Source: a virus. Taken from it: a stretch of 61,829 bases of DNA. The position numbers and the translations under genes were made by a program. Positions 1 to 61,829 of the stretch are shown here, in pieces (within the stretch, counting starts at the first letter, position 1; every line of letters starts with the position of its first letter). The stretch lies in the IMG/VR virus record IMGVR_UViG_3300011114_000316, positions 1 to 61,829 of that record; one strand, given 5' to 3'. A model generated the notes under the pieces. That model was not told the origin of the DNA, made no database searches, and worked only from the letters and a program-made list of their open reading frames with translations.

Positions 1-127
1 TCGAGGGACTGATATTGATTGGCTTAAACACAGACGGCGAGGAAGTTTTTGCCTCTACTTATGCAGATGGGCCAACCGTTCTGTGGATGCTTGAACGCGC
101 CAAACTGCGGTTGCTCAGAATTATTGA
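1..127 (+). repeat. 127-bp exact repeat, copy 1
   Basis: Bases 1-127 are identical to 60605-60731 and the first mismatch is at base 128 (c versus t). The repeat begins exactly at the window edge. A perfect match of 127 bases at a contig end is what a de Bruijn assembler run at k=127 produces when two paths share a node, so this may be an assembly joint rather than a biological duplication. Confidence 0.9.
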
Positions 128-143
128 CGGAGAAGGCGTATGA
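1..143 (+). CDS. Partial small phage protein (3' end)
   Basis: The window opens inside this gene; the first full codon is at base 3 and the stop is TGA at 141-143. The visible 46 residues are nearly identical to the C-terminus of the complete gene at 60523-60747, and bases 1-127 match that gene exactly. The last residues differ (GEGV here, GENI there). The stop overlaps the next start as ATGA. The function is unknown. The exact match means this is either a recent duplicate or the same locus seen twice by an assembler. Confidence 0.8.
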   Translation, partial: EGLILIGLNTDGEEVFASTYADGPTVLWMLERAKLRLLRIIDGEGV

Positions 144-349
144 GTCTTGACGCAATGAAACAGGCGCTAGAGGCGTTGGAAGAAGCGGTGTTTTATACCA
201 GCAGCGAATCGTGGTCACCTTCTATGACACGGGAATGCGAGGCAGCAATTACCGCTCTCCGCGCTGCAATTCCGCATAGCGAAGACTGCTGGCGGTGGCA
301 TCACGAATGTGCAGCAATCAGGATGGAGAGGATATTTCATGAGCATTGA
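140..349 (+). CDS. Small accessory protein, 'DAMKQAL' family, short form
   Basis: A 69-residue protein that opens with MSLDAMKQALEALEEA and reaches the shared ALRAAI segment at about residues 40-46. It then leaves the family: the usual EQAQEPVAW continuation is missing and an unrelated Cys/Trp/His-rich tail follows. The start overlaps the previous stop (ATGA). The tail region also holds the Shine-Dalgarno GGAGAGG of the next gene. It may be a truncated or recombined family member. The function of the family is unknown. Confidence 0.65.
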   Translation: MSLDAMKQALEALEEAVFYTSSESWSPSMTRECEAAITALRAAIPHSEDCWRWHHECAAIRMERIFHEH

Positions 350-719
350 CGCAATGAAACAAGCCTTGGCAGCGCTGAATGACTATGAGCCAAACGAAGC
401 GCACAAAGTTGCCACCGCTCTCCGCGCTGCAATCGAGCAGGCGCAGGAGCCGGTGGCGTGGATGTATCACGGCATTCGACACGACGACACGCCACATGAA
501 CGCCCGAGCCTCATCTGGAAACCGGATCAAATGGACGTGATGAGCTTTGAGAAAGGCGCAAAAGCTACCCCGCTCTACACCGCCCCACCACAGCGCAAGC
601 CGCTGACGGATGAGGAGATTGAGGTTTTGGCAAAAAAGCATAACGGCATTTACTACGATTGCGACATCACATTTGCCCGAGCCATTGAAGCCGCACACGG
701 CATAAAGGGGGAAGCATGA
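339..719 (+). CDS. Modular small accessory protein, 'DAMKQAL' family, full form
   Basis: A 126-residue protein starting at ATG 339, chosen because GGAGAGG lies 7 bases upstream; an in-frame upstream start at 309 has no such site. The order of modules is N-terminal MSIDAMKQALAAL, ALRAAIEQAQEPVAW near residues 30-45, a variable middle ending in PLYTAPPQ, LTDEEIEVLAKKH near residue 88, and C-terminal FARAIEAAHG. The modules recur singly or in other combinations in neighbouring genes. No enzymatic motif is visible and the function is unknown. Codon use and spacing fit a real early phage gene. Confidence 0.75.
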   Translation: MSIDAMKQALAALNDYEPNEAHKVATALRAAIEQAQEPVAWMYHGIRHDDTPHERPSLIWKPDQMDVMSFEKGAKATPLYTAPPQRKPLTDEEIEVLAKKHNGIYYDCDITFARAIEAAHGIKGEA

Positions 720-952
720 CCACACACCTGACAAAAATCTGGTGGGACTTGAACAAGCACAAGCTGGTCGAGCAGGCAATACCAGAGGCCGAGATTTACA
801 AGCGTGAGTGGGTCGGGCTGACGGATGAGGTCATTTGGCTGGAGTACCAACGCTTTTGGCCGTTTCATCCAGCCGAAGAACCAACGCTGGCTAAGGACAT
901 TGTCAAGTTTGCCCGAGCCATCGAAGCCAAGCTGAAGGAGAAGAACACATGA
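716..952 (+). CDS. Small accessory protein carrying only the C-terminal family module
   Basis: A 78-residue protein that overlaps the previous gene by ATGA. The N-terminal half (Trp-rich, residues 1-30) is unlike its neighbours. The C-terminal half has the LTDEVIWLE segment and the FARAIEAKLKEKNT tail shared with the family. The last codons, AAG GAG AAG AAC ACA TGA, form a Shine-Dalgarno sequence and the overlapping ATGA start for the next gene. This is consistent with modules being exchanged. The function is unknown. Confidence 0.7.
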   Translation: MTTHLTKIWWDLNKHKLVEQAIPEAEIYKREWVGLTDEVIWLEYQRFWPFHPAEEPTLAKDIVKFARAIEAKLKEKNT

Positions 953-1380
953 CTGACCGCGAACTGATGCAGCAGGCGCTGGAGGCGCTGACTGCATATG
1001 ACGGGACGAATGGAGCAAGCCAAAGAAAGCGCGTCCTTGCCGCCCTGCGCGAGAGGCTGGCACAGCCAGAGCAGGAGCCAATAGCGTGGGTATACCAAGA
1101 AGGGCTGGAGGCATTGAAAAGCGGCAGGCCGTGGACTGCGTACGGCAGCAATGGGTACAGCCGAATTCCTTTATATCTCAACGACGCAGTAGCTCCAAGG
1201 GTAGAGCCCCGCGCAAGCGGGAGTGGTGCAGGGTTCGAGTCCCTGCCTGCGTCATCGCAATGGAAAGGGTTGACGGATGATGAAATCGTGCTGATTTGCG
1301 GTGAATGCGCTGCGTCTTACGCTGACGATATTCGCTATGCTCGCGCCATCGAAGCCAAGCTACGGGCGAAAAACACATGA
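949..1380 (+). CDS. Modular small accessory protein containing an in-frame tRNA-like segment
   Basis: A 143-residue member of the same family: MTDRELMQQALEAL at the N-terminus, ALRERLAQPEQEPIAWVYQ near residues 24-45, IPLYLND near 73-79, LTDDEIVLICGECAA near 105, and RYARAIEAKLRAKNT at the end. Where relatives have a short linker such as TAPPQ, this gene has about 24 residues (roughly 79-102) encoded by a sequence that folds like a tRNA (see 1183-1254). The start overlaps the previous stop (ATGA). The function is unknown. Confidence 0.75.
   Translation: MTDRELMQQALEALTAYDGTNGASQRKRVLAALRERLAQPEQEPIAWVYQEGLEALKSGRPWTAYGSNGYSRIPLYLNDAVAPRVEPRASGSGAGFESLPASSQWKGLTDDEIVLICGECAASYADDIRYARAIEAKLRAKNT
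1183..1254 (+). other. tRNA-like element lacking an anticodon arm, inside a coding sequence
   Basis: Seen directly: GACGCAG (1183-1189) pairs perfectly with CTGCGTC (1247-1253) as a 7-bp acceptor-like stem. U8/A9-like TA follows, then a D-arm GCTC/GAGC with loop CAAGGGTA that keeps the GG pair. A T-arm GCAGGG/CCCTGC has loop TTCGAGT. In place of the 17-nt anticodon arm there is a 14-nt hairpin, CCCGC-GCAA-GCGGG, capped by a GNRA tetraloop. No anticodon loop exists, so it cannot decode. The segment is read through in frame by the gene at 949-1380. It could be a degenerate tRNA capture or an RNA mimic that recruits tRNA-processing enzymes. Confidence 0.7.
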
Positions 1381-1565
1381 AATATGAGCAAGCCAAACCG
1401 TTACTGGACGAACTCTGCCAACTGGCTGTGATGTATCACGCATCTCAGGCGCTAAGAACCAAACTGTTTGATGCGTTAAACAAACACATCCCGCACCTAG
1501 ATGAAGGATGCTTTGAAAGAGGGTGCCCAATGATTGAGACGTTTCCGCCAAAGGAAAACACATGA
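1377..1565 (+). CDS. Hypothetical small protein
   Basis: A 62-residue protein that overlaps its upstream neighbour by ATGA and the next gene by ATGA. It is mostly helical in appearance (ELCQLAVMYHASQALRTKL) and has two C-terminal cysteines (GCFERGC). I do not recognise the family. Its place in a tightly coupled run of small genes supports that it is translated. Confidence 0.6.
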   Translation: MKYEQAKPLLDELCQLAVMYHASQALRTKLFDALNKHIPHLDEGCFERGCPMIETFPPKENT

Positions 1566-1729
1566 CAGGGTTCGGGTTGGCCCCAATAAAGATGGAAGGC
1601 GGTATCGCGGATCCTGACGGGTTCGTTTGGGAGTGCAACTGCGAAGACTGCCAAGTTAGGTATCAAGAGTGGAAGAAGGCGTTTGATATAGAGCAGAAAC
1701 AACTAGAGGAGAGACTAAATGCTAGATGA
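1562..1729 (+). CDS. Hypothetical small Cys-rich protein
   Basis: A 55-residue ORF starting at ATG 1562 inside the ATGA overlap with the previous stop and ending at TGA 1727-1729. The middle has a C-x-C-x2-C cluster (WECNCEDCQ, about residues 24-32) that could bind a metal, followed by a charged helix. It overlaps the next gene by 11 bases. The function is unknown; the cysteine cluster and the coupling on both sides are the reasons to call it. Confidence 0.55.
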   Translation: MTGFGLAPIKMEGGIADPDGFVWECNCEDCQVRYQEWKKAFDIEQKQLEERLNAR

Positions 1730-1928
1730 CATAGCAATCACAAACCTGGAGCGCGACAAAGCGTGGGCTAGCTTTATCAGGAGGAAATCAGTCAAAGCGT
1801 ATATGAAAGACAAGAAAGACTTTAACTTCCCACTCGACGGGTCTTATGAGGTCTGGTGTATGGCGTGGGAGAAAGCATGGAATTTAGGATTTAAATCCGG
1901 GTATCACGAACGCAAAGAGTCACTCTAA
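1719..1928 (+). CDS. Hypothetical small protein
   Basis: A 69-residue protein with GAGGAGAG just upstream of ATG 1719. It is rich in Lys and aromatic residues (AYMKDKKDFNFPLDGSYE, WEKAWNLGFKSGY). The W-x-x-GF-x-x-GY ending is common in small phage proteins of unknown function. No catalytic motif is visible. Confidence 0.6.
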   Translation: MLDDIAITNLERDKAWASFIRRKSVKAYMKDKKDFNFPLDGSYEVWCMAWEKAWNLGFKSGYHERKESL

Positions 1929-1942
1929 GTAATAGGAAACAA

Positions 1943-2416
1943 ATGGATCCCAAGCTGTTTGAACTGTTGTCAGATTTAACCCTTGCATACCGTCAGGGCG
2001 AAACAATCGAACCGGAGATAAACCAAATAGAAGAAATGCTGGAGGGAATGCAGAAAAAGAATCCGCTGTCTGACAAAGCTTTGAAAATCTTTGAGCACAT
2101 TAGAAAGCTCAAGAAACCTGTGACTGCACACGACATCAGCGTCAGGTTTCATCTAGCTCAATCTACATCTGCCACACATCTGAGGGAATTAAATGCAGCA
2201 GGCTTGCTCACCAAAAGGCGCATCAAAAGCACCACGATCTGGGAAGTCCAAACAACATCCCTGCCCGTGGCCGTTCCCGACAAACGTGTTGAAGCCCGAC
2301 CCGTTGAGCTTGATCGGCCTGAAGTCGTTATCCGAAAGTCAGAGCCAATCAAATCAGTCTGGCCGTCGAACCCGTTCCAAACCAGCTACCCTCACGCACG
2401 AGGCTATGATGATTGA
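1943..2416 (+). CDS. Winged-helix DNA-binding protein
   Basis: A 157-residue protein. Residues about 45-103 read as a winged helix: KALKIFEHIRKLKKPVTAHD, then ISVRFHLAQSTSATHLREL as recognition helix, then AAGLLTKRRIKSTTIWEV as wing. This resembles MarR/ArsR-type or IclR-type helix-turn-helix folds. The C-terminal 50 residues are basic, Pro-rich and probably disordered. It may regulate phage or host transcription. The target is unknown. It is preceded by a small-gene operon and followed by the DUF3310 gene. Confidence 0.6.
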   Translation: MDPKLFELLSDLTLAYRQGETIEPEINQIEEMLEGMQKKNPLSDKALKIFEHIRKLKKPVTAHDISVRFHLAQSTSATHLRELNAAGLLTKRRIKSTTIWEVQTTSLPVAVPDKRVEARPVELDRPEVVIRKSEPIKSVWPSNPFQTSYPHARGYDD

Positions 2417-2431
2417 ACTAGGAGAAGCTAA

Positions 2432-2725
2432 ATGGTAACCCTGGGTGATGTCATTCGAGACAAAATGAAGATCATGGAAATCATGGAAGAAGACCAGAAA
2501 GCAGACGACATTCAAGTCGGCGGCACACACTACAAAGATATGACGGTTCAACCTTGGGAAGTGATGGAGTCTTTGCTGACCCCAGAAGAGTTCCGGGGGT
2601 TCCTAAAAGGCAACATCATCAAGTACGCGATGCGCCAAGGCAGGAAAGATTCAGATGACGCCGGTAAGCTCAGGCACTACCAGCAGAAACTGAAAGAGAT
2701 AACCAGTGAACAATACACTTACTGA
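2432..2725 (+). CDS. DUF3310 family protein
   Basis: A 97-residue protein with the DUF3310 pattern: GGTHYKDMTVQPWEVMES (about residues 31-48), FLKGNIIKYAMRQGRK (58-73), then DAGKLRHYQQKL. This domain is widespread in phages, usually near nucleotide or DNA metabolism genes, and its biochemical role is not settled. AGGAG lies 7 bases before ATG 2432. Its end overlaps the GTG start of the next gene by 20 bases. Confidence 0.85.
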   Translation: MVTLGDVIRDKMKIMEIMEEDQKADDIQVGGTHYKDMTVQPWEVMESLLTPEEFRGFLKGNIIKYAMRQGRKDSDDAGKLRHYQQKLKEITSEQYTY

Positions 2726-2975
2726 TAAAGAGCGGGAGCACGTCAGACGAGTAAAGGAACTACCTTGCTCCGTCTGCGATGCTCCTGGCCCGAGTGATGC
2801 CCATCACATTAAACAACACCGGCAATACACCGTGGTGGCTCTCTGTAAAGATTGCCACCAGGGTGCGGTGATGGGCTGGCACGGTCAGCGGAGAATGTGG
2901 GCTATCAAAAAGATGGACGAGTTAGATGCTCTCAACATCACGATAGCCCGCCTCACTGCTTCATTGACTTCCTAA
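2706..2975 (+). CDS. Ref-like / DUF968-type HNH nuclease
   Basis: An 89-residue protein with a GTG start at 2706. It has CSVCDAPGPSDAHHIK (about residues 20-35), ALCKDCHQGAVMGWHGQRRMW (45-65): a CxxC, HH, CxxCH zinc-HNH arrangement. This is the compact form of the fold in P1 Ref, a RecA-dependent nuclease, and in DUF968 proteins. It probably cuts DNA during recombination. Its last 23 bases overlap the end of the convergent giant gene, so the plus and minus transcription units meet here without an intervening terminator. Confidence 0.7.
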   Translation: MNNTLTDKEREHVRRVKELPCSVCDAPGPSDAHHIKQHRQYTVVALCKDCHQGAVMGWHGQRRMWAIKKMDELDALNITIARLTASLTS

Positions 2976-5900
2976 CCGATTCTGCATTCTTGGCCAGATC
3001 GATCAGCAGCAACTTCATCCGATCAATGTTCTCGCGCTTATCCTCTGCGCTCATGGAAGTGTCTTCTGTGTATATCCGGATGTACTGACGAATCTTGGCC
3101 ATCTGCTTCGAGGTGTTGTCGTAGAGCTTAGCCAGCGCGACCTTGTCACCCTTCTCTTCCAAGATCGCCTGGACCTTGGCAGAGTCACCAATTGCTGCGT
3201 AATGCCTCATGTCAGCAAACGCTTCGCTGATACCTTTGGCGTTCTCATAGAAGGACGTGACGTACTCAGACTGCGTGGCCGGCAGTGACTTGATGAACCC
3301 GACACTCGCGATGTCCACCCATTTCTCTGACGGGTATGCCCCTTCGTTGAACGGCGACATGGCGTGTTTAGATGCCCAGGCAATCGTTCCACCCAGCCAG
3401 CCAAAGTAAGCTTTGATTGCATACTCCGCCTGGACAGGAGACATCTCAGCTTTGGTAGGCAGGAACAGGTTAGAGATGCCACTGACTGCCATGGCCAACG
3501 GGCTGGTGTTGTCGGTCTTCCGCTCCTCTTTGGACAACCGCTCCATACCCGCGGATTCAATCGGCGCTCCAGTAAAGCTATCCTTGTTGGAGTACAGATC
3601 GACCAGCGGCTTGAACATTTGCGGCATCGGGTTCAGAGAGAACGTATCCGAGATCATCCGGCGCAGCGTGTTCTCGAACTGCTTACCCTCAGCCTCTTCG
3701 TCAAAGATCTGCTCCGCCACCCGCTCTGCAATCGTTCCAAACGCGCCAATTTCAAACGGTTTCGGGATACGTAGTGCGTACTCCATTCCGGGCAACTTGA
3801 ACCACCAGAAGTTATCCCGATCCCAAGCATCCCGTTTCTTAAACTCTTCGTCATCCTTGCCTGCGAAGTACAAAGCCAGAGAAGCTAAGACCACAGCAGA
3901 AGTCACAGTGGTAAACGCGGTGGCTTTTTTCTTGTCATCCTGTTCAATCGGCTCGCCCGTGACAGTGTTATAGAACACCCGTACGGTCGGGCTAATGCCA
4001 TCCCTGCCAAGCTTGTACAGACCTTGGACGCGAGCGTTGAAGAACGGGACAGTCTGAGCCAAGAACCTCACCGCCGGCCACGAGCCCTGCATTGAGAAGT
4101 CCAGCAGATCACGCGCCATGAACGATGCGGTCAAGTGATCCTTTCCTTGCTCGCGAAGCTGGTTGTACAACGCGATCCGGTTAGCCGCCTCGGACTTGTT
4201 GCCCCACTCCTGATACTTGTTCCACGCAGCCAAAAGCTTCTCTGTAACTTGGCCAGGGGAAGTCAAGATGGTGTCAGGATTGACGCCCTGTTTAATCAAC
4301 CGCTTCACCAAGCGCGCTTGATCGCCCTCGTAGATCGATCCAAAGTTAAAGATCGCGCCACCAGCCAAGGCCGATAAGAACCGGGGATTGCTCTTGTCAG
4401 ACCCCTTCCAACCTTCGTACACGTTGGTTACCGGGTTCCACTTCATATCTCCACCGGCCAGCGCGATTGCCTGGATAGAGTCGCGGAACAAGTTCCTTAC
4501 CTTAAACGCAGGGCTCAAGGTCACGCCGTACTGCAGCATGTTCTTGAAGTCTTTCATCACGCTAACGAACTTGGACTGCGGACCCATGTACCCGATAGAC
4601 GAGATGGACTCAAACAGCATCGGATCAATAATCTGAACGTAGGTTGGGATACCCTCGAGCATAATCTTGACCGTGCTCTGAGCACCGTCTCTACGCTCAG
4701 TCATCCAACCTTGCAGCGATCCATCTCCAACCATTTCTCCAGAAGACCGCAGATATACCTTGCCGTTTTGCCACATGTACTGAACCTTCAGGCTCGGTAC
4801 CGCAGCATCCTGAGCAAACGCAGCATTAACTGTTTCAGCAGCAGCACGGTTCTTCATCGACGCAGAAAGGATGTGACTCCAGTTGCGTACGATGTTCTCC
4901 ATCAAATCACCAAACGGGCTGGTGCCACCTTTGATGTTGTAAGAGAAGTACTGATTGGGCAGGCCAGATGAATCCATGGCGGCGGACAACATACCGTCTT
5001 CCATCTCACGATAGAACGGGATGTACCACACGTCATTAGAGAACCGCTCATATCCGACCGGGTTCATCTCGAGATCCAAAACCTTTGCGGCTTTCTGATC
5101 ATCAGTCAGATCGGTACGCTGCCAAGTCTTCTCAATCTCACGAGCGGTAGACGTAATCAAACCCTGGGTCATTGCAACGCTCAACACCGATTTGTTCAGT
5201 TTGTTGAGTTCGTTACGGGCTTTCATGTACAACTCAATCCGCGGTGTACCGTTAAGATCACCTTCCGCTAACAACTGACGTTCGTTGATCAGATCCTCGA
5301 TCCCTTCGATCTTGGACTGACGACCAGTTTTCATCAGTTGAGCTTCACGATTCAACGCGATCCACATTAAGAATCGATCCACCTCGGGGCCGATAGGCTT
5401 CAGGATGTCCATCATCCCTTGGCTCTTGGGCTTGATGTCTAACGCGCCGTCATTCAGAAATACTTCGCCGTTAAACAGGAGGCCCTCGAGTGCTCCGTCT
5501 ACCGTACGAGACATACGCGCCATGATGTATGCGCGTTCGCTGTAATCCTTGATGGTTCGATACTGATCGGCAACACCTTGAGCGACACGCCTCCAGAACC
5601 CGTCTCGCATCCCAGCGATCTTGTCGATGATCGTCGCCCGCTGCGGCGCGTAAATCGGCTGAGCTTTAGCCAGGAACTCTTCTGGCACCCCAACAAACTC
5701 TGCCGGGTTGAGCGGTTTACGTTTCTGCAGGAACTCCTGTGCCGTGTTAATGACCTTCTCACGACTGGGCACCACAGACTGTTTGATGTCGCTCTCAAAC
5801 AGCATCGTATCGGTTTGGAATTCACCGTTACCTTTAGCCAGACTATCTAGCGCGCGGATCACAGTGGCATCAGACGGCAAACCAAACATCGATTTGATCT

Positions 5901-8900
5901 TCTGCACAAACTCTTTGAGCCACTGCTGCAGCCTGGAGATCAGAGAGTCACCGTAGGCAAACCGGTTCTGAACAATTCTTGAACCGTTAACAGCCCAGAA
6001 CTCAGACGGGTTGATGTACTGGTAGTAATCCGCCGGTACATCACCGTTCTTGATCATCTCCTTCGCCGTTGCCAGCAACTGATCAGGTGCAACCTCTGGT
6101 GAACCAAAATGATACTGAGTCAACAACTCAAAGTATTGCTGTTCGCTTTCTGTCGTAGCCCGACGCGCAGCCGCGGTCAATTGCATCAGCCACTCAGTAC
6201 CGATTGCAGACTGAATGTCAGACGGCATCATCCGCTCAAGGTGATGCAGGATCTCGTGAACAGCCGTGTCGGCTTGCTCAACTTGCGGAACTAAACGAAT
6301 GATCTGGTCAATACTGTTGTACTCACCAGCAACACCCGCTTCTGCCTTGGTGCTGATGCTGATACCAAGCTGATCAACCAGCGCCGGATTCTGGCCAATA
6401 AACCAAAGAGCAAGTTCAACGCCTTTGTCCGACAGCAGACCTTGACGCCGAGCACGGAGTAGACGTTCGCGGATGTAGTCAGCACCGCGTACCCGTTCGC
6501 CTGCTGCAGGTTTCTCAACTTGTGCGGCTTTATCAAGAGCAGTCTTCACGCCCTCGATAAACGCGGTATCACCGATTACGCCATCGGTATGCTGCTTGTT
6601 GAGAAACTTGATGCGACGTTTAGTCTGAACAGGCGCAGCTTTAGTAACCGACTGGATTGGGACAACAGACTGCAGCGGCGGATTGCTGGGCTTGTTCCGA
6701 GCATCGATGATGTTCTTGGTATTCCGGTCACGTACATCTGCGACCAATTCCAAGTCGTACCCAGAACTACTAAGCACTTTGATAAGCAATTCTGTCGCGT
6801 CAGCCGCCGGAACTGCATTTGCCCGCATCTTATTGCCAGCAGAGGTAAAGGTAATGTTTTTTGTTTGTTTATGAATCTTGCCGCCTGTACCACCCTTACT
6901 GACTTCAATCGTGTAGTACTGCGGAGTAATAGGATTGCGCTTAAGCTTAAACGTCTCGCCCATGCGCAACTTGTCTACAACCGTACCCCCCAGTTCAGCC
7001 AGTTCCAGAGCAGCCTGGGGTGAAGTAATAGCTGCCGCCTGTTGGGAAACTAATTTCTTGTAATCAAAACCGACCGGCATCAGGAAACCTTGCAGCAGGT
7101 TGCCCTGATTGTCTGTGTAACTAATTAAGTTTCCACCACCTGCAGCTTGTTTGCCGCGGAGCAGATTACCAGTGATGATGTACCGCTTCTCACGAGTCCC
7201 AATTTGGCCACGGTCGAATGCCTGAGTGATGGGGATATCTTCGATAGAACCATTCTCAGTTGGAACGCCCATCGTTGTTGCGGGGCTCCAAACGATCTTA
7301 TCTGCTTGGGCTGTTTCTGCTTCATTAGTGTTGGCTAACTGACTAAGACGCAACGTCATTGTTTGAGCCGCACCATTCACTAGTGCAAACCTGACTTCCC
7401 AGTCACTTAGTGACGCAGCAGACTTTGTACGGCCCTTTTTCTTAACGTCTATTACAACGCCATACAACACACCATCTTTGCTGCTAAGACTCACAATCTC
7501 CGAAATGCGTGGCAAACGTTTACGCACAATACTAATTGCGGCTTCCATCGCCGTGGTTTGCCTGTTGACAATTTCACGTTGCTCATCTGTTGCGTCTTTC
7601 GGCAAAGACTGAATGAGCTTTTGAATTTCTTCATCAACAGCATCTTTAAAACCTTGTGCTTGCTGATTACGCTTCGCTTCGGGCTTAGATCCGTCAAGTC
7701 CTTTAAGTGCTAACTCTCGGACCTGATCAAGCTTCAAAGGTTTGGTCAGTCGTTTAGCATCAACAACCTGAAGTACAACCGGCGCAGTAAACGGACTATC
7801 AGTGCCAGGATCTTGGGGCTGAAGCTCAAACGTTTCCACAACCCGAGCATCCAACTGTTTAACCTGAGCCTCGAGATCGTTCTGACCCAGAGACTCGATC
7901 AACGCAATTTGATTGTTGTATTCCTCAATCAAGGTTTTGTAGAGCGCAGACTGTTCTGCAAGGGGAAGCAGACCAATGCGGCCCGTCACCTTGGCCATCG
8001 CTCCTTCTATTCTGGGATTCTGATCCTGATCAAACTTAATCGGGAAGCCCAATGTCGCGTTAAGCTCAGACCCTCCAACAACCTCAGCCGCTACACGATC
8101 CCCGTACTTGTTCATAAAGTCCGGCGTCTTCACGTCTTGAGTAGCAGTCTTCCTGCCGGCGGTGGTGTTAGCACTTAGTGCTGCCATCTTGTTAGCCAGC
8201 ACAGCGGCTGGGCGAAGCTCGATAGGCACATTTGCCGACAGTTGGATGTAGTACGGCAGGCCAAACGTAGCAGGCTTACCTTCGGGCGAACGACCATCTT
8301 CGGTCACTTGGCCAGTGCGATTAATCCTACCCAGCATCTGAACGTGATTGTTGATGTCTGGCTCAGCCTGCGCCAGGATCATCACGCGCCGACGCTGATC
8401 AGCAAACTTCTCCGACGCATGCATCGACAGGCCAGTAGACCCGGACCTGTTGATGATTAGCGCATCAATCTGACCTTCGTTGAACTTGGAGATAGTGTTC
8501 TTTTTGCCAGCGGTATTGAGTTCTGATCTGTTCCTGGGCGTTAATCTAGCTACCCCGTCTTTAGTCGAAACAACAGTGTTACGACCAGTAATCTCACCAA
8601 TCGAATACCCAGCCGCTTCGATACGTTCTTTGATGGCATCAATCGGCGAGATAGGGATGTCTAGTGTCCGGCCCATCGCCCGAATGAAATCTAGCGTATC
8701 TTCATATGCCGACAGCGCCTCATCGCCAAGCTCATCATCTGTGAGGTAGTGAGGTAACTTGCGACCGTCAGGATAGGAAATCTTAACTGTTCGCACTTTC
8801 TCAAGGTAACGCTCGAGCACATCGGCAAACGATGCCTCAAGTACATTACCTATCTTAATATTGTTAGCTTCGGCAAAATCCTTAATGAACATTTCCATGG

Positions 8901-11900
8901 TGTTGGAAACCGTAATGACTGGTTTCTCACCACGCTGGATAGCAGCAACAGCTAGGTCTGCTGTTTCTTTAGACTTGAGCGCTAACAAGAACGTACCTAG
9001 TACGTTGTGCATGACGCTAGTAAAGTTCGTGGCTTCGACTTGAGGCGCGGCTACAGAACCGTCCTCCATCACTTCGCCCTGCGTATCTAGATCCGCCTGC
9101 AGGTTGCGAACGGATTTGGCTTTGAGTTCATCAAATGCCACGATGTCGCGCATCGCAGTAGACAGATCTTCTGCTGCAGCCTGATCTACTTCCACTGTCT
9201 CGTTGGTGTATGAAATGCCAGCAAATGATCGTTCGCGGCGCAGATACTGTGTTGCTTTGACCAGCATCGCAGACACAGCTTGCTGCATCGGGATAGACGA
9301 CAGGGCATTGATTAGACGATTGGGCTCCCCTGGGAACGCCATGCCGATATCGGTTTTGTTGTACGCATCCAGCACATCAACGTTCTTGGCAAACGTAGCA
9401 GACGAGTAAAAGACGCTACCAGCTTTGTCGATGTACTCACGAGCGATATTTCCAAGACCCGTAGCTTGATTAACACCAGATCGTTTACCGATGTTATGAG
9501 ACTCATCCATGATTAACATGGCGTTCTCATTAATGAATTGATTTAAGAACTCATGCCGGAAGTAAAGCTCTGGCTTTGGGTACCGCATAAGCCCAGCTTC
9601 ATCGCGCTTTGGTTTACCAGAACTCTTAGGATTCATCTGGAAATATGACGTAAAGATCACGTCATAGTTGCCCAGTGACTTGTTATCCATTATCTGCTTG
9701 AGCGCAGCCTCATGCCGTTTGTTATCCGGCGTATCAAGAAACTTGCCGCGGCGCTCAGGAATAGAAGCTCGCAATTCAGCAATTTGTTCTTTTAGTTCTT
9801 TTACTTCTTCATCAGTTGACGAATTAATAAATTTAGTAAGCGCAGTGTCTCGTTCTTGTCCTTCTAGTTTTGTAAATTTTTCGCCTAATTGAATACTTGC
9901 AATATCAGCCGCTACTTCACGCACTTCTGTGATGTCGGCCTCAATCTCTTGTTTCTCGCCATACCATTGCAACGCTTCGGCATCTAATGGCACAGACTTG
10001 TTGTTATCCGTCATCAGCGGACGGACATCAGTCATTCCGATGTCATGCAGGTCGCGCATGATGTCGCCATACAAATCTGCCATCTGTGTAACAAACACAG
10101 GAACCTTCTTGTTCAACATGGCATAGCGGATCATGCCTGCCACAACACGGCCTTTGCCAATACCGGTCTGATCTCCAATGATGAATCCGCGATTAGATTC
10201 AATGTTGTAGATCGACAGAGCAAGAGCCTCTACCTGCTCAGCAGAGAAAGCTTGTGCAAACTGTTCCGGCGTGTACTGCAGTTTGTTCTGCACGTACTGA
10301 TCAATGTCGCCGACCTTCTCACGCAACTTGGCAAACGCATCTTCAATAGGCGTGAGGTGGTTGGTAGCAACCAGCGTATTGACTGATTTGTTACCAGAGA
10401 AGTTGTTATACGGAACCTGCAGACGCTGTGTCTGCTCTTCCGTCAGTCGTGCTCGAGCCGGCCCCGCAGCAGCGGTTGTATCCACTGGAGCAGGCTCGCT
10501 TGGTTGTACACCTCTTCCGCCTTCGGGTCGTTCTTCTCCAGCACCCTCGGCAGTCCCGGCCCCGGCACCCTCCGCTTCTCCAGTAGGTCTTTCACCACCG
10601 GGTTCTCCGCCAGGAGCAGGAGCGGCACCTCGTCCCTCTCCAGCGGCACCTCCAGCAGGCCCGCTTGGTGCAGCAGGCTCTCCACCTGTTTCAGTTCCCG
10701 GTCGTCTGCCTTCTCCGCCAGCTTCTTCAGCCGCACCTCCAGTTGTAGGCGGTGCTGCTGGGGGTTGAGGCGCAGCCCCTTCGGCCCCTGTATCGCCCCC
10801 AGGAGGCGTCTCTCGTCCCCGGAAGGGCCCCATGTCATTGTTTGTGCCATCCAGAACTCCTCGTAGCTCATCCCAGGTTGTAATCAACCGGGGCAGCGCA
10901 GCAGCAGGCAAGTTGCGTTTAGTTGCATTAGCCTTGCGTCCGTCGATAACAATCATATCAACGGGGTAGGTTGTACCTTGCTTAGCGTATAGATCACCCG
11001 CAACCGTGAAGTGATCTACAACGTTGTACTCATTGTAGAGTTTGTAGAAAAACTCACGCTTAGACTTGCCCCGATAAGCAGTCCGACGCGAGTCTTCATC
11101 CAAACGATTTGGTCCGCCGATCAACAGGACAGCACGGCCATCATCCTTCATAGCCGTGAGCGCGTTCAACGCAATCGCGTGATCACGCTGCTTAGTCTCA
11201 AATCCATCGATGTTATAAGTCTGTTCGCCTTCTCCATACGGAGGGTTAGTCAGTACTACATCTACAGACTTGGGCTGAAATTTCATTGACCCAGCATCTT
11301 GCTGGCTAACTTTGAACCCTTGGGATTCAAGTGCCGCTACTCGGTCAGGATTAATTTCATTGACCGTTGCCTTATCTGCATCGGTAAAAATAAGTAATGC
11401 GCCCTGACCAGCGGTAGGTTCTAAAACTGTGTTGTCAACGTTATCGTAGAGTCCTGATAACTGAATTGCCGCGTGAGCAAGTGGCAACGGTGTGCTGTAT
11501 GCTTGATTAGCAATACTGACGCTGTCTCTAACTCCAAGAGTCGGCATCTGCTTGTTATTAAAGTCAACAAGCCGGTTATAAATGTCTTCCGTATATTCTT
11601 CTTTTTCTACCACTTCCCGGCCATACACCACGCCAGCAAGTTCTACAGCCTCGTCTACCAGCTTCGCATCAGGAGTGCCGGGTTCAATCCTACGTCCGAG
11701 CACATCACCGGCAGCTCTCCGAGCCTCATTAATGTTGGCAAACCCTTTGCCATCTCGGAAGGTTTGCAGGAACGAATTAGCCAAGCGTACGCGCTCAGGC
11801 GCAGCAGGAGCTTCTGTCTCTGCCAGGATAGCGTCAACGTCTGCAGCTTCGACGGCGGCACTAGAATCCAAACCTTCAAGATCCGCAGCACGGGGATCAA

Positions 11901-14601
11901 ACTTCACGCCCATGTACCAGGACTTGAGATACGGCTTAACAATATCTCCAAGGTCTCCGACCATTGCCTTGGCATAAGCAGCAAAAGTCCTGGCACCCTT
12001 TTCAATGTGATAGATGGCCAGCGTAATGCCGTCTTGCACAATCTCAGGATCAATACCGGATCTAAGAGTGCCGCCACTTAGTTTGCGACGCAACCGTTCT
12101 CTGGCTTGTGCTGCGGCTTCCTCACTGACTATCTTGTTAGCCCCAACCTCAACCTTGGGCTTTTGTGGAGGTTCAACAGTGGGAGGTTTAGGCGGAGTAG
12201 CCGGAGGTTGTGTAGGCGTAGTAGAAGTGCCAGAAGGTGTTGGCTGTGCAACTCCCCCTTTAGGCTGATAACCTTTCCCACCTTTTAGCCACGACTCAGA
12301 GGGATAAGAACTAAACGGCGGCTGGGACAACCAATTTTCTAACCTACTGCGTCTGCCAAACAATTCTTCTATAGCCTGACCCGACCCGCCAGCTTGTTGC
12401 AATGCATCAATTTGCGAAGACAAGGAATCAAGTTCTTCGCTAGCGCGCTTAACATTATTGGCTTCTTTTTGAGTGCCAAACGTTTGCGCCCAATTTCCAT
12501 TAATTAAGAATTGCCACCCATCAGGTACATCTACACCGTTTTCATCTCTAAATGCTTGTTCAACAGTGTATTTAGACGGAGCTGTAGGGGCAGGCTCAGT
12601 TACGCCTGCCGGCGCTTGCGGTGGCGGAGTTGCCGTTTCACCAGAAGACGGTTGACGCGGCGGTAACTTACTGACTTGCGATTCATATTGCTGTCGGGCC
12701 TGTTGTTCACTAGGCCACAGCGTCATCTCAGGCAAGTACTGTTTAGCGTCCTGGTCATAGACGCCAACACCAAACATGCCTGACTTGTTCTTAAACAAGC
12801 GAAGTTCAGTGTTCTCTCCGCTAGGCGTAGCTGACAAAATCTCTGCAGATGCATATTGCCGTTTCTGCAGTTCCGTTCTCAAATCAACATCTGGGAACAA
12901 CGCAGCAAATTTTTTTGTTTCCTCACGAACAGCTCGATCAGAAGAACTAAAATTATTGTCAATCAACTGCTGTTCTTGTGCCGCTAAAGATTCCCATTCA
13001 GCGCGTTTAGCCGATCCTTCCGGAGGAATGCGACCTTTAGCATCAAGTAATGCTCGTTTCTTTTCTCGGAGAGCCTGTACTTCTTGGACCACAGCATCAC
13101 GTTGCTGCTGAGCGTCTTGCACGGCCTGTAAACTTTGCTCGAGCGTAGGCTTCTCTGCCGGAACTTTCTTTGTTTCTTCAACCGGGGGCGTGACCGTGGG
13201 CGGAGCAGTAACCGGTGGCGCTCCTGTGGGCGGAGCGGCAGGCGCGGCAAACTTGGCCTTAAGTAGCTGGTATACCTGATCTTCCGTAGAGCCCAGCATC
13301 TGCGGTTCTTGATCCGGCGTACCCTGTACTTTTTCTTGCAAACGTCGGAACAACTCGCGCTGCTGATCTTCCGGCAACTGGTTGACCATAGTTTGCACAG
13401 CCGCGCCAGCAGAAGGCGGTGAAGGCGGTGAAGGCGGTGCGACCCCGGACGGAGGAGCTATCGGACCAGCGGGGGGAGCGCCAGGGGTGGCAACGTTGCC
13501 ACCCTCCGGGGGTGCCTCAGCCGCAGGAGCCCCGCGTAACAGTCCAAATACACCACCCAAAGTACCGCCACCGATAGCAGCCATGGCCGCGGTAGCACCC
13601 AACCCGGCAGTAAGTGACTGCTCCGGCTTGATGGTCTGCATGGCGATGTTACTGGCAAGTTTGCCACCCACCTCCTCGACCATCTCACTAGCCGACTCAC
13701 CCAGCAAACCAGTAATGCCGCGACCCAAGCGGGTCGATTCGAGCTGGGACATAAATCGTTGTCCAGCCCCGGTCTCGGCAGCTTCTCGTACAGACTTAGC
13801 CACCGGCATTCTGGCCATCGTCTGTTCAATCGTACGCGCGCCCGGTAGTCTCTGCGCCAGGGTGGAAATCACCAACGCTGACGCGCCCACTGCTCGAGCG
13901 CGATCCAACGCGGTTTGTTTGGCTACGTCAGGATCAATCCCTTGTTGTACAAGTTCTTTGTACATTTCTTCAAAGGATTGAGCACCAACATCAGCGCCCT
14001 GCTGAATAGCGCCAGCACCAATAGCCGCCGCGGTACCGGTACGGGCAGCAATCTCGGCACCCTCTTGAAGACTCCTGCCGGCCATCGCGGCTCTGGCTGC
14101 ACCCGCCGCTGTGCCTAGTTTTGCAGCACCAAACGGTACTACTAACTGCGGGATCTGCTCAGTTAAAAACGTACTAATCAGCGCTGGATCTTTAACCGTT
14201 TCCCCGAATGCCACGCCAAACGCAGGCAGTTGGCCACCCGCTCGTTCTGCCTCTTCAATCTTCCTGGCGCGTTCATATTCACGGGCTACCAAACCGGGCG
14301 ATTTAAGCCCCTGGCCAGTCTTCTTAATACGCTCGCCAAGTTGGAATAGTCCTGTCTCAGTGTCGCCAGTTCCTAGCGCATATAGCTGGGCGGGAAACTG
14401 AACCAAGGCCCCAAGGCCGGAGGTAAGTGCAGCGCCAGGATCGCGCAGGAAGGCTTCGCCAACGGTACGTTCTTTGGCTTTTTCTCTGACCGACGCGCCT
14501 TGCTCTGCGATAGCCTGCTGCAAGACTGACTGTGGTGTGCCTTCCGGCGCTTCAATTGAATACGTATATCCATCAGGACCGCGTACCTGGAAGGTCGGCA
14601 T
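2953..14601 (-). CDS. Giant polyvalent protein: DNA methyltransferase + Strawberry-notch helicase + peptidase-like domains
   Basis: A 3,882-residue uninterrupted ORF. Order: conserved virion-type N-terminus (FQVRGPDGYTYSIEAPEG, 4-21); Ala/Gly-rich hydrophobic stretches to about 365; Pro-rich linkers near 370-480 and 720-800; an N6-adenine methyltransferase-like domain with LEPTAGQGAL (about 1060) and NPPY (1119-1122); a Gly/Pro/Glu linker about 1195-1330; an SF2/Strawberry-notch-type helicase with TGIGKG (K1483), DESH (1699-1702) and NRSGSTGLSMHA (about 2050); an HEILHH metallopeptidase-like site (2782-2787); long helical regions; and a C-terminal LPD-like domain. P1 DarB combines the same methyltransferase and helicase. 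Inference: it is ejected with or bound to DNA and counters restriction. Confidence 0.85.
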   Translation of the reverse strand: MPTFQVRGPDGYTYSIEAPEGTPQSVLQQAIAEQGASVREKAKERTVGEAFLRDPGAALTSGLGALVQFPAQLYALGTGDTETGLFQLGERIKKTGQGLKSPGLVAREYERARKIEEAERAGGQLPAFGVAFGETVKDPALISTFLTEQIPQLVVPFGAAKLGTAAGAARAAMAGRSLQEGAEIAARTGTAAAIGAGAIQQGADVGAQSFEEMYKELVQQGIDPDVAKQTALDRARAVGASALVISTLAQRLPGARTIEQTMARMPVAKSVREAAETGAGQRFMSQLESTRLGRGITGLLGESASEMVEEVGGKLASNIAMQTIKPEQSLTAGLGATAAMAAIGGGTLGGVFGLLRGAPAAEAPPEGGNVATPGAPPAGPIAPPSGVAPPSPPSPPSAGAAVQTMVNQLPEDQQRELFRRLQEKVQGTPDQEPQMLGSTEDQVYQLLKAKFAAPAAPPTGAPPVTAPPTVTPPVEETKKVPAEKPTLEQSLQAVQDAQQQRDAVVQEVQALREKKRALLDAKGRIPPEGSAKRAEWESLAAQEQQLIDNNFSSSDRAVREETKKFAALFPDVDLRTELQKRQYASAEILSATPSGENTELRLFKNKSGMFGVGVYDQDAKQYLPEMTLWPSEQQARQQYESQVSKLPPRQPSSGETATPPPQAPAGVTEPAPTAPSKYTVEQAFRDENGVDVPDGWQFLINGNWAQTFGTQKEANNVKRASEELDSLSSQIDALQQAGGSGQAIEELFGRRSRLENWLSQPPFSSYPSESWLKGGKGYQPKGGVAQPTPSGTSTTPTQPPATPPKPPTVEPPQKPKVEVGANKIVSEEAAAQARERLRRKLSGGTLRSGIDPEIVQDGITLAIYHIEKGARTFAAYAKAMVGDLGDIVKPYLKSWYMGVKFDPRAADLEGLDSSAAVEAADVDAILAETEAPAAPERVRLANSFLQTFRDGKGFANINEARRAAGDVLGRRIEPGTPDAKLVDEAVELAGVVYGREVVEKEEYTEDIYNRLVDFNNKQMPTLGVRDSVSIANQAYSTPLPLAHAAIQLSGLYDNVDNTVLEPTAGQGALLIFTDADKATVNEINPDRVAALESQGFKVSQQDAGSMKFQPKSVDVVLTNPPYGEGEQTYNIDGFETKQRDHAIALNALTAMKDDGRAVLLIGGPNRLDEDSRRTAYRGKSKREFFYKLYNEYNVVDHFTVAGDLYAKQGTTYPVDMIVIDGRKANATKRNLPAAALPRLITTWDELRGVLDGTNNDMGPFRGRETPPGGDTGAEGAAPQPPAAPPTTGGAAEEAGGEGRRPGTETGGEPAAPSGPAGGAAGEGRGAAPAPGGEPGGERPTGEAEGAGAGTAEGAGEERPEGGRGVQPSEPAPVDTTAAAGPARARLTEEQTQRLQVPYNNFSGNKSVNTLVATNHLTPIEDAFAKLREKVGDIDQYVQNKLQYTPEQFAQAFSAEQVEALALSIYNIESNRGFIIGDQTGIGKGRVVAGMIRYAMLNKKVPVFVTQMADLYGDIMRDLHDIGMTDVRPLMTDNNKSVPLDAEALQWYGEKQEIEADITEVREVAADIASIQLGEKFTKLEGQERDTALTKFINSSTDEEVKELKEQIAELRASIPERRGKFLDTPDNKRHEAALKQIMDNKSLGNYDVIFTSYFQMNPKSSGKPKRDEAGLMRYPKPELYFRHEFLNQFINENAMLIMDESHNIGKRSGVNQATGLGNIAREYIDKAGSVFYSSATFAKNVDVLDAYNKTDIGMAFPGEPNRLINALSSIPMQQAVSAMLVKATQYLRRERSFAGISYTNETVEVDQAAAEDLSTAMRDIVAFDELKAKSVRNLQADLDTQGEVMEDGSVAAPQVEATNFTSVMHNVLGTFLLALKSKETADLAVAAIQRGEKPVITVSNTMEMFIKDFAEANNIKIGNVLEASFADVLERYLEKVRTVKISYPDGRKLPHYLTDDELGDEALSAYEDTLDFIRAMGRTLDIPISPIDAIKERIEAAGYSIGEITGRNTVVSTKDGVARLTPRNRSELNTAGKKNTISKFNEGQIDALIINRSGSTGLSMHASEKFADQRRRVMILAQAEPDINNHVQMLGRINRTGQVTEDGRSPEGKPATFGLPYYIQLSANVPIELRPAAVLANKMAALSANTTAGRKTATQDVKTPDFMNKYGDRVAAEVVGGSELNATLGFPIKFDQDQNPRIEGAMAKVTGRIGLLPLAEQSALYKTLIEEYNNQIALIESLGQNDLEAQVKQLDARVVETFELQPQDPGTDSPFTAPVVLQVVDAKRLTKPLKLDQVRELALKGLDGSKPEAKRNQQAQGFKDAVDEEIQKLIQSLPKDATDEQREIVNRQTTAMEAAISIVRKRLPRISEIVSLSSKDGVLYGVVIDVKKKGRTKSAASLSDWEVRFALVNGAAQTMTLRLSQLANTNEAETAQADKIVWSPATTMGVPTENGSIEDIPITQAFDRGQIGTREKRYIITGNLLRGKQAAGGGNLISYTDNQGNLLQGFLMPVGFDYKKLVSQQAAAITSPQAALELAELGGTVVDKLRMGETFKLKRNPITPQYYTIEVSKGGTGGKIHKQTKNITFTSAGNKMRANAVPAADATELLIKVLSSSGYDLELVADVRDRNTKNIIDARNKPSNPPLQSVVPIQSVTKAAPVQTKRRIKFLNKQHTDGVIGDTAFIEGVKTALDKAAQVEKPAAGERVRGADYIRERLLRARRQGLLSDKGVELALWFIGQNPALVDQLGISISTKAEAGVAGEYNSIDQIIRLVPQVEQADTAVHEILHHLERMMPSDIQSAIGTEWLMQLTAAARRATTESEQQYFELLTQYHFGSPEVAPDQLLATAKEMIKNGDVPADYYQYINPSEFWAVNGSRIVQNRFAYGDSLISRLQQWLKEFVQKIKSMFGLPSDATVIRALDSLAKGNGEFQTDTMLFESDIKQSVVPSREKVINTAQEFLQKRKPLNPAEFVGVPEEFLAKAQPIYAPQRATIIDKIAGMRDGFWRRVAQGVADQYRTIKDYSERAYIMARMSRTVDGALEGLLFNGEVFLNDGALDIKPKSQGMMDILKPIGPEVDRFLMWIALNREAQLMKTGRQSKIEGIEDLINERQLLAEGDLNGTPRIELYMKARNELNKLNKSVLSVAMTQGLITSTAREIEKTWQRTDLTDDQKAAKVLDLEMNPVGYERFSNDVWYIPFYREMEDGMLSAAMDSSGLPNQYFSYNIKGGTSPFGDLMENIVRNWSHILSASMKNRAAAETVNAAFAQDAAVPSLKVQYMWQNGKVYLRSSGEMVGDGSLQGWMTERRDGAQSTVKIMLEGIPTYVQIIDPMLFESISSIGYMGPQSKFVSVMKDFKNMLQYGVTLSPAFKVRNLFRDSIQAIALAGGDMKWNPVTNVYEGWKGSDKSNPRFLSALAGGAIFNFGSIYEGDQARLVKRLIKQGVNPDTILTSPGQVTEKLLAAWNKYQEWGNKSEAANRIALYNQLREQGKDHLTASFMARDLLDFSMQGSWPAVRFLAQTVPFFNARVQGLYKLGRDGISPTVRVFYNTVTGEPIEQDDKKKATAFTTVTSAVVLASLALYFAGKDDEEFKKRDAWDRDNFWWFKLPGMEYALRIPKPFEIGAFGTIAERVAEQIFDEEAEGKQFENTLRRMISDTFSLNPMPQMFKPLVDLYSNKDSFTGAPIESAGMERLSKEERKTDNTSPLAMAVSGISNLFLPTKAEMSPVQAEYAIKAYFGWLGGTIAWASKHAMSPFNEGAYPSEKWVDIASVGFIKSLPATQSEYVTSFYENAKGISEAFADMRHYAAIGDSAKVQAILEEKGDKVALAKLYDNTSKQMAKIRQYIRIYTEDTSMSAEDKRENIDRMKLLLIDLAKNAESVRKSMKQ
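13487..13502. repeat. Palindrome GTGGCAACGTTGCCAC, copy 1
   Basis: A perfect 16-bp palindrome, extended here to 20 bp (13485-13504). It lies inside the first Pro-rich linker of the giant gene and is read as GGNVATP. The same word occurs at 19487, 31426, 53173, 53236 and 54499. Confidence 0.95.
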
Positions 14602-14605
14602 AAGA

Positions 14606-16549
14606 TTACCTCGGAGCAGTAGCGCCTGTTACTGTAACACCTTGGGACCGCGCAGATCCAGTTGTTGCGGGAGGCGGCGTGGTTGTTCTTCCGGAACGAG
14701 CACGTAATTCCGCAATTTGCCGATCCAATCCTTGTAAAATTTCTCTATCCGCTTTGAGAGCGTTTTCGTATTCTTCAACCAATCGTTTTTCTTGGTTACT
14801 GCGTTTGTCGGCAGCTTTGCCCAAAGCAGAATTCAAGAGCGGATTTTCACGCGCTTTAGCAGAGTTATCAGAAATCTTTTCAGCAATTCGCGCGCGTTCA
14901 CCTACTGCTTGATTAAGTAATTGCTCAATCGAACCCGATTCCCTAGCGCCAGCCCCAATCTGAGCAACAGCAATCTGAGCAATACGATTAAGATCGTCGC
15001 GACTAATTTCATACCCAAGCTGCGCGGCCCTAGTCTGTACCTCTGCTTGAATCTTGTTAAGATCAGAACCATACCGCTGCAATGCACCCAACGCGGCTGC
15101 TGCCAATTCGCTATCAATTTTTCGATCAGCAATGTCAGTCTGCGACTCAATCTGCGCAGCGACTTCTGCGACCTTAGCTCCAAGTTCCAGACCTCTTTGA
15201 CGAGCTTGGAACGCGGCCCGTTGTTCTTCTACGTCACGGCCACGCATAGCCTGACGACCAGCCTGCATATCTTTCAAAGCTTGCAGACCAAACGCTTCAT
15301 TTGCTGCACGAGCACGATTAGCAGATTCTGCTGCTCCGCCTAGTACGCTGCCAATCCCCCGCCGGCCAGCACCACCAGCCAGGAACGCAATCAGACTATC
15401 CAGCCGCTGTTTCTCCGGATCCATCATCTGCGCATATCGCTGCTCCAAACGAGCCTGCTCTGCTTCAGCTTGGCGACGCGCTTCTGGCGATTCCTTGGGA
15501 AACGTAGTGCCAAGATTTTCAACTTCACCACGCAGCCTAGCAAGCTCAGCCATCTGTGGTTGATCTCGAGACGCACGACTTCTCAAAAGACTGGTGCGCA
15601 TCTCACCTTGAAGTTGACGCATCAAAGCATCGTTACTTGGCGGCATAGCGCCGGCTAAGGCACTTGCAATCCCAGTTCCTACGGCAGAAGGGGTACGCAG
15701 ATCTGGCGCAGCAGCAGCGCCTGTGTCTCTAGGCGGAGGTGGCGCGGCATCCTGTGTGCGCGGAGGAATTGTAGCGCCGTTCGGCGCAAACGCCGCTTCA
15801 AGATCTGCTGCCGGAGTAGCCCTAACTTCTTGTCGAGCGATGCCCGCGGCTACCTGTTTTAACGGGTCATCGAGATCAGCGGTTGATTGCGGGACAGGGC
15901 GCGACGGCGCAGGAGGGGCATATTGTCGAGCCACACTACGACCAGCCTCTACTGCACGTTGTTGTTCTTGAGCAGCAAACGCAGCCTGTCTTTGGGCGCG
16001 TCCACTAACGTCTCTAGCTAAGAATCGTTCAACATCAGGCGACAACGCAACTCGTTGCCCTGAATCCATTTCCGCCATTTCCCGACGAGCTTTTACTTGC
16101 AAGTCTTCAGACATGGTCGGTAACGTTCTATCTGGGATCGGTTGAACTCTTACGTCTGAGCCGGTTTCGCCGTTAAACGCCACAATACCGCCAGCCGCCA
16201 TAGCCTGTTGCGGCATAACATTCTGCGCCCCAGGAGCAGCAGCAACTCCGCGACTCATGGCTTGCTGACGCATAGCCTGTTGTTGCTGAAGCGTCTTGCC
16301 AACCTGTTGAGCTAACTCTTGTTTTGTTAACTCAAACGCTTCCTCTTCCTTCTGATCTTTGATAGTAGGCAAGCCCCCAGGTGGCATGGCCTGAGCCTGC
16401 TTCGCGGCCATCAGTTGGCGCTTCTCTCGCGTTAATTGCTCATACGCGATCAGCTCCAATAGATCGTTACTAAGCTGGACACGTTTGCGTAACTTGTCTT
16501 CTTGCCCGCGGTACGCATCCATTACACGCGAAAGATCCATGTTCAGCAT
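14606..16549 (-). CDS. Large coiled-coil virion or ejection protein
   Basis: A 647-residue protein with AAGGA 8 bases before its ATG. The N-terminus is helical and charged (DAYRGQEDKLRKRVQLSNDL). The middle is low-complexity and rich in Ala, Pro and Gln. Residues about 330-600 are long amphipathic helices (AEQARLEQRYAQMMDPEK; DKRSNQEKRLVEEYENALK). No enzyme motif is visible. Its place between the giant protein and other internal-protein candidates suggests an internal core or ejection protein. The exact role is not shown by sequence. Confidence 0.6.
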   Translation of the reverse strand: MLNMDLSRVMDAYRGQEDKLRKRVQLSNDLLELIAYEQLTREKRQLMAAKQAQAMPPGGLPTIKDQKEEEAFELTKQELAQQVGKTLQQQQAMRQQAMSRGVAAAPGAQNVMPQQAMAAGGIVAFNGETGSDVRVQPIPDRTLPTMSEDLQVKARREMAEMDSGQRVALSPDVERFLARDVSGRAQRQAAFAAQEQQRAVEAGRSVARQYAPPAPSRPVPQSTADLDDPLKQVAAGIARQEVRATPAADLEAAFAPNGATIPPRTQDAAPPPPRDTGAAAAPDLRTPSAVGTGIASALAGAMPPSNDALMRQLQGEMRTSLLRSRASRDQPQMAELARLRGEVENLGTTFPKESPEARRQAEAEQARLEQRYAQMMDPEKQRLDSLIAFLAGGAGRRGIGSVLGGAAESANRARAANEAFGLQALKDMQAGRQAMRGRDVEEQRAAFQARQRGLELGAKVAEVAAQIESQTDIADRKIDSELAAAALGALQRYGSDLNKIQAEVQTRAAQLGYEISRDDLNRIAQIAVAQIGAGARESGSIEQLLNQAVGERARIAEKISDNSAKARENPLLNSALGKAADKRSNQEKRLVEEYENALKADREILQGLDRQIAELRARSGRTTTPPPATTGSARSQGVTVTGATAPR

Positions 16550-16558
16550 GGCTAATCC

Positions 16559-17425
16559 TTATCTGACAGGCGGAGTAGTACCGGAACTCGGAGGTGTGGT
16601 AGTCGGTGCAGCACTAATTACACCCAAGTCTCTAAGCAAAGTAAGTAAACCAGACCCAGTACCAAACAAGTTGCTCAAAAAGTCTGGCTGTGAATAGCCG
16701 TAGTTTGACGCGGAAATCGGCAAGTCTTTATAAAACTGTCGCTGCCATTCCAACTGTTTGTACGGGAAGTCGCGTTCCTGCTCAAACTGTTTAATGTCAG
16801 CCGTTAAACCTTCTTGCTCAATCCCGCGCTGTACGCCGCCCAACTCAGCTTGTTTCTGCAACGCTGACAGGCCATAGTCTTGAGCCTGTTTAGTCGCAGC
16901 CATTTGACGCTGTTGCTCAACATTAAACTGTTCTTGAGCTTTATCAAACGCGCTTCGATATCCTTCACCCGTAATTTTGGCTAGTTGCGACTGTAAGTTA
17001 CGCTGCGCTTCAGATTCCATCAGCGCACCCCGTGCCCCGCCAAATCCACCCGCTCGAGTAGCAGCAGCACGATTAGCTAGATTCTGAATCTGAGATTGAC
17101 GGGTGGCTTCGTCAAACTGAGGTTGAAGCGCAGCCATCAAATACGGATTCATATATGACTGCGCATCAGTCGCGGTAAATGACGTAGGTGTATACGCCTT
17201 CATTTGATCGGTCGGAATCGTCAGTCCTCCGATCCCGCTAAACGCCGTCTGCTGTAATGTTGACGGGCCTGCAGTCAACTGACCGGTATATGCCTCGTAT
17301 GGAGTAGCCGCCTGCGATTCGACTTTCCCAAGCATACTGGTAATACCAGGACCGGCCCATTCGGCCAAACCGGTTTGTGTACTGGTCTGCTGGCCAACAT
17401 TGGTTGGAACGTTTGACGTTGCCAT
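16559..17425 (-). CDS. Internal virion protein candidate
   Basis: A 288-residue protein. It contains YMNPYLMAALQPQFDEATR (about 94-112), a repeat-like helix region (AAATRAGGFGGARGALMESE) and Gln-rich coiled coil (EQFNVEQQRQMAATKQAQ). The pattern 'MNPY...QID...R' followed by A-x-x-GAFGG-type sequence is common in podoviral internal proteins that I have seen annotated only as hypothetical or ejection proteins. It is 9 bases upstream of the previous ORF in the same transcript. Confidence 0.55.
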   Translation of the reverse strand: MATSNVPTNVGQQTSTQTGLAEWAGPGITSMLGKVESQAATPYEAYTGQLTAGPSTLQQTAFSGIGGLTIPTDQMKAYTPTSFTATDAQSYMNPYLMAALQPQFDEATRQSQIQNLANRAAATRAGGFGGARGALMESEAQRNLQSQLAKITGEGYRSAFDKAQEQFNVEQQRQMAATKQAQDYGLSALQKQAELGGVQRGIEQEGLTADIKQFEQERDFPYKQLEWQRQFYKDLPISASNYGYSQPDFLSNLFGTGSGLLTLLRDLGVISAAPTTTPPSSGTTPPVR

Positions 17426-17427
17426 GC

Positions 17428-18579
17428 TTACCTCGGCATAAATTTGTCAGGATTGATCTGTTTACCCTGCTTGGTCGTACCAGTCCGGGCTTTACGAATA
17501 CGGTCCATCATGTCGTACAGACGCTGCGCTCCGGACTCAGAATTACCATTCCCAAGATGGGACACAACATCTGCAGGAATGACAAACTCACCATGGCTTA
17601 GTCTGGCCGGCTGAGTCCCTTCAATATTAGCCGGGATTTTATCAGCCATACCATCCGTAGAACCGTTCAAATAGCGTCCTTTAGCTAAACCCATCAGGCC
17701 ACCCTGGGCTGCTTGGACGGGGCCTTGTCGTACAGGAGCAAAGACCGGTGCTGCGCCAGTTCTACCTAGATAAGTTTTATACGCATCATCTAAAGCACGA
17801 CCAGAACCACCGCCGCTGATCATTCCAAAGTATGGACTTTGATAAATGTCCATAGAACTCATTCTATTCAAACCAGATGAAACATAGTTTGAGTATTCGG
17901 GGCTATTGTAAAAGTCTGAAAACCCGCTAGGTTTAGCAGTCGATCCTTCTTTCTTGGGCGCAGGCGGACCCATGGTAATAGCGTCTTCTATTTTTGCTGA
18001 CGATTTCGGCGCGGGAGTAATAGCAGGGGCCAGTCCTTTAGCTTGTTCTTGAGCGGCAGTGCGCGCTGTTTGAACGCTAGTATCCGTAGGAGAAGATGGC
18101 GTTGGCACATATTGAGTGTCTGAAAAGTACCTACGACCGCCTGAGCCAGGACGCCGATTAGGATCCTCTGGCATCTTTACTCTCTCACGCACTGCTGTGT
18201 ATTTAGGCACTGAACCTTGATACCCCACAGCGGCTGGCGCACCAGAGCCACGCATAGAAGACAACAACGCCATAATCCCAAACAGTCCCATAGGATTAGG
18301 TTTTCCGTCCTCGCCAACAATCAGCCCTTTAAGAAAGTTTTTTAGTTCTACAGGGATTTGAGGCGGAGTATCAGTTTTAGGCGGCTGTTCTTCTGGATGC
18401 TCCTCCAAAGACGGATCTTGAATTGGCAAGTCGCCGATAAAAGGTGGAGATATCGGATCTGTTGGGTGTTCTTCCAGCGAAGGATCTTCAGTAGGCAAAT
18501 CTCCAAGAAAGTCATATGTCGTATCCGTAGCATACGGATTGCCGCCAGCATAAATAGAAACATAATCATCCGGATCCAT
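17428..18579 (-). CDS. Virion-associated protein with conserved 'LSHGEFVIPADVVSHLGNG' C-terminus
   Basis: A 383-residue protein. The N-terminal part is acidic and Pro-rich with a duplicated segment (GDLPTEDPSLEEHP and GDLPIQDPSLEEHP, about residues 25-60). The C-terminal 90 residues carry GMADKIPANIEG, LSHGEFVIPADVVSHLGNG and LYDMMDRIRKARTG. This ending is strongly conserved in many freshwater and soil podovirus-like phages, always near internal proteins. I infer a structural or ejection role. The reaction or partner is unknown. Confidence 0.6.
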   Translation of the reverse strand: MDPDDYVSIYAGGNPYATDTTYDFLGDLPTEDPSLEEHPTDPISPPFIGDLPIQDPSLEEHPEEQPPKTDTPPQIPVELKNFLKGLIVGEDGKPNPMGLFGIMALLSSMRGSGAPAAVGYQGSVPKYTAVRERVKMPEDPNRRPGSGGRRYFSDTQYVPTPSSPTDTSVQTARTAAQEQAKGLAPAITPAPKSSAKIEDAITMGPPAPKKEGSTAKPSGFSDFYNSPEYSNYVSSGLNRMSSMDIYQSPYFGMISGGGSGRALDDAYKTYLGRTGAAPVFAPVRQGPVQAAQGGLMGLAKGRYLNGSTDGMADKIPANIEGTQPARLSHGEFVIPADVVSHLGNGNSESGAQRLYDMMDRIRKARTGTTKQGKQINPDKFMPR

Positions 18580-18580
18580 A

Positions 18581-21500
18581 TCAACCTCTCAACATTTTGA
18601 TTAACTCATCATTAGTCATGGGCGCTTCCTGATACGGGCTAGTCAGTTGTTCCCACGGGATAAACTGTTCTGGCTGTTTCATCGGAGCCTGGGGCGGCTG
18701 CTGCTGCTGTTGCGATTGTTGCATCATTCCCAGCAATCCTAACAGCCCAAACAAATCCATGGACTGATCCTGCCGCTGAGGAGGAGGGGGTGGCGGCGGG
18801 GGTGGCGGCGGAGGTGGCTGTGGTGGAGGCGGTCGGGGGGGTTGCTGCGGTGGGGGTTGTTCTTCACGCGGAACAGTAAGATCAATCGGATTGCCATCTG
18901 CATCAGTCAAATGGATCGTACCGTCGTCTTCAACAATTAAAACGTTGCCGTCATCATCAACAAATACATCTGCAGGGCGTCCGGTCTGATCGCCTTCAAC
19001 TTCAAAACCAAATCCTGGTTGGGTATCTTGTCCTGTACCCAGACCCATAAGTGCGTCAACATCTGCTTGAAGATCCCGCTCTTCCGCAGTCCCGCCCAAA
19101 TCCATAAGCGCGTCAACATCTGCTTGAAGGTTTTGAGCATTTGCGAGATCGGTACCCGCCTTTTCGTTGTAAGAAATTTCGTCGCCAGTATCCCAAGCGC
19201 CTCGAAGATCACCTTCGTCTATATCTGTACCTTCACCTAAATCCGCACCCCCTGCGTCTGCATCTGTACCGACACTTAAACCTCCTGCGTCTGTGTCTGC
19301 ATCGTACCCACCTGCAGGGGTGTCTTCACCCTCTACGTCTGCGTCTGTACCTTCACCTAAACCTGTGCCAACGCCCAGACTGCTTGCGTCTGTATCTGCA
19401 TCGTATTCACTCGAAGCAGCATCCTCACCGTCTGCACCTACGCCGGTATCTTCACCGCCACCCAGCGTGTCTTCTGGAAAGGAGGGTGGCAACGTTGCCA
19501 GATAGGCGTCTATATCCCCGCCAAACTGTTGATACGTTTCATCGTCAGGGAAGCCGCGCTCTTGAGCCAACTGATCTCTAAACTGCTTTTGTTGAATCTC
19601 ATACTGCCGACCGCTTTCTTCAAGCTTGCGCTCATCTTCTAAGTGTTTGGCATAACGCTCTTTGCTGCCACCAAACTCATCACGCGTCGCAGCATCCGGC
19701 CAACCCTCAGCAGATGCAAGATCATCTTGATACGCCGTTGAATCTCCGTCGTAACTTAAATAAGTAACATAATCAGGGAACCCGGCATCAGTCGCTTGGT
19801 CTTGCCTAAACTGTTCAACGTTGCCTTGATACAGGTTATAGATATCTACATTGGGGAAACCAAGCTCGTCGGCTAATCTTTCGCGCTCTGCTTGCTGATC
19901 AGAGCGGTAAGCATAGATATCGCCGTTATAAAATTTATATGTTTCATAGTCGTCAAAACCGTAATCTCTGGCTATTTGAGCTTTTTCAGTTTCAGTAAGC
20001 TCTGGTTCAACAGCCTGAACGGTGTCGTTCCCTGTGCCGCCTGCAACCGTGTCCTCGCCCTCAACAGCTTTGACCGTATCGTTACCTGAACCGCCCTCAA
20101 CTGTTTTGTCTCCAACAACAGCAGCGGTGTCGTTACCAGTCCCGCCGTAGATAATTTCTTCTGCTTCCCGCGCTTCTCTTGCTTTGCGCTCTTCGTCCGT
20201 CTCGCCGCCAAGCAGATCATTTCCCAAGCCGCCGGTAGGCGTATCGACTACAGTGCCATCGCCCGGTTCAAACTCTTCAGCATCTTCTCCGGGCGTATAG
20301 GGGAATGGCTCTGTTGATGGCTTGGTACCAAAGAACTCTTCTACGCCTAAACCGGGGGTTAACGGAGTCAAAGGCACTTCAGGAGCGCCTATAGGCTCTA
20401 CATCAGCACGTGGCAGACTCGCTTGATAAGCTTCAACGTCACCTTCAAACCGTTGTTGCGTGGCGTAATCAGGGAAACCTGCTTTCTGAGCGTCAAGCTC
20501 ACGCTGCCCAGTAACAAATTCTTTTATGTCAGTAAACGTAGAAGACTCATCTCGCTTACCAATAAACTTCAATAAGTCTTCATCAGACGGTTCAAACCCA
20601 ATGTCGTCAAAGAACTCTTTAGCTTCATCACGCGTGACGGCTTGACTATCAAACTGCTCAGTAAATTGCTTAGTTAGCTCTTTCTCATCGCCTTGTTGAA
20701 CTAAAGCAAGCAGATCATCCTGCGTGAGTGTCAGCCCTTCTTTCTGTGCAATATCAGCCAGTTCGGCGGCATCTAGCGTACGATCGTCAACAAAGCTATT
20801 AATTAATCCTTGTAAGTCAGCATCAGCACCTTCACCGACAAACTTTGCAATGTCAGCGGGACTAGCCTCGTAATCGGCAAATAACGGGTTATTGGCAAAC
20901 GCATTCGCTACTTCATCGCTAGTGCGGAAGTTTTGATCTAATGTATTAACCGCTTCTGTTGCGATCTCTTTTGCAACATCACTAATTTCTTCACCAGCGA
21001 CCTCTGACAAACCGGTGATGCTTTTGTCCAAATCTCCTAAATACTTATCACGATCTACCAACAGATCTTGAATTGTTTTGTTTAACCCACCGTTTCCATC
21101 TTCACCAAATAACTTAGTTACATAGCCATCATAAGTATCTACTTTGTCATCTAACTTGGTTTTATCAGTGTTAAACGTTGCAAGCTTTGTATTAAAATTT
21201 GTTACGGCTGATTCAAATTGCGGAATATTAGTATTTAAATAATCTGCTTGTTTTTCTAACGTATCTTTTGCATGAAGCCCAAGGCTAAGCACAAATTCAT
21301 TAGTAGTAGGATTTACATAATATGTTCCATACTCTGGATCATTAATCTCAACCAAACCCATGCGCTGCGCGTATGCTGTATTAGCGGCAGGGTTGTAATG
21401 AATAGTGTTAGATTTCCAATCGTAGATTTGACCGGATAAATTTAATAAATTAGACGAATCTTTAAGATTCTGTTGTTTTGTATTTAACGCCGTAGACTCT

Positions 21501-22282
21501 GAATTAAGTACGCTTGCAATCCCTGAAAGCCGAGTACTTTCAGTATCTATTTCGCCGCGTAAAGTATTGGCTTCCGATTGCGTTGTTTCAAATTCTGTAG
21601 CGGTTTTGTTAAGATCACTTACAACAGACTTCAATCCAGAAGCCGCTGTATTAGCCAGCGTACCAAATACAGATTGGCTTAATGCATTACCAATAGCTAA
21701 TGCGGGATCTTGATTATTTAGAATGCTACTAACTGCTGCTTTGGTAGCATCGCTAATTAGTCTGCCTTCAATTTTGGAAGGATCAACGCCAAGCTCAGTA
21801 CGCAAAGTGTTGTTAATTAAACCGCCGACTGCCCCAGATAGCGCGGAGTTAAATACTTGATTTAAATCCTTTCCTTGCAAAACAGCAGCAGCGCCTTGGG
21901 CTGAAGCGTTAGTAATAACTGTTTTAAGGATTGCGTCGGTAGCGGTGGTTTGAAACGCCAAATCCCCTGCGCCACCATATCCCGCAACATTACCAAGTTC
22001 TGGGAAAGCGGCATCTCCAACCGCCGCACCGGCTTCTGTTGCGATATAACTCGTAGCTAAGTTAATTACATAGTCTTCCATGTTCCCGCCCGACATGGCG
22101 GTGCGGGCTAACGATGTTACATACGGCGGCACTCCAACAGCGGTTAGAGCAATAGTCGCAATTGTGGGAAGCGGATCTTTGGCAATTGCATCGAATGTTT
22201 TGCCAATACCGGTTAAACCCCTATCTACCCATCCAGTAATAGTGTTGAACGCGTTGCTTAACTCTTGTCTGGGATTACACAT
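18581..22282 (-). CDS. 1,233-residue repetitive virion protein with RTX-like and acidic repeats
   Basis: N-terminal 200 residues have membrane-like segments (TIATIALTAVGVPPYVTSLA). Residues about 230-640 are helical with EF-hand-like 'FFDDIGFEPSDEDLLKF' units. Around 700-790 three GGTGNDT/GGSGNDT motifs resemble RTX calcium-binding repeats. Then units of the form GFPDYxTYxxFxGDxxAY recur about six times. Acidic DADTD/EGTD repeats, two LQADVDALM units and a 14-residue proline run follow. The protein fits an internal or ejected protein that meets the cell envelope. The palindrome copy at 19487 lies in it. Confidence 0.65.
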   Translation of the reverse strand: MCNPRQELSNAFNTITGWVDRGLTGIGKTFDAIAKDPLPTIATIALTAVGVPPYVTSLARTAMSGGNMEDYVINLATSYIATEAGAAVGDAAFPELGNVAGYGGAGDLAFQTTATDAILKTVITNASAQGAAAVLQGKDLNQVFNSALSGAVGGLINNTLRTELGVDPSKIEGRLISDATKAAVSSILNNQDPALAIGNALSQSVFGTLANTAASGLKSVVSDLNKTATEFETTQSEANTLRGEIDTESTRLSGIASVLNSESTALNTKQQNLKDSSNLLNLSGQIYDWKSNTIHYNPAANTAYAQRMGLVEINDPEYGTYYVNPTTNEFVLSLGLHAKDTLEKQADYLNTNIPQFESAVTNFNTKLATFNTDKTKLDDKVDTYDGYVTKLFGEDGNGGLNKTIQDLLVDRDKYLGDLDKSITGLSEVAGEEISDVAKEIATEAVNTLDQNFRTSDEVANAFANNPLFADYEASPADIAKFVGEGADADLQGLINSFVDDRTLDAAELADIAQKEGLTLTQDDLLALVQQGDEKELTKQFTEQFDSQAVTRDEAKEFFDDIGFEPSDEDLLKFIGKRDESSTFTDIKEFVTGQRELDAQKAGFPDYATQQRFEGDVEAYQASLPRADVEPIGAPEVPLTPLTPGLGVEEFFGTKPSTEPFPYTPGEDAEEFEPGDGTVVDTPTGGLGNDLLGGETDEERKAREAREAEEIIYGGTGNDTAAVVGDKTVEGGSGNDTVKAVEGEDTVAGGTGNDTVQAVEPELTETEKAQIARDYGFDDYETYKFYNGDIYAYRSDQQAERERLADELGFPNVDIYNLYQGNVEQFRQDQATDAGFPDYVTYLSYDGDSTAYQDDLASAEGWPDAATRDEFGGSKERYAKHLEDERKLEESGRQYEIQQKQFRDQLAQERGFPDDETYQQFGGDIDAYLATLPPSFPEDTLGGGEDTGVGADGEDAASSEYDADTDASSLGVGTGLGEGTDADVEGEDTPAGGYDADTDAGGLSVGTDADAGGADLGEGTDIDEGDLRGAWDTGDEISYNEKAGTDLANAQNLQADVDALMDLGGTAEERDLQADVDALMGLGTGQDTQPGFGFEVEGDQTGRPADVFVDDDGNVLIVEDDGTIHLTDADGNPIDLTVPREEQPPPQQPPRPPPPQPPPPPPPPPPPPPQRQDQSMDLFGLLGLLGMMQQSQQQQQPPQAPMKQPEQFIPWEQLTSPYQEAPMTNDELIKMLRG
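19487..19500. repeat. Palindrome TGGCAACGTTGCCA, copy 2
   Basis: The 14-bp core is perfect; the outer G is present on one side only. Here it is translated in a different frame from the other coding copies (as LATLPPS rather than GNVAT), which shows that the DNA word and not the peptide is what recurs. Confidence 0.9.
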
Positions 22283-22667
22283 CTACAGTACCCCGATAGA
22301 TGGTTCGGCCCTGATCATCCGTGCCAACTTGTTCTACTTTAACCGGGTATCCCAAGCGCTTCATCATTTCGATAAGCTGCATGTTGTGCGTTTCGCCAAA
22401 CACAGATTCAAAGCCAGACTTGTCTAAGGCTTTGGCAAACTCTTTCATATTCTTCAAAAAGTTCTTTTGCGTGTCGGCGTTAAACACATACATCTGAGCG
22501 GTCTTCTGTGGCAAAAGTTTGATCCACAAAAGCGTATCCCCATTACGCATTACCCGATGCGTATTGTTTTGAATGGATAGAGCAACGGCTGCGTACACAC
22601 GCTTCCAGTCCATACCCATTTCTTTGACTTCATCAGACTCTTTAATGATGTCTTGTGTGCTCTTCAT
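22275..22667 (-). CDS. Hypothetical protein, possible GNAT-like fold
   Basis: A 130-residue protein starting MKSTQDIIKESDEVKEMGMDW. The order of segments (WKRVYAAVALSIQN, DTLLWIKLLP, YVFNADTQKNFLKNMKEF, MIEMMKRLGYPV) is like small phage proteins with a GNAT-related fold, where a short 'LxxLGY' ending is typical. No acetyl-CoA loop is clear, so any acetyltransferase activity is doubtful. It overlaps both neighbours by a few bases. Confidence 0.5.
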   Translation of the reverse strand: MKSTQDIIKESDEVKEMGMDWKRVYAAVALSIQNNTHRVMRNGDTLLWIKLLPQKTAQMYVFNADTQKNFLKNMKEFAKALDKSGFESVFGETHNMQLIEMMKRLGYPVKVEQVGTDDQGRTIYRGTVDV

Positions 22668-23320
22668 ACCGCGCTCACAAAGGTAAGAGTAGCAACAACT
22701 GACGGAATCGAAGGGTGCGGAAACGGCGTTGTCTGAGCCGCTTCTGCTTCAAACGTAACCGCTACGTTATTAACTGCAGCCCACATCTCAACGGTGTCCT
22801 CGGGAGCCAACTGCACGTAGAAATTACACGCTGCGATGATGAACCCGTCGATTCCCCCGTGCTTGGCGATCACATCAAACTTACTAGCCGTGCCAGCTAC
22901 GTCTATATTGTTAACCCGCAGCCAAATCCATGCTGTATGAATCTGAGTGTCAGTGTTTTTTAACTGAACACTAAATTGATAGTTGTAGATACCGCCAACC
23001 GACACAGCAATACCATCGGTGCCATCGTTAGTGCAGGCTGACAAAAAGTCATTTGTATCAAACGTGATCTGTGTTGGCGTATCGACTGTAAATGTTTTAT
23101 CTGTTGTGCGTTGGATAGCCGCATACGGGAAGTACAGATTCGAGCCCCCCGGCGGTACATCGCCAAGTGGCGGACTAATCAGCGCGTTATATGACTGTGT
23201 GAGACGGTTATAAAACAGTCGATGAACGTTATTTAGCTGATCCTGATACGGACGATCATAGCCTTCCCGCGCCTGGGGCAAGGCAGGTGGTGCAACCTTC
23301 TGAATAATCGGGGAAGTCAT
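22664..23320 (-). CDS. Virion protein with a C1q/TNF-like jelly-roll C-terminus
   Basis: A 218-residue protein. Residues 1-60 are a helical stem (PYQDQLNNVHRLFYNRLTQSYNAL). Residues about 65-218 are a beta-rich domain (FPYAAIQRTTDKTF, GGIYNYQFSVQLKN, TAWIWLRVNN, EDTVEMWAAVNN) that looks like the jelly roll used in phage decoration or head-fibre proteins. It overlaps the next gene by ATGA and sits directly after the nozzle-like gene. A trimeric surface protein is the best guess. Confidence 0.6.
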   Translation of the reverse strand: MTSPIIQKVAPPALPQAREGYDRPYQDQLNNVHRLFYNRLTQSYNALISPPLGDVPPGGSNLYFPYAAIQRTTDKTFTVDTPTQITFDTNDFLSACTNDGTDGIAVSVGGIYNYQFSVQLKNTDTQIHTAWIWLRVNNIDVAGTASKFDVIAKHGGIDGFIIAACNFYVQLAPEDTVEMWAAVNNVAVTFEAEAAQTTPFPHPSIPSVVATLTFVSAV

Positions 23321-25423
23321 TTAGCGCTTGCCATCAGGCCGCATGTCAATCCGGGGCGACCCAAGCTGCCATGTCGTGTTTAGATCATTGGATTCGATCT
23401 TCATCGCCATCTGTCGGGCGCGGACTCGTGTATAGACCTGACCGGTAAACTGTTCAACGGGAACCACTGCCGTACGGGTAACGTCGGCATAACTAAAATA
23501 ACCCTCAGAGTGGTTAGCATTGACCGCCGGACTAATAGAATACCCCGATCCAGAGTTCTGCAATGGGAGCAGGTACATCGTTACTTTTGGACTGTTTGTC
23601 GTAGACCCAGAGAATGTAATGTCAGGCAGCATTCGCCAGACAAACATGAACTTATGGCCGTCATCTAAATCAAATTCAGAAGACGTAATGTAAGAGTTGA
23701 TAGCTGAATCTACGCCAGCTTCGTTGTCATTAAGGCCAAATTCCTGATTAACCAGAGTATTAGAGTAAGTCGCAGCCAGCGGGTACTCGCGCAAACCAGA
23801 ATCTAACCAAGCCGTACGCGCCATGGTGCCGTAGTACCAAATGTCTTCCATGTAGTTATAGACAACGTACTTGTCAATTGTCTCTGATTCCGCAGAACAA
23901 TAAAACCACCAGATTTCATAGAACCCTTCATTGGTTCCGGCAAAGATCTGTGGGTACTGAGACTGGTTTAAATCCTCAAAGATGTAGCGACGCAAATCAC
24001 AACGAAGTGGTTGTACTCGTCCATCGTATTTGTAGAACTTGTCTTTACCCATCCAATACGACACGCCGTTGGCGTAGGCTACCGCGTTTTCACTGGCAAT
24101 AGAAATGTTTTCGCCGACCAACTGCGCGCCCCAGACGATAGGGGCACCAACGTATTGCAAAGAATAAAGCGCCGCATCCGTCCAAACCAACACCTCCTGA
24201 CGGGACTGAGTGGCACTAATAATCTCAGAGCCTCTGGATAGTCTTAGAAAACCTGCTTGGTTAGTAGATGCAGGTGTCCAGTTAAACGGATCTTCTTGGT
24301 CTGACCACCGGATCAACATCGGATCAAATATGTTCGTGCTGTACTCGCTACAGCCGAGCGCAAACACAAATCGATTGATGTCTGAAACTAACAAGTAATT
24401 CTGTTTGGTAGGTACGTCCGTAGCCCCACCCCAGGCGGAAAGTAGAGGCGCGTTGGGCAGAATCGTATGAGCCCCGCTTTGACTGCCTGACGTATTGATA
24501 GGAGTACCGCCCGCTGTTGCAGCAAGCTGGAAGGTCGTACCCGATGCGTTAACCACGTAATACTGAGTTCCAACCGTAAGCCCTGTAGGCAAAGCCCCGG
24601 TGGTAGCAAGTCGGATCGGTGTGCCGTTTGAGATTTGGGCAGACGAAACAGTGACTACCGCAGGTGACGCAATGGTGACGGTAAAGCTCAGGGGAAGACT
24701 ACCCAGCGTGGCATCCCAGTAATAGATACCGCCACCTCGGGGGCCAAAGATCAGGTCTTCACCAAAGTTAGATTGGCTCCACAGCCTGATGGGGTCGGTT
24801 GAAGCTTGCCCAATACCCCAAGCACCTGATCCCCAGCTTGACGCACCCCAGCCGGTAAGAGGTTCCACAAAAGACGGGCCAGTATTGATTTGATATACCG
24901 CCCGGACAGTCCCACCGCCAGTGGCAGTTGTAGGGTTACCGCTAACGGTAATGGTGTAAGTCGTAGCCGATACGACAGTGATTTTATACTGACCAGTAAT
25001 AGTGATGCCGCCGACAGCAGATCCACCATAAAAGGTTACAAAATCGTCTGTTTTATAGCCGCCATTTGCATCGGTGACCGTTACTGTTTGAGAACCAGTA
25101 GTCGTAGCAAACGGATTAGTTAGCGTGACCGCTGACCGAATCGGCGTAATGTCGTTGTACGCACCGCCCTGGCTGATGTAGTACTTAAGGTTAGTCCCAA
25201 CGGCAATTAAATTCTGCCCGCCGAGCGTTACCCAGTTCCAAAGCGCCCGGCAAACACCCAGAAAAGTTGTTACCGGACTCTGAAACGGTGCCCAACCACC
25301 AATCTTTTCAGGCGTTCCTTGGCGAAAACGAATCTTGTCGCACTCGTACCAACCCCCTTCATTGGTATAGCGCGTGTTTTCACGGTTTACCCCACTTTTT
25401 AATAACAGTTTTTTAAGAGCCAT
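23321..25423 (-). CDS. Beta-propeller-like tail nozzle/hub protein
   Basis: A 700-residue protein that begins MALKKLLLKSGVNRENTRY, followed by GGWYECDKIRFRQGTPEKIGGW (written in part), a start that is very common in podoviral structural genes. It is beta-rich throughout with repeated Trp/Tyr/Gly strands (FVFALGCSEYSTNIFDP, WSDQEDPFNWTP, EVLVWTDAALYSLQY), compatible with a propeller like that of P22 gp10-type nozzle or stabilisation proteins. It follows lysis genes and precedes internal proteins. The tail assignment is an inference from fold-like pattern and place. Confidence 0.65.
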   Translation of the reverse strand: MALKKLLLKSGVNRENTRYTNEGGWYECDKIRFRQGTPEKIGGWAPFQSPVTTFLGVCRALWNWVTLGGQNLIAVGTNLKYYISQGGAYNDITPIRSAVTLTNPFATTTGSQTVTVTDANGGYKTDDFVTFYGGSAVGGITITGQYKITVVSATTYTITVSGNPTTATGGGTVRAVYQINTGPSFVEPLTGWGASSWGSGAWGIGQASTDPIRLWSQSNFGEDLIFGPRGGGIYYWDATLGSLPLSFTVTIASPAVVTVSSAQISNGTPIRLATTGALPTGLTVGTQYYVVNASGTTFQLAATAGGTPINTSGSQSGAHTILPNAPLLSAWGGATDVPTKQNYLLVSDINRFVFALGCSEYSTNIFDPMLIRWSDQEDPFNWTPASTNQAGFLRLSRGSEIISATQSRQEVLVWTDAALYSLQYVGAPIVWGAQLVGENISIASENAVAYANGVSYWMGKDKFYKYDGRVQPLRCDLRRYIFEDLNQSQYPQIFAGTNEGFYEIWWFYCSAESETIDKYVVYNYMEDIWYYGTMARTAWLDSGLREYPLAATYSNTLVNQEFGLNDNEAGVDSAINSYITSSEFDLDDGHKFMFVWRMLPDITFSGSTTNSPKVTMYLLPLQNSGSGYSISPAVNANHSEGYFSYADVTRTAVVPVEQFTGQVYTRVRARQMAMKIESNDLNTTWQLGSPRIDMRPDGKR

Positions 25424-25425
25424 GG

Positions 25426-25893
25426 CTACCTCAAGTACATCGCCCGTTCGTCTTTTCTACGTATTACCAGCCCTGGTAGCACTTTACCCGCCGACAGGTT
25501 CCACTTCAAGAACTCGTCGGCTGCACCCTCAAAGTCGCCTCGGTTGTGCTTGGCTCGAAGGGTAGAAGCCTGAAGATTCCCTAGCCCAACGTTGAAAGCG
25601 AACGAAGTGAGTGCCAGATGGCGAGGGCTAAGATCATCCACAGTACATAGTCGGCGTACCCCCGCCAGAAACCGCGCCAAATCCTGTTGGAGAATGCTGT
25701 CCACCTCTTCATCCGTCAGCCTCCGATCCCAACCGGCAGGAACGACGAGGCCAAGTCTTGCATCAAACGGTACGCGCAGGTGAGCAGGATCGATGACGTG
25801 ACCAACACCGACAGTCCAAAGACGAGCAGGGCAACGGTAAGGCTCATGCTTAACCCCTTCATGATGACGCAGCATCTTTAGCAGATCTTTCAC
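25426..25893 (-). CDS. GH24 endolysin (T4-lysozyme-type muramidase)
   Basis: It cleaves the glycan backbone of peptidoglycan at lysis. Seen: RHHEGVKHEPY with the catalytic Glu near residue 12, WTVGVGH, then a long FNVGLGNLQASTL and a C-terminal GLVIRRKDER, all in GH24 order. I chose GTG 25893 because it forms a GTGA overlap with the stop of the GIY-YIG gene; a TTG start at 25908 would add five residues and an ATG at 25875 would remove six. There is no signal peptide, so it needs a holin. Length is about 155 residues, normal for the family. Confidence 0.9.
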   Translation of the reverse strand: MKDLLKMLRHHEGVKHEPYRCPARLWTVGVGHVIDPAHLRVPFDARLGLVVPAGWDRRLTDEEVDSILQQDLARFLAGVRRLCTVDDLSPRHLALTSFAFNVGLGNLQASTLRAKHNRGDFEGAADEFLKWNLSAGKVLPGLVIRRKDERAMYLR

Positions 25894-26375
25894 TTCTTTG
25901 CTTTGCAACCATTAAAGTGATACCGCCGCATGTTGCCACCGCCGCCTTCAAGCCCGCAATGCGGACACTTCACAATATGACGCTTACCTTTACACGCCTC
26001 GCTGAGCCGCGTCGTAAACTCTGGGTCTGCTAATCGCTTGGCCGCGCCCTGAAGGTATGGTTCGCGCTGACGCTTAATTCCAGTCGCCCCATCCACGCTC
26101 GGAGCCTTGTTGTAAAGCATATCCAACCCTTGCCGCAACAACTCAGCTTCTATGGCACGCGCCTCTTCAACCGTCCCGGTTTCCTTGATGACAACAAACT
26201 CAAACCCGGATATGCCGTATTTTTGGGCGTCTTCTGCGTAGCCTTCGTAATGCCGAAACTTGGCGCAATTGATGGCGCATCGGTGATTCCGCAGCCGAAG
26301 CTCTATCTGGCTAGAGCTTCCTATGTATCGCTTACCGTTGTGCTTGTTGACAACGGCATAGACCCCGACAGTCAT
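25890..26375 (-). CDS. GIY-YIG homing endonuclease with C-terminal zinc finger
   Basis: A 161-residue protein. GVYAVVNKHNGKRYIGSS (about 4-21) is the GIY-YIG core, followed by Arg-containing RLRNH and a later Glu in EEARAIEAELL. The C-terminus has CPHCGLEGGGGNMRRYHFNGC, a DNA-binding zinc finger seen in phage GIY-YIG nucleases. It lies between holin and endolysin and is coupled to both by 4-bp overlaps. It is a selfish element of the nuclease kind, but so well fitted that it may be stably kept. Confidence 0.85.
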   Translation of the reverse strand: MTVGVYAVVNKHNGKRYIGSSSQIELRLRNHRCAINCAKFRHYEGYAEDAQKYGISGFEFVVIKETGTVEEARAIEAELLRQGLDMLYNKAPSVDGATGIKRQREPYLQGAAKRLADPEFTTRLSEACKGKRHIVKCPHCGLEGGGGNMRRYHFNGCKAKK

Positions 26376-26884
26376 TTGCCGCTCCTTTCAAATGCGCGGC
26401 CTCCAAAATGGAAGCTGATGATTGACGCCCAAATGATCTGGGTATCTGCATCCCAAAGGTTAGCAATCACCTCGGCAAACGGGGTTCCAAGGTGCCACGC
26501 ATACGCGGCTCCAAAGACGTTGATGAAGCACAGTAGCGCAAACATCCCGTAGGTGATTACAGGTCTTACGAGAGCGCGGGCGTTGATCACCCACCTCGAT
26601 GCCCCTTCACCGATAGCAATGTCGTGAGCGTAGAGGGCTTGCTTCTCTTGGAGTGCGATCTGTTGGGTCGAGACTTCAGCGTTGATCGTCAGTTGATCCG
26701 TTCTGATCTCTTCGACCCGTGCCTGTGCCTCGAACCCTGCTTTCCTGAGTTCCAGTTCCCGCTCGATCTGCATCTGGGCGAGCTTGATCTCGTGAGCCTT
26801 GTCCGACCGGTCTTGGAAGAAGTCGAGGAGCTTAGGCAAGCCTCCAGCAAGGAAGGACAGCAGCGTAGTCAGAAGCGTAATCAT
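26372..26884 (-). CDS. Holin (3-TM, GTA-type)
   Basis: A 170-residue protein with an N-terminal hydrophobic segment (LLTTLLSFLAGGLPKLLDFF), a long charged coiled coil (residues 25-90) and two C-terminal membrane segments (PVITYGMFALLCFINVFGAAY; IIWASIISFHFGG). This matches the 3-TM holin family first defined in gene-transfer agents. It would let the endolysin cross the inner membrane. It overlaps the 24-residue peptide gene and the GIY-YIG gene by ATGA on each side. Confidence 0.8.
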   Translation of the reverse strand: MITLLTTLLSFLAGGLPKLLDFFQDRSDKAHEIKLAQMQIERELELRKAGFEAQARVEEIRTDQLTINAEVSTQQIALQEKQALYAHDIAIGEGASRWVINARALVRPVITYGMFALLCFINVFGAAYAWHLGTPFAEVIANLWDADTQIIWASIISFHFGGRAFERSGK

Positions 26885-26955
26885 CGAGATATCTCCGCTA
26901 AGAAAACCATGAGCGCCGCTATCAGGATAAAGACGAGAGTTAACAGGTAGTTCAT
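26881..26955 (-). CDS. 24-residue single-pass membrane peptide in the lysis cassette
   Basis: ATG at 26955-26953 and TGA at 26883-26881. The peptide starts MNYLLTLVFILIAALMVF and ends with a short charged tail (AEISR), so nearly all of it is one membrane helix. It overlaps the upstream stop and the downstream holin start, each as ATGA, which is the strongest evidence that it is translated. Candidate roles are antiholin, holin partner or pinholin-like peptide. It is far too short for ordinary ORF callers. Confidence 0.65.
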   Translation of the reverse strand: MNYLLTLVFILIAALMVFLAEISR

Positions 26956-27356
26956 TTCACCGCCGTCACTTGATCGTCACCCTTCGTGACCGTTACTCGG
27001 CCCTCAGTAACATCAACCTTCATCGGCAATTCTTTCCGGTCGAGCTTATCCAGACGTTCAATGAGTGACTTGATCACCTCAAACTCCGGCTTCTCCTGCT
27101 TAGGATTCGCCCCAGCGATACCGTTCAGCATTGAGATCAGGGCAGTTAAAGCTGCACCCAATAGACCCATGACGGCTGCGATCTTCTCGTTCTCAAGGAC
27201 GATAGAAGCGCCCACCCCGATCACTACTATGAGAGTGATATAGAACAGTCCCTGCTTGCCGATAGCTTTACCAGCTACGTCTTTAGCAGAGGATTCCGCC
27301 TCTAGTCTCTGTAGCTCTGCTTGCGCCTGAGCCTTGAGCATTTTGATCTCGTTCAT
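26952..27356 (-). CDS. Membrane protein of the lysis cassette (holin-like)
   Basis: A 134-residue protein. I chose ATG 27356 because it overlaps the upstream stop as ATGA; a GTG three codons earlier is possible. An N-terminal helix (KAQAQAELQRLEAESSAKD) is followed by two membrane segments (LFYITLIVVIGVGASIVL; AAVMGLLGAALTALISML) and a soluble C-terminus with KPEFEVIKSLIERLDKL. The layout is like class II holins with a cytoplasmic tail. It may be a second holin or an antiholin. Confidence 0.6.
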   Translation of the reverse strand: MNEIKMLKAQAQAELQRLEAESSAKDVAGKAIGKQGLFYITLIVVIGVGASIVLENEKIAAVMGLLGAALTALISMLNGIAGANPKQEKPEFEVIKSLIERLDKLDRKELPMKVDVTEGRVTVTKGDDQVTAVK

Positions 27357-27862
27357 TCCGGCCACCGATCCACCATGAACTTGATGATGTGGAAGAGAAT
27401 GATCCCGCCTGTACCGATCACAACCGCTATGAAGATGGCGTCAGAGCTGTTCTTGATGAACTTTTTCCTGCGTCTCATCTGCTCGTACACCATCTTCTCT
27501 CGCTGCTCTTTAATCCGCCGCCGCATCTGGACGAACTCGACGTACCCTTCGCGGCCCAGATGCTGAAGCTCTCCGTAGTGAAACCAGTGATAGAGAGCCT
27601 TCTCCATCTCTTTGATCTTTACCTGCGCCGCGTAAGCATCAAACGCTTCTTGGGTAGCAGACTTCGTAAAGACCAACTTCTTGAACAACGGAGGCTTCTT
27701 GTTGGCCTCTATGTTGATCCACTCTTGTAGATCAGAGACAGCAGACGCCCACTTACCCAACTGGCCGAAGACATCTTCTGCCTCTCGGCCAAGCTCAACA
27801 GCTTTTTTTAGGCCGTTAAAGACTGCCGTAGCAGTAGCCAGCAGGGTAACTGGGTCAAGCAC
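27353..27862 (-). CDS. Membrane-anchored protein of the lysis region
   Basis: A 169-residue protein with a GTG start. The N-terminus is mildly hydrophobic (PVTLLATATAVFNGLKKAV), the middle is helical and charged with repeated Arg/Lys (QMRRRIKEQREK, EQMRRRKKFIK), and a C-terminal membrane segment (AIFIAVVIGTGGIILFHIIKFM) ends the protein. Similar proteins sit in marine and freshwater phage lysis regions. It does not show an Rz/Rz1 pattern, so I do not call it a spanin. Confidence 0.55.
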   Translation of the reverse strand: MLDPVTLLATATAVFNGLKKAVELGREAEDVFGQLGKWASAVSDLQEWINIEANKKPPLFKKLVFTKSATQEAFDAYAAQVKIKEMEKALYHWFHYGELQHLGREGYVEFVQMRRRIKEQREKMVYEQMRRRKKFIKNSSDAIFIAVVIGTGGIILFHIIKFMVDRWPE

Positions 27863-27865
27863 AAT

Positions 27866-28195
27866 TTATGCAGCCTGCGGGAGCCAAGGCAGCGGCGGGG
27901 TCACAATCGTCGGGAATGCCTGAGCCTGAATCTGCGCCTCTACAGCCGCTTCCGTTGCAGACTGATCCACTCCATTGGCCCAGATCCAATCAAGCACTTC
28001 TTGCTTAGTGACATTCGCATACGGGATAAAGGTATCGGTCGGCGCGGGGAGAGTGCAGGTAGCATAGACCCGGCCTGAATACTCTTTACCGTCGATGACT
28101 TGGGTGTCATCACACGACCAATGAACCGTCTGAATAATATCCTGACGGTCGCCTTCTTGGGCGATGCACTGTAGACAAGAGATGTTCCAGTTCAT
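27866..28195 (-). CDS. Conserved phage protein next to the tail fibre (DUF7936-like)
   Basis: A 109-residue protein that opens MNWNISCLQCIAQEGDRQD and has VHWSCDD, GRVYATCTLPAP, FIPYANVTKQEVLDWIWANG and a helical Ala-rich end. The 'MNW-I--L-C' start and the 'VL-W-W--G' segment are typical of a small phage family found just after tail fibre genes. It may be a fibre-associated or chaperone protein. The function is not established. Confidence 0.55.
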   Translation of the reverse strand: MNWNISCLQCIAQEGDRQDIIQTVHWSCDDTQVIDGKEYSGRVYATCTLPAPTDTFIPYANVTKQEVLDWIWANGVDQSATEAAVEAQIQAQAFPTIVTPPLPWLPQAA

Positions 28196-28204
28196 GTTAG
28201 CTCC

Positions 28205-30877
28205 TTACTTAGCTTCAAGGGCGGCGACTTTCGCCTCCAGTTGTTCAATCCGGGCCATTGCTTCTTGCAGGGCAACAGCGGCTTTCATCAGCAGGATAGA
28301 TGACTTGACGGTTTTAGTGGTCGTGCCAGTAGGCTGCTGCGTCTGCGTGACGTTGCCATCCTCGTCCGTCACTTCTACCGTTTCCATGTCTGGGTGTTCA
28401 TCTACCAGACCGGGAGATACTTGCTCAAGTTCTTGTGCGATTACGCCAAGCAACGCCGGAGCATCAGGATTAGCAGCAACATCAGACTTCATCCGATACT
28501 TGCGGAAGCGGATTGCTTTGATGTCATCCCATTGCGAACCCGCGTCTACGATGTCTTGTTTTAGCTTCTGATCGGAGATCGTGCCGTAAACACCGTCGTG
28601 GTTAGCAAGGTCGCCGTCAGAATAGATGTATAGCCGAGTTGTAGTGCTGTCTTCACAGGTAAAAAACCAGTTTGTATTATTATCCGGCGAAGCGGATGAA
28701 AACTTTATAACTTGCCCGTATGGTGATGCCGACGTATTGGCAACAAATACAGTATTTACATCGGATGCACTGCTCCGCAACTCGTGATATGTGCCCCCAG
28801 CATCTTGATACGTCCCCGCATTACTCGCCTTGAAATACCCACCCGACGTTATCCGGGCGCGTTCGGTGGCATTGGTATAAAACGCAATAGGCTCCGCACC
28901 ACTTTGATATAGCCAAGCCTCACCATTTGACCGGCGAGAAACAATAAAATTGTTTGCACTGCTTGTGTGGTTAATGTAAATATCACCATTAAAACTTGCA
29001 TTGTTTTGTACAAATCTTGCAAGCACACCTAAACCGAGCGTGTTCTTGACGATTAGCATCCCATCAGGATTCGTCTCGCCAATGCCAAGACGCCCCGACG
29101 CATCTAGCGTCATGGCTTGAGAAAGCGAAATCGTTCCACCAGCCGAACCTGATGCAGACGTAAAGAAGCGATGCTGTCCCTGATATTGGTTATATAGCGT
29201 CGCCTGTCCAGTTCCTATGTACTTCCAATTAGACCCATCGTAATAGCCATTAAACGAAATCCCACCATCTCCAGTTGACCCGGAAATTCCAAGGCTGTTA
29301 ACTTGGATTGCCTTATAGCTACCCCAAGCACTCGGCGTCACCCCAAGGCCGAGGTTGCCGGAGGAGTCGAGGGTGGCAACTGTAGAACCATCAACATCAA
29401 AACTAATTTGAGAAGATGCGTATGCATTATTTGGGTCGGCAGATACTTGCAAGACCCCGTTTGTGCTTGAGCGCAGCAAACCTTTGTTGAGTATCCCAAT
29501 GCCACCGCTATCAGTCACAACCTTTGCGCCTGAAAAATCGCTTGTCGTACCTACTTTCAGACCTGTGGAGGTCAGGCGCATTTGTTCTGTGTTGTTGATA
29601 CCCCACGCCAACGGGTGGTTGGTTGTTGTTCGGAACACCACCCCTGCTACGCCAGCATTTCCAGCAGCGTCTGCAAAGTTCTGATACCCAACCGATCCGG
29701 CGATCAGATTGATCGTTGCGTAAGAACCAGAAGCGCCTTCATTTTGAAGTGTAAGCGCAGCAGCCGAACCATCAGTCGTGTTTCGATAGTTCTTGAGATT
29801 CGTCCCGTCAAACGTCAGCGCACTCCCCGTGGTCAGGACTTTGGAGCCGTTGAGGTAGGCCACTCCGTTGGCTGTGCCTGCGTTTAACACAGGGTTAGCA
29901 GAAAACGTCACCACCCCAGTAGAGTCCGCCAGCGTCATCGAAGCCGTACCATCCTTGGCTTTGATGTTCGTTACTTCTATAGTGGTGAGATCAAGAGCAG
30001 CATTAGAAATCTGCACCTGACCATTGCCGTTGGGGGCTATGACGATGTTCCCATCCACCCCGTCCTGAATCGTAATGCTGCCGGAGTTGGTGCCTGCGTT
30101 CGTGTTAAGAATCAGGTCAGCAGTGCCATTGCTCGTGATCGTGACGTTGATGTTGGAGTCGCCAACACGAACGGTGTCTGCGTCAAGCTGAACGTCACCC
30201 GTCCCATTGGGGGCAAGAACGATGTTGCCGTTGGTATCCGTAGAGGAGAGGGTGTTGGCGTCCAGCCGGAGGTTGTCTACGTTAAGAAGCGTAGAAACGG
30301 TGATTGCGCCCGTGCTGTCAGCAATCGTAGCGGCAGCAGTGCCGTCTTTTGCCTTGATGTTAGTGACTTCAAGATTAGTAGTGTCAACGGTAACAAACTC
30401 CCCCGTCCCACTCTGCGTAGCGATCTTTACGAAGTCAGTACCATTCCAAGCAATCAGCGCCCGTTCGCCAGCCGTAATCGTTACACCAGTCGAGGTACCG
30501 CTGCTGGTCGTCGCCTGAACAACAACAGATTGATTTGTAGAAGTGCTATTGAAGATCAGGTAAGTCTTACTGAACTGCGAGTTAGTAAGAGACGAATAAC
30601 TAACCGTGATTGTCAGGGTGCTCGCTGGGTTCCCCGTGCAACGAATCAGGGCGTATTGAGCAGAACCGGTAGAGCCACTCCCAGCCGCGACAAGAGCCGT
30701 TCCTGTAGTTTTAGACAGCGTGACCGCAGTCTGACTGCCGCTAATGACCTGTGCGTTGGCAATCGCGTCATCAAGATACTTGGTGATGTAGTCGTTTACC
30801 GTATCGCCCCAAGTACCGGAAAGTTCTCCAGTGACGGGAAGAGCCAGACCAAGAAGATTTGAATATGCAGTGGTCAT
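28205..30877 (-). CDS. Tail fibre with S74 intramolecular chaperone
   Basis: An 890-residue receptor-binding fibre. The N-terminus (NLLGLALPVTGELSGTWGD) is a common fibre attachment start. The shaft has repeats such as VTNIKAKDGTA and GNIVLAPNGTGDVQ. Near residue 770 starts the S74 peptidase domain: GTISDQKLKQDI, with the Ser-Asp and Lys catalytic residues, then FRKYRMKSD and LLGVIAQELEQ. It cuts itself off after trimer folding. A C-terminal coiled coil (ARIEQLEAKVAALEAK) ends the chaperone. It determines host binding. Confidence 0.9.
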   Translation of the reverse strand: MTTAYSNLLGLALPVTGELSGTWGDTVNDYITKYLDDAIANAQVISGSQTAVTLSKTTGTALVAAGSGSTGSAQYALIRCTGNPASTLTITVSYSSLTNSQFSKTYLIFNSTSTNQSVVVQATTSSGTSTGVTITAGERALIAWNGTDFVKIATQSGTGEFVTVDTTNLEVTNIKAKDGTAAATIADSTGAITVSTLLNVDNLRLDANTLSSTDTNGNIVLAPNGTGDVQLDADTVRVGDSNINVTITSNGTADLILNTNAGTNSGSITIQDGVDGNIVIAPNGNGQVQISNAALDLTTIEVTNIKAKDGTASMTLADSTGVVTFSANPVLNAGTANGVAYLNGSKVLTTGSALTFDGTNLKNYRNTTDGSAAALTLQNEGASGSYATINLIAGSVGYQNFADAAGNAGVAGVVFRTTTNHPLAWGINNTEQMRLTSTGLKVGTTSDFSGAKVVTDSGGIGILNKGLLRSSTNGVLQVSADPNNAYASSQISFDVDGSTVATLDSSGNLGLGVTPSAWGSYKAIQVNSLGISGSTGDGGISFNGYYDGSNWKYIGTGQATLYNQYQGQHRFFTSASGSAGGTISLSQAMTLDASGRLGIGETNPDGMLIVKNTLGLGVLARFVQNNASFNGDIYINHTSSANNFIVSRRSNGEAWLYQSGAEPIAFYTNATERARITSGGYFKASNAGTYQDAGGTYHELRSSASDVNTVFVANTSASPYGQVIKFSSASPDNNTNWFFTCEDSTTTRLYIYSDGDLANHDGVYGTISDQKLKQDIVDAGSQWDDIKAIRFRKYRMKSDVAANPDAPALLGVIAQELEQVSPGLVDEHPDMETVEVTDEDGNVTQTQQPTGTTTKTVKSSILLMKAAVALQEAMARIEQLEAKVAALEAK

Positions 30878-30884
30878 TTGAGCC

Positions 30885-31853
30885 TCATGCTGCTATTTGA
30901 TTCCAGTTGGCGGTCTGTGAGTCGTTTACTGCTACATAAGAAGCGGTTTGTGAGTCATTGACGTTTATCCATGTTGCCACCTGACCCGTTCCCACACTAC
31001 TCCACCCCGCGCTTTGCGCGTCACTCACATTCTGCCAGTTTGCGTTCTGGTCGTCATTAATTTGACCCCAGACATTTACTTGCCCGATAACTCCAATTGC
31101 CTGAACGCCTGATGGAGTTGCCGTCGCCCCGCCTGTAACAGTTACTGTACCTACAAAACCAGTCGCCGATACACCAGAAACAAGAACAATGATTGAATTA
31201 AGAACTGTAACCGTGCCAATTTGCCCGGTGGCTTGTACTCCAGTAACTGGGACAACCGCTGTACCGGTTATCGACGCCTGACCTATAACTCCCGTAGCAG
31301 AAACGCCAGAAGGAAGTACGGTCGCTCCACCAGTAACCGTAACAGTGCCAAGCTCCCCTGTTGCGGAAACTCCGGTTACTTGTACAAGAGAGCCTGCGGA
31401 GACTGTAACGGTGCCGATCTGACCAGTGGCAACGTTGCCACTTACAATTACAACGGCAGTACCAGAAACAGTGACGGTGCCTATTGCACCGGTGGCTGAT
31501 ACCCCCGTTACGGCAACTACCGCCCCTGCATCAACAGTGACGGTACCAATCTCGCCGGTCGCTTGTACGCCGGTTACCGCAACATTCGCATCAGCCGTGA
31601 CTACAACTGTGCCAACTTCCCCAGTTGCCTGTACGCCTGAGACTACAACAATCGCTTCTGCTACTACAGTAACGGTGCCTATGAACCCCGTGGCCTGAAC
31701 GCCTGTTACCGGGACATCCGCATCAGCCGTTACTACAACCGAGCCTAAAAAGGTTTGAGCCGTGACTGCCGATTTGCCGACGCCCCAGCCCTGCTGCCCC
31801 CAGCCAACGCCAGAGGCAGACCAACCTTCAAACGCTACGATTGCATCTGACAC
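30885..31853 (-). CDS. Repeat fibre protein with ten 21-residue units
   Basis: A 322-residue protein with a GTG start. After a short N-terminus (GWSASGVGWGQQGWGVG) come about ten units of 21 residues with the pattern GVxATGxIGTVTVxxxAxVxV(T/S). The C-terminal 60 residues change to short units of the form VNDSQTAxWxxI. The first block would form a beta-solenoid or stacked beta structure; the second may be a trimer tip. One unit reads GNVATG instead of GV(S/Q)ATG because it carries the palindrome at 31426. It sits just upstream of the S74 fibre in the transcript. Confidence 0.75.
   Translation of the reverse strand: MSDAIVAFEGWSASGVGWGQQGWGVGKSAVTAQTFLGSVVVTADADVPVTGVQATGFIGTVTVVAEAIVVVSGVQATGEVGTVVVTADANVAVTGVQATGEIGTVTVDAGAVVAVTGVSATGAIGTVTVSGTAVVIVSGNVATGQIGTVTVSAGSLVQVTGVSATGELGTVTVTGGATVLPSGVSATGVIGQASITGTAVVPVTGVQATGQIGTVTVLNSIIVLVSGVSATGFVGTVTVTGGATATPSGVQAIGVIGQVNVWGQINDDQNANWQNVSDAQSAGWSSVGTGQVATWINVNDSQTASYVAVNDSQTANWNQIAA
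31426..31441. repeat. Palindrome GTGGCAACGTTGCCAC, copy 3
   Basis: A perfect 16-bp palindrome (18 bp with flanks). It falls within one 21-residue unit of the repeat fibre gene and changes that unit's consensus from GV(S/Q)AT to GNVAT. Confidence 0.95.
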
Positions 31854-31855
31854 AC

Positions 31856-32275
31856 TTATGCAATCCTAATGATCGCAGACGAAGCATCGTTAGTCGGGAA
31901 CTGAACGGTAAAGTTGCCGTTCGTAGAAGTCTTGTCCCCGCCAAAATCCAACACTGCAATCGCTTTGTTTGATTTACTTGAGTTGTAAATCAACGCCCCA
32001 CGCGCCGTGATTGTGGCGTTAGACCAAGTAGTATCAGAGAAATCAACGAATGCCGTTGTACCCGATAGACTTACGGTTGCACCGGCCAAGGTATTACCGC
32101 CCGCCACATACCCAGTGCCCACCACTTCATCGGACGTGGTGTATACCGTCGTACTTGCCCCCAAAGTAGCAGCACTGGTATACAGCGCAATCTTGATTGT
32201 GTCCGTGTCCATGTCATGTTCACCCAGCAGAATCTGCTGTTTGAACGAAGAACACATTGCCTGAGAAATAGCCAT
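31856..32275 (-). CDS. Conserved small virion protein
   Basis: A 139-residue protein. It opens SFKQQILLGEHDMDTDTIKIALYTS, shown here in part: IKIALYTSAATLG is a hallmark of a small phage structural family. A beta-rich body (YVAGGNTLAGATVSLSG, TITARGALIYNS, IAVLDFGGDKTS) and FTVQFPTND end follow. It is usually found near fibre and adaptor genes. A decoration or fibre-base role is possible. No enzyme motif is seen. Confidence 0.65.
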   Translation of the reverse strand: MAISQAMCSSFKQQILLGEHDMDTDTIKIALYTSAATLGASTTVYTTSDEVVGTGYVAGGNTLAGATVSLSGTTAFVDFSDTTWSNATITARGALIYNSSKSNKAIAVLDFGGDKTSTNGNFTVQFPTNDASSAIIRIA

Positions 32276-32278
32276 TTA

Positions 32279-32926
32279 TCACCTCACTGGTACACGAACC
32301 TGACCAGAACGATAAGTGTCCTGGCGCAGCTTACCATCACCAAGTTGTTTCAGAAGAGCGACTGACTGTGTGTACAACGCAGTGTACATCTCAACTACGT
32401 CTTGTTCACCCTTCTGGAATCGAATAGCTTCAACTAGTGCGCCGTTTAGAAGAGCCGAATCAAACTCATCACCAAGCCACGTCGTACCCGCGGTCACAAT
32501 AGATTCAGGGTAGTAGCCGTAATGAAGCTCTGTGCTGTAAGCCAAGTTGGGTGTTGGCCCCAGGATAAACGCCGAATCATCAAAGATTGCGTAATGCTTA
32601 GGACGCCCACGCTCTGACGTATTGGCACTTTGGCCAGAAAACGGATACGCCTCGCGAATAAAGTTAACGTCTTTATCAAGCAGGTAGTAATACCGATTGT
32701 CCGTATCAATTACGGCTAGAGAATATACATACAGAAAATCAGAAGGAATCTGCAAATACGGATTGCCGATGCTCATAGCCCCAGTTACGTTTTTCCGTAG
32801 CGCCGGAATCTGAACAGAGTTGTAGATCTTCTGTTCAGCCTGCTCGGTAAACATATCTAGGATGGCATCAGTGAACTCCGCTTCACAGATGTCCTTGATA
32901 TTCTGTTTAAGCTCTGTGTAATTCAT
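32279..32926 (-). CDS. Head-tail adaptor-like protein (SU10-type)
   Basis: A 215-residue protein with a helical start (YTELKQNIKDICEAEFTDAI), then YLQIPSDFLYVYSLAVID, YYYLLDKDVNFIREAYP, KHYAIFDDSAFILGPTP and a helical end. This order is that of the adaptor family described from phage SU10 and relatives, which sits under the portal and joins it to the tail. It overlaps the 50-residue gene upstream by ATGA. Confidence 0.65.
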   Translation of the reverse strand: MNYTELKQNIKDICEAEFTDAILDMFTEQAEQKIYNSVQIPALRKNVTGAMSIGNPYLQIPSDFLYVYSLAVIDTDNRYYYLLDKDVNFIREAYPFSGQSANTSERGRPKHYAIFDDSAFILGPTPNLAYSTELHYGYYPESIVTAGTTWLGDEFDSALLNGALVEAIRFQKGEQDVVEMYTALYTQSVALLKQLGDGKLRQDTYRSGQVRVPVR

Positions 32927-33075
32927 GCCATCGGGCCGCGAGCCATAACACCTTTAGTTGCCGCGCCAGTACCACGAATCTTGATGCCCGTGGTTTTAAC
33001 ATTCTTCTCAGGGTAACCGCTGTTCTTCAGGTCTACCTTGGGAGCCGGCTTGGGCTGATTAGAATCCTTTTTCAT
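32923..33075 (-). CDS. 50-residue conserved basic phage protein
   Basis: ATG 33075-33073, TGA 32925-32923. The protein starts MKKDSNQPKPAPK and ends in KTTGIKIRGTGAATKGVMAR followed by GPMA. The 'KTTGIKIRGTGAAT-G--ARGPMA' ending is strongly conserved among podovirus-like phages, always in this place next to the adaptor. It overlaps both neighbours by 4 bp. The role is unknown; Gly/Lys/Arg richness suggests contact with DNA or a packed structural role. Confidence 0.7.
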   Translation of the reverse strand: MKKDSNQPKPAPKVDLKNSGYPEKNVKTTGIKIRGTGAATKGVMARGPMA

Positions 33076-33251
33076 TTTGCACCCGACTTACGATAGGTGA
33101 AAGACGATTTCTTCTGATTGGCAACCTTGGCTAGATTCCTGCCAAGCTCACGCATCTGCAAATTGGTTTTACCGCCTTTGGCAAACTTTGTCAGCGGCTT
33201 GCCAGGGTGCATAGCTTTTTCATGCTTATGCACTGCTTTCTTTGCGTCCAT
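33072..33251 (-). CDS. 59-residue basic phage protein
   Basis: ATG 33251-33249, TGA 33074-33072, overlapping the next start as ATGA. It reads MDAKKAVHKHEKAMHPGKPL, then TKFAKGGKTNLQMRELGRNL and a Lys/Ser/Arg-rich end. The GKPLTK-x-x-KGG-x-T segment recurs in small proteins of this phage group. It may be a minor virion component. No motif gives a function. Confidence 0.65.
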   Translation of the reverse strand: MDAKKAVHKHEKAMHPGKPLTKFAKGGKTNLQMRELGRNLAKVANQKKSSFTYRKSGAK

Positions 33252-33259
33252 AATGACTC

Positions 33260-33646
33260 CTAAGTCGTTACCGTTACTGTACCAACTTGGCCCACTGCAA
33301 CCAAGTCATTTGGCGTAAGCGGCGCATCAAATCCACTTGAACCACCTACTGGATTCCAGCCCCACTGAATCTGCCTACTACCTAAACCCAAATTACCGTC
33401 AGCCAAAGTTCCAGACGTAACGTACGTTGTATCTCGTCTTGGATTCCTCAGCGCCTGGGGATCATCAACTGGGTACATTCCAAGCTGAAGTTGAGGGTGA
33501 TCCGGATCCCAACATTCGTGACAGACCAACAAGTTAACTTGTTTGGTCTTGATGATCAGCTTCTGTAGATCTCGCAGACGATATCGAAATCCACACCGAT
33601 CACACATTGCAATGGCAATTTTGCCACTGGCAAATCTGTTACCCAT
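33260..33646 (-). CDS. Conserved virion protein with a zinc-ribbon-like N-terminus
   Basis: A 128-residue protein. CDRCGFRYRLRDLQ (about 15-28) and VCHECWDPDHPQLQLG (41-56) give two CxxC pairs, a zinc ribbon seen in a conserved small family of podovirus-like structural operons. The C-terminus is variable and ends LVAVGQVGTVTVTT, which looks like one unit of the repeat fibre encoded at 30885-31853. It overlaps the adaptor gene upstream by one base. Confidence 0.65.
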   Translation of the reverse strand: MGNRFASGKIAIAMCDRCGFRYRLRDLQKLIIKTKQVNLLVCHECWDPDHPQLQLGMYPVDDPQALRNPRRDTTYVTSGTLADGNLGLGSRQIQWGWNPVGGSSGFDAPLTPNDLVAVGQVGTVTVTT

Positions 33647-34584
33647 TACGCACCACTGCTGCCAAGATAGTACCGACGAGGTACAAAACGTACCGCGGCC
33701 TTCTCTCGATCTTCCCCTGCAGCCAAATTAAATTGCTCGTCGTATTGAGCTTTTAACATCTCAACGCGACTAGATAGTTCAGGAACTTTGGTCGCAATTC
33801 GATACGCCAATCCTGATGTCAACGCCGGCAAGAACCTAAAGTTCATATCGCCAGTCTGAACTCCTGATCCAGCATCTTGGATTCTGCGTAGTCGCCAATA
33901 AACAAACTGATACGTCTGTGTGTTATCTGGCACTAACCAAACCGTTACAGACGGAAGGTTTGGGTTTGATACCGGCGACTGATCTGCATGTGATGCTGCT
34001 ACTGTGTTGTTTTGCCCACGCGCCACGCCCATCAGTGTGTTGCCACTAATGTATTGATAAAAAATATCTTCTGACCCAATCCTAATAAAACCATAGCCTG
34101 GGAGGCCCACTACGGTATTTAACGGAATAGAAGTGACACTAGAGTTAATGCCACCCACAATATCAACTACAGATGACGTAGGAGATACCGCACCTGACAA
34201 TCTGTTTACCAAAACCTGAATAGGCCGTCCTTGCGCTAGCTTATTAGGAATTGTGGCGTACGTTGAAACACTAATCCGCGTGATATTTAAATCAGCCTGG
34301 GTAGATGCCGTGTTTTGACCAGTACGGATGACGTGTTCAAGCAAGTCAATGGTGTCAGTGGGCAATGCATATGTACTCAAACCTGCGGTCAACGTAATGA
34401 TCCCAGGCTCAATTGTCCACATGTTAATGCCGCGATTTTGCCATTCAATCGTCAGCAAATTCATTGAGCGTCGCGCAGTCTTTAAGTCATAACCTGACCG
34501 CATTTCGCGACCGGCAATCTCCCAGGCTTCTTCCGCAATTTCTGTGAAGTCTAGGTCAAACGCGGTTGTGCCAGAAGTGGTCAT
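33646..34584 (-). CDS. Tail/adaptor protein
   Basis: A 312-residue protein. The N-terminal helix region (FTEIAEEAWEIAGREMRSGYD, in part; RRSMNLLTIEWQNRGINMWT) and the STYALPTDTIDLLEHVIRTG segment are typical of phage tail-terminator or gp4/gp11-like adaptors in podoviruses. The centre is beta-rich; the end returns to helix (AYRIATKVPELSSRVEMLKA). It probably forms a ring at the portal-tail junction. Confidence 0.65.
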   Translation of the reverse strand: MTTSGTTAFDLDFTEIAEEAWEIAGREMRSGYDLKTARRSMNLLTIEWQNRGINMWTIEPGIITLTAGLSTYALPTDTIDLLEHVIRTGQNTASTQADLNITRISVSTYATIPNKLAQGRPIQVLVNRLSGAVSPTSSVVDIVGGINSSVTSIPLNTVVGLPGYGFIRIGSEDIFYQYISGNTLMGVARGQNNTVAASHADQSPVSNPNLPSVTVWLVPDNTQTYQFVYWRLRRIQDAGSGVQTGDMNFRFLPALTSGLAYRIATKVPELSSRVEMLKAQYDEQFNLAAGEDREKAAVRFVPRRYYLGSSGA

Positions 34585-34820
34585 CTGAATCCTGCCGTTT
34601 TCTTAGCTATGCCTTTTGGCTGCGGCACAAACTGTTTGCCTTTGGCTTTACCTGCTCGTTTTGCTCGCGTCGTTGCTGCATACTCTGCAGGGGACAAAGA
34701 TTTAATCGCTGCTTCAGGCAAATATCGCTCACCCGTCTTAGATGACGGTTTACCGGATTTAGTTGTCCAACGTTGTTGGGTCCAATCCTTAAGCGATTGT
34801 TGAGGCGCTTTAATCGCCAT
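34581..34820 (-). CDS. DUF5872-like small protein
   Basis: A 79-residue protein from ATG 34820, preferred because GGAG lies upstream and the sequence from MAIKAPQQSLKDW matches the family; eight extra residues are possible. It contains LKDWTQQRWTTKSGKPS, RYLPEAAIKSLSPAEYAAT and KAKGKQFVPQPKGIAKKT. This basic domain occurs in phages and large viruses. Its role is unknown. It overlaps the neighbouring HNH gene by 11 bases. Confidence 0.7.
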   Translation of the reverse strand: MAIKAPQQSLKDWTQQRWTTKSGKPSSKTGERYLPEAAIKSLSPAEYAATTRAKRAGKAKGKQFVPQPKGIAKKTAGFR

Positions 34821-35334
34821 TACCGTAACTCCCGAATGCCTCAAGGTATTCTATGGCGTTGCGCAAGACTGCAGGGCTATCCTTAAACATTCCAAGCGCA
34901 CGATTACATTGTTTGCACAAGACCCCACGAAACTCCCCTGTCTCATGGTTATGATCAATTGCGCTGTCCATAAGTGCAACCTCATTTTGGCAAATAGCGC
35001 AGCACTCTTCTTGGCGTTCGTAGCGATCAATCAACTGTTCTGGCGTGATGCCCCGACGAGCACAGCGTTTTGCAAGAGTCCAACTGTCTTTATTGCGGTA
35101 CTCTCTTACACGCTCCGGGTTTTTGACCGTCCAACTCCGGTGTGCTTCATATAAACATTTGTTGCAAGTGCTCCGCAAAAGATGTGCATTGGCCCCGCCG
35201 CGACTTCTAAACAACTTAACTGGCTGCATCGTACAGCACTTCGTGCATAACTTTGAATTCCCGTTAGCAAGCAACTGCGTTTCGCGTTTTTTGGCTTCAG
35301 CAGCGCGACGTTTTTCGTTGGTTGCGTATGGCAT
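34810..35334 (-). CDS. Endonuclease VII-type HNH nuclease
   Basis: A 174-residue protein. An N-terminal zinc region (LCTKCCTMQPVKLF, STCNKCLYEAHRSW) precedes CAICQNEVALMDSAIDHNHE, then GVLCKQCNRALGMFKD, the T4 gp49 endonuclease VII / phage HNH core with its CxxC...DHNH...CxxCN pattern. It lies among small structural genes, out of context for a resolvase, so it may be a free-standing homing nuclease of the HNH class. Confidence 0.85.
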   Translation of the reverse strand: MPYATNEKRRAAEAKKRETQLLANGNSKLCTKCCTMQPVKLFRSRGGANAHLLRSTCNKCLYEAHRSWTVKNPERVREYRNKDSWTLAKRCARRGITPEQLIDRYERQEECCAICQNEVALMDSAIDHNHETGEFRGVLCKQCNRALGMFKDSPAVLRNAIEYLEAFGSYGNGD

Positions 35335-35336
35335 CT

Positions 35337-35621
35337 TTAGTCTCGATAACCGCCGCCACGAGCTTTATATTGTTTTGCCAATAATTGACTTTTACGCCCG
35401 CTCCACTGACCCGCCGCTGTTCCTTGCGTTGCCTGCCCTTTGATACGGTTAAACAAAGCTTTACGCATGCCCGGCTTTGTGTAATTGCCAGCTTCATTAA
35501 CACGACTGACTTTGCCGCCCTCTGCGTACTCGTAGAAGGCGGTGTCATCTCGACGTTGTTTACGCTTTGGCCCAGGCATTTTGTTAGGGCTAATAGCGCC
35601 CATACCGCGTGAAGACATCAT
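35337..35621 (-). CDS. Conserved small virion-region protein
   Basis: A 94-residue protein. It opens MMSSRGMGAISPNKMPGPK and has YEYAEGGKVSRVNEAGNYTK, then a Lys/Arg-rich end with QWSGRKSQLLAKQYKARGGG. 'SSRGMGAI-P-KMP' and 'NEAGNYTKP-MRK-LF' are highly conserved among podovirus-like phages. It sits between adaptor and capsid genes. The function is unknown; it may be a minor capsid or DNA-contacting protein. Confidence 0.7.
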   Translation of the reverse strand: MMSSRGMGAISPNKMPGPKRKQRRDDTAFYEYAEGGKVSRVNEAGNYTKPGMRKALFNRIKGQATQGTAAGQWSGRKSQLLAKQYKARGGGYRD

Positions 35622-35630
35622 CGCAGTCTC

Positions 35631-35948
35631 CTAGATCATACGACCTCGAGTTTTGCCGCGTTGAGCACAACCATCGGCACGTTTTGATGCTGAGCCTACA
35701 GATCCGCCAGATGCATACCCACGTTTCATAGACTGACGCTTTGACTCTTCATAAGCCTTATCCATCTCACGCTGCTTACGATCTTCCTCAACCTGCTGTT
35801 TCATACGAGCAGCTTGGGCAGGACTAGGCGTCATTTCTGCTGGATTCAAAGGCGGGTTTCGTACTTCCGGGCCTGCTTCAGGGCCACGTTGAAATTCATC
35901 TGGCAAAACCGGAAGAGGAGGAACGCTCATCGATTGACGTTTTTTCAT
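35631..35948 (-). CDS. Small basic protein with conserved C-terminus
   Basis: A 105-residue protein. The N-terminus is Pro-rich; a charged helix (ARMKQQVEEDRKQREMDKAY) follows, and the end reads GGSVGSASKRADGCAQRGKT plus RGRMI. The 'SKRADG-A-RGKTRG' ending recurs in several small proteins of these phages, including the next gene (TRAADGIAKKGKTKG). It is probably a minor structural protein. Confidence 0.6.
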   Translation of the reverse strand: MKKRQSMSVPPLPVLPDEFQRGPEAGPEVRNPPLNPAEMTPSPAQAARMKQQVEEDRKQREMDKAYEESKRQSMKRGYASGGSVGSASKRADGCAQRGKTRGRMI

Positions 35949-35949
35949 G

Positions 35950-36438
35950 TCAGCACTTCCCGCCGCCCATCATGCGTACTTGTGTACCTTTAGTCTTACC
36001 TTTCTTGGCAATACCATCAGCAGCACGAGTGTAACCACCAGACGAATACGCCATACCGCCGCCCATCATCTTCTTAGCCATGCCGCCATGCTTCATCTTG
36101 CCCACACCATCAGCCGCAAATGCTGGAACTTTTTTGCCATCTTTCTCAACCATCGGCATACCGCCGCTAGCGTAACCGCCACGCTTCATACCTTTGGCCT
36201 CGGCCATCTCATGTTTGATCATGGACTTTGGAGCGCCTTTTTTCTTCATAAAGGCAATCTCTTTACCAACCATGGCTTTAGATTCTTTCATGTCACCACC
36301 TTCTTTAAACTTACGGCCTTTGTCGGCCTGCATGAACTCACGTCCAACGGACGCAGGAACACCCACGCGCTTGGCGAAGGCGGGATTGTTTGCCACAGCA
36401 GCCATGAAATTGTGCTGCTTTGACGTTTTACTCGGCAT
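35950..36438 (-). CDS. Gly/Met/Lys-rich small virion-region protein
   Basis: A 162-residue protein. It opens KTSKQHNFMAAVANNPAFAK, then RVGVPASVGREFMQADKGRK, a conserved start in podovirus-like phages. The second half is low-complexity with repeats of MKRGGYASGG, MKHGGMAKKMMGGG and YSSGGYTRAADGIAKKGKTKG. These Gly-Met-Lys repeats look like flexible DNA-contacting or packing segments. The function is unknown. Confidence 0.6.
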   Translation of the reverse strand: MPSKTSKQHNFMAAVANNPAFAKRVGVPASVGREFMQADKGRKFKEGGDMKESKAMVGKEIAFMKKKGAPKSMIKHEMAEAKGMKRGGYASGGMPMVEKDGKKVPAFAADGVGKMKHGGMAKKMMGGGMAYSSGGYTRAADGIAKKGKTKGTQVRMMGGGKC

Positions 36439-36619
36439 CGTCTTTCTTCCGTTTTAAGATTCTCTGAACAGTATTGGTTTCCCAAATACGAATACCAGTC
36501 CAAACAATCGTAAATACGGCGGCTATTGAGGGAAGCATATCTACTAGTGTCCCAATGACTGTCACCACTGACAAAGCATCGAGAATCATCTTCCCTGTTT
36601 CGTGCGTCGTCTCAGTCAT
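36428..36619 (-). CDS. Small membrane protein, class-II-holin-like
   Basis: A 63-residue protein with two likely membrane helices, ILDALSVVTVIGTLVDMLP and IAAVFTIVWTGIRIWE, and a basic end (RILKRKKDD). The size and the short basic tail are like small holins of podoviruses. It is distant from the lysis cassette at 25.4-27.9 kb, so it may be a second lysis gene or a virion membrane protein. It overlaps its neighbour by 11 bases. Confidence 0.6.
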   Translation of the reverse strand: MTETTHETGKMILDALSVVTVIGTLVDMLPSIAAVFTIVWTGIRIWETNTVQRILKRKKDDAE

Positions 36620-36620
36620 T

Positions 36621-36875
36621 TCAACAATTCCATGCTCTCAAGGATTTGTTAATCCGGCTGTTGGGATCTTTCGCTGTCTTGGCTGAAGTCAGTTTCTTCT
36701 TCATCCCTGTCATCCTGGCACAGAATGACTTCTTCCTTGATCCGCCCTCCGGCTGTGGCGGTTTCAACCCCGGTTTGCCAGGATTGGCTGCATTGTAAGA
36801 AGCGCGTCCTTTGGCATTCAAACCACCACTTGGATTTTTGCCTTCTTTGCGTTGCCATGCCGGGGTCTTTGCCAT
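36621..36875 (-). CDS. DUF6321-like small basic protein
   Basis: An 84-residue protein from ATG 36875; a TTG four codons upstream is less likely. It contains PAWQRKEGKNPSGGLNAKGR, NPGKPGLKPPQPEGGSRKKS and FCARMTGMKKKLTS, then a Lys/Ala-rich end. 'GGLNAKGR-SYNA--GG-LKPP--G--RK-SFCARM-GM' is a well conserved phage module of unknown function. It probably contacts DNA or the capsid. Confidence 0.75.
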   Translation of the reverse strand: MAKTPAWQRKEGKNPSGGLNAKGRASYNAANPGKPGLKPPQPEGGSRKKSFCARMTGMKKKLTSAKTAKDPNSRINKSLRAWNC

Positions 36876-36877
36876 GA

Positions 36878-37468
36878 TTACCCGCAAATGATAGTTGCAA
36901 ACGTCACGTTGGTTAGCGTCACCACCGTGAAATCCTGCGGGCTACTACGCGTGGTCAAAATGCCTTCTGCTGCCATGTACAAACTATTGACCGCAATAGC
37001 AGACGCAGGAGTGTTTACCTGAAGGATTAGCTGCGAAGACAGCCCGTTTACGTTAAACGAAATCGATCCCGCTGATGCCGTGCCAACGTAATACAAGCCT
37101 TTAATCCGGGTGCGTGGTAGCGCAAGACTGCCTGTGGTGCCAATCTTTACATTACCCGCCGAGGCTCCACTAGCGGTGATGGAGTCAACGCGGGCGTAAT
37201 AATTGGACGACGTGGCCGTTGTTGCATTAGCGCCAGTCACTACTTCACTAACTACCGTATTGGTCAAATCGCCAACACGCAGACCGCGAATTGTGAATGT
37301 GATGCCCGAATCATTGCCAGCCGAAGTAATGACTACTTTGTAACCATACCCGTTGGGGCCTACGGTGTTTGCTAGGAGCGACAAGGCTCCAGCCCCCGCA
37401 ATAGACGCATTTGCCCGATATAGGGCATCGTCTGTTGCAGGGGTGACTGCCCATACGTCATATTGCAT
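36878..37468 (-). CDS. Virion protein, beta-rich
   Basis: A 196-residue protein from ATG 37468, chosen because AGGAG stands upstream; the in-frame TTG two codons earlier is unlikely. It is beta-rich and small-residue-rich (TGANATTATSSNYYARVDS, GSLALPRTRIKGLYYVGTA). It resembles capsid decoration or surface proteins by composition only. It lies between the DUF6321-like gene and another beta-rich small gene just downstream of the capsid terminator. Confidence 0.5.
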   Translation of the reverse strand: MQYDVWAVTPATDDALYRANASIAGAGALSLLANTVGPNGYGYKVVITSAGNDSGITFTIRGLRVGDLTNTVVSEVVTGANATTATSSNYYARVDSITASGASAGNVKIGTTGSLALPRTRIKGLYYVGTASAGSISFNVNGLSSQLILQVNTPASAIAVNSLYMAAEGILTTRSSPQDFTVVTLTNVTFATIICG

Positions 37469-37480
37469 GACCAACTCCTA

Positions 37481-37846
37481 TCAGGCCGCTGTGGTTACGT
37501 TAGTCCACGTAGTCGAGCCAGTTGTGTTGACGTACAGCCGAGTGCTGGTGCTGGAACCATCCGTGCGGAGATACAGCGAGCCTTGTGCGGCAGAGATCGT
37601 GGGTGCGCCAGAGCCAACGTAGATTCCAAGACCCGCCGTGGAACTCATAAGAAACGCAGCCATTCCGCCAGCCGTGGGCGCAGTGCCGCTGTCAGCCGTG
37701 ATGTTGCCGGTAGCGCTTACCGTCGTAACACTGGTCGCAGGACCAAGAGTAGCAGTTGTGGTAACAGCGCCAGTGGTCGAGTTAACAGAAATGGTTTCAA
37801 ACCCATTCTGTGACCGTACTGGGCCGGAGAAACTGGTGTTAGCCAT
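37481..37846 (-). CDS. Small virion protein with a fibre-like repeat body
   Basis: A 121-residue protein with FSGPVRSQNGFETISVNSTT, a Thr/Ser/Ala/Val body and GSLYLRTDGSSTSTRLYVN near the end. The 'SGPV-S-NGF' start and 'GSLY-RTDG' end are typical of short phage surface or decoration proteins. It is the first gene after the terminator at 37958-37977 and may need read-through or its own promoter. Confidence 0.6.
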   Translation of the reverse strand: MANTSFSGPVRSQNGFETISVNSTTGAVTTTATLGPATSVTTVSATGNITADSGTAPTAGGMAAFLMSSTAGLGIYVGSGAPTISAAQGSLYLRTDGSSTSTRLYVNTTGSTTWTNVTTAA

Positions 37847-37950
37847 GATGCCTCACATGCGAGTAGCGCGTATTAGTCTGCATGTCGTCAGCCGGGACTG
37901 TCTAATACGCGGGATGACCCCGGAATAACTCTTTGTACCATACTCATAAA

Positions 37951-37977
37951 CAAAAGAAAAGGGGCCGAAGCCCCTTT
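37951..37977 (-). terminator. Rho-independent terminator after the major capsid gene
   Basis: On the minus strand the sequence is AAAGGGGC-TTCG-GCCCCTTT followed by TCTTTTG: an 8-bp stem capped by a UUCG tetraloop and a U-rich tract. It begins 13 bases after the capsid stop codon. It probably ends most capsid transcripts and sets capsid expression above that of the downstream structural genes. Confidence 0.85.
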
Positions 37978-37990
37978 CCTAATCTACTGC

Positions 37991-38902
37991 TTAGCTTGCG
38001 CCTGGAGATCCATAAACACCCAACGGATCTGACGCGCCGAACGAGTAACGCTCGCGACTCTTGTAACGAGCATTACCAGTATCGAAGTCAGCATCCATCG
38101 AGTTCTGGATAGGCGTACGGACAAAGTGCTTCAGTCCGTTAGGCACGTCCGTGATCAAGAACCAAGCATTCGTATCAGTCAGATAGTGATTGACACGATA
38201 GCCTTCCGGAATGGAACCGTTGTTCTTGAGCGCGTTGATGTCGTTATCAGCCGTTGCCGTACGGAGTTCCGTCTCAAGCAGTCGGGTTGCAACGAACATA
38301 AGCGCCGGGGGAACAATCAGTTTCCGGGGCTTGGCGGCGATCAGCAGACCACGCTCATCGGTCCAGCCAGCGATCTGAATGACAGCAGCCTCAAGCGAGG
38401 TTTCATTCAGGTCTGCGCCAGTTGACGGGCGATTGCTGTTGGTACCACCAGACACAAGCGGATGCGCCGTCGAGAACAGGGGCTGGCCGTCACCGTACGT
38501 GACCGCACCGTTAAACCCGTTGTTCAGAATTGACGCACCTTTAACCTGCTTGGTGTACGCCATGGCACGAGCGAGGGCCTTGGTATACCGCGAAGACAGA
38601 CTGTCATACAGGTTGTCTTCCATCGCCTCTTCAGTGATGGAGAAACCCATTGCAATTGTTTCGTGGTTGTACCGCGCCGTCCATGCTTCTTGCGCATTGT
38701 CATACGCAATTGCAGAACCCTCGTTTTTGACGGGGGCGGCAGAGAAGCCAGACAGCTTGGTTTCCTCTTCAAACGAACGCTCGGAAGTCTCGGTTTCGTA
38801 GATTTCCTTGTGTTCTTCACCGTACCGTTTGTACTCCAGACCGAACAGTGCATTAAGCCCTGGCAGGAGTTCTTTCAGTAGTTGTGCGCGTGAAATAGCC
38901 AT
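37991..38902 (-). CDS. Major capsid protein
   Basis: A 303-residue HK97-fold-type capsid protein of the Mu gpT-like branch. Seen: LLPGLNALFGLEYKRYGEEH (in part), FSITEEAMEDNLYDSLSSRY, FNGAVTYGDGQPLFSTAHPL, RKLIVPPALMFVATRLL and GYRVNHYLTDTNAWFLI. These are family hallmarks. It is flanked by a decoration-like protein upstream and a strong terminator downstream, as expected for the most highly expressed late gene. Confidence 0.9.
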   Translation of the reverse strand: MAISRAQLLKELLPGLNALFGLEYKRYGEEHKEIYETETSERSFEEETKLSGFSAAPVKNEGSAIAYDNAQEAWTARYNHETIAMGFSITEEAMEDNLYDSLSSRYTKALARAMAYTKQVKGASILNNGFNGAVTYGDGQPLFSTAHPLVSGGTNSNRPSTGADLNETSLEAAVIQIAGWTDERGLLIAAKPRKLIVPPALMFVATRLLETELRTATADNDINALKNNGSIPEGYRVNHYLTDTNAWFLITDVPNGLKHFVRTPIQNSMDADFDTGNARYKSRERYSFGASDPLGVYGSPGAS

Positions 38903-38914
38903 TTGTTAACTCCT

Positions 38915-39745
38915 TTAGGCCGTTGCCGTACCAGCGTAATACTCATGCTGGCCGAAGTTGAGCTTAACCAGAAGCTCGGGGTACTGGGTAAACACCAGTG
39001 TCGCGCTTGAAGCAAACGCCGCAACAGGGGCTTGATTCAGCACAACCGTCGTTGCACCAGCGTTAGCAGCGGTGGCAACAAACGAGCCGCTGGGAATGTA
39101 CTGCCCGTTTGAAGCCAGACTGCCAACATCCGTACCAACCGGCAGGGCAAAAGGCAGCGCCGAGCAAGTGATAGTTTCAGTAGCAATGCTGGTAAACGTT
39201 GCAGTGCCAAGCGACACAGCGGTTTCAGGCACAACACCCAGAACACGAATGGGCAGCGAACTAGTCGTTGCTGGAGTCGCGGTCGGAGCCAGCAGGGCGT
39301 TTGCGGAGTTACCAGTGTTAGCGTTTCCGGTGTTGTTGATGCAGGCCAGATTCTGACCAATCATCGCACGAGCACCAGACGCGATTACCGTAGTAGCCGA
39401 GCAAACAGCCGCTTGGAACACCGTATCCGGATCGTCGCAAACATAAGCCACGCAATCACCAGCCGCCGTGGAGGCAACCCAGTTCTGCGAGAACTGCTTC
39501 TGTTTGGTCGTCGGATTGGTGTACGAACAACCAAGGAAGATACCAACGAGAGTACCGGCAGTACCGGTGCTAACGCTAATACGTTCCAGATTGCCGCGCA
39601 CAAGCGCAACGAAATCACCGTAGAAGATGTCCGTGCCATACGCGTAAGTGATGTTATACATCCGCGTAGAACCAGCAAACACCTGACCGCCGATCAGGTT
39701 GATCGGCTTTAGCCCGTAGGGCTTGTCAACCGTGGGGTAAGCCAT
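38915..39745 (-). CDS. Capsid-associated / decoration-like protein
   Basis: A 276-residue protein directly upstream of the capsid gene in the transcript. It starts VDKPYGLKPINLIGGQVFAG and is beta-rich, with IFLGCSYTNPTTKQKQFSQN and a small-residue-rich middle. The 'PYGL-P-N---G--F-G' start is common in head proteins that accompany gpT-like capsids. It may be a decoration or scaffold-linked protein. Confidence 0.6.
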   Translation of the reverse strand: MAYPTVDKPYGLKPINLIGGQVFAGSTRMYNITYAYGTDIFYGDFVALVRGNLERISVSTGTAGTLVGIFLGCSYTNPTTKQKQFSQNWVASTAAGDCVAYVCDDPDTVFQAAVCSATTVIASGARAMIGQNLACINNTGNANTGNSANALLAPTATPATTSSLPIRVLGVVPETAVSLGTATFTSIATETITCSALPFALPVGTDVGSLASNGQYIPSGSFVATAANAGATTVVLNQAPVAAFASSATLVFTQYPELLVKLNFGQHEYYAGTATA

Positions 39746-39762
39746 TTAAAGCTCCTAAAAGT

Positions 39763-40206
39763 TTACCGGGTCGATTTCACCGACGACTGCCGCTCTTTAA
39801 ACAACGGCATCCGCGGATCGTTTTCCCGCATGAAATTGTTGTCCACTGCGCTCATTTGATTATCGGTTTGCTGCTGATAGTAGCCGTTCCGATCCTCAAC
39901 AAGCTCAGTAGGAGTTTTGCAAAGCATCAATCCACCGATTACCACGTTGTCTTTGAACTTCTCGTTCTCAACAACCAGCATTTGGATCTCGGGATGATCG
40001 GACGCTTTGACAGGTTCCCAACCCTCGCGAAACTTTGAAGAAACATTCATGGGGTCCGCCGTTCCCAGCGTACTGACACGAATCCAACGAAATTCAAATC
40101 CCGGTTCTGGGTTAGGCGAAGGCAGCAATTCCGGGCGTTGCCAAGATTTGCGACGCGCAACTTTCTCTCGGGTTTCAAGTTCGCGGTTGGTTCTAGTCTC
40201 AGCCAT
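39763..40206 (-). CDS. Head-region protein of unknown function
   Basis: A 147-residue protein. FEFRWIRVSTLGTADPMNVS, EGWEPVKASDHPEI and NVVIGGLMLCKTPTELVEDR are visible. The 'FRW-R----G--D--NV--K-REGW' pattern marks a small family always found between scaffold and capsid genes in podovirus-like phages. It overlaps the scaffold gene by 8 bases. It may assist capsid assembly; no direct evidence. Confidence 0.6.
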   Translation of the reverse strand: MAETRTNRELETREKVARRKSWQRPELLPSPNPEPGFEFRWIRVSTLGTADPMNVSSKFREGWEPVKASDHPEIQMLVVENEKFKDNVVIGGLMLCKTPTELVEDRNGYYQQQTDNQMSAVDNNFMRENDPRMPLFKERQSSVKSTR

Positions 40207-41149
40207 TTTGTTTCCTCATGTCTTCAGCAACCTGTCGAGCATATTGCTCGGGAGTTAGACCTAGTCGTTTCGCAAGAGCTACAGCAGTCTTAGTAAGCAC
40301 GATCTTTTTGGGCGCAGTGCTACGCGATGCTGGTGCTACAACGTTATTTCGACGCGGCCTTTCAGGCGATTCGTCCTCCGATTCAAAGGCATCGGGGAAC
40401 ACTTGACGCATACGCCGGTTAATCCGGTCGTAGTATTCTTCACTTTGAGGGTCAATTCCCTCTCGAACAAGCTTTTGATGCAACCCCAGCGCGAGGCTTG
40501 TCATCTCATCGTCAGATCCAAACCATGGATTGGATTTTTGCCAGTCCAACGCCTTGGAATCAACGGCTGGCGCGACAGGTTCAGGTTTTACCTCAACTTG
40601 TTTTGGTTGTAAAGCCGGTTTATATGCTGCTAAACGCTCTGCCTTAGCTTGAACATTGTTTAACGCAATCTGCGCTTCAACAACTTTATCCGAATCTCCA
40701 GACTCATAAGCTTGTTTATACGCCCGTTTTGATGCCTCAAGCTCGTGACTAATCCTGGCTTTAGCCTGCTCAAGCAAAGCGGTTTGAGTTTTTGAAGATT
40801 CCTGCTTAAGTTTCTCATTCTCTTGCAGCAACTGCTGTGCAAGACGAATAGCTTCTTCTTTCTCTCTAGCCGCGGCTTCCGCTCTACGTCGTTCGTCGTG
40901 ATATCCCTTAGTAAAGTGCTGAATCCGCTTACGCACTTTGTCGGAATACTCATTAAGTTCTTCCTCGGTTACCTCTGCAGGCGGCTCCGATGGAGTTCGA
41001 TTACGGTCTCTTGGAGGCGTATCGTCTACAACCTCAATCTCAACCTCTTTAGATTCCGGTTCTTTTGCCTCTGATTCAGGCGTTTCTTCCGTTTTAACCT
41101 CTGGTTTGTCCGGATCCGGAAACTCAAATTCAACTTTTTGAAATGGCAT
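40199..41149 (-). CDS. Capsid scaffold protein
   Basis: A 316-residue highly charged protein. The first 80 residues are acidic (VKTEETPESEAKEPESKEVE). Residues about 85-200 are coiled coil (RRAEAAAREKEEAIRLAQQL; LEASKRAYKQAYESGD). The end is basic with KTAVALAKRLGLTPEQYARQ. Composition, coiled coil, basic C-terminal helix and place between portal and capsid all fit a scaffold that guides procapsid formation. Confidence 0.8.
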   Translation of the reverse strand: MPFQKVEFEFPDPDKPEVKTEETPESEAKEPESKEVEIEVVDDTPPRDRNRTPSEPPAEVTEEELNEYSDKVRKRIQHFTKGYHDERRRAEAAAREKEEAIRLAQQLLQENEKLKQESSKTQTALLEQAKARISHELEASKRAYKQAYESGDSDKVVEAQIALNNVQAKAERLAAYKPALQPKQVEVKPEPVAPAVDSKALDWQKSNPWFGSDDEMTSLALGLHQKLVREGIDPQSEEYYDRINRRMRQVFPDAFESEDESPERPRRNNVVAPASRSTAPKKIVLTKTAVALAKRLGLTPEQYARQVAEDMRKQNG

Positions 41150-41150
41150 A

Positions 41151-41363
41151 TTAGTCCTTTCGCAGGGCGTTTAACTGCGCCCGAAGTTCGTCGCATTGAC
41201 GCTTCAAATGAACTACATATTCTGACTGTGTACGCTCTCGTTCTTGAGTAGTTACAATTAACCGATGTACTCGAGAACTTAGAGAGTCCAACTGATGTTT
41301 AATTTGATTCAGTTCGTACCAGTCAAAATCAGATGTCACGCCTAGAGTTACATGTTCACTCAT
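41151..41363 (-). CDS. Small coiled-coil protein
   Basis: A 70-residue protein. After a short start (SEHVTLGVTSDFDWYELNQI) it is one coiled coil (KHQLDSLSSRVHRLIVTTQE; HLKRQCDELRAQLNALR). It overlaps the GroES-like gene by ATGA and stands one base from the scaffold gene. It may help head assembly. No named family is recognised. Confidence 0.55.
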   Translation of the reverse strand: MSEHVTLGVTSDFDWYELNQIKHQLDSLSSRVHRLIVTTQERERTQSEYVVHLKRQCDELRAQLNALRKD

Positions 41364-41725
41364 GCTCTAGTCACTCCTCGAGGGTCAGGCACAACCGCTT
41401 CAATACTGTCGTCGTTTAACAGACGATATTCATGGCCATTGACCTTAAACCTAGTGCCCGAGTTGGGACGAAACATCACAAAGTCGCCAACCTTGCACCA
41501 GGGCCCCGTAGGAAATCTGTCTTTATCAGCATAGGCTTGTTCGCCCATGTCTAAGACAGCACCCATCATAGAGAGAACTTGTTCAGCATGGCGCGTCTGA
41601 TCTGCTTTAACTAGACCTGAATCGTAAGTTTCTTCCACCTGCGGCAATGCAATTAGCAAGCGGTACCCAACTGGTTTGGGTAATTGAGCTTCAAACTCTT
41701 CCGCCGTTAACGTGTCAGTCATCAT
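41360..41725 (-). CDS. GroES-like co-chaperonin
   Basis: A 121-residue protein from one of two adjacent ATG codons (41725 or 41722) that overlap the previous stop. It has PKPVGYRLLIALPQVEETYD, MGAVLDMGEQAYADKDRFP, GPWCKVGDFVMFRPNSGTRF and EYRLLNDDSIEAVVPDP, the GroES beta-barrel order with a mobile-loop region. Phage GroES-like proteins help fold capsid protein with host GroEL (as T4 gp31). No GroEL is in the window. Confidence 0.8.
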   Translation of the reverse strand: MMTDTLTAEEFEAQLPKPVGYRLLIALPQVEETYDSGLVKADQTRHAEQVLSMMGAVLDMGEQAYADKDRFPTGPWCKVGDFVMFRPNSGTRFKVNGHEYRLLNDDSIEAVVPDPRGVTRA

Positions 41726-41912
41726 TTCCATCCATATAGTTTTGCGCAAGGTCTTGGATTTCACGCAATGCTAGGTCTAGACCTCGAATCAACCCGCATT
41801 GTTGTTGGTAGACTGCAAAATCAGCCGCCCCACCACTCGCAAGAAAATCAACGTGTGATTTTCTGTGTTCAAACAACTTGTCCTGCAGCACGTCAAAGAC
41901 GGTCTTAGCCAC
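41715..41912 (-). CDS. Conserved small head-region protein
   Basis: A 65-residue protein with a GTG start. AKTVFDVLQDKLFEHRKSHV, then LASGGAADFAVYQQQCGLIR and GLDLALREIQDLAQNYMDG. This pattern belongs to a small family often found beside portal and GroES-like genes in podovirus-like phages. It is helical and may be a head-assembly factor. The function is unknown. Confidence 0.65.
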   Translation of the reverse strand: MAKTVFDVLQDKLFEHRKSHVDFLASGGAADFAVYQQQCGLIRGLDLALREIQDLAQNYMDGNDD

Positions 41913-41915
41913 GCG

Positions 41916-44306
41916 TTACCTCGCTTTGGATTGTGTAAGCATCTTTATCATTTCAAGCTGTGTCTTCTGTTCTTGTTGCTGAGCTTTGGTCTGCATCGCA
42001 GAACCTTCTTTCTGCGCTTCAACAACTACTTTCTGCTCTTCAATGCTCAACTTACGGTTAGCCAATTCAATGTCGGCTTGATCTTTAGCAGCTTTCCGTT
42101 GAACTTCGCTTTGTTTAATGGCCAGTTCCTGCTGCTGCATTTGAACAACCGGGTCTTGCGCCATCTGCTGAGCTTGTTGCTGCGCCGCTTGGGCTTGATG
42201 CATTTGTGTAAGCTGCGCCCCTGCCTGAGCCATGAGCCTAGAAACAGCAACTTCCAACTCCTCCGGAATTTCTTCATTTGGAGCCGGCAACGTAACGCCC
42301 AGCCTTTCTTCAAGCTGTTTTCTATAAACAAACCCTAAGTGCTCTGCTAAGTGGGCCTGCAGAGAACTCATAATTTGTTGTGCCATGGGATTCTGACCAA
42401 TAGCCTGCGCAATCATTGGATCTTGCATAAACGATTGATGCGCCGCCATGTGCGCTTCGTGATCCTGGTACATAAACGCTTTCATAGGTTTACCTACCAA
42501 CGCGCCCATGTTTTCGGACATCGGATCACGCGGCTTCTGATCTTCCGCCAACGGTACAACTTTGTCCGCGTTTCTAATTCCTAGCGTCTCTAACATTTGC
42601 CTGTGTAGATACGGTAGGTCATAAATCTGCGGGGCGCTCTGTGCCATTTGAAAAGCGGCTTGATACTGCACAACCCGCTGCGCCATGGTCGTGGCATTAG
42701 GATCAGAAACAGGGATTACTTCAACTACCGCATAATCCTCTGCTCGAGCGCGACGATCTACACCTTCTGGAATGTAGTCATACGGTTCATTTGCATAGTC
42801 AGCAATGATTTCCTTTAGAAGCTTAAACTCCTGCTTCATTGAGAAATGTACCCGCGCCTGCACTGCGGCCATCGGCTTAAGCGTACGTTCCAACAACGCC
42901 AACGTCGTACCCACCGGAGCTTGCGACGACATGTCACTAATGTTCATGTCGCTAATCGCACCCAGCCTTCTACCTTCCTGAGTAATCTTCTCCAACAACC
43001 CAGCCAACACTTGACTTGGCTCTTTGTACGGGAGCGTCATAATGTTGTCCCGCACAGTACCGCTCGGGACATCTACGTCTCTAAACTCGCCCGGAGCAAT
43101 AGGAGTGTCATCCCCCTTAATCCTCAATCCACGAGCCTTAAGACCTCCTGGAAGATTTGAAAGAGTGCCAGCGTCAACGAGCTGGCGAATGATAGAAGTA
43201 CCCGCTCTGGCATACCCGCCAATAATGTGAATGAGACCCAATCCATAAAACCCAAACCCCGGTACATATATGTAATGAACAAAATGCTGCCGCTTTAGTT
43301 GCCGCTCATCATTCGGATCCCAATTCCTCCGAATCGACAACACTTCATTCGTGCCCTTCACCACCGTAATTACATACGGCTTGGGCAAATCATCCTCGTC
43401 GTCAATCCCACGCACATTCGTGTACGTATGAATCTCATACAACGCAAACCTGTCATCAGAAGTTAGCGTGTACCCACCTTCTTCGGCTTTTTTCTTCTCT
43501 ATGTCAGAGAAGTATTCAATCGGCTCACCCAACTCAACATCACGATAAAACCCATCGGCCTGCAGCTTGCGCAGTTCCGTCTTGGTTTTCCGCATCATGT
43601 GAGTTACACGCTCCGCCGTGTCAATGTGCGAAGCGCCATACGGGACAATCATGTCCTCAGCCGAGATATACAACGACACCTGCCGCCTCAAAATCGGGTC
43701 GTAGTACACCTTTTTAAACGCTGAACCCGCAAGGCCCAGGCTGTAAAGCATCCTTTCATGCTCTGACCGATACTCAACCATCCTTTCAGTCAGCTGATAA
43801 TTCATGTCCGCCTTCACCCGATTGGCAGACTCTTCCTTCTCTTTGGTTATCTCTCCAATAATCTTGGACTTAACCGGCCCCTGCGCCGGAAAAGTCTCAC
43901 TCATCGTCTCAGCCTGAAACCTAATCACCGCTTCAGCCAAAACCGTGGAATAAACACCGCACGCGTCATCCCAAGGCTCAGTCCGGTCCTCATACTTAAA
44001 CCCAAGAACCTCTAAACCTTTTACATATGTATCTGCCCACTCTTTTCGCGCATTTAAATCCGCTTCGACTAACTCAACCATGTCAGACGCTAATGTTTGC
44101 AAATCCCCTTCATCCAGGAATTCCGCCAAATTCGCATCAAAATCATCAACGTCCATCTCGTCCGGCATAAGAGTAATCTCCATACTCCCATCCGATAACG
44201 TCACTGAATCCGGATTCTCAATCTCAATCTCTAATGCCGGCTCCATCGTTTCCATAATCCCCACCGGAGCAGCATAAAGACCTTTGTCTACCAAGTTCGT
44301 CGCCAT
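41916..44306 (-). CDS. Portal protein
   Basis: A 796-residue portal. Visible segments: RTEPWDDACGVYSTVLAEAV, RFQAETMSETFPAQGPVKSK, HERMLYSLGLAGSAFKKVYY, ISAEDMIVPYGASHIDTAER, FGFYGLGLIHIIGGYARAGT and PPVG-like SDMSSQAPVGTTLALLERTL. These are typical of large portals of the SU10/N4-like kind. The C-terminal 130 residues are Gln-rich coiled coil (AQAAQQQAQQMAQDPVVQMQ). It forms the DNA-entry ring with the terminase encoded upstream. Confidence 0.9.
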   Translation of the reverse strand: MATNLVDKGLYAAPVGIMETMEPALEIEIENPDSVTLSDGSMEITLMPDEMDVDDFDANLAEFLDEGDLQTLASDMVELVEADLNARKEWADTYVKGLEVLGFKYEDRTEPWDDACGVYSTVLAEAVIRFQAETMSETFPAQGPVKSKIIGEITKEKEESANRVKADMNYQLTERMVEYRSEHERMLYSLGLAGSAFKKVYYDPILRRQVSLYISAEDMIVPYGASHIDTAERVTHMMRKTKTELRKLQADGFYRDVELGEPIEYFSDIEKKKAEEGGYTLTSDDRFALYEIHTYTNVRGIDDEDDLPKPYVITVVKGTNEVLSIRRNWDPNDERQLKRQHFVHYIYVPGFGFYGLGLIHIIGGYARAGTSIIRQLVDAGTLSNLPGGLKARGLRIKGDDTPIAPGEFRDVDVPSGTVRDNIMTLPYKEPSQVLAGLLEKITQEGRRLGAISDMNISDMSSQAPVGTTLALLERTLKPMAAVQARVHFSMKQEFKLLKEIIADYANEPYDYIPEGVDRRARAEDYAVVEVIPVSDPNATTMAQRVVQYQAAFQMAQSAPQIYDLPYLHRQMLETLGIRNADKVVPLAEDQKPRDPMSENMGALVGKPMKAFMYQDHEAHMAAHQSFMQDPMIAQAIGQNPMAQQIMSSLQAHLAEHLGFVYRKQLEERLGVTLPAPNEEIPEELEVAVSRLMAQAGAQLTQMHQAQAAQQQAQQMAQDPVVQMQQQELAIKQSEVQRKAAKDQADIELANRKLSIEEQKVVVEAQKEGSAMQTKAQQQEQKTQLEMIKMLTQSKAR

Positions 44307-44314
44307 GTTGACCT

Positions 44315-45802
44315 CTAGTAGTAAGCTTTGCGCCTACGAAAATACATCTGTTCCTCGGGTTCGTCAGAATCTAATCTGACAAATCCACCCGACCGAAACC
44401 GAATCAGCGCCTGCGTCGTCGAATCCACTAAGTCATCATGCGGCGCATTCGGAAACGCAGCCATCTGCTCTATCAATTCATCCGCCCACCGTGCTTCTGG
44501 CGCCCACACTTTACCCGACTTGAATAGATCCGTCACCGAGTTCATCCGCACAAACTTGTCATTCCCCCTCACCGGCGTGTACTCACTCACCGCTATACCC
44601 ATCCGCCTTAATTCAAATATCAACGGACTCCCCGCGGCCTTCGCTTCCACAATACAAGCATCAGGCTCCCACTCCTTATACTTCTCAAACGCCCTCTGCT
44701 TTAACTCCGGAAACTCTAACCTCTCCTGATACGCATCTAACAAAATAATATTTGGCTCAACCTCATCCTTGTAAAACACCCCCCACGTCGTACACGCAGA
44801 ATAGTCACTCCTCTCATTCTTCGTAAACGCCGTGTCCCAACTCTGTATCAAAAACTCACAAGGCGGCGGCTTCTCCTTATCCCACCTCTTCCACCACTCC
44901 CTCTTTACTAACGCCCCCTCTTCCCCAGTCGGCGTCTGCTGATACTGCGCATTCCACTTCGTCGGACCAACCTCTTCCCTTAACGCCTCTAACTCCTCAA
45001 TACTCCAAAACTCCGGCCACAACGGATTCCCACTCGGCATAATCGCCGGCAACTCAATTACTTCCCACTCATCCGTCTTATCCCGGTTCTGCGCATCCTT
45101 AATAATCCGACCCGTCAGATCTCTTTCTGACCAACGAGTCATCACCACCACAATCGCAGCCCCAGGCTGCAACCTTTGCCGGGGTCCAGACGTGTACCAC
45201 TCATACACACTGTCAAATACTTCCGGGTTGTGCGACGCTAACCTCGCCTCCTGCTCACTATGCGGATCATCAATAATCAATAAATCCGCACCCTTACCCG
45301 TTACCGTGCCCCCCACACCTATAGCGAAGTACTCCCCACCCTTATTCGTCGCCCACCTACCAGCAGCTTTACTGTCCTGCCTCAAAGACACCCCAGGAAA
45401 CACTCGCGCGTACTGCTCACTTCCCACTAAGTTCCTTACTTTCCTACCAAACCCAACCGCCAAGTCCGCCGTGTTCGATGTCTGAATCACCTTCTTGTGC
45501 GGAAACCTACCCAGAAACCAACTCGGCAATAAAAAACTAGCAAACTCACTCTTCGTATGCCGCGGAGCCATATTGATAATCAATCGCTTTAACTTCCCCT
45601 CCGCTATCTCCTCAAACTTCTTCGCCATCAACGCATGGTGCCGCCCATTCACAAACCCAGGCCACACCACCTTCACATACTCCATAAACTTACCCTGCGC
45701 CTTCTCCCTCTCTAACGCATTCCTATACTCCTCCACCTGCTCTAACAACTTCTGATACTCAGCAGGATCTAACTGCTCAATCAATTTCTCTAATTGTTGC
45801 AC
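44315..45802 (-). CDS. terL: Terminase large subunit
   Basis: A 495-residue packaging motor with a GTG start. ATPase: Walker A variant APRHTKSE (79-86), Walker B LLIIDDP (174-180), coupling motif MTRWSERD (221-228). Nuclease: first Asp in QSWDTAFTK (D323), Glu in DACIVEAKAAGS (E386), last Asp in NAPHDDLVDS (456-457). It cuts concatemers and pumps DNA through the portal encoded next. Its codons favour G-ending forms more than most late genes. Confidence 0.95.
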   Translation of the reverse strand: MQQLEKLIEQLDPAEYQKLLEQVEEYRNALEREKAQGKFMEYVKVVWPGFVNGRHHALMAKKFEEIAEGKLKRLIINMAPRHTKSEFASFLLPSWFLGRFPHKKVIQTSNTADLAVGFGRKVRNLVGSEQYARVFPGVSLRQDSKAAGRWATNKGGEYFAIGVGGTVTGKGADLLIIDDPHSEQEARLASHNPEVFDSVYEWYTSGPRQRLQPGAAIVVVMTRWSERDLTGRIIKDAQNRDKTDEWEVIELPAIMPSGNPLWPEFWSIEELEALREEVGPTKWNAQYQQTPTGEEGALVKREWWKRWDKEKPPPCEFLIQSWDTAFTKNERSDYSACTTWGVFYKDEVEPNIILLDAYQERLEFPELKQRAFEKYKEWEPDACIVEAKAAGSPLIFELRRMGIAVSEYTPVRGNDKFVRMNSVTDLFKSGKVWAPEARWADELIEQMAAFPNAPHDDLVDSTTQALIRFRSGGFVRLDSDEPEEQMYFRRRKAYY

Positions 45803-45865
45803 TGCAACCTACTCTCAAAGGTGCCAAAAAATACGGGCTTTTATCTCAACCAATGTTGCGCCGCA

Positions 45866-46102
45866 TCATTCCAAATTCTTAAAGTTGATATACACCGGCC
45901 TAATCGTCCTTCCCAGCTTCCTAACCTTCTTCAATACCCCCAACTCCACCAACCTATCCACCAACCTCTGCGTATTCTTCATCCCCATCTTCCCCCTCAA
46001 ATACGCAATCTCCCTCACCGTAGGACTAAATCCATACCGCTTCCAAAACTCATCCACTATCAAAAACACCTCTTTCTGCGCCGGACTCACTATCCTCTCC
46101 AT
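45866..46102 (-). CDS. LexA-like winged-helix DNA-binding protein
   Basis: A 78-residue protein from ATG 46102, chosen because AAAGGG stands 5-6 bases upstream; in-frame starts at 46171 and GTG 46249 would add up to 49 residues without homology. The body matches the LexA N-terminal domain: SPAQKEVFLIVDEFWKRYGF, then SPTVREIAYLRGKMGMKNTQ, then RLVDRLVELGVLKKV. There is no protease domain. It lies between the two terminase genes and may regulate late genes or recognise packaging DNA. Confidence 0.75.
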   Translation of the reverse strand: MERIVSPAQKEVFLIVDEFWKRYGFSPTVREIAYLRGKMGMKNTQRLVDRLVELGVLKKVRKLGRTIRPVYINFKNLE

Positions 46103-46229
46103 ACACCCTTTATAACTACCCCCCTGCCTCATCCCAACATTTACCCTTACCCGCTTTACATAATCCTTCATTTCTGTGCATAACCTGTGGATAACTACCC
46201 CAAAAGTGGAAATATTTCCACCCCCCACC

Positions 46230-46958
46230 CTATTTTTCACCCAAAACACTAGGGGGGGGTTCCGTATCCACAGGGGGTGGGGTCGCGCTAGCTAGCTTTT
46301 GCGATTCGTCAGAAATTTGTGAGTCACTGTTATTTGATGACTCACTGTGGGGATTACTATGTATTGAGCCACGGTGCGTCACGACCGCGTCGGGGGCCTC
46401 CCCACCGTGGTGGGGTCCAGCTAGCTCTGTTAGCAGGGCCTCAGCATCGCTGTTGCCGCTCTCATCGACGGTGCGCATCATGGCTTTCAACTGATTCAGT
46501 AGCTCTAGCTTGGCGTCATCGCTCTTCTTGATGACAGTAGTCTCGGTCCGATGTGTGAAAGCACTCACTTCCGTTATGGTGCCCAGAACCCGGACAGCTT
46601 GGACTCGGACCGCGGGCGCGACATCCGGATCGAGGATGGTCTGAGTCAGGGTTTGGACGATCAAAGCTCGCAAAGCCGCAGGGGTTCGATACTCCTGTGC
46701 CTCCAGTGCCGACTTGTACGCTTCGATTTCACGGGCCACGCCTGGGTGAGCCGCGAGAGCATAGGGTTCGTTGCGTAGTGTTGATGGTGCTGCCTTGGCC
46801 TTGTAGCTCTTCCTGTATGCCTCAGCCTTTGTTGCTCCCTTTGCTACTTCCCGTGCGAACTTGCGTTGTTTCGGTGTGAGTTCTTTAGATGCTGCTGCCC
46901 CTAGCAGTGCTGCGTCAGGGATTGTGTCTAGTGCTTCTATTACCTGTGACCGTTTCAT
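46230..46958 (-). CDS. terS: Terminase small subunit
   Basis: A 242-residue protein from ATG 46958 (GAAGGG about 9 bases upstream); a start 14 codons earlier is possible. LTPKQRKFAREVAKGATKAE and AYRKSYKAKAAPSTLRNEPY form the DNA-binding helix-turn-helix of phage small terminases, followed by a coiled coil. The C-terminal 80 residues are Ser/Asn/Pro-rich and disordered. It selects the packaging site. The gene is the first of the leftward late region. Confidence 0.8.
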   Translation of the reverse strand: MKRSQVIEALDTIPDAALLGAAASKELTPKQRKFAREVAKGATKAEAYRKSYKAKAAPSTLRNEPYALAAHPGVAREIEAYKSALEAQEYRTPAALRALIVQTLTQTILDPDVAPAVRVQAVRVLGTITEVSAFTHRTETTVIKKSDDAKLELLNQLKAMMRTVDESGNSDAEALLTELAGPHHGGEAPDAVVTHRGSIHSNPHSESSNNSDSQISDESQKLASATPPPVDTEPPPSVLGEK

Positions 46959-46984
46959 GCTGATGCCCTTCGGGCTGAGGAAAA

Positions 46985-47015
46985 GGGTGGGGTACATCAT
47001 AGCCCTACCCTATCG
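46985..47015 (-). promoter_or_regulatory. Candidate late promoter, leftward
   Basis: On the minus strand TGGACA is followed after 18 bases by TATGAT, ending about 30 bases before the small-terminase start. It is a reasonable sigma70-like match and would start the late transcript. This is prediction only. Confidence 0.4.
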
Positions 47016-47068
47016 CCCCTGTCCAACGGGTTAAAAAATATCATGGCCAAAAGTGCCCAAAAACCCCC

Positions 47069-47097
47069 TTGACAAGTTTAGAGTCGGGTCTCCCTCA
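47069..47097 (+). promoter_or_regulatory. Candidate promoter of the GC-rich island
   Basis: A perfect -35 TTGACA (47069-47074) stands upstream of the first island gene, in the gap between divergent transcription units. No good -10 hexamer lies 16-18 bases downstream, so activity may need an activator or the match may be chance. Confidence 0.3.
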
Positions 47098-47114
47098 ACC
47101 AACAGGAGCACACG

Positions 47115-47309
47115 ATGAAACGACTAACACGGTGGCTACAGCCCTACAGAGTAATCGCAGTGGACGGATCCCTCGGAGTCTGGGAGCGCTGGACACACCG
47201 CGCCTGGACACTCGATGACGCGCTGGCCTGGGCTCGCTGCTACCCCGCTGACGCCGTGATCATCATCACCACCCGCACTGGCCGCATCGTGGCCGCACGA
47301 GGAATCTGA
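47115..47309 (+). CDS. Hypothetical small protein, first island gene
   Basis: A 64-residue protein with ACAGGAGCAC just upstream of ATG 47115. It is rich in Trp and Arg (RLTRWLQPYRVIAVDGSLGV; WERWTHRAWTLDDALAWARC). It has one Ile-rich strand (AVIIITTRTGRIV). I do not recognise it. The GC-rich codons (CTGG, GCC, ACC) mark the start of a block that differs from its surroundings. Confidence 0.6.
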   Translation: MKRLTRWLQPYRVIAVDGSLGVWERWTHRAWTLDDALAWARCYPADAVIIITTRTGRIVAARGI

Positions 47310-47311
47310 CC

Positions 47312-47905
47312 ATGACACTCACCGTTCTCAACCGCAAGGGGATCCCCATGACCGACGATCAATTACACGCCGCTGCCCACAACATGGCTCGCATCGGCGG
47401 AGGATTTGCTAACGCCATCGCCACCGCCTACTTCCGCGCCGACTCGGACAACAAGGCCAAGCTGCTGCTGACCTTCGGCGACCTGTTCTCCCGTCACGCA
47501 CTGGAGACGGACGAGACGATCCGCGACGTGGTGAAGCAAATCCGCGAGCGCGCCAACGGACCCTGGTACGCCGTGGGCTGGGACCTAATCGCCGAGACGA
47601 TGAGCGACGAAACCCTGGAACGCTGGGTACAGAGTTACGGCACCCTTGCTGCAACCTGGGAGGCCCTGGCCAATGCCTACAACCTGCCCTCGATCCTCAA
47701 CGGCGCCTGGGCGGTTCGCACGTCGGACACAGACGGACAGACGGTCCGGCAGTACAACCGCCTGGAAGAGGCCATCGCTCGCTACGGCGAAATGGCCGGA
47801 GAGACGCCAACGGATGCGCAAATTGATGCCCTGCTGGAAGGCCGTCTCGACGAGGTTGTCGCAGTGTCCGACTACGGCACCGGCGTGGTCCTGTACCGAA
47901 TCTAA
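47312..47905 (+). CDS. Hypothetical island protein
   Basis: A 197-residue protein. ATG 47312 has GAGGA upstream; ATG 47348 with GGGG upstream is an alternative that would remove 12 residues. Helical segments AHNMARIGGGFANAIATAYF and LLLTFGDLFSRHALETDETI are followed by WEALANAYNLPSILNGAWAV. There is no catalytic motif and no family I can name. A tetraloop hairpin follows its stop codon. Confidence 0.65.
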   Translation: MTLTVLNRKGIPMTDDQLHAAAHNMARIGGGFANAIATAYFRADSDNKAKLLLTFGDLFSRHALETDETIRDVVKQIRERANGPWYAVGWDLIAETMSDETLERWVQSYGTLAATWEALANAYNLPSILNGAWAVRTSDTDGQTVRQYNRLEEAIARYGEMAGETPTDAQIDALLEGRLDEVVAVSDYGTGVVLYRI

Positions 47906-47911
47906 ACCCCT

Positions 47912-47927
47912 GGGGCCTACGGGCCCC
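47912..47927 (+). promoter_or_regulatory. Intercistronic hairpin with UACG tetraloop
   Basis: GGGGCC-TACG-GGCCCC: a 6-bp all-GC stem with a UNCG-type loop, six bases after the stop of the upstream gene and just before CGCAACCTGGAG, the ribosome-binding region of the next gene. No U-tract follows. It probably stabilises mRNA ends or spaces translation. Confidence 0.75.
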
Positions 47928-47946
47928 GCAACCTGGAGAAGCAACC

Positions 47947-48393
47947 ATGATCGACCTGAACACCATCCTCAACACCGCCCTGACCCAGGCCCTCAACGAG
48001 GCCCTCAAGCCGCTGCTGGAGCGCATCGCCACCATCGAATCAAGTGTGCAGCACCTGGATGTCTGGAGCACAAGCACCGGCAACGTGATGACCGACCGTC
48101 TCACCGCTCTGGAAGCGCGCGTGATGGCCACCACCGATCCAGGCAGCCTGGATGCAATCTGCCACCGCCTGGACACCCTAGAGGCCCGAGAAGGCACGGT
48201 GGAAGACCTGGAAGACACCATCGATGAACGGATCGGCACCTTCCTCGACAACGATGACTTGACGAGCCGGATCGACGTTGACGGACTAGACCTGCACCGC
48301 GCAATCGAGGAGGCCCTGGACGGAATGGACCTGACCGACATTGTCAGTGCTACGGTTCGTGACCTGCTGGCTGACGCTCGCATCACCCTCTAA
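47947..48393 (+). CDS. Coiled-coil island protein
   Basis: A 148-residue acidic protein with CTGGAG 9 bases before ATG. It is nearly all helix (NTALTQALNEALKPLLERIA; TDRLTALEARVMATTDPGSL; RLDTLEAREGTVEDLEDTID). Its heptad-like pattern suggests an oligomer. No enzyme motif is visible and the role is unknown. Confidence 0.65.
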   Translation: MIDLNTILNTALTQALNEALKPLLERIATIESSVQHLDVWSTSTGNVMTDRLTALEARVMATTDPGSLDAICHRLDTLEAREGTVEDLEDTIDERIGTFLDNDDLTSRIDVDGLDLHRAIEEALDGMDLTDIVSATVRDLLADARITL

Positions 48394-48399
48394 CCCCAT

Positions 48400-48415
48400 G
48401 GGGCCCTCGGGCCCC
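48400..48415 (+). promoter_or_regulatory. Intercistronic hairpin with CUCG loop
   Basis: GGGGCC-CTCG-GGCCCC, again right after a stop codon and followed by CGCAACCTGGAG. It shares 18 bases (GGGCCCCGCAACCTGGAG) with the hairpin region at 47921-47938, so stem and ribosome-binding site were probably copied together. Confidence 0.75.
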
Positions 48416-48432
48416 GCAACCTGGAGCACATC

Positions 48433-48612
48433 ATGTCCGACCTGAACCCCTACCGCATCGCCCTGTTTTCCGAGCGTCCAACGATGGACGAGGCCCTCGA
48501 GTACGCCTACATGGTTGCACGGGCGAGCGACGAGCCCAATGCTGTGATCACCGCCATCCACGTTGTTCTCAACACTGCCATCCGCCTGACGGAGAAACCC
48601 TCATGCAACTGA
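48433..48612 (+). CDS. 59-residue island protein
   Basis: ATG 48433 has CTGGAG 7 bases upstream; the stop TGA is at 48610-48612 and overlaps the next gene by 10 bases. The protein reads MSDLNPYRIALFSERPTMDE, then ALEYAYMVARASDEPNAVIT and a helical end. It is just too short for common ORF cut-offs. The function is unknown. Confidence 0.6.
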   Translation: MSDLNPYRIALFSERPTMDEALEYAYMVARASDEPNAVITAIHVVLNTAIRLTEKPSCN

Positions 48613-48860
48613 CCTACCTGCAAGACCCTGGCCATGGCTGGATCGCCTGCCCCCTGCCCCTGGCACACGACCTGGGGATCGCCGCCCAGGTAAGCCGCTA
48701 CTCCTACCTGGATGGCGACACCCTGTGGCTCGAGGAGGATTGTGACGCTGGCCTTCTGATCGATGCCCTACGCGCTGCCGGCACACCCTACACCCTGGTG
48801 GCCCAGCATGTCCCCACAGACGCATACGTCCGGGCCCTGCCCCGCTGGAGAGCACGATGA
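48603..48860 (+). CDS. Hypothetical island protein
   Basis: An 85-residue protein, HGWIACPLPLAHDLGIAAQV and SRYSYLDGDTLWLEEDCDAG visible. The G-x-x-WLEED-CDAG-LL-ALRAAG layout looks like a small alpha-beta domain, repeated in phages and plasmids as a hypothetical. It overlaps the next gene by ATGA. The function is unknown. Confidence 0.6.
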   Translation: MQLTYLQDPGHGWIACPLPLAHDLGIAAQVSRYSYLDGDTLWLEEDCDAGLLIDALRAAGTPYTLVAQHVPTDAYVRALPRWRAR

Positions 48861-49144
48861 ACCAAGCCGGAACCATCAACTTCACCGCCGCCCTGCTGAC
48901 GCACGGATCCTGGGGTCACCGCGACCTGGGGATCCACCCCTCCAGCATGACCCTCTGGCTGGATGACAACCGCCGAACCGGCATGATCGAATGGGACATT
49001 CCTTCCCTGGGTGAATTCGAGAACATCGGCCTGTGGTTCGAGGATGGTGTCCTGGTGGACTACGACGGGGTGATGGCACTGCCCCGCGAGGCCATGGCCA
49101 TGCTGCGCGCCTACGGGTTTGTCGTGCCGGATGACATGGAATGA
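48857..49144 (+). CDS. Hypothetical island protein
   Basis: A 95-residue protein coupled to both neighbours by 4-bp overlaps. Segments FTAALLTHGSWGHRDLGIHP, RRTGMIEWDIPSLGEFENIG and DYDGVMALPREAMAMLRAYG are visible. It has a beta-rich centre with a helical end. No family is recognised. Confidence 0.6.
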   Translation: MNQAGTINFTAALLTHGSWGHRDLGIHPSSMTLWLDDNRRTGMIEWDIPSLGEFENIGLWFEDGVLVDYDGVMALPREAMAMLRAYGFVVPDDME

Positions 49145-49341
49145 CCGTATCCGCCCTCATCGAGGCGGTTCAGGCCGGAACCTACCGCATCCGTGCGGTG
49201 GGCTCCGGAGCCCCCTGGATCGAGCGTAAGACACGCCTGGGCTGGGTCCGTGCCCGAGCCCCCTCTCATGTCATACATACCGCCGCCCAACAACTGACAC
49301 CCCGCATCGACGGGGCAATCAAAACCTGGAGCAACACATGA
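49141..49341 (+). CDS. Hypothetical island protein
   Basis: A 66-residue protein coupled to both neighbours by ATGA overlaps. It is basic with SALIEAVQAGTYRIRAVGSG and RVRAPSH-like segments. The last codons with AACCTGGAGCAACACATGA form the ribosome-binding site and start of the next gene. The function is unknown. Confidence 0.55.
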   Translation: MTVSALIEAVQAGTYRIRAVGSGAPWIERKTRLGWVRARAPSHVIHTAAQQLTPRIDGAIKTWSNT

Positions 49342-50042
49342 CCGGATTCGTTTTTTACGATGGACCTAGCTCGATCAACGGAGCCCCCATCGTCGGTATC
49401 GCCACGATGGAATCCCGCAATGGCAAGACAGGCAACATGATCCAAACGTTCATCGTTCGCGCCGATCAACACCCGCTCGAGGCCCTGAGCACTGGTGCCG
49501 ACTCCGCGATCTGCGGAGACTGTGCGCTACGAGGATCACCCGACGAGCCCCGCCTGTGTTACGTCGATGTGGGCAAGTCTGTCTCGCAAGTATGGTCAGC
49601 CTGGGTCCGTGGTGCCTATCCCATGGCCACACCTGCCCAGGCCCGTGCCGCCGCCGCTGGGCGGAAGGTCCGGATGGGAGCCTACGGCGATCCGTTCGCT
49701 ATCCGCCGCTCAGCCTGGGATTGGCTAGCCGCCGCAGACGGATGGACAGGCTACACCCACCAGTGGCGACGGGCCAATGCCCAATGGCTCCGCGCCTTTG
49801 CCATGGCATCCGTCGATTCCCTGGCGGAATTGGAGATGGCGCAATCCCTGGGCTGGCGCACGTTCAGGGTTCGCTCCGCTGCCGATCATCTGGCCCCCCG
49901 CGAGGCCCCGTGCCCAGCATCGAAAGAGTCTGGACAACGGAAGCAGTGCATCGATTGCATGGCCTGTGATGGTGCCGACCGCCCAGGCAAGGCCAGCATG
50001 GTGATCGTTGCCCACGGGATCATGGCCAAATACTTCAACTGA
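49338..50042 (+). CDS. DUF7227-like conserved protein
   Basis: A 234-residue protein. Strong motifs: GNMIQTFIVRADQHPLEALS, ICGDCALRGSPDEPRLCYVD, MGAYGDPFAIRRSAWDWLA, GYTHQWRRANAQWLRAFAMA, GWRTFRVRSAADHLAPREAP and CPASKESGQRKQCIDCMACD. The eight or so conserved Cys suggest metal or Fe-S binding. The family is widespread in phages and plasmids but uncharacterised. It is the best conserved protein of the island and ends before a UUCG hairpin. Confidence 0.75.
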   Translation: MTGFVFYDGPSSINGAPIVGIATMESRNGKTGNMIQTFIVRADQHPLEALSTGADSAICGDCALRGSPDEPRLCYVDVGKSVSQVWSAWVRGAYPMATPAQARAAAAGRKVRMGAYGDPFAIRRSAWDWLAAADGWTGYTHQWRRANAQWLRAFAMASVDSLAELEMAQSLGWRTFRVRSAADHLAPREAPCPASKESGQRKQCIDCMACDGADRPGKASMVIVAHGIMAKYFN

Positions 50043-50048
50043 CCAACC

Positions 50049-50064
50049 GGGCCCTTCGGGGCCC
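50049..50064 (+). promoter_or_regulatory. Intercistronic hairpin with UUCG tetraloop
   Basis: GGGCCC-TTCG-GGGCCC: a 6-bp GC stem with the extra-stable UUCG loop, six bases after the stop of the DUF7227-like gene and followed by TTGGAG and ATG 50077. No U-tract follows. It is the third hairpin of this kind in the island. Confidence 0.8.
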
Positions 50065-50076
50065 TTGGAGACACTC

Positions 50077-50424
50077 ATGTACGACCTACACTGCTACGCG
50101 CGCAAGACCCACAAGTACCGCGCCGGATGGACCGGCTGGGATGACTGGGACTACCTCACCACCCTGCGGGTCACCCCGTTGCGATCAGCCCGTGAGCCCC
50201 GCGGGTTCGATGACGGCGGGACCTACGTTCAGTACGTCCGATTGCCTGCCGGCGTCAACCGCAAGGCCAAGGCGCGCATCATCCGGTCTATCGAGGACAC
50301 CATCAGCGGCACCGGCTGCAAACATCAATACGACTGCTGCGGCTGCGCTAGCCACAGGGCAACCGTTCGCTCGATCAGCCGCCGCGATCTACTCATTCAC
50401 ACCAGCGTTTCATTTAACTATTGA
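50077..50424 (+). CDS. Hypothetical island protein with a Cys/His cluster
   Basis: A 115-residue protein from ATG 50077 (TTGGAG upstream). MYDLHCYARKTHKYRAGWTG and DDWDYLTTLRVTPL precede RAKARIIRSIEDTISGTG-like helix and CKHQYDCCGCASHRA, a Cys/His cluster that may bind zinc. The function is unknown. An in-frame upstream start at 50008 is rejected because it would overlap the previous gene. Confidence 0.6.
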   Translation: MYDLHCYARKTHKYRAGWTGWDDWDYLTTLRVTPLRSAREPRGFDDGGTYVQYVRLPAGVNRKAKARIIRSIEDTISGTGCKHQYDCCGCASHRATVRSISRRDLLIHTSVSFNY

Positions 50425-50431
50425 GGCAACC

Positions 50432-50614
50432 ATGGACCCAATCATCCGCTACAAGAAACACACCGACGTTCAGGAAACATGGCGCGAGCACGGCTGGACC
50501 AGCCCCGCAGAGAATCCCGTCATCGTGGCCAAATGGAAGTTTTACCAGACCATTGGCACCCGCGGCATCGAGGCAGACGAGGAGGAACTGTTGAAGCATC
50601 AGGCCCGACGCTGA
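50432..50614 (+). CDS. Hypothetical small protein, last island gene
   Basis: A 60-residue protein from ATG 50432 with TTGAGGCAACC upstream. It reads MDPIIRYKKHTDVQETWREH, then GWTSPAENPVIVAKWKFYQT and a charged end. Its last 16 bases overlap the convergent primase gene. A longer frame upstream is a shadow of the previous gene. The function is unknown. Confidence 0.55.
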   Translation: MDPIIRYKKHTDVQETWREHGWTSPAENPVIVAKWKFYQTIGTRGIEADEEELLKHQARR

Positions 50615-51423
50615 CGCAAAAGGCACAGGCGCATAGCCTGTGAAAGCCTGAAGGTGCCCAGCCGACGCCACGCGTCATGGGCATCTTCTCCCACGACCTC
50701 GCTCATCCAGTAAGGCCAGCCGGTTTCCCTGGCTACCCTCTCCCCGGTACCCGACGCATCGTTATCCGCGATCACCACCCCCGCGGGCAACTTCCTGGCG
50801 ATCTTGGCTAGATTCCCAGCACTGAAACAGACATGGATCCGATAGGGAATCTTCAGGGCCTCACAGATCATCCGGACAGCAATCCCAGTGACGTACCCCT
50901 CTACCAGGATATGCTGACCCCTGGCGTCCATCACAAACTCCGCTTCGCTGGTGCGCTGCCCGGTCAAAAACTTCTTTTGACCATCCGGTGAGATCAACTG
51001 GCAACCGACCAGCCGGCCATCTACTTTCATCGGCACAACCAACAACACCGCGTTATCGGTCTGCCAAACCAGACCCCGCTCGGTTTTCAGGCCCTTCTGG
51101 AATAGGTAATCGTGCTCATGCATGACTGCCTTGCTGATGATCCAGGCTGCTTTCTGGGCTGCTTTCTCTTGATCAGCCTGCGTTTTGCCTGCGTTTTGCC
51201 TGCGTTCTATCTGCGTTTTGATATCAGCCGGTTTATCTGACTGCCATACCGATACCGACGTTTCAGTGGCATGGTTCTGAACGAAGCCATGATCACCCAT
51301 GTACTTCACTGCCCCGTTACGCTTCTTTGGATGGTCTTCCGTCGCATACCTACGCCATACCCCCACGGGGGGAAGGTAGTCGATCAGGATGCCGTGCAGC
51401 CGACAGAAATCCAGAAAGGTCAT
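50599..51423 (-). CDS. TOPRIM-domain DNA primase
   Basis: A 274-residue protein. The N-terminal region (FLDFCRLHGILIDYLPPVGV; WRRYATEDHPKKRNGAVKYM) resembles phage primases. The TOPRIM core is ILVEGYVTGIAVRMICEAL with its Glu, then VVIADNDASGTGERVA with the D-x-D. It makes RNA primers with the helicase encoded immediately upstream, whose stop overlaps this start as ATGA. The small size suggests no separate helicase domain. Confidence 0.8.
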   Translation of the reverse strand: MTFLDFCRLHGILIDYLPPVGVWRRYATEDHPKKRNGAVKYMGDHGFVQNHATETSVSVWQSDKPADIKTQIERRQNAGKTQADQEKAAQKAAWIISKAVMHEHDYLFQKGLKTERGLVWQTDNAVLLVVPMKVDGRLVGCQLISPDGQKKFLTGQRTSEAEFVMDARGQHILVEGYVTGIAVRMICEALKIPYRIHVCFSAGNLAKIARKLPAGVVIADNDASGTGERVARETGWPYWMSEVVGEDAHDAWRRLGTFRLSQAMRLCLLRQRRA

Positions 51424-52886
51424 CGCTTGCTCCGCAGGTACTTGATCAGCCGGTGTTTGATAAACCCATCCACCTCTTTGTTGGGAGTCACCGGTTTATC
51501 CTGCAAACCATTCGGCCAGTGCCCAAACTTTTCTTTGAAAGTGTGCGACGCACGACCCCTGCTCCATCCTTTGTACACAACGTTGTGATACAGCATCGAC
51601 CACCAATCCTGCTTGCTTAGCTGGCCGATCTGCCGGCTCCTCAATTCCTCCATCTGGCCGGGAACCTCAACCACTAGGCTCTTCCGCGGCCTGACGTATC
51701 CGCAGTGCGCACAAATGTCCGACTTTGGATCCCACAACGCGTGACACGCCGGACACTGCGACTCTTTCTTTTCCTTCTCTGTCGGCTCTTGTTTAGGTTT
51801 CTCCCGGCCATCATCCAGTTTGCTTACGCCGTTCTGATAGATGTCATCCCAGTCTTCCTGAAAGCGTAAGTAGTTGCCGCTGTGATCAAGCCATAGCGCA
51901 AACTCTTTACCCTCATACCCTCGCATCACCCTGCCCATCTGCTGGATGTGAGACGACAGAGATTTGCTAAAGGGTCTGGCAGATATGCCAACCATGACAT
52001 CCGGCACGTCAAACCCCTTGGTCAGAACGTCCGTCGCGATCAGCCCGTGGATGTTTGTGTCCGGTTTGGAAAACTCCTCAATAACCTGCCGCTTGTAGTC
52101 ATCGTCATCCCGGTAACTGATCGCAATAAAGTTAAATCCCTGCTCAGCAAACTTGCTGGCCAAGTGCGCCCCATGGTTCACGCCAGAACAAAACACAATC
52201 GTCTTACGCGGCCCTCCGAAGACCTCAGCCGTTTTGGATACCCATTCCTGAACGATATCCCCGGTGATGACTTTTCCTCGAGTAGACGCCTCCACCTGGG
52301 ACCATTCACCCGCGACCTTCTTTGCCCCCGTCATGTCGATCTGCTTGGCTATGAACACCCGCAGCGGCACCAGAACTTTCTTCTCAACCAACTGCGCAGT
52401 CGTGACCGTCGAGATCACGTTGTCGTACGTCCGCCCCAGCCCTTTGGTAAACGGTGTCGCAGTCAGCCCGACAACCCGGACACTCGGATTGTTCTTGATG
52501 AACTCGATGGTCTGCCCACGCATTGCGTGACATTCATCAACAATCATCAAGTTCAAGCCAGGAAAAGATCCACGACGCTCGAGAGTCTGCGCAGAACAAA
52601 CCTGAATGTGCTCACTGGGCCTGTATCGCCAATGCCCAGCCTGCAGTACGCCGTGGTTGATCTGGTACTTCTGTAGCCTCTGACTGGTCTGATCACACAG
52701 GATCACCCGGTCAAGGATCATCGCCGCCCGGTTGCCTTTGGACAAAACAGCAGAAAGCAAAGCTATCGCCATTTCTGTCTTTCCAGCCCCGGTCGGCGCG
52801 TACAGAATCTGCGCTCGAGATCCATCCGCAAACCCCTGGCGCAGCGCCTCCAAAGTTTCGTTTTGGTAGTCTCGCAACGTCAGCAT
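51420..52886 (-). CDS. SF2 DEAD/DEAH-type helicase with zinc finger
   Basis: A 488-residue protein. Walker A APTGAGKT (30-37), VDECHAM (DECH at 117-120), VVGLTATPF motif III, and QMGRVMRGYEGKEF motif VI give an SF2 helicase of the type III restriction / UvrB-like class. Near residue 390 CPACHALWDPKSDICAHCGY forms a zinc finger. It probably unwinds phage DNA with the primase. It stands three bases after the ParB-like gene. Confidence 0.85.
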   Translation of the reverse strand: MLTLRDYQNETLEALRQGFADGSRAQILYAPTGAGKTEMAIALLSAVLSKGNRAAMILDRVILCDQTSQRLQKYQINHGVLQAGHWRYRPSEHIQVCSAQTLERRGSFPGLNLMIVDECHAMRGQTIEFIKNNPSVRVVGLTATPFTKGLGRTYDNVISTVTTAQLVEKKVLVPLRVFIAKQIDMTGAKKVAGEWSQVEASTRGKVITGDIVQEWVSKTAEVFGGPRKTIVFCSGVNHGAHLASKFAEQGFNFIAISYRDDDDYKRQVIEEFSKPDTNIHGLIATDVLTKGFDVPDVMVGISARPFSKSLSSHIQQMGRVMRGYEGKEFALWLDHSGNYLRFQEDWDDIYQNGVSKLDDGREKPKQEPTEKEKKESQCPACHALWDPKSDICAHCGYVRPRKSLVVEVPGQMEELRSRQIGQLSKQDWWSMLYHNVVYKGWSRGRASHTFKEKFGHWPNGLQDKPVTPNKEVDGFIKHRLIKYLRSKR

Positions 52887-52889
52887 TGC

Positions 52890-53678
52890 TTACCCCTGCA
52901 GTTTCTTAAGCTGCCTCTGTTGCGCAGCCACCTGCTTCTTCAGTTCAGCGTTCTCCCACTGATACCGATCCCGGCTAGCCTTGACCGACTCCAACTCCAC
53001 CCGCAACAACTTGATCTCGGCCCGGAGATCATCGATCAACTGACCAGCCGCCTCCTTCTCCTCAGCCGGCAACACCGCCATAGCCAGCTTTTTGGTTAGC
53101 TCCGCGTTCTCTTCCGCCAGGGTTTCGATCATTACATCCTGCTCTGACGGACCCTCATCCGGCTCTGCAGGGGTGGCAACGTTGCCACTTGGCTCAGGTT
53201 TGGCCGCGGGAACTGGCTTCTTTTCCACTGGCGGGGTGGCAACGTTGCCACTTTCAGGGGTGCGCAAAGCACTGACAAACGTATGACTGACCCCTACGTG
53301 TTTACCGATCTGCCGGTTGCTCCACTTGATGCACTCATCATCCGACAACATTTCCAAGACCAACCGACGCTTCTCTGTGCGGCTTAGAGGCTTACCGTGC
53401 GCAGTGTTGGCCTTCCACTTCCCTAACCAAACATCCCGCCACGTACCCGTAATCACGTCGGCTTCGATCTCGTACTCGTCAATGTCACTGGTCGCTTGAT
53501 ACCGGTGAAACCCATCCACCAGGACGTACGTAGACTTGTCCACGAGCACAACCGTGACCGGAGGAAAGCGTACGCCGTCTCGCATCAGGTCTGCGTACGT
53601 TTGCACGAGTTCCAAATCCAGAGAAATGCGGCTTTGGTACTTCTGATCTACCGTTATGTCTTTGATATTCAAGAACAT
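52890..53678 (-). CDS. ParB-like protein with HTH and C-terminal coiled coil
   Basis: A 262-residue protein. ParB/Srx-type N-domain: YQSRISLD (14-21) and VLVDGFHRYQA (52-62), the place of the ParB nucleotide-binding GxxR motif. An HTH follows (KWSNRQIGKHVGVSHTFVSA, 118-137), then a linker that contains GNVATP twice, each encoded by the palindrome, then a coiled coil (residues about 185-262). A ParB fold next to a helicase and primase suggests a DNA-binding role in replication, partition or regulation. Its binding site is unknown. Confidence 0.7.
   Translation of the reverse strand: MFLNIKDITVDQKYQSRISLDLELVQTYADLMRDGVRFPPVTVVLVDKSTYVLVDGFHRYQATSDIDEYEIEADVITGTWRDVWLGKWKANTAHGKPLSRTEKRRLVLEMLSDDECIKWSNRQIGKHVGVSHTFVSALRTPESGNVATPPVEKKPVPAAKPEPSGNVATPAEPDEGPSEQDVMIETLAEENAELTKKLAMAVLPAEEKEAAGQLIDDLRAEIKLLRVELESVKASRDRYQWENAELKKQVAAQQRQLKKLQG
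53173..53188. repeat. Palindrome GTGGCAACGTTGCCAC, copy 4
   Basis: A perfect 16-bp palindrome in the linker of the ParB-like gene, read as SGNVATP. It is 63 bases from copy 5. Confidence 0.95.
53236..53251. repeat. Palindrome GTGGCAACGTTGCCAC, copy 5
   Basis: A perfect 16-bp palindrome in the same gene just after the HTH-coding part, again read as SGNVATP. Confidence 0.95.
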
Positions 53679-53682
53679 TTGT

Positions 53683-53717
53683 TTGATTTCCCTTTGTTAC
53701 CTGTTATATTCCGTTCC
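53683..53717 (+). promoter_or_regulatory. Candidate rightward promoter sharing a 20-bp motif with the early promoter
   Basis: TACCTGTTATATTCCGTTCC (53698-53717) matches 19 of 20 bases of 54922-54941, where it holds the -10 of the early promoter. Here the -10 TATATT (53705-53710) has a weak -35 TTGATT (53683-53688) 16 bases upstream. It faces a stretch without genes, so it may drive a non-coding RNA, or the motif may be an operator. Confidence 0.4.
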
Positions 53718-54015
53718 AATATACCAGCCAGATTCCCAAGTTCTGAGTCGCCCAAGGGGTGGAGCCCGTCCTCCTCCCCCGCCCCAGGCGGCTAGAGTAA
53801 CTTTTCTAGCGCCCCAGGCTACCGTGGCGGCAACGATTATTTCAATGTGGAACTTGTCTACCACCCTTGTTTCCACATCTGTACCAGTCCCTCGTTGACA
53901 GGCTGGCGACGAACAAACCGGGGGTGCTCGGTGCCGTGTGTTTTCTTCCGCGCCGCCCATTCAGGCTCTTGCTATCGTGCGGAGTACGCCCGGCTACCCG
54001 CCGGGAGGGGTAGCT
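53718..54015. other. Region without a convincing gene; inverted repeats
   Basis: About 300 bases between the ParB-like gene and the small gene at 54016. I see no ORF with good codon use or start signal. It holds the dyad GCTAGA-8-TCTAGC flanked by two copies of CGCCCCAGGC near 53780-53820, and a GC hairpin CCCGGC-TACCC-GCCGGG near 53988-54004. An origin, a small RNA or a decayed gene are possible. Confidence 0.5.
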
Positions 54016-54288
54016 CTACTGCGTTACTTCGTCAACAATCTTGCCGTGCTCTAGGCCGACGCGATGCTTAATCTCGATGGCATAGTAGGTGAAATCTTTG
54101 TGGCCGTGGCTAACCGCGCTGCTCGCAAATTTGCGACAGCATTCGATAGCTGAATCAAGGGTGTCGTGAAGATAAACAAAGCGGGCTGATCGACCTGACT
54201 GCGACCGCATGAACACAGCGTACTTGGGACAGTCGGCCTCGTGCAATTGCTGCACTGTTCGCTTGAGATAACCCGGTTCGTTGTCCAT
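54016..54288 (-). CDS. Hypothetical small protein with hairpin-embedded start
   Basis: A 90-residue protein. GYLKRTVQQLHEADCPKYAV, SGRSARFVYLHDTLDSAIEC and HKDFTYYAIEIKHRVGLEHG are visible. The family is not recognised. The ATG is at the 3' arm of a hairpin (see 54288-54312) with AAGG in the loop. Upstream lies a long inverted repeat. The gene is bounded by a terminator at 54517-54543 on its upstream side, so it needs its own promoter. Confidence 0.55.
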   Translation of the reverse strand: MDNEPGYLKRTVQQLHEADCPKYAVFMRSQSGRSARFVYLHDTLDSAIECCRKFASSAVSHGHKDFTYYAIEIKHRVGLEHGKIVDEVTQ

Positions 54289-54312
54289 GCCACAGCCTTT
54301 GAATGCGTGGCA
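54288..54312 (-). promoter_or_regulatory. Hairpin over the start of the small gene
   Basis: On the minus strand TGCCAC pairs with GTGGCA across a 13-base loop that contains AAAGG; the last stem base is the A of the ATG. Opening and closing of this stem could control ribosome access. Prediction only. Confidence 0.4.
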
Positions 54313-54322
54313 CCAAAACGAA

Positions 54323-54416
54323 AACCCTCACGGGGATAGGCTTTGGGCTTGGTTGCCACTATCAAGAAGGCTCGCCCCTCCCTGACTGTTTGACTAAGCC
54401 CGCCCCCGTGAGGGTT
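54323..54416. repeat. Long inverted repeat, possible structured RNA
   Basis: AACCCTCACGGGG (54323-54335) and CCCCGTGAGGGTT (54404-54416) are perfect 13-bp arms. Inside them GGGCTT (54345-54350) pairs with AAGCCC (54396-54401). On the minus strand the outer stem is followed by TTTCGTTTT. It may be a leader RNA or small RNA upstream of the gene at 54288, or a DNA structure. Confidence 0.6.
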
Positions 54417-54498
54417 CGGATGTGCGCTGGCGAGAGCATGTCGGGTTACCAGCCCAACAATTATTTGTATCGTATCAACCAACTCCAAGACGTGTCAA

Positions 54499-54514
54499 GT
54501 GGCAACGTTGCCAC
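54499..54514. repeat. Palindrome GTGGCAACGTTGCCAC, copy 6 (non-coding)
   Basis: The only copy outside a gene; extended to a 20-bp perfect palindrome (54497-54516). It abuts the U-tract end of the VRR-NUC terminator. Confidence 0.95.
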
Positions 54515-54516
54515 TT

Positions 54517-54543
54517 AAAAAAACAGGGCCACGAGAGCCCTGT
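54517..54543 (-). terminator. Rho-independent terminator after the VRR-NUC gene
   Basis: On the minus strand ACAGGGC-TCTCGTG-GCCCTGT is a perfect 7-bp stem with a 7-base loop, followed directly by TTTTTT. It lies about 30 bases after the stop of the VRR-NUC gene. It is a textbook intrinsic terminator. Confidence 0.85.
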
Positions 54544-54574
54544 AAACATACCTGGAGGAGACTACACACGTAGT

Positions 54575-54862
54575 CTACTTCAAACCGCGCAAGGCGGCAA
54601 TGGCTGCGTCCATGGAATTAGCTTTAACCAGCGGACCACCCGGCCAATCATCGAAGAACTTCTGCTCCGCCTCGGTCAACTTCTGCTGTGACGGCGGCTT
54701 CTGTCCGTCCTTGATCTCAATCAGCAAGGTATGCCCCCGATACCCGACTAAAAGATCTGGTAATCCATCCCCCTGCGTGATCACCCGGACGTACGCGCCG
54801 GCCTTGCGTAGTCCCTCTACGATCTCGTGAGAGTTACTGTCAACCCTGGCGGCTCTTCTCAT
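54575..54862 (-). CDS. VRR-NUC nuclease
   Basis: A 95-residue protein. NSHEIVEGLRKAGAYVRVIT (in part), GDGLPDLLVGYRGHTLLIEI with the nuclease Asp and Glu, KDGQKPPSQQKLTEAEQKFF and a C-terminal helix give the minimal VRR-NUC fold. These stand-alone phage forms resolve branched DNA. GGAGG stands 6 bases before ATG. The gene is divergent from the early operon and has its own terminator. Confidence 0.85.
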   Translation of the reverse strand: MRRAARVDSNSHEIVEGLRKAGAYVRVITQGDGLPDLLVGYRGHTLLIEIKDGQKPPSQQKLTEAEQKFFDDWPGGPLVKANSMDAAIAALRGLK

Positions 54863-54901
54863 CCATCCCTCCGTTCCGTTTTTTGCAAGTCAGACATGTT
54901 C

Positions 54902-54934
54902 ATTTTGACACACTCAAAATATACCTGTTATATT
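54902..54934 (+). promoter_or_regulatory. Early promoter with operator-like dyad
   Basis: -35 TTGACA (54905-54910), 18-base spacer, -10 TATATT (54929-54934); the first early gene starts 31 bases later. The perfect dyad ATTTTGA-CACAC-TCAAAAT (54902-54920) covers the -35, as a repressor operator would. It is the strongest sigma70-type promoter I found in the window. Confidence 0.75.
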
Positions 54935-54964
54935 CCGCTCCCCATTACCCGTTAGGAGACTACT

Positions 54965-55192
54965 GTGACTGATGAAGAACGAAAAGAATGGATTGCTTGC
55001 GTAGCTGCCTCACACAAAACAACGCAGGTGCTGATGGACATCACGACGGGACCGCGGCAGGGACTCATTGCTGCTTGCATGTTGTTGATTACCGTTGCCA
55101 ACGCTTGTGATGTTGAGAAGGGAAACACAGTCGATATGTTGATGCATCTGTGGGAAGTGTTTGACAACGAAGCGGACAGGCCAATCCAATGA
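54965..55192 (+). CDS. Hypothetical early protein
   Basis: A 75-residue protein with a GTG start and AGGAG 8 bases upstream. It is helical (EERKEWIACVAASHKTTQVL; GLIAACMLLITVANACDVEK). It is the first gene of the rightward early operon, and its stop overlaps the next start. The function is unknown. Its first place suggests a regulator or host-takeover role, without proof. Confidence 0.65.
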   Translation: MTDEERKEWIACVAASHKTTQVLMDITTGPRQGLIAACMLLITVANACDVEKGNTVDMLMHLWEVFDNEADRPIQ

Positions 55193-56064
55193 AGATCACC
55201 AACAAACACAACCTGCCGCAGACGATTGTCAATGTACTCCATCGTCCGACGTACTCCAAAGGCAAAGCACACATCTCTGCGACGGAGTTGATCAACAGCC
55301 CGCGGATTGTTCAGTTGAAGAGGATGCACTGGGATGAGCTCGAGCAAGACGCATCCGAGCTGTGGTGGTCGTTGTTTGGCTCTGCAGTACACAACATCCT
55401 CGAGCATGGCCGCGATGTTCATCATGTAGTCGAGCAACGTCTACATGCGGAGTGTGCTGGCTGGTCTATCTCTGGTGCTATCGATCTGCAGGAAGTAGAA
55501 GAGGACGGGATCATCATCAGTGACTACAAAGTCACAAGCGCGTACTCGGTGATGAACGAGAAGGAAGACTGGCACAAGCAGTTGAACATCTATGCGTGGC
55601 TAGTTGAGACGGTCAAGAAGCAGAACGTTAAGAAGCTACAGATCGTGGCCATCGTACGCGATTGGGCGGCTCGTGAAGCGAAGGTGAAGCCTGAGTACCC
55701 ACAGTCCCCTGTTGTAGTTATTGATATCCCTCTGTGGCCGTTTGATCAGCGCCAGGAGTTCATTGAAGACCGGATAACTGTGCATTCCGATGCTGCGTTT
55801 GATGCAGACATGGAAGAGAAGTTGCCGGAGTGTTCATCAACGGATATGTGGGAACGACCAACGTTGTACGCAATCAAGAAAGAAGGAGGTGTAAAGGCAA
55901 AGAAAGTATTTGATACCCGAGAGGAGGCCGAAGCTGCCCTGACTGACGGCCACTTCATTGAAGTACGTTCAGGGGAACGAATCCGCTGCGCCAACTATTG
56001 CCCGGTCAGTGGGTTTTGCGATCAGTACCAAGAATATTTGAGGACTCAAAATGGTGACGCTTAA
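55189..56064 (+). CDS. PD-(D/E)XK nuclease, RecB/Cas4-like
   Basis: A 291-residue protein. SATELINSPRIVQLKRMHWD and GSAVHNILEHGR fit the N-terminal helix with His. The core is SISGAIDLQEVEEDGIIISD followed by YKVTS, that is G-x-x-D and D-Y-K, then a Q-x-x-x-Y helix (HKQLNIYAWLVE). The C-terminus has CANYCPVSGFC, and a possible fourth Cys lies earlier, like the Fe-S site of Cas4/AddB-type nucleases. It probably resects DNA for the ERF pathway encoded downstream. Confidence 0.75.
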   Translation: MKITNKHNLPQTIVNVLHRPTYSKGKAHISATELINSPRIVQLKRMHWDELEQDASELWWSLFGSAVHNILEHGRDVHHVVEQRLHAECAGWSISGAIDLQEVEEDGIIISDYKVTSAYSVMNEKEDWHKQLNIYAWLVETVKKQNVKKLQIVAIVRDWAAREAKVKPEYPQSPVVVIDIPLWPFDQRQEFIEDRITVHSDAAFDADMEEKLPECSSTDMWERPTLYAIKKEGGVKAKKVFDTREEAEAALTDGHFIEVRSGERIRCANYCPVSGFCDQYQEYLRTQNGDA

Positions 56065-56317
56065 TTTTATGGATGAGGATGTTCCTTTCATTATTTCGGC
56101 CATTCGTGCGCGGTCTAACGACCTGTTAGAGAGCGTATTGATTCAGGTTGATATTCAACGCAAGATTCCTATGAAGTCCGAGCCGTTTCCGCCGTCTGAG
56201 ATCAATGTAGACGCCCCGCCGGTTGAAGCGACGGTCACTCCTAAACGTCCCGGTCGCCCAAAAGGTCGCAAAGACTCTGTGAAACGTCGCTCCCCAAAGA
56301 GTGGAGTCGCTAAATGA
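56051..56317 (+). CDS. Small protein with an AT-hook-like tail
   Basis: An 88-residue protein that overlaps both neighbours. The N-terminus is DEDVPFIISAIRARSNDLLE; the C-terminus is KRPGRPKGRKDSVKRRSPKS with the R-P-G-R-P AT-hook core. It would bind the minor groove of AT-rich DNA. Its place between a nuclease and ERF suggests a recombination accessory factor. Confidence 0.6.
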   Translation: MVTLNFMDEDVPFIISAIRARSNDLLESVLIQVDIQRKIPMKSEPFPPSEINVDAPPVEATVTPKRPGRPKGRKDSVKRRSPKSGVAK

Positions 56318-57000
56318 GCGTACACAAGAAACTGATGCAGGCCAGGATCAAGCTGCAGAGTATTGAGCTTAAGAAATCTGGCCAGAACAAGTTTGCCGGG
56401 TTCAGTTACTTTGAACTGGGTGACTTCCTTCCCGCGGTGCAATCGATCTTCGCTGAGGTCGGACTGTGCGGCGTAGTGTCGTATTCCAATGAGTACGCCA
56501 CGCTCAAAATCTTTGACGTTGATCAACCGTCAGATCCGATTGTGATTCTGTCCCCTATGGCTGAGCTAGTGCTGAAAGGGACTCATCCAATTCAGAACAT
56601 GGGCGCGATCCAGACCTATCAGCGTAGGTACCTTTGGATGACTGCACTCGAGATCGTAGAGCACGACCAACTGGACGCTACTGTTGGTGAGCCCGTCAAA
56701 GCTGAGCCGAAACCGGAACCGAAACCGGTGGTGAAACCTCCAAAGAAGATCGAGGGAAAGCCTGGGAGTTGGCAGCTATCCATTGGTCTGAATGAAGACG
56801 GTGACGCTGATAGCTGGGTTGATGCGGTTCTTGACATCACCAAGACGGCGCTGACGTTTGCGACTACCGCGGCTGACGTTCGCGAGATCTTCAAGGTTAA
56901 CAAGGCGATCTACGACAACCTGAAGCAGATTAGCGACGAGTCGTATAACCAAGTGCTGGGTATGTTCCGCGACTCCAAAGACAAATTCAAAGAGGAATAA
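56314..57000 (+). CDS. erf: ERF-family single-strand annealing protein
   Basis: A 228-residue protein. KLMQARIKLQSIELKKSGQN, KFAGFSYFELGDFLPAVQSI, HPIQNMGAIQTYQRRYLWMT are ERF-family hallmarks. A Pro/Lys linker (EPKPEPKPVVKPPKK) follows, then a C-terminal helical domain. It anneals complementary single strands in recombination and genome circularisation, with SSB encoded just after. It starts in an ATGA overlap. Confidence 0.85.
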   Translation: MSVHKKLMQARIKLQSIELKKSGQNKFAGFSYFELGDFLPAVQSIFAEVGLCGVVSYSNEYATLKIFDVDQPSDPIVILSPMAELVLKGTHPIQNMGAIQTYQRRYLWMTALEIVEHDQLDATVGEPVKAEPKPEPKPVVKPPKKIEGKPGSWQLSIGLNEDGDADSWVDAVLDITKTALTFATTAADVREIFKVNKAIYDNLKQISDESYNQVLGMFRDSKDKFKEE

Positions 57001-57002
57001 GC

Positions 57003-57368
57003 ATGGCTAACATTAATCGCGTAACACTGCTGGGTGCATTGGGTAAAGACCCGGAGATTCGACAGTTAAACAACGGAAAAGCTGCGGCATCGCTCAACGT
57101 AGCTACGTCGGTCAACAAGAAACAAGGTAATGAATGGGTCAGCGATACCCAGTGGCATCGCGTTGTGGCGTACGACAAAGTGGCTGAGGTTGCCGGAACG
57201 CTGACAAAGGGTCAGGCGGTGTTCGTAGATGGTCGGTTGAACTATCGCAAGTACACCAACAAAGAGGGTGTTGAGCAGACCGTCACGGAAATCGTGGCCA
57301 ATGAGCTTCATCCGATTTCTAAGGTGGACTCCAAGAAACCCGCGGCTGACGAAGAGATTCCGTTCTGA
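57003..57368 (+). CDS. ssb: Single-stranded DNA-binding protein
   Basis: A 121-residue OB-fold protein: NRVTLLGALGKDPEIRQLNN, WVSDTQWHRVVAYDKVAEVA, GQAVFVDGRLNYRKYTNKEG. It ends in the acidic ADEEIPF tip used to recruit partner proteins. It coats single strands in replication and ERF recombination. It is shorter than E. coli SSB because the linker is short. The stop overlaps the next start. Confidence 0.95.
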   Translation: MANINRVTLLGALGKDPEIRQLNNGKAAASLNVATSVNKKQGNEWVSDTQWHRVVAYDKVAEVAGTLTKGQAVFVDGRLNYRKYTNKEGVEQTVTEIVANELHPISKVDSKKPAADEEIPF

Positions 57369-57775
57369 TGGAAACCTCTCAGTATGAGGCCGTCAAGGTT
57401 GCCATGAAGCAAGACGCGACCGGCTACATCCTGACCCTACGTATTCACCCCGATGAAGTACCGGAGGAAATCCTTCGAGACTTTGTCGGGGCGCGGTATC
57501 AGGTCGTGATGGTTCGCCTGGATCAGCATGATCAGCCCATGGCGCGTCAGCCTAACTATGTCCAACTTGCCGGAATGTTGTGCAATAACAAAACATTCCA
57601 TGAGTATTTAGTGGATCGTGGGTTCATCTTCGAGGCCACAGAGGTCGAGACAACAGACTGGTTACGGACAGAGCTTGGCATCAAATCTCGCAAAGAACTG
57701 GGACACAACCAAGACGCGGTTAAAAAACTTATGACCATCAATCAGGACTTTCAATCATGGCAACAAAACGCCTAA
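57368..57775 (+). CDS. Conserved early protein next to SSB
   Basis: A 135-residue protein. YEAVKVAMKQDATGYILTLR, IHPDEVPEEILRDFVGARYQ, VVMVRLDQHDQPM precede LRTELGIKSRKELGHNQDAV. This pattern of beta strands and 'P-E-L' helix occurs in phage genes near ssb and erf and is usually called hypothetical. It may be an accessory replication factor. Confidence 0.6.
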   Translation: METSQYEAVKVAMKQDATGYILTLRIHPDEVPEEILRDFVGARYQVVMVRLDQHDQPMARQPNYVQLAGMLCNNKTFHEYLVDRGFIFEATEVETTDWLRTELGIKSRKELGHNQDAVKKLMTINQDFQSWQQNA

Positions 57776-58071
57776 TCCCGTACTCGGTACATTTACCGGA
57801 GGAGATCTTCCAGCAACTCAAAGAGGCAGCACAGAACCGCAAAGCTTCGTCTGTGGTGCGTGACGCCATAACCATGTATCTCCAGCGTACAAGTGAGTTC
57901 GATACTGGATATAACAAAGCTATCAATGATGCGATTCGGATAGTCAAATCTAATCCAACTGCCAAGAGTTTGTCTGTCAATGGTTTGCCTGTCAGTTCTC
58001 TGTTATGCGCAGGACTTACCAGTCTTATGAAGGAGACGACCAATGTCCCGAAAAAAACCAGAGGGTCTTAA
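57757..58071 (+). CDS. Ribbon-helix-helix regulator
   Basis: A 104-residue protein. RLIPYSVHLPEEIFQQLKEA and AQNRKASSVVRDAITMYLQR form the beta strand and two helices of the Arc/MetJ type. The C-terminal half is a second helical region. It probably represses phage promoters, perhaps the dyad at 54902-54920, but no binding data exist. It overlaps both neighbours. Confidence 0.7.
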   Translation: MATKRLIPYSVHLPEEIFQQLKEAAQNRKASSVVRDAITMYLQRTSEFDTGYNKAINDAIRIVKSNPTAKSLSVNGLPVSSLLCAGLTSLMKETTNVPKKTRGS

Positions 58072-58222
58072 CGCGCTGCTGCCCGTCCAGGTTCCGCCTA
58101 TCGAGGAGATCACACTGTTGGATTTCTTCGCGGCGTTTGCCGTGATGGGTGGCGCATCTCCTCAAACGGCGTTTGACGTGGCAGAGGGCATGGTTAAAGA
58201 GAGAAAGGAACGGATGAAATGA
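58043..58222 (+). CDS. 59-residue hypothetical protein
   Basis: ATG 58043 with AAGGAG 7 bases upstream; TGA at 58220-58222. It reads MSRKKPEGLNALLPVQVPPI, then EEITLLDFFAAFAVMGGASP and a helical end. It overlaps the next gene by ATGA. Too short for usual ORF cut-offs. The function is unknown. Confidence 0.6.
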   Translation: MSRKKPEGLNALLPVQVPPIEEITLLDFFAAFAVMGGASPQTAFDVAEGMVKERKERMK

Positions 58223-58392
58223 TTGACTACAGTGAAGGGCACTGGCTACTGAAGACACTGGTTCACGAGATGTATGAAGCTTGTTTGAAGAATGACTACG
58301 CCAAAGCCAAAGAGATTTGCGATCAGATTGTGGTCAATGCTCGCATCACCCGCGCACAGTTAACCATCCAAGAACAAAAGGAACCCAAATGA
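58219..58392 (+). CDS. 57-residue hypothetical protein
   Basis: ATG 58219 and TGA 58390-58392, coupled by 4-bp overlaps on both sides. The protein is helical: MIDYSEGHWLLKTLVHEMYE, then ACLKNDYAKAKEICDQIVVN. It looks like a small helical hairpin domain. The function is unknown. Confidence 0.6.
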   Translation: MIDYSEGHWLLKTLVHEMYEACLKNDYAKAKEICDQIVVNARITRAQLTIQEQKEPK

Positions 58393-58619
58393 AAGAGAAA
58401 ATCGTAGAGCGTATCCCGCAGACCGTTTACTGGTTGGATGGGCTGATGCACGTTCCTCATCTGACGCGTAACGATGCATACGTCCGGCCAGGGTATGGCC
58501 GGCATGATGTGAGGTTCTGGACTAGCCAGCAACTAAAGTTACTTGGAGCAATCGAGGCCAAACATCTTTTGGCGGATCGCAAACTAGATCTGCCTGAGAA
58601 ACCCAAAAAGGTGCGCTGA
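58389..58619 (+). CDS. Hypothetical protein
   Basis: A 76-residue protein from ATG 58389, in an ATGA overlap; a longer in-frame start at 58317 is rejected because it lies inside the previous gene. KIVERIPQTVYWLDGLMHVP, RNDAYVRPGYGRHDVRFWTS and QQLKLLGAIEAKHLLADRKL are visible. No family is recognised. Confidence 0.6.
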   Translation: MKEKIVERIPQTVYWLDGLMHVPHLTRNDAYVRPGYGRHDVRFWTSQQLKLLGAIEAKHLLADRKLDLPEKPKKVR

Positions 58620-58620
58620 C

Positions 58621-58965
58621 ATGTTTGATCCTGTCTACAAGATCGTTTCGTTTTTTGGTACTCCGATGTGTACAGACAAAGCAACGTATGCAGAATGGCA
58701 TGAAGCGGCCAGACGCAGTCCACCAGGAGAAGCGGGGTTTTGTACAGACTGCACCCCTGAGTATCAGACTCAAATGATCAAAGAGGGCCGATGCGAAAAC
58801 CCGTGGATCAAATTTGAACTGTATGACGAAGATGATCTAAACCCTCATAAATTCTTAGAGGAAGAAAACATCATCTTCAAACTGAGCGACAAAGGGATTG
58901 TTGGGTACATTCCAACGGACGTGAAGAAACTAACGCGAGCCCGATTGGGTCGCAGAAAGTTGTAG
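58621..58965 (+). CDS. Hypothetical protein with Cys pairs
   Basis: A 114-residue protein. FGTPMCTDKATYAEWHEAAR, GFCTDCTPEYQTQMIKEGRC with a CxxC pair, then an acidic and basic end (KKLTRARLGRRKL). The four Cys could hold zinc. 'FC-DCTPEYQ--M---GRC---' recurs in phage small proteins of unknown function. Confidence 0.65.
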   Translation: MFDPVYKIVSFFGTPMCTDKATYAEWHEAARRSPPGEAGFCTDCTPEYQTQMIKEGRCENPWIKFELYDEDDLNPHKFLEEENIIFKLSDKGIVGYIPTDVKKLTRARLGRRKL

Positions 58966-58974
58966 GAGATCGGA

Positions 58975-59154
58975 ATGTTTGAAACAACTTACGGCACAGA
59001 TTATGGCGACCATGACATTCAGCGTCGCATTCTGATTGAGTATCTACAAGTAATGGTGGCGAGAGGCGATTGGCACGGAGTAGCAGATGCAGCAATGGAT
59101 ATCAGAGAGCTCGAAGCAGAGCATCGAAAAAACAATCGACAGTCTGATCGATGA
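58975..59154 (+). CDS. 59-residue hypothetical protein
   Basis: ATG 58975 with GTAGGAG upstream; TGA 59152-59154. It reads MFETTYGTDYGDHDIQRRIL, then IEYLQVMVARGDWHGVADAA and a charged helix. 'L--MV-RGDWHGVADAAMD-RELEA' is a pattern I know from small phage proteins. It overlaps the next gene by 68 bases in another frame. Confidence 0.6.
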   Translation: MFETTYGTDYGDHDIQRRILIEYLQVMVARGDWHGVADAAMDIRELEAEHRKNNRQSDR

Positions 59155-59317
59155 CTGTAAAGGGATCGTTGATTATTACGTTGACAACATCAAGCTACCG
59201 GGGGACGGCAGGAAGGTTGTGCGAGAAGCGATGTATGCACGGGTTACACGCCTGACGTTCTCTGGGTTTGGGTCAAGGTTGCCGTTTAAGTGGACTGGCG
59301 TAAGGAAGAAAACATGA
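59087..59317 (+). CDS. Hypothetical protein
   Basis: A 76-residue protein with GGAGTAGCAG before ATG 59087. SKQSIEKTIDSLIDDCKGIV and PGDGRKVVREAMYARVTRLT are visible. Its first 68 bases overlap the previous gene in a different frame, so the true start may be later. It overlaps the next gene by ATGA. The function is unknown. Confidence 0.5.
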   Translation: MQQWISESSKQSIEKTIDSLIDDCKGIVDYYVDNIKLPGDGRKVVREAMYARVTRLTFSGFGSRLPFKWTGVRKKT

Positions 59318-59535
59318 CACGGGAAGACATCATCAGGATGGCGCGGGAGGCTGGGTTGTCAAACGACTTTGGTCATTTGGGCTACCCATATTTGCCAGAA
59401 CTTGAACGCTTTGCCGCTCTTGTCGCTGCTGCCGAGCGTGAAAGCATAGCCGCATGGGTCGCCTCACAACGAAATGATGTTCCGGCTACTGGTTCAGAAA
59501 TATCCGCAGCAATTAGAGCAAGGGGAGAGAAATGA
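59314..59535 (+). CDS. 'DIIRMAREAG' family small protein, copy 1
   Basis: A 73-residue protein from ATG 59314, in the ATGA overlap; a start eight codons earlier is possible. Modules: MTREDIIRMAREAGL, a variable part, LERFAALVAAAERESIAAWV, and IRARGEK at the end. The codons of the last residues with the stop (AAGGGGAGAGAAATGA) are also the ribosome-binding site and start of the next gene. The function is unknown. Confidence 0.7.
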   Translation: MTREDIIRMAREAGLSNDFGHLGYPYLPELERFAALVAAAERESIAAWVASQRNDVPATGSEISAAIRARGEK

Positions 59536-59780
59536 CTAAGGATGACATCATCAGGATGGCGCGAGAGGCTGGTTTTCCTGTCAGCAAATGGGACGATGGA
59601 GTAGATGAAGTAATGGATGGCGATAACTACCACATTCAAACAGACCTAATTGAACGCTTTGCTGAGCTTGTCGCCGCTGCTGAACGATCTGCGTGTGCGA
59701 AGGTGTGTGATGACTGGCCCAATGGCCGGGACGATGTGTATTTAATCGGCAAAGCGATTAGAGCAAGGGGAGAGAAATGA
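59532..59780 (+). CDS. 'DIIRMAREAG' family small protein, copy 2
   Basis: An 82-residue paralogue of the gene just before it: MTKDDIIRMAREAGFPVSKW, a different middle, LIERFAELVAAAERSACAKV and a Trp/Asp-rich segment, then AIRARGEK. Start and stop overlap the neighbours by ATGA. This family is frequent in Burkholderiales phages. The function is unknown. Confidence 0.7.
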   Translation: MTKDDIIRMAREAGFPVSKWDDGVDEVMDGDNYHIQTDLIERFAELVAAAERSACAKVCDDWPNGRDDVYLIGKAIRARGEK

Positions 59781-59899
59781 ACGGAGAGAACTTTTGCTGG
59801 CTGATTGTCGGATTTATTGTCGGTCGTTTGGTTGGAGATTCGGTTAAAGATACTTTACAAAATCTTATAAACAATCTTCGAGGAAGGGGAGAGAAATGA
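59777..59899 (+). CDS. 40-residue membrane peptide
   Basis: ATG 59777, TGA 59897-59899. It has one hydrophobic segment (FCWLIVGFIVGRLVG) and a polar end with RGRGEK, the same tail as its neighbours. Its start and stop use the repeated AAGGGGAGAGAAATGA junction. It may be a small inner-membrane peptide. The function is unknown. Confidence 0.55.
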   Translation: MNGENFCWLIVGFIVGRLVGDSVKDTLQNLINNLRGRGEK

Positions 59900-60120
59900 G
59901 CAAACTACAGCCAGTAGCAATCACAGACAAGTACAAAGAAGCCGCAGCGGAGATGCTTTACGAAGCCATCGACGAGAACCCAGACACGGCAATCATTGTC
60001 TTGTTCTGGAAAGATCGTGGGCAATTCAAGATCAAGACAAGTGCTACACAAGACCGACTGCAACTGATCGGTGCGCTGACTGAAGCACTGCACAAAGTTG
60101 TTAAGGATGGGTACGCATGA
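59896..60120 (+). CDS. Hypothetical protein
   Basis: A 74-residue protein. KYKEAAAEMLYEAIDENPDT, then AIIVLFWKDRGQFKIKTSAT and a helical end. It looks like a small alpha-beta domain. It is coupled by ATGA at both ends. No family is recognised. Confidence 0.6.
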   Translation: MSKLQPVAITDKYKEAAAEMLYEAIDENPDTAIIVLFWKDRGQFKIKTSATQDRLQLIGALTEALHKVVKDGYA

Positions 60121-60521
60121 AAAATGTCTATGACCCAGCACGATACGATTTGAACTATGACCCCGCACGATTCGGACGCAACTGGAACGGACATCCTTTC
60201 GGAGAGAAAAACATGATGGAACAAAAACTCGGCGCAATTGCAGGTGGTGACTACAGAAACGCTGGTCAGGATCAGCAGAAAATGAGCAACATCCAAGATC
60301 AAATGGGGCACATGGAAAACCACATCAGTTTTTTGATGAACGCCATTGACACGCTGGAATCCCGTTTGCATATGGTGCTGCGGGACGAACCCGGCAAAGC
60401 GGAGTCTGAAGGTTTAACCAAAACAATGTGCCCGTTAGCCAACGCGCTGCATACGTTTAACCGCCGACTCGACAACGCCAGCAAAAACATCATGAGCGTG
60501 ATTGATCGGCTAGAGGTGTGA
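60117..60521 (+). CDS. Coiled-coil protein with a duplicated N-terminal motif
   Basis: A 134-residue protein. The N-terminus has YDPARYDLNYDPARF, a tandem repeat of YDPAR. From MMEQKLGAIAGGDYRNAGQD onward it is helical and coiled (QDQMGHMENHISFLMNAIDT; FNRRLDNASKNIMSVIDRLE). A second start at 60213 has GGAGAG upstream, so two forms may be made. The function is unknown. Confidence 0.6.
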   Translation: MKNVYDPARYDLNYDPARFGRNWNGHPFGEKNMMEQKLGAIAGGDYRNAGQDQQKMSNIQDQMGHMENHISFLMNAIDTLESRLHMVLRDEPGKAESEGLTKTMCPLANALHTFNRRLDNASKNIMSVIDRLEV

Positions 60522-60522
60522 G

Positions 60523-60747
60523 ATGAGCAACGTCATTCCATTTAACGGCATAACACTTCTTGATCTTGACCCAGATCAGGTGCTGGAAGCCAACAAAGGA
60601 GCTTTCGAGGGACTGATATTGATTGGCTTAAACACAGACGGCGAGGAAGTTTTTGCCTCTACTTATGCAGATGGGCCAACCGTTCTGTGGATGCTTGAAC
60701 GCGCCAAACTGCGGTTGCTCAGAATTATTGATGGAGAAAATATATGA
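60523..60747 (+). CDS. Small phage protein, complete copy of the gene at the window start
   Basis: A 74-residue protein: MSNVIPFNGITLLDLDPDQV, then LEANKGAFEGLILIGLNTDG and VLWMLERAKLRLLRIIDG. 'NVIPF-G-T--D--PD-VLE-A' is a common start of small phage proteins that may read host state or bind a partner; no function is proven. Bases 60605-60731 are identical to 1-127. Confidence 0.7.
   Translation: MSNVIPFNGITLLDLDPDQVLEANKGAFEGLILIGLNTDGEEVFASTYADGPTVLWMLERAKLRLLRIIDGENI
60605..60731 (+). repeat. 127-bp exact repeat, copy 2
   Basis: Identical to bases 1-127. After it the two loci diverge at once in the last codons of this gene, then both continue with a member of the DAMKQAL family. Confidence 0.9.
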
Positions 60748-61094
60748 GCCTTGACGCAATGAAACAGGCGCTGTCTGCCTTGGAGCAATACACCAATGTT
60801 GTCACCTCAATAAACGATCCGAACAGTTGGGTCACAGTTGCAGACGGTGGCAAGCCAGCACGAGATGCAATCAGCGTTCTCCGCGCTGCAATCGAGCAGG
60901 CGCAGGAGCTTGTCTGCGTGTGTGGCGCAATTTGGGAAGGTCAAGAGCTTGTCTCAACCCCGTTACCGCGCCAATGGCAAGGGCTGACGGAAGCAGAAAA
61001 GGTAAACGTTGCAATTGAATGCGGCTGCGCTGATGTTGCGTGGATGGGGTTTGCAGATGCGATTGAGGCAAAGCTAAAGGCTAAGAACTCATGA
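60744..61094 (+). CDS. Modular small accessory protein, 'DAMKQAL' family
   Basis: A 116-residue relative of the genes at 140-1380: MSLDAMKQALSALEQY, VLRAAIEQAQELVCVCGAIW, QWQGLTEAEKVNVAIECGCA and FADAIEAKLKAKNS. A 31-bp stretch (60879-60909) is identical to 420-450. Its last codons (AAAGGCTAAGAACTCATGA) give the start of the next gene. The function is unknown. Confidence 0.75.
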   Translation: MSLDAMKQALSALEQYTNVVTSINDPNSWVTVADGGKPARDAISVLRAAIEQAQELVCVCGAIWEGQELVSTPLPRQWQGLTEAEKVNVAIECGCADVAWMGFADAIEAKLKAKNS

Positions 61095-61273
61095 CTGACC
61101 AATTAACTTCCGATCTAGCGATGATTGCTCGGAACGCCATTGACAAGATCATTGAACTAGAGAAAGCCAAAGCAGCCAGAACGCCTTTTTGTTGGTATCA
61201 CCCTGTCTCTGGGAGATATCGTATGGATGGCAAGCACCTGCCCGTATCGTGGATTCCCCTTTATAAGGACTGA
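61091..61273 (+). CDS. Hypothetical small protein
   Basis: A 60-residue protein. LTSDLAMIARNAIDKIIELE, KAARTPFCWYHPVSGRYRMD and a WIPLYKD end are visible. The last part resembles the PLY segment of the modular family. It overlaps its neighbour by ATGA. The function is unknown. Confidence 0.55.
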   Translation: MTDQLTSDLAMIARNAIDKIIELEKAKAARTPFCWYHPVSGRYRMDGKHLPVSWIPLYKD

Positions 61274-61275
61274 CT

Positions 61276-61455
61276 ATGTGGAAGCCGACAGCAGAACTGA
61301 GACTGGTTAAGAAGGTTAAACCTGAAAGGGTTGATCACAACTTCATGAATGAGAAGCCGGTACAGGTTCTCCAGCAGAAGTGGATCAAAGAGGGTTTCAA
61401 AGACGAGACGACTTATGTCATCGAAGCCGAATGGCGTGATATCCCGGAGGAATGA
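61276..61455 (+). CDS. 59-residue hypothetical protein
   Basis: ATG 61276, TGA 61453-61455, overlapping the next start. MWKPTAELRLVKKVKPERVD, VQVLQQKWIKEGFKDETTYV and EWRDIPEE. The 'LQQ-W-------EWRDIP-E' end is a pattern of small phage proteins without known function. Too short for common cut-offs. Confidence 0.6.
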   Translation: MWKPTAELRLVKKVKPERVDHNFMNEKPVQVLQQKWIKEGFKDETTYVIEAEWRDIPEE

Positions 61456-61769
61456 TGGACTGGTACAAATTTAACGTCGAGCACTACTTGCGTCTGACAG
61501 AGCATCTTCCCGACGCGGAGGATCTAGCTTTCAGGCGGATGATTGATCTTTATTACTTGAAGGAAGGGCCGTTGCCTCTAGATCATGCAGAAATCGAAAC
61601 GCTTGTAGGACTCGATTGGGACTGCATAGAACCCGTCTTACAGGACTTTTTTCACCCGACTCCAGAGGGGTACGTCAACTACGCTCTCAAGGAAGAGGTA
61701 GACCGCAGGAAGGAGCTGGAGGGCAGGGCGGCTAAAGCGCGGCTTGCCAAGAGTAAGAAGAGAAGTTAG
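61452..61769 (+). CDS. DUF1376 / YdaU-type protein
   Basis: A 105-residue protein. WYKFNVEHYLRLTEHLPDAE, DLAFRRMIDLYYLKEGPLPL and VLQDFFHPTPEGYVNYALKE match DUF1376, found in replication-initiation-region proteins such as YdaU of Rac. It lacks the usual C-terminal extension, so it is a stand-alone DUF1376. CGGAGG stands just upstream; a second ATG follows the first. Confidence 0.8.
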   Translation: MMDWYKFNVEHYLRLTEHLPDAEDLAFRRMIDLYYLKEGPLPLDHAEIETLVGLDWDCIEPVLQDFFHPTPEGYVNYALKEEVDRRKELEGRAAKARLAKSKKRS

Positions 61770-61771
61770 GA

Positions 61772-61829
61772 TGTATCAGCGCCGTGAGAAGCGCATAGGT
61801 TGGGTTTGCAGCAGTCTCCATTGGGGATG
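61772..61829 (+). CDS. Partial ORF at the window end
   Basis: ATG 61772 opens a frame without a stop to the window edge (MYQRREKRIGWVCSSLHWG). It follows the DUF1376 gene by two bases, as a DnaC-like or helix-turn-helix partner often would, but too little is visible to say. Confidence 0.35.

Follow-up and report, generated by a model that had tools for sequence, protein, structure and literature searches.

The carrier gene and the tRNA-like element

The window, by which we mean the whole stretch of viral DNA analysed here (61,829 nucleotides, IMG/VR record IMGVR_UViG_3300011114_000316), begins with a series of tandem paralogous small ORFs (140–1380). These belong to a modular family of the type 'ALEALE...EPVAW...GLTDEE...AIEAKLKEKN', the modules of which are shuffled between phages. 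One ORF of 143 amino acids (949–1380, plus strand) contains the element described below. Its translation gave only a weak match to PHROG 660, and neither Pfam nor PHROGs provided a function for the gene. The protein consists of a left module (EPIAWVYQEG..WTAYG..IPLYLN, 1075–1182, plus strand), for which homologues exist both with and without the element, and a right module (SQWKGLTDDEI..AKLRAKNT, 1255–1380, plus strand), a similar start of which follows a different left flank in two related phages (G009 and G010). The initial annotation stated that 24 open codons replace a short linker of sister proteins. The ORF indeed passes through the element in frame, and comparison with homologues of the left module that lack the element revealed a short linker at its place, for example PIYTTPPEQERREWQGLTDEE (TTPPEQ-type). 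These element-free homologues are diverged. Elsewhere in the window, the minus strand harbors a single ORF of 3,882 amino acids (2953–14601), in which helicase- and methyltransferase-like sequence was recognized by eye.

The element itself comprises 71 nt (1183–1253, plus strand) and was identified by its fold, by a strict structural scan with a Markov control, and by a covariance model trained without the clade to which it belongs. The 5' strand of the acceptor stem, GACGCAG (1183–1189), is followed by TA, corresponding to U8-A9 (1190–1191), and by a D-arm of the sequence GCTC-CAAGGGTA-GAGC with a 4-bp stem (1192–1195/1204–1207, plus strand) and an invariant GG within the loop; U8-A9 and D-arm together span 1190–1207 and include columns that are invariant among 18 sequences. 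At the position where an anticodon arm would be expected, the element has the 5-bp hairpin CCCGC-GCAA-GCGGG (1208–1221), which is paired but variable in sequence throughout the family and is not preceded by nucleotide 26. The variable region AGTGGT (1222–1227; AGTGGT or AGTGT in all members) leads to a T-arm (1228–1246) with a 6-bp stem GCAGGG/CCCTGC and the loop TTCGAGT, as supported by fold and family pairing. The 3' strand of the acceptor stem, CTGCGTC (1247–1253), pairs with the 5' strand in all seven positions and is followed, according to sequence and alignment, by a discriminator-like A (A73, 1254) and then TCG. The acceptor/T stack thus has 13 bp (7+6). The previously proposed cloverleaf was confirmed by the fold, with two corrections: the T-stem has 6 instead of 5 bp, and no base separates the D-stem from the hairpin. 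The claim that all stems are intact applied to the window copy and, beyond it, to all four stems in 18 family members.

Folded alone, the element adopted exactly the cloverleaf (-37.2 kcal/mol, z = -4.0), and none of 200 shuffled sequences was as stable. When 100-nt flanks were included, pairing of the acceptor was predicted to be less certain in the mRNA context (mean probability 0.31). The strict structural scan returned a single match in the window and none in 3.7 Mb of Markov sequence. ARAGORN called neither a tRNA nor a tmRNA in the window, and at curated thresholds Rfam gave no match to the window element.

Family members and their genomic contexts

Family members were collected by exact-pattern scans of IMG/VR for the two halves of the element, which detected it in further contigs with different flanks, followed by a wider scan that yielded strongly diverged members. 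A strict structural filter was applied to several hundred loci, many of them with ordinary tRNAs, and returned the family and one mis-parsed tRNA-Leu. The resulting set comprises 18 distinct members: the window copy, 16 in other IMG/VR contigs and one in a bacterial MAG (L239). All are 68–71 nt in length and share a consensus of a 7-pair acceptor, UA, GCTC-NAARGGYA-GAGC, the hairpin, AGTG(G)T, and a 6-pair T-stem with the loop TTCGANT. The hairpin has 4–6 pairs and, in most members, a loop of 3–4 nt, with varying loop sequences. U8, A14, A15, G18, G19, A21 and the TTCGANT T-loop are conserved across the family. An A directly follows the acceptor in 17 of the 18 members and ACC in 12, while CCA is encoded in three; in the window copy the acceptor is followed by ATCG.

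Further searches gave no additional members. Neither the carrier protein nor the element had a relative in 50,697 phage records, and no relative of the element was detected in 72,556 plasmids; some of these searches gave hits, but only to tRNA genes or parts of the T-arm. Among about 885 bacterial genomes from the family, order and class of L239, only the L239 MAG matched; because the per-genome scoring covered the best candidates, this is not a firm negative. The matches listed by wider pattern scans were mostly ordinary tRNAs and included no other family member.

The genomic contexts of the members differ. In-frame copies are located between two protein modules. Copies in frame after a WTAYG...PLY-type module occur in the window and in L083, L086, L090, L092 and L102, and copies in frame after a GYEAGYN-type module in L082, L084, L088, L089, L093, L094 and L095. 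The copies in L178, L191 and L239 lie downstream of a PrtN-like gene, where they overlap the end of a small ORF; they end in ACCA, and are immediately followed by a terminator-like hairpin; that of L178 was not flagged by a consensus terminator scan, yet hairpin and T-run are visible. The gene that follows in L178 is a tyrosine integrase, and L191 has a similar start. The L129 copy lies between genes right after a stop codon, and the L187 copy is intergenic, with promoter-like sites on its upstream side and, downstream, a likely terS, named by eye. Embedding in a gene, as initially described, therefore holds for the window copy but does not define the element: since the copies of L129 and L187 are intergenic and those of L178, L191 and L239 end in ACCA with a terminator-like hairpin, the element can do without a location inside a gene. 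The in-frame clade probably represents the derived state. Each virus record contained one clear copy. No ordinary tRNA gene was found in any of the fetched element-bearing virus records, nor was a full-length tRNA found in relatives at the place of the element.

Two observations concern individual contigs. Between the promoter-like sites and the tRNA-like element of L187, upstream of the likely terminase small subunit gene, a second structured and unannotated stretch (1020–1200) combines an outer stem (GTGGTGG...CCACCAC) with a TTCGATT loop further inside; a permissive Rfam search of L187 positions 900–1400 gave no match to it. L239 (CAMDCO010000002.1, 1.7 Mb) is a MAG titled Bordetella parapertussis, a title that is doubtful, and contains a prophage-like region, at the end of which the copy with ACCA is located.

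Flanking sequences are exchanged around the element. Among the close relatives of the window phage, G009 and G010 are mostly 91–98% identical to it across long stretches, and in the left-end region have only positions 1180–1286 of the window in common, so that the element and its right edge are kept and the upstream module differs. In other phages just the element is shared (window 1179–1254, 98.7% with G013), with sharp ends and unrelated flanks. As genes for an exonuclease, an ERF single-strand annealing protein and an SSB, which could drive flank shuffling, are present in this phage (55189–57368, plus strand), homologous recombination within the element can account for the shuffling without transposition. 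A role as attachment site was considered and rejected. In L178, L191 and L239 the element does lie close to an integrase or a prophage edge, but the stretch apparently common to L178 and the edge in L239 lies, by eye, downstream of it, and the host G001 has only one copy of the acceptor/D-arm sequence.

Conservation of the RNA shape and relation to known tRNA-like RNAs

Covariance analysis of homologues, proposed together with the initial annotation, demonstrated that the structure is conserved, so that the refuting case named there, a lack of such conservation among homologues, did not occur. In the model-fitted alignment of the 18 sequences, 98.2% of 396 pair cells were standard pairs. Changes on both sides occurred in 12 of the 22 pairs across the family, including five of the seven acceptor pairs. 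The covariation score was 0.456 compared to 0.119 ± 0.016 in shuffled and ≤0.08 in slid controls, and an unfitted MAFFT alignment gave nearly the same result. Within the 12 closest in-frame copies alone, 99.6% of pair cells were paired, and five pairs had changes on both sides. A covariance model (R2) built only from six divergent members outside the in-frame clade detected the window element with a score of 76 bits (E = 5e-20) and gave no other match in its record. With the full model, family members scored 71–98 bits; in one bacterial genome, no ordinary tRNA-like match exceeded 44. The counts of G-U versus A-C (8 vs 5) were too few to fix the structured strand.

In the in-frame clade, none of nine fourfold-degenerate third positions varied, and the variable columns fell on codon positions 1, 2 and 3 in numbers of 2, 10 and 7. 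Because fourfold sites are invariant while second codon positions vary, it is the RNA that is constrained and not the peptide; constraint on a protein would give the opposite pattern. The reading frame through the element is a secondary accommodation, and a structured RNA can be maintained inside an open reading frame.

With permissive filters, the Rfam tRNA model (RF00005, cut-off 29) matched L239 (37.6 bits), L191 (36.7), L187 (35.3), L178 (35.0) and L102 (31.5). The window copy was not matched, and default filters gave no match above the gathering score. Since five divergent members exceed this score, the element is clearly derived from a tRNA. In common with canonical tRNAs it has a cloverleaf with a 7-bp acceptor, U8/A14, A15, G18G19, a TTCGA T-loop and the almost universal A73, and the acceptor, D and T arms with the elbow contacts are all present in the family. 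It differs by the lack of an anticodon loop and of base 26, by the 6-bp T-stem and the length of 68–71 nt, and by its occasional location within an ORF. Among the sequences found, tRNA-Trp(CCA) of Campylobacterota and deltaproteobacteria was most similar in D-arm and variable region. A functional decoding tRNA was ruled out, as there is no 7-nt anticodon loop, in accordance with the ARAGORN result.

We compared the element with several known systems. The acceptor/T stack of bacterial tRNA-Sec is 8+5, so that both RNAs have 13-bp stacks; unlike tRNA-Sec, the element has neither an anticodon nor a long variable arm, and its D-stem has 4 bp. The Rfam tRNA-Sec model scored L187 at 30.1 bits, below the cut-off. 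Three core pairs in the acceptor/T region of tRNA-Sec reject EF-Tu in E. coli (PMC9976931), and by analogy such rejection would be fitting for an RNA excluded from translation. The bacterial Y RNA YrlA has a tRNA-like domain (PMC8394870) and is, as is the element, a non-translating mimic of D, T and acceptor arms, but YrlA possesses a long Rsr/Ro60-binding stem that the element lacks. Assignment to YrlA or Y RNAs was rejected, as the alignment showed no conserved pairing past the acceptor stem and Rfam gave no YrlA match. A TROVE (Ro60/Rsr) gene occurred in none of 17 records, with Deinobacterium chartae as positive control; the host could supply the protein. The tRNA-like domain of tmRNA is likewise without an anticodon. 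However, the element has a true D-stem and no mRNA-like domain or tag, and tmRNA was excluded since no tag-encoding domain is present in the 71 nt and neither ARAGORN nor Rfam called one. mascRNA/menRNA is a small tRNA-like RNA cut by RNase P from a longer transcript. It is an animal nuclear RNA (RF01684), in contrast to the phage-borne element, and was rejected upon a weak match of 23.3 bits (cut-off 42.5) in which only acceptor and T arm align. Rickettsia palindromic elements (RPEs) are repeats tolerated in frame within protein genes (PMC10969869); they have this tolerance in common with the element, but are about 150 bp in size, not tRNA-derived, and located on bacterial chromosomes.

A possible decoy function and its alternatives

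The family represents a phage-borne tRNA mimic that lacks an anticodon and is conserved in shape. tRNA mimics as such are known already; new is a phage-borne, anticodon-capped mimic able to reside in frame within a gene. No Rfam family covers such a class, and the part of the literature covered contained no account of a phage tRNA mimic without an anticodon. Cleavage by RNase P, modification and a decoy role, as suggested in the initial annotation, are all plausible. With regard to function, we tentatively favor, at somewhat less than even confidence, that the window element is an RNA gene, probably excised from the transcript and acting in trans as a decoy. According to this proposal, RNase P would cut at the 5' end of the element, with which its geometry and the ACC motif are compatible, and thereby release the RNA; the 3' end would be matured by ordinary tRNA trimming, with CCA being encoded in some copies or added. 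The released RNA would then work in trans, as host tRNA-binding proteins might accept the tRNA shape via elbow and acceptor, while it could not decode and would offer no anticodon loop for cutting. Its role would most likely be that of a counter-defence decoy against tRNA-targeting host systems. In the window phage, the RNA lies within a small, probably early gene that belongs to a variable region, and it doubles as a 24-residue linker joining two protein modules.

Phage tRNAs have been found to evade retron or Septu defences (PMC11555353, PMC13096335). These are full tRNAs with an anticodon, which the element lacks; shared are the phage-encoded tRNA shape and, possibly, the decoy logic. Our preference for a decoy rests on the use that phages already make of tRNAs in this conflict and on the lack of an anticodon loop that could be cut. 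Several points speak against it. In the mRNA context, predicted acceptor probabilities range from 0.00 to 0.99 among in-frame copies, and some are predicted to fold poorly. The low number of copies encoding CCA, the window copy not being among them, and the loop variation of the hairpin, which gives no pointer to a specific partner, add to this, and the carrier mRNA would be lost upon excision of an in-frame copy. The more far-reaching possibility that the family constitutes a new class of phage counter-defence RNA, namely a stable mimic excised from messages that would occupy tRNA-targeting nucleases or toxins via elbow and acceptor and could be nested in coding sequence, linker and decoy arising from one stretch of DNA, we consider doubtful at present.

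Several alternatives were considered. A tRNA pseudogene kept by chance would agree with the clear tRNA ancestry and the missing anticodon, but the stems are intact, the architecture is constant over diverged sequences, and compensatory changes occur in the 18 sequences and also within the 12 closest in-frame copies. Owing to this covariation the element is not a pseudogene, as already argued in the initial annotation, and we regard such an origin as hardly credible. The covariation also bears on the idea that the element is a conserved anchor for in-frame module swaps that has no function as RNA. Left and right modules are indeed shuffled around it, and in that region the element and its right edge are all that G009 and G010 have in common with the window. 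Yet an anchor leaves unexplained why pair changes are compensatory, lowering identity while keeping structure, and why there are intergenic and terminator-linked copies, which makes this role very unlikely.

A cis-acting processing site, where RNase P is attracted by the tRNA shape and cleaves a polycistronic mRNA, or where the 3' end of the mRNA is set, and where the released RNA has no role, would be consistent with copies that lie within messages or at their 3' ends, with the ACC end in two thirds of the members, and with the terminator-like hairpins right after the element in L178, L191 and L239. We nevertheless consider it unlikely: after cleavage of an in-frame copy the ORF would lack its stop codon, and yet the reading frames are open through the element; RNase P alone would probably not require strict conservation of elbow and capped hairpin; and the L129 and L187 copies are located between genes. 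Quite unlikely, too, is a selfish or hitch-hiking mobile RNA that tolerates in-frame insertion in the style of RPEs, for which in-frame fusion is known (PMC10969869). Near-identical, sharp-ended copies in unrelated flanks, such as those of the window and G013, and the existence of homologous genes without the element point in this direction. On the other hand, there is one clear copy per virus record in few distinct insertion contexts, no mobility gene was seen adjoining the element, and swapped flanks could result equally from homologous recombination in pre-existing copies by ERF and exonuclease.

An RNA that selection maintains in tRNA shape, but deprived of the part that decodes, singles out what phages use this fold for outside translation. 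As a small, defined RNA with natural compensatory variants, the element makes RNase P processing, modification, charging and interference with defence directly testable. Such RNAs are overlooked by tRNA gene finders and by Rfam at default settings. Two further phage contigs each harbor a single tRNA-like gene with a 5-bp T-stem: in L098 (4443–4515) the anticodon arm is the tetraloop hairpin CCGT-GCAA-ACGG, and in L150 (minus strand, oriented 7933–8003) the hairpin AGGCC-GGAA-GGTTT. Both are possibly convergent anticodon-less tRNA mimics.
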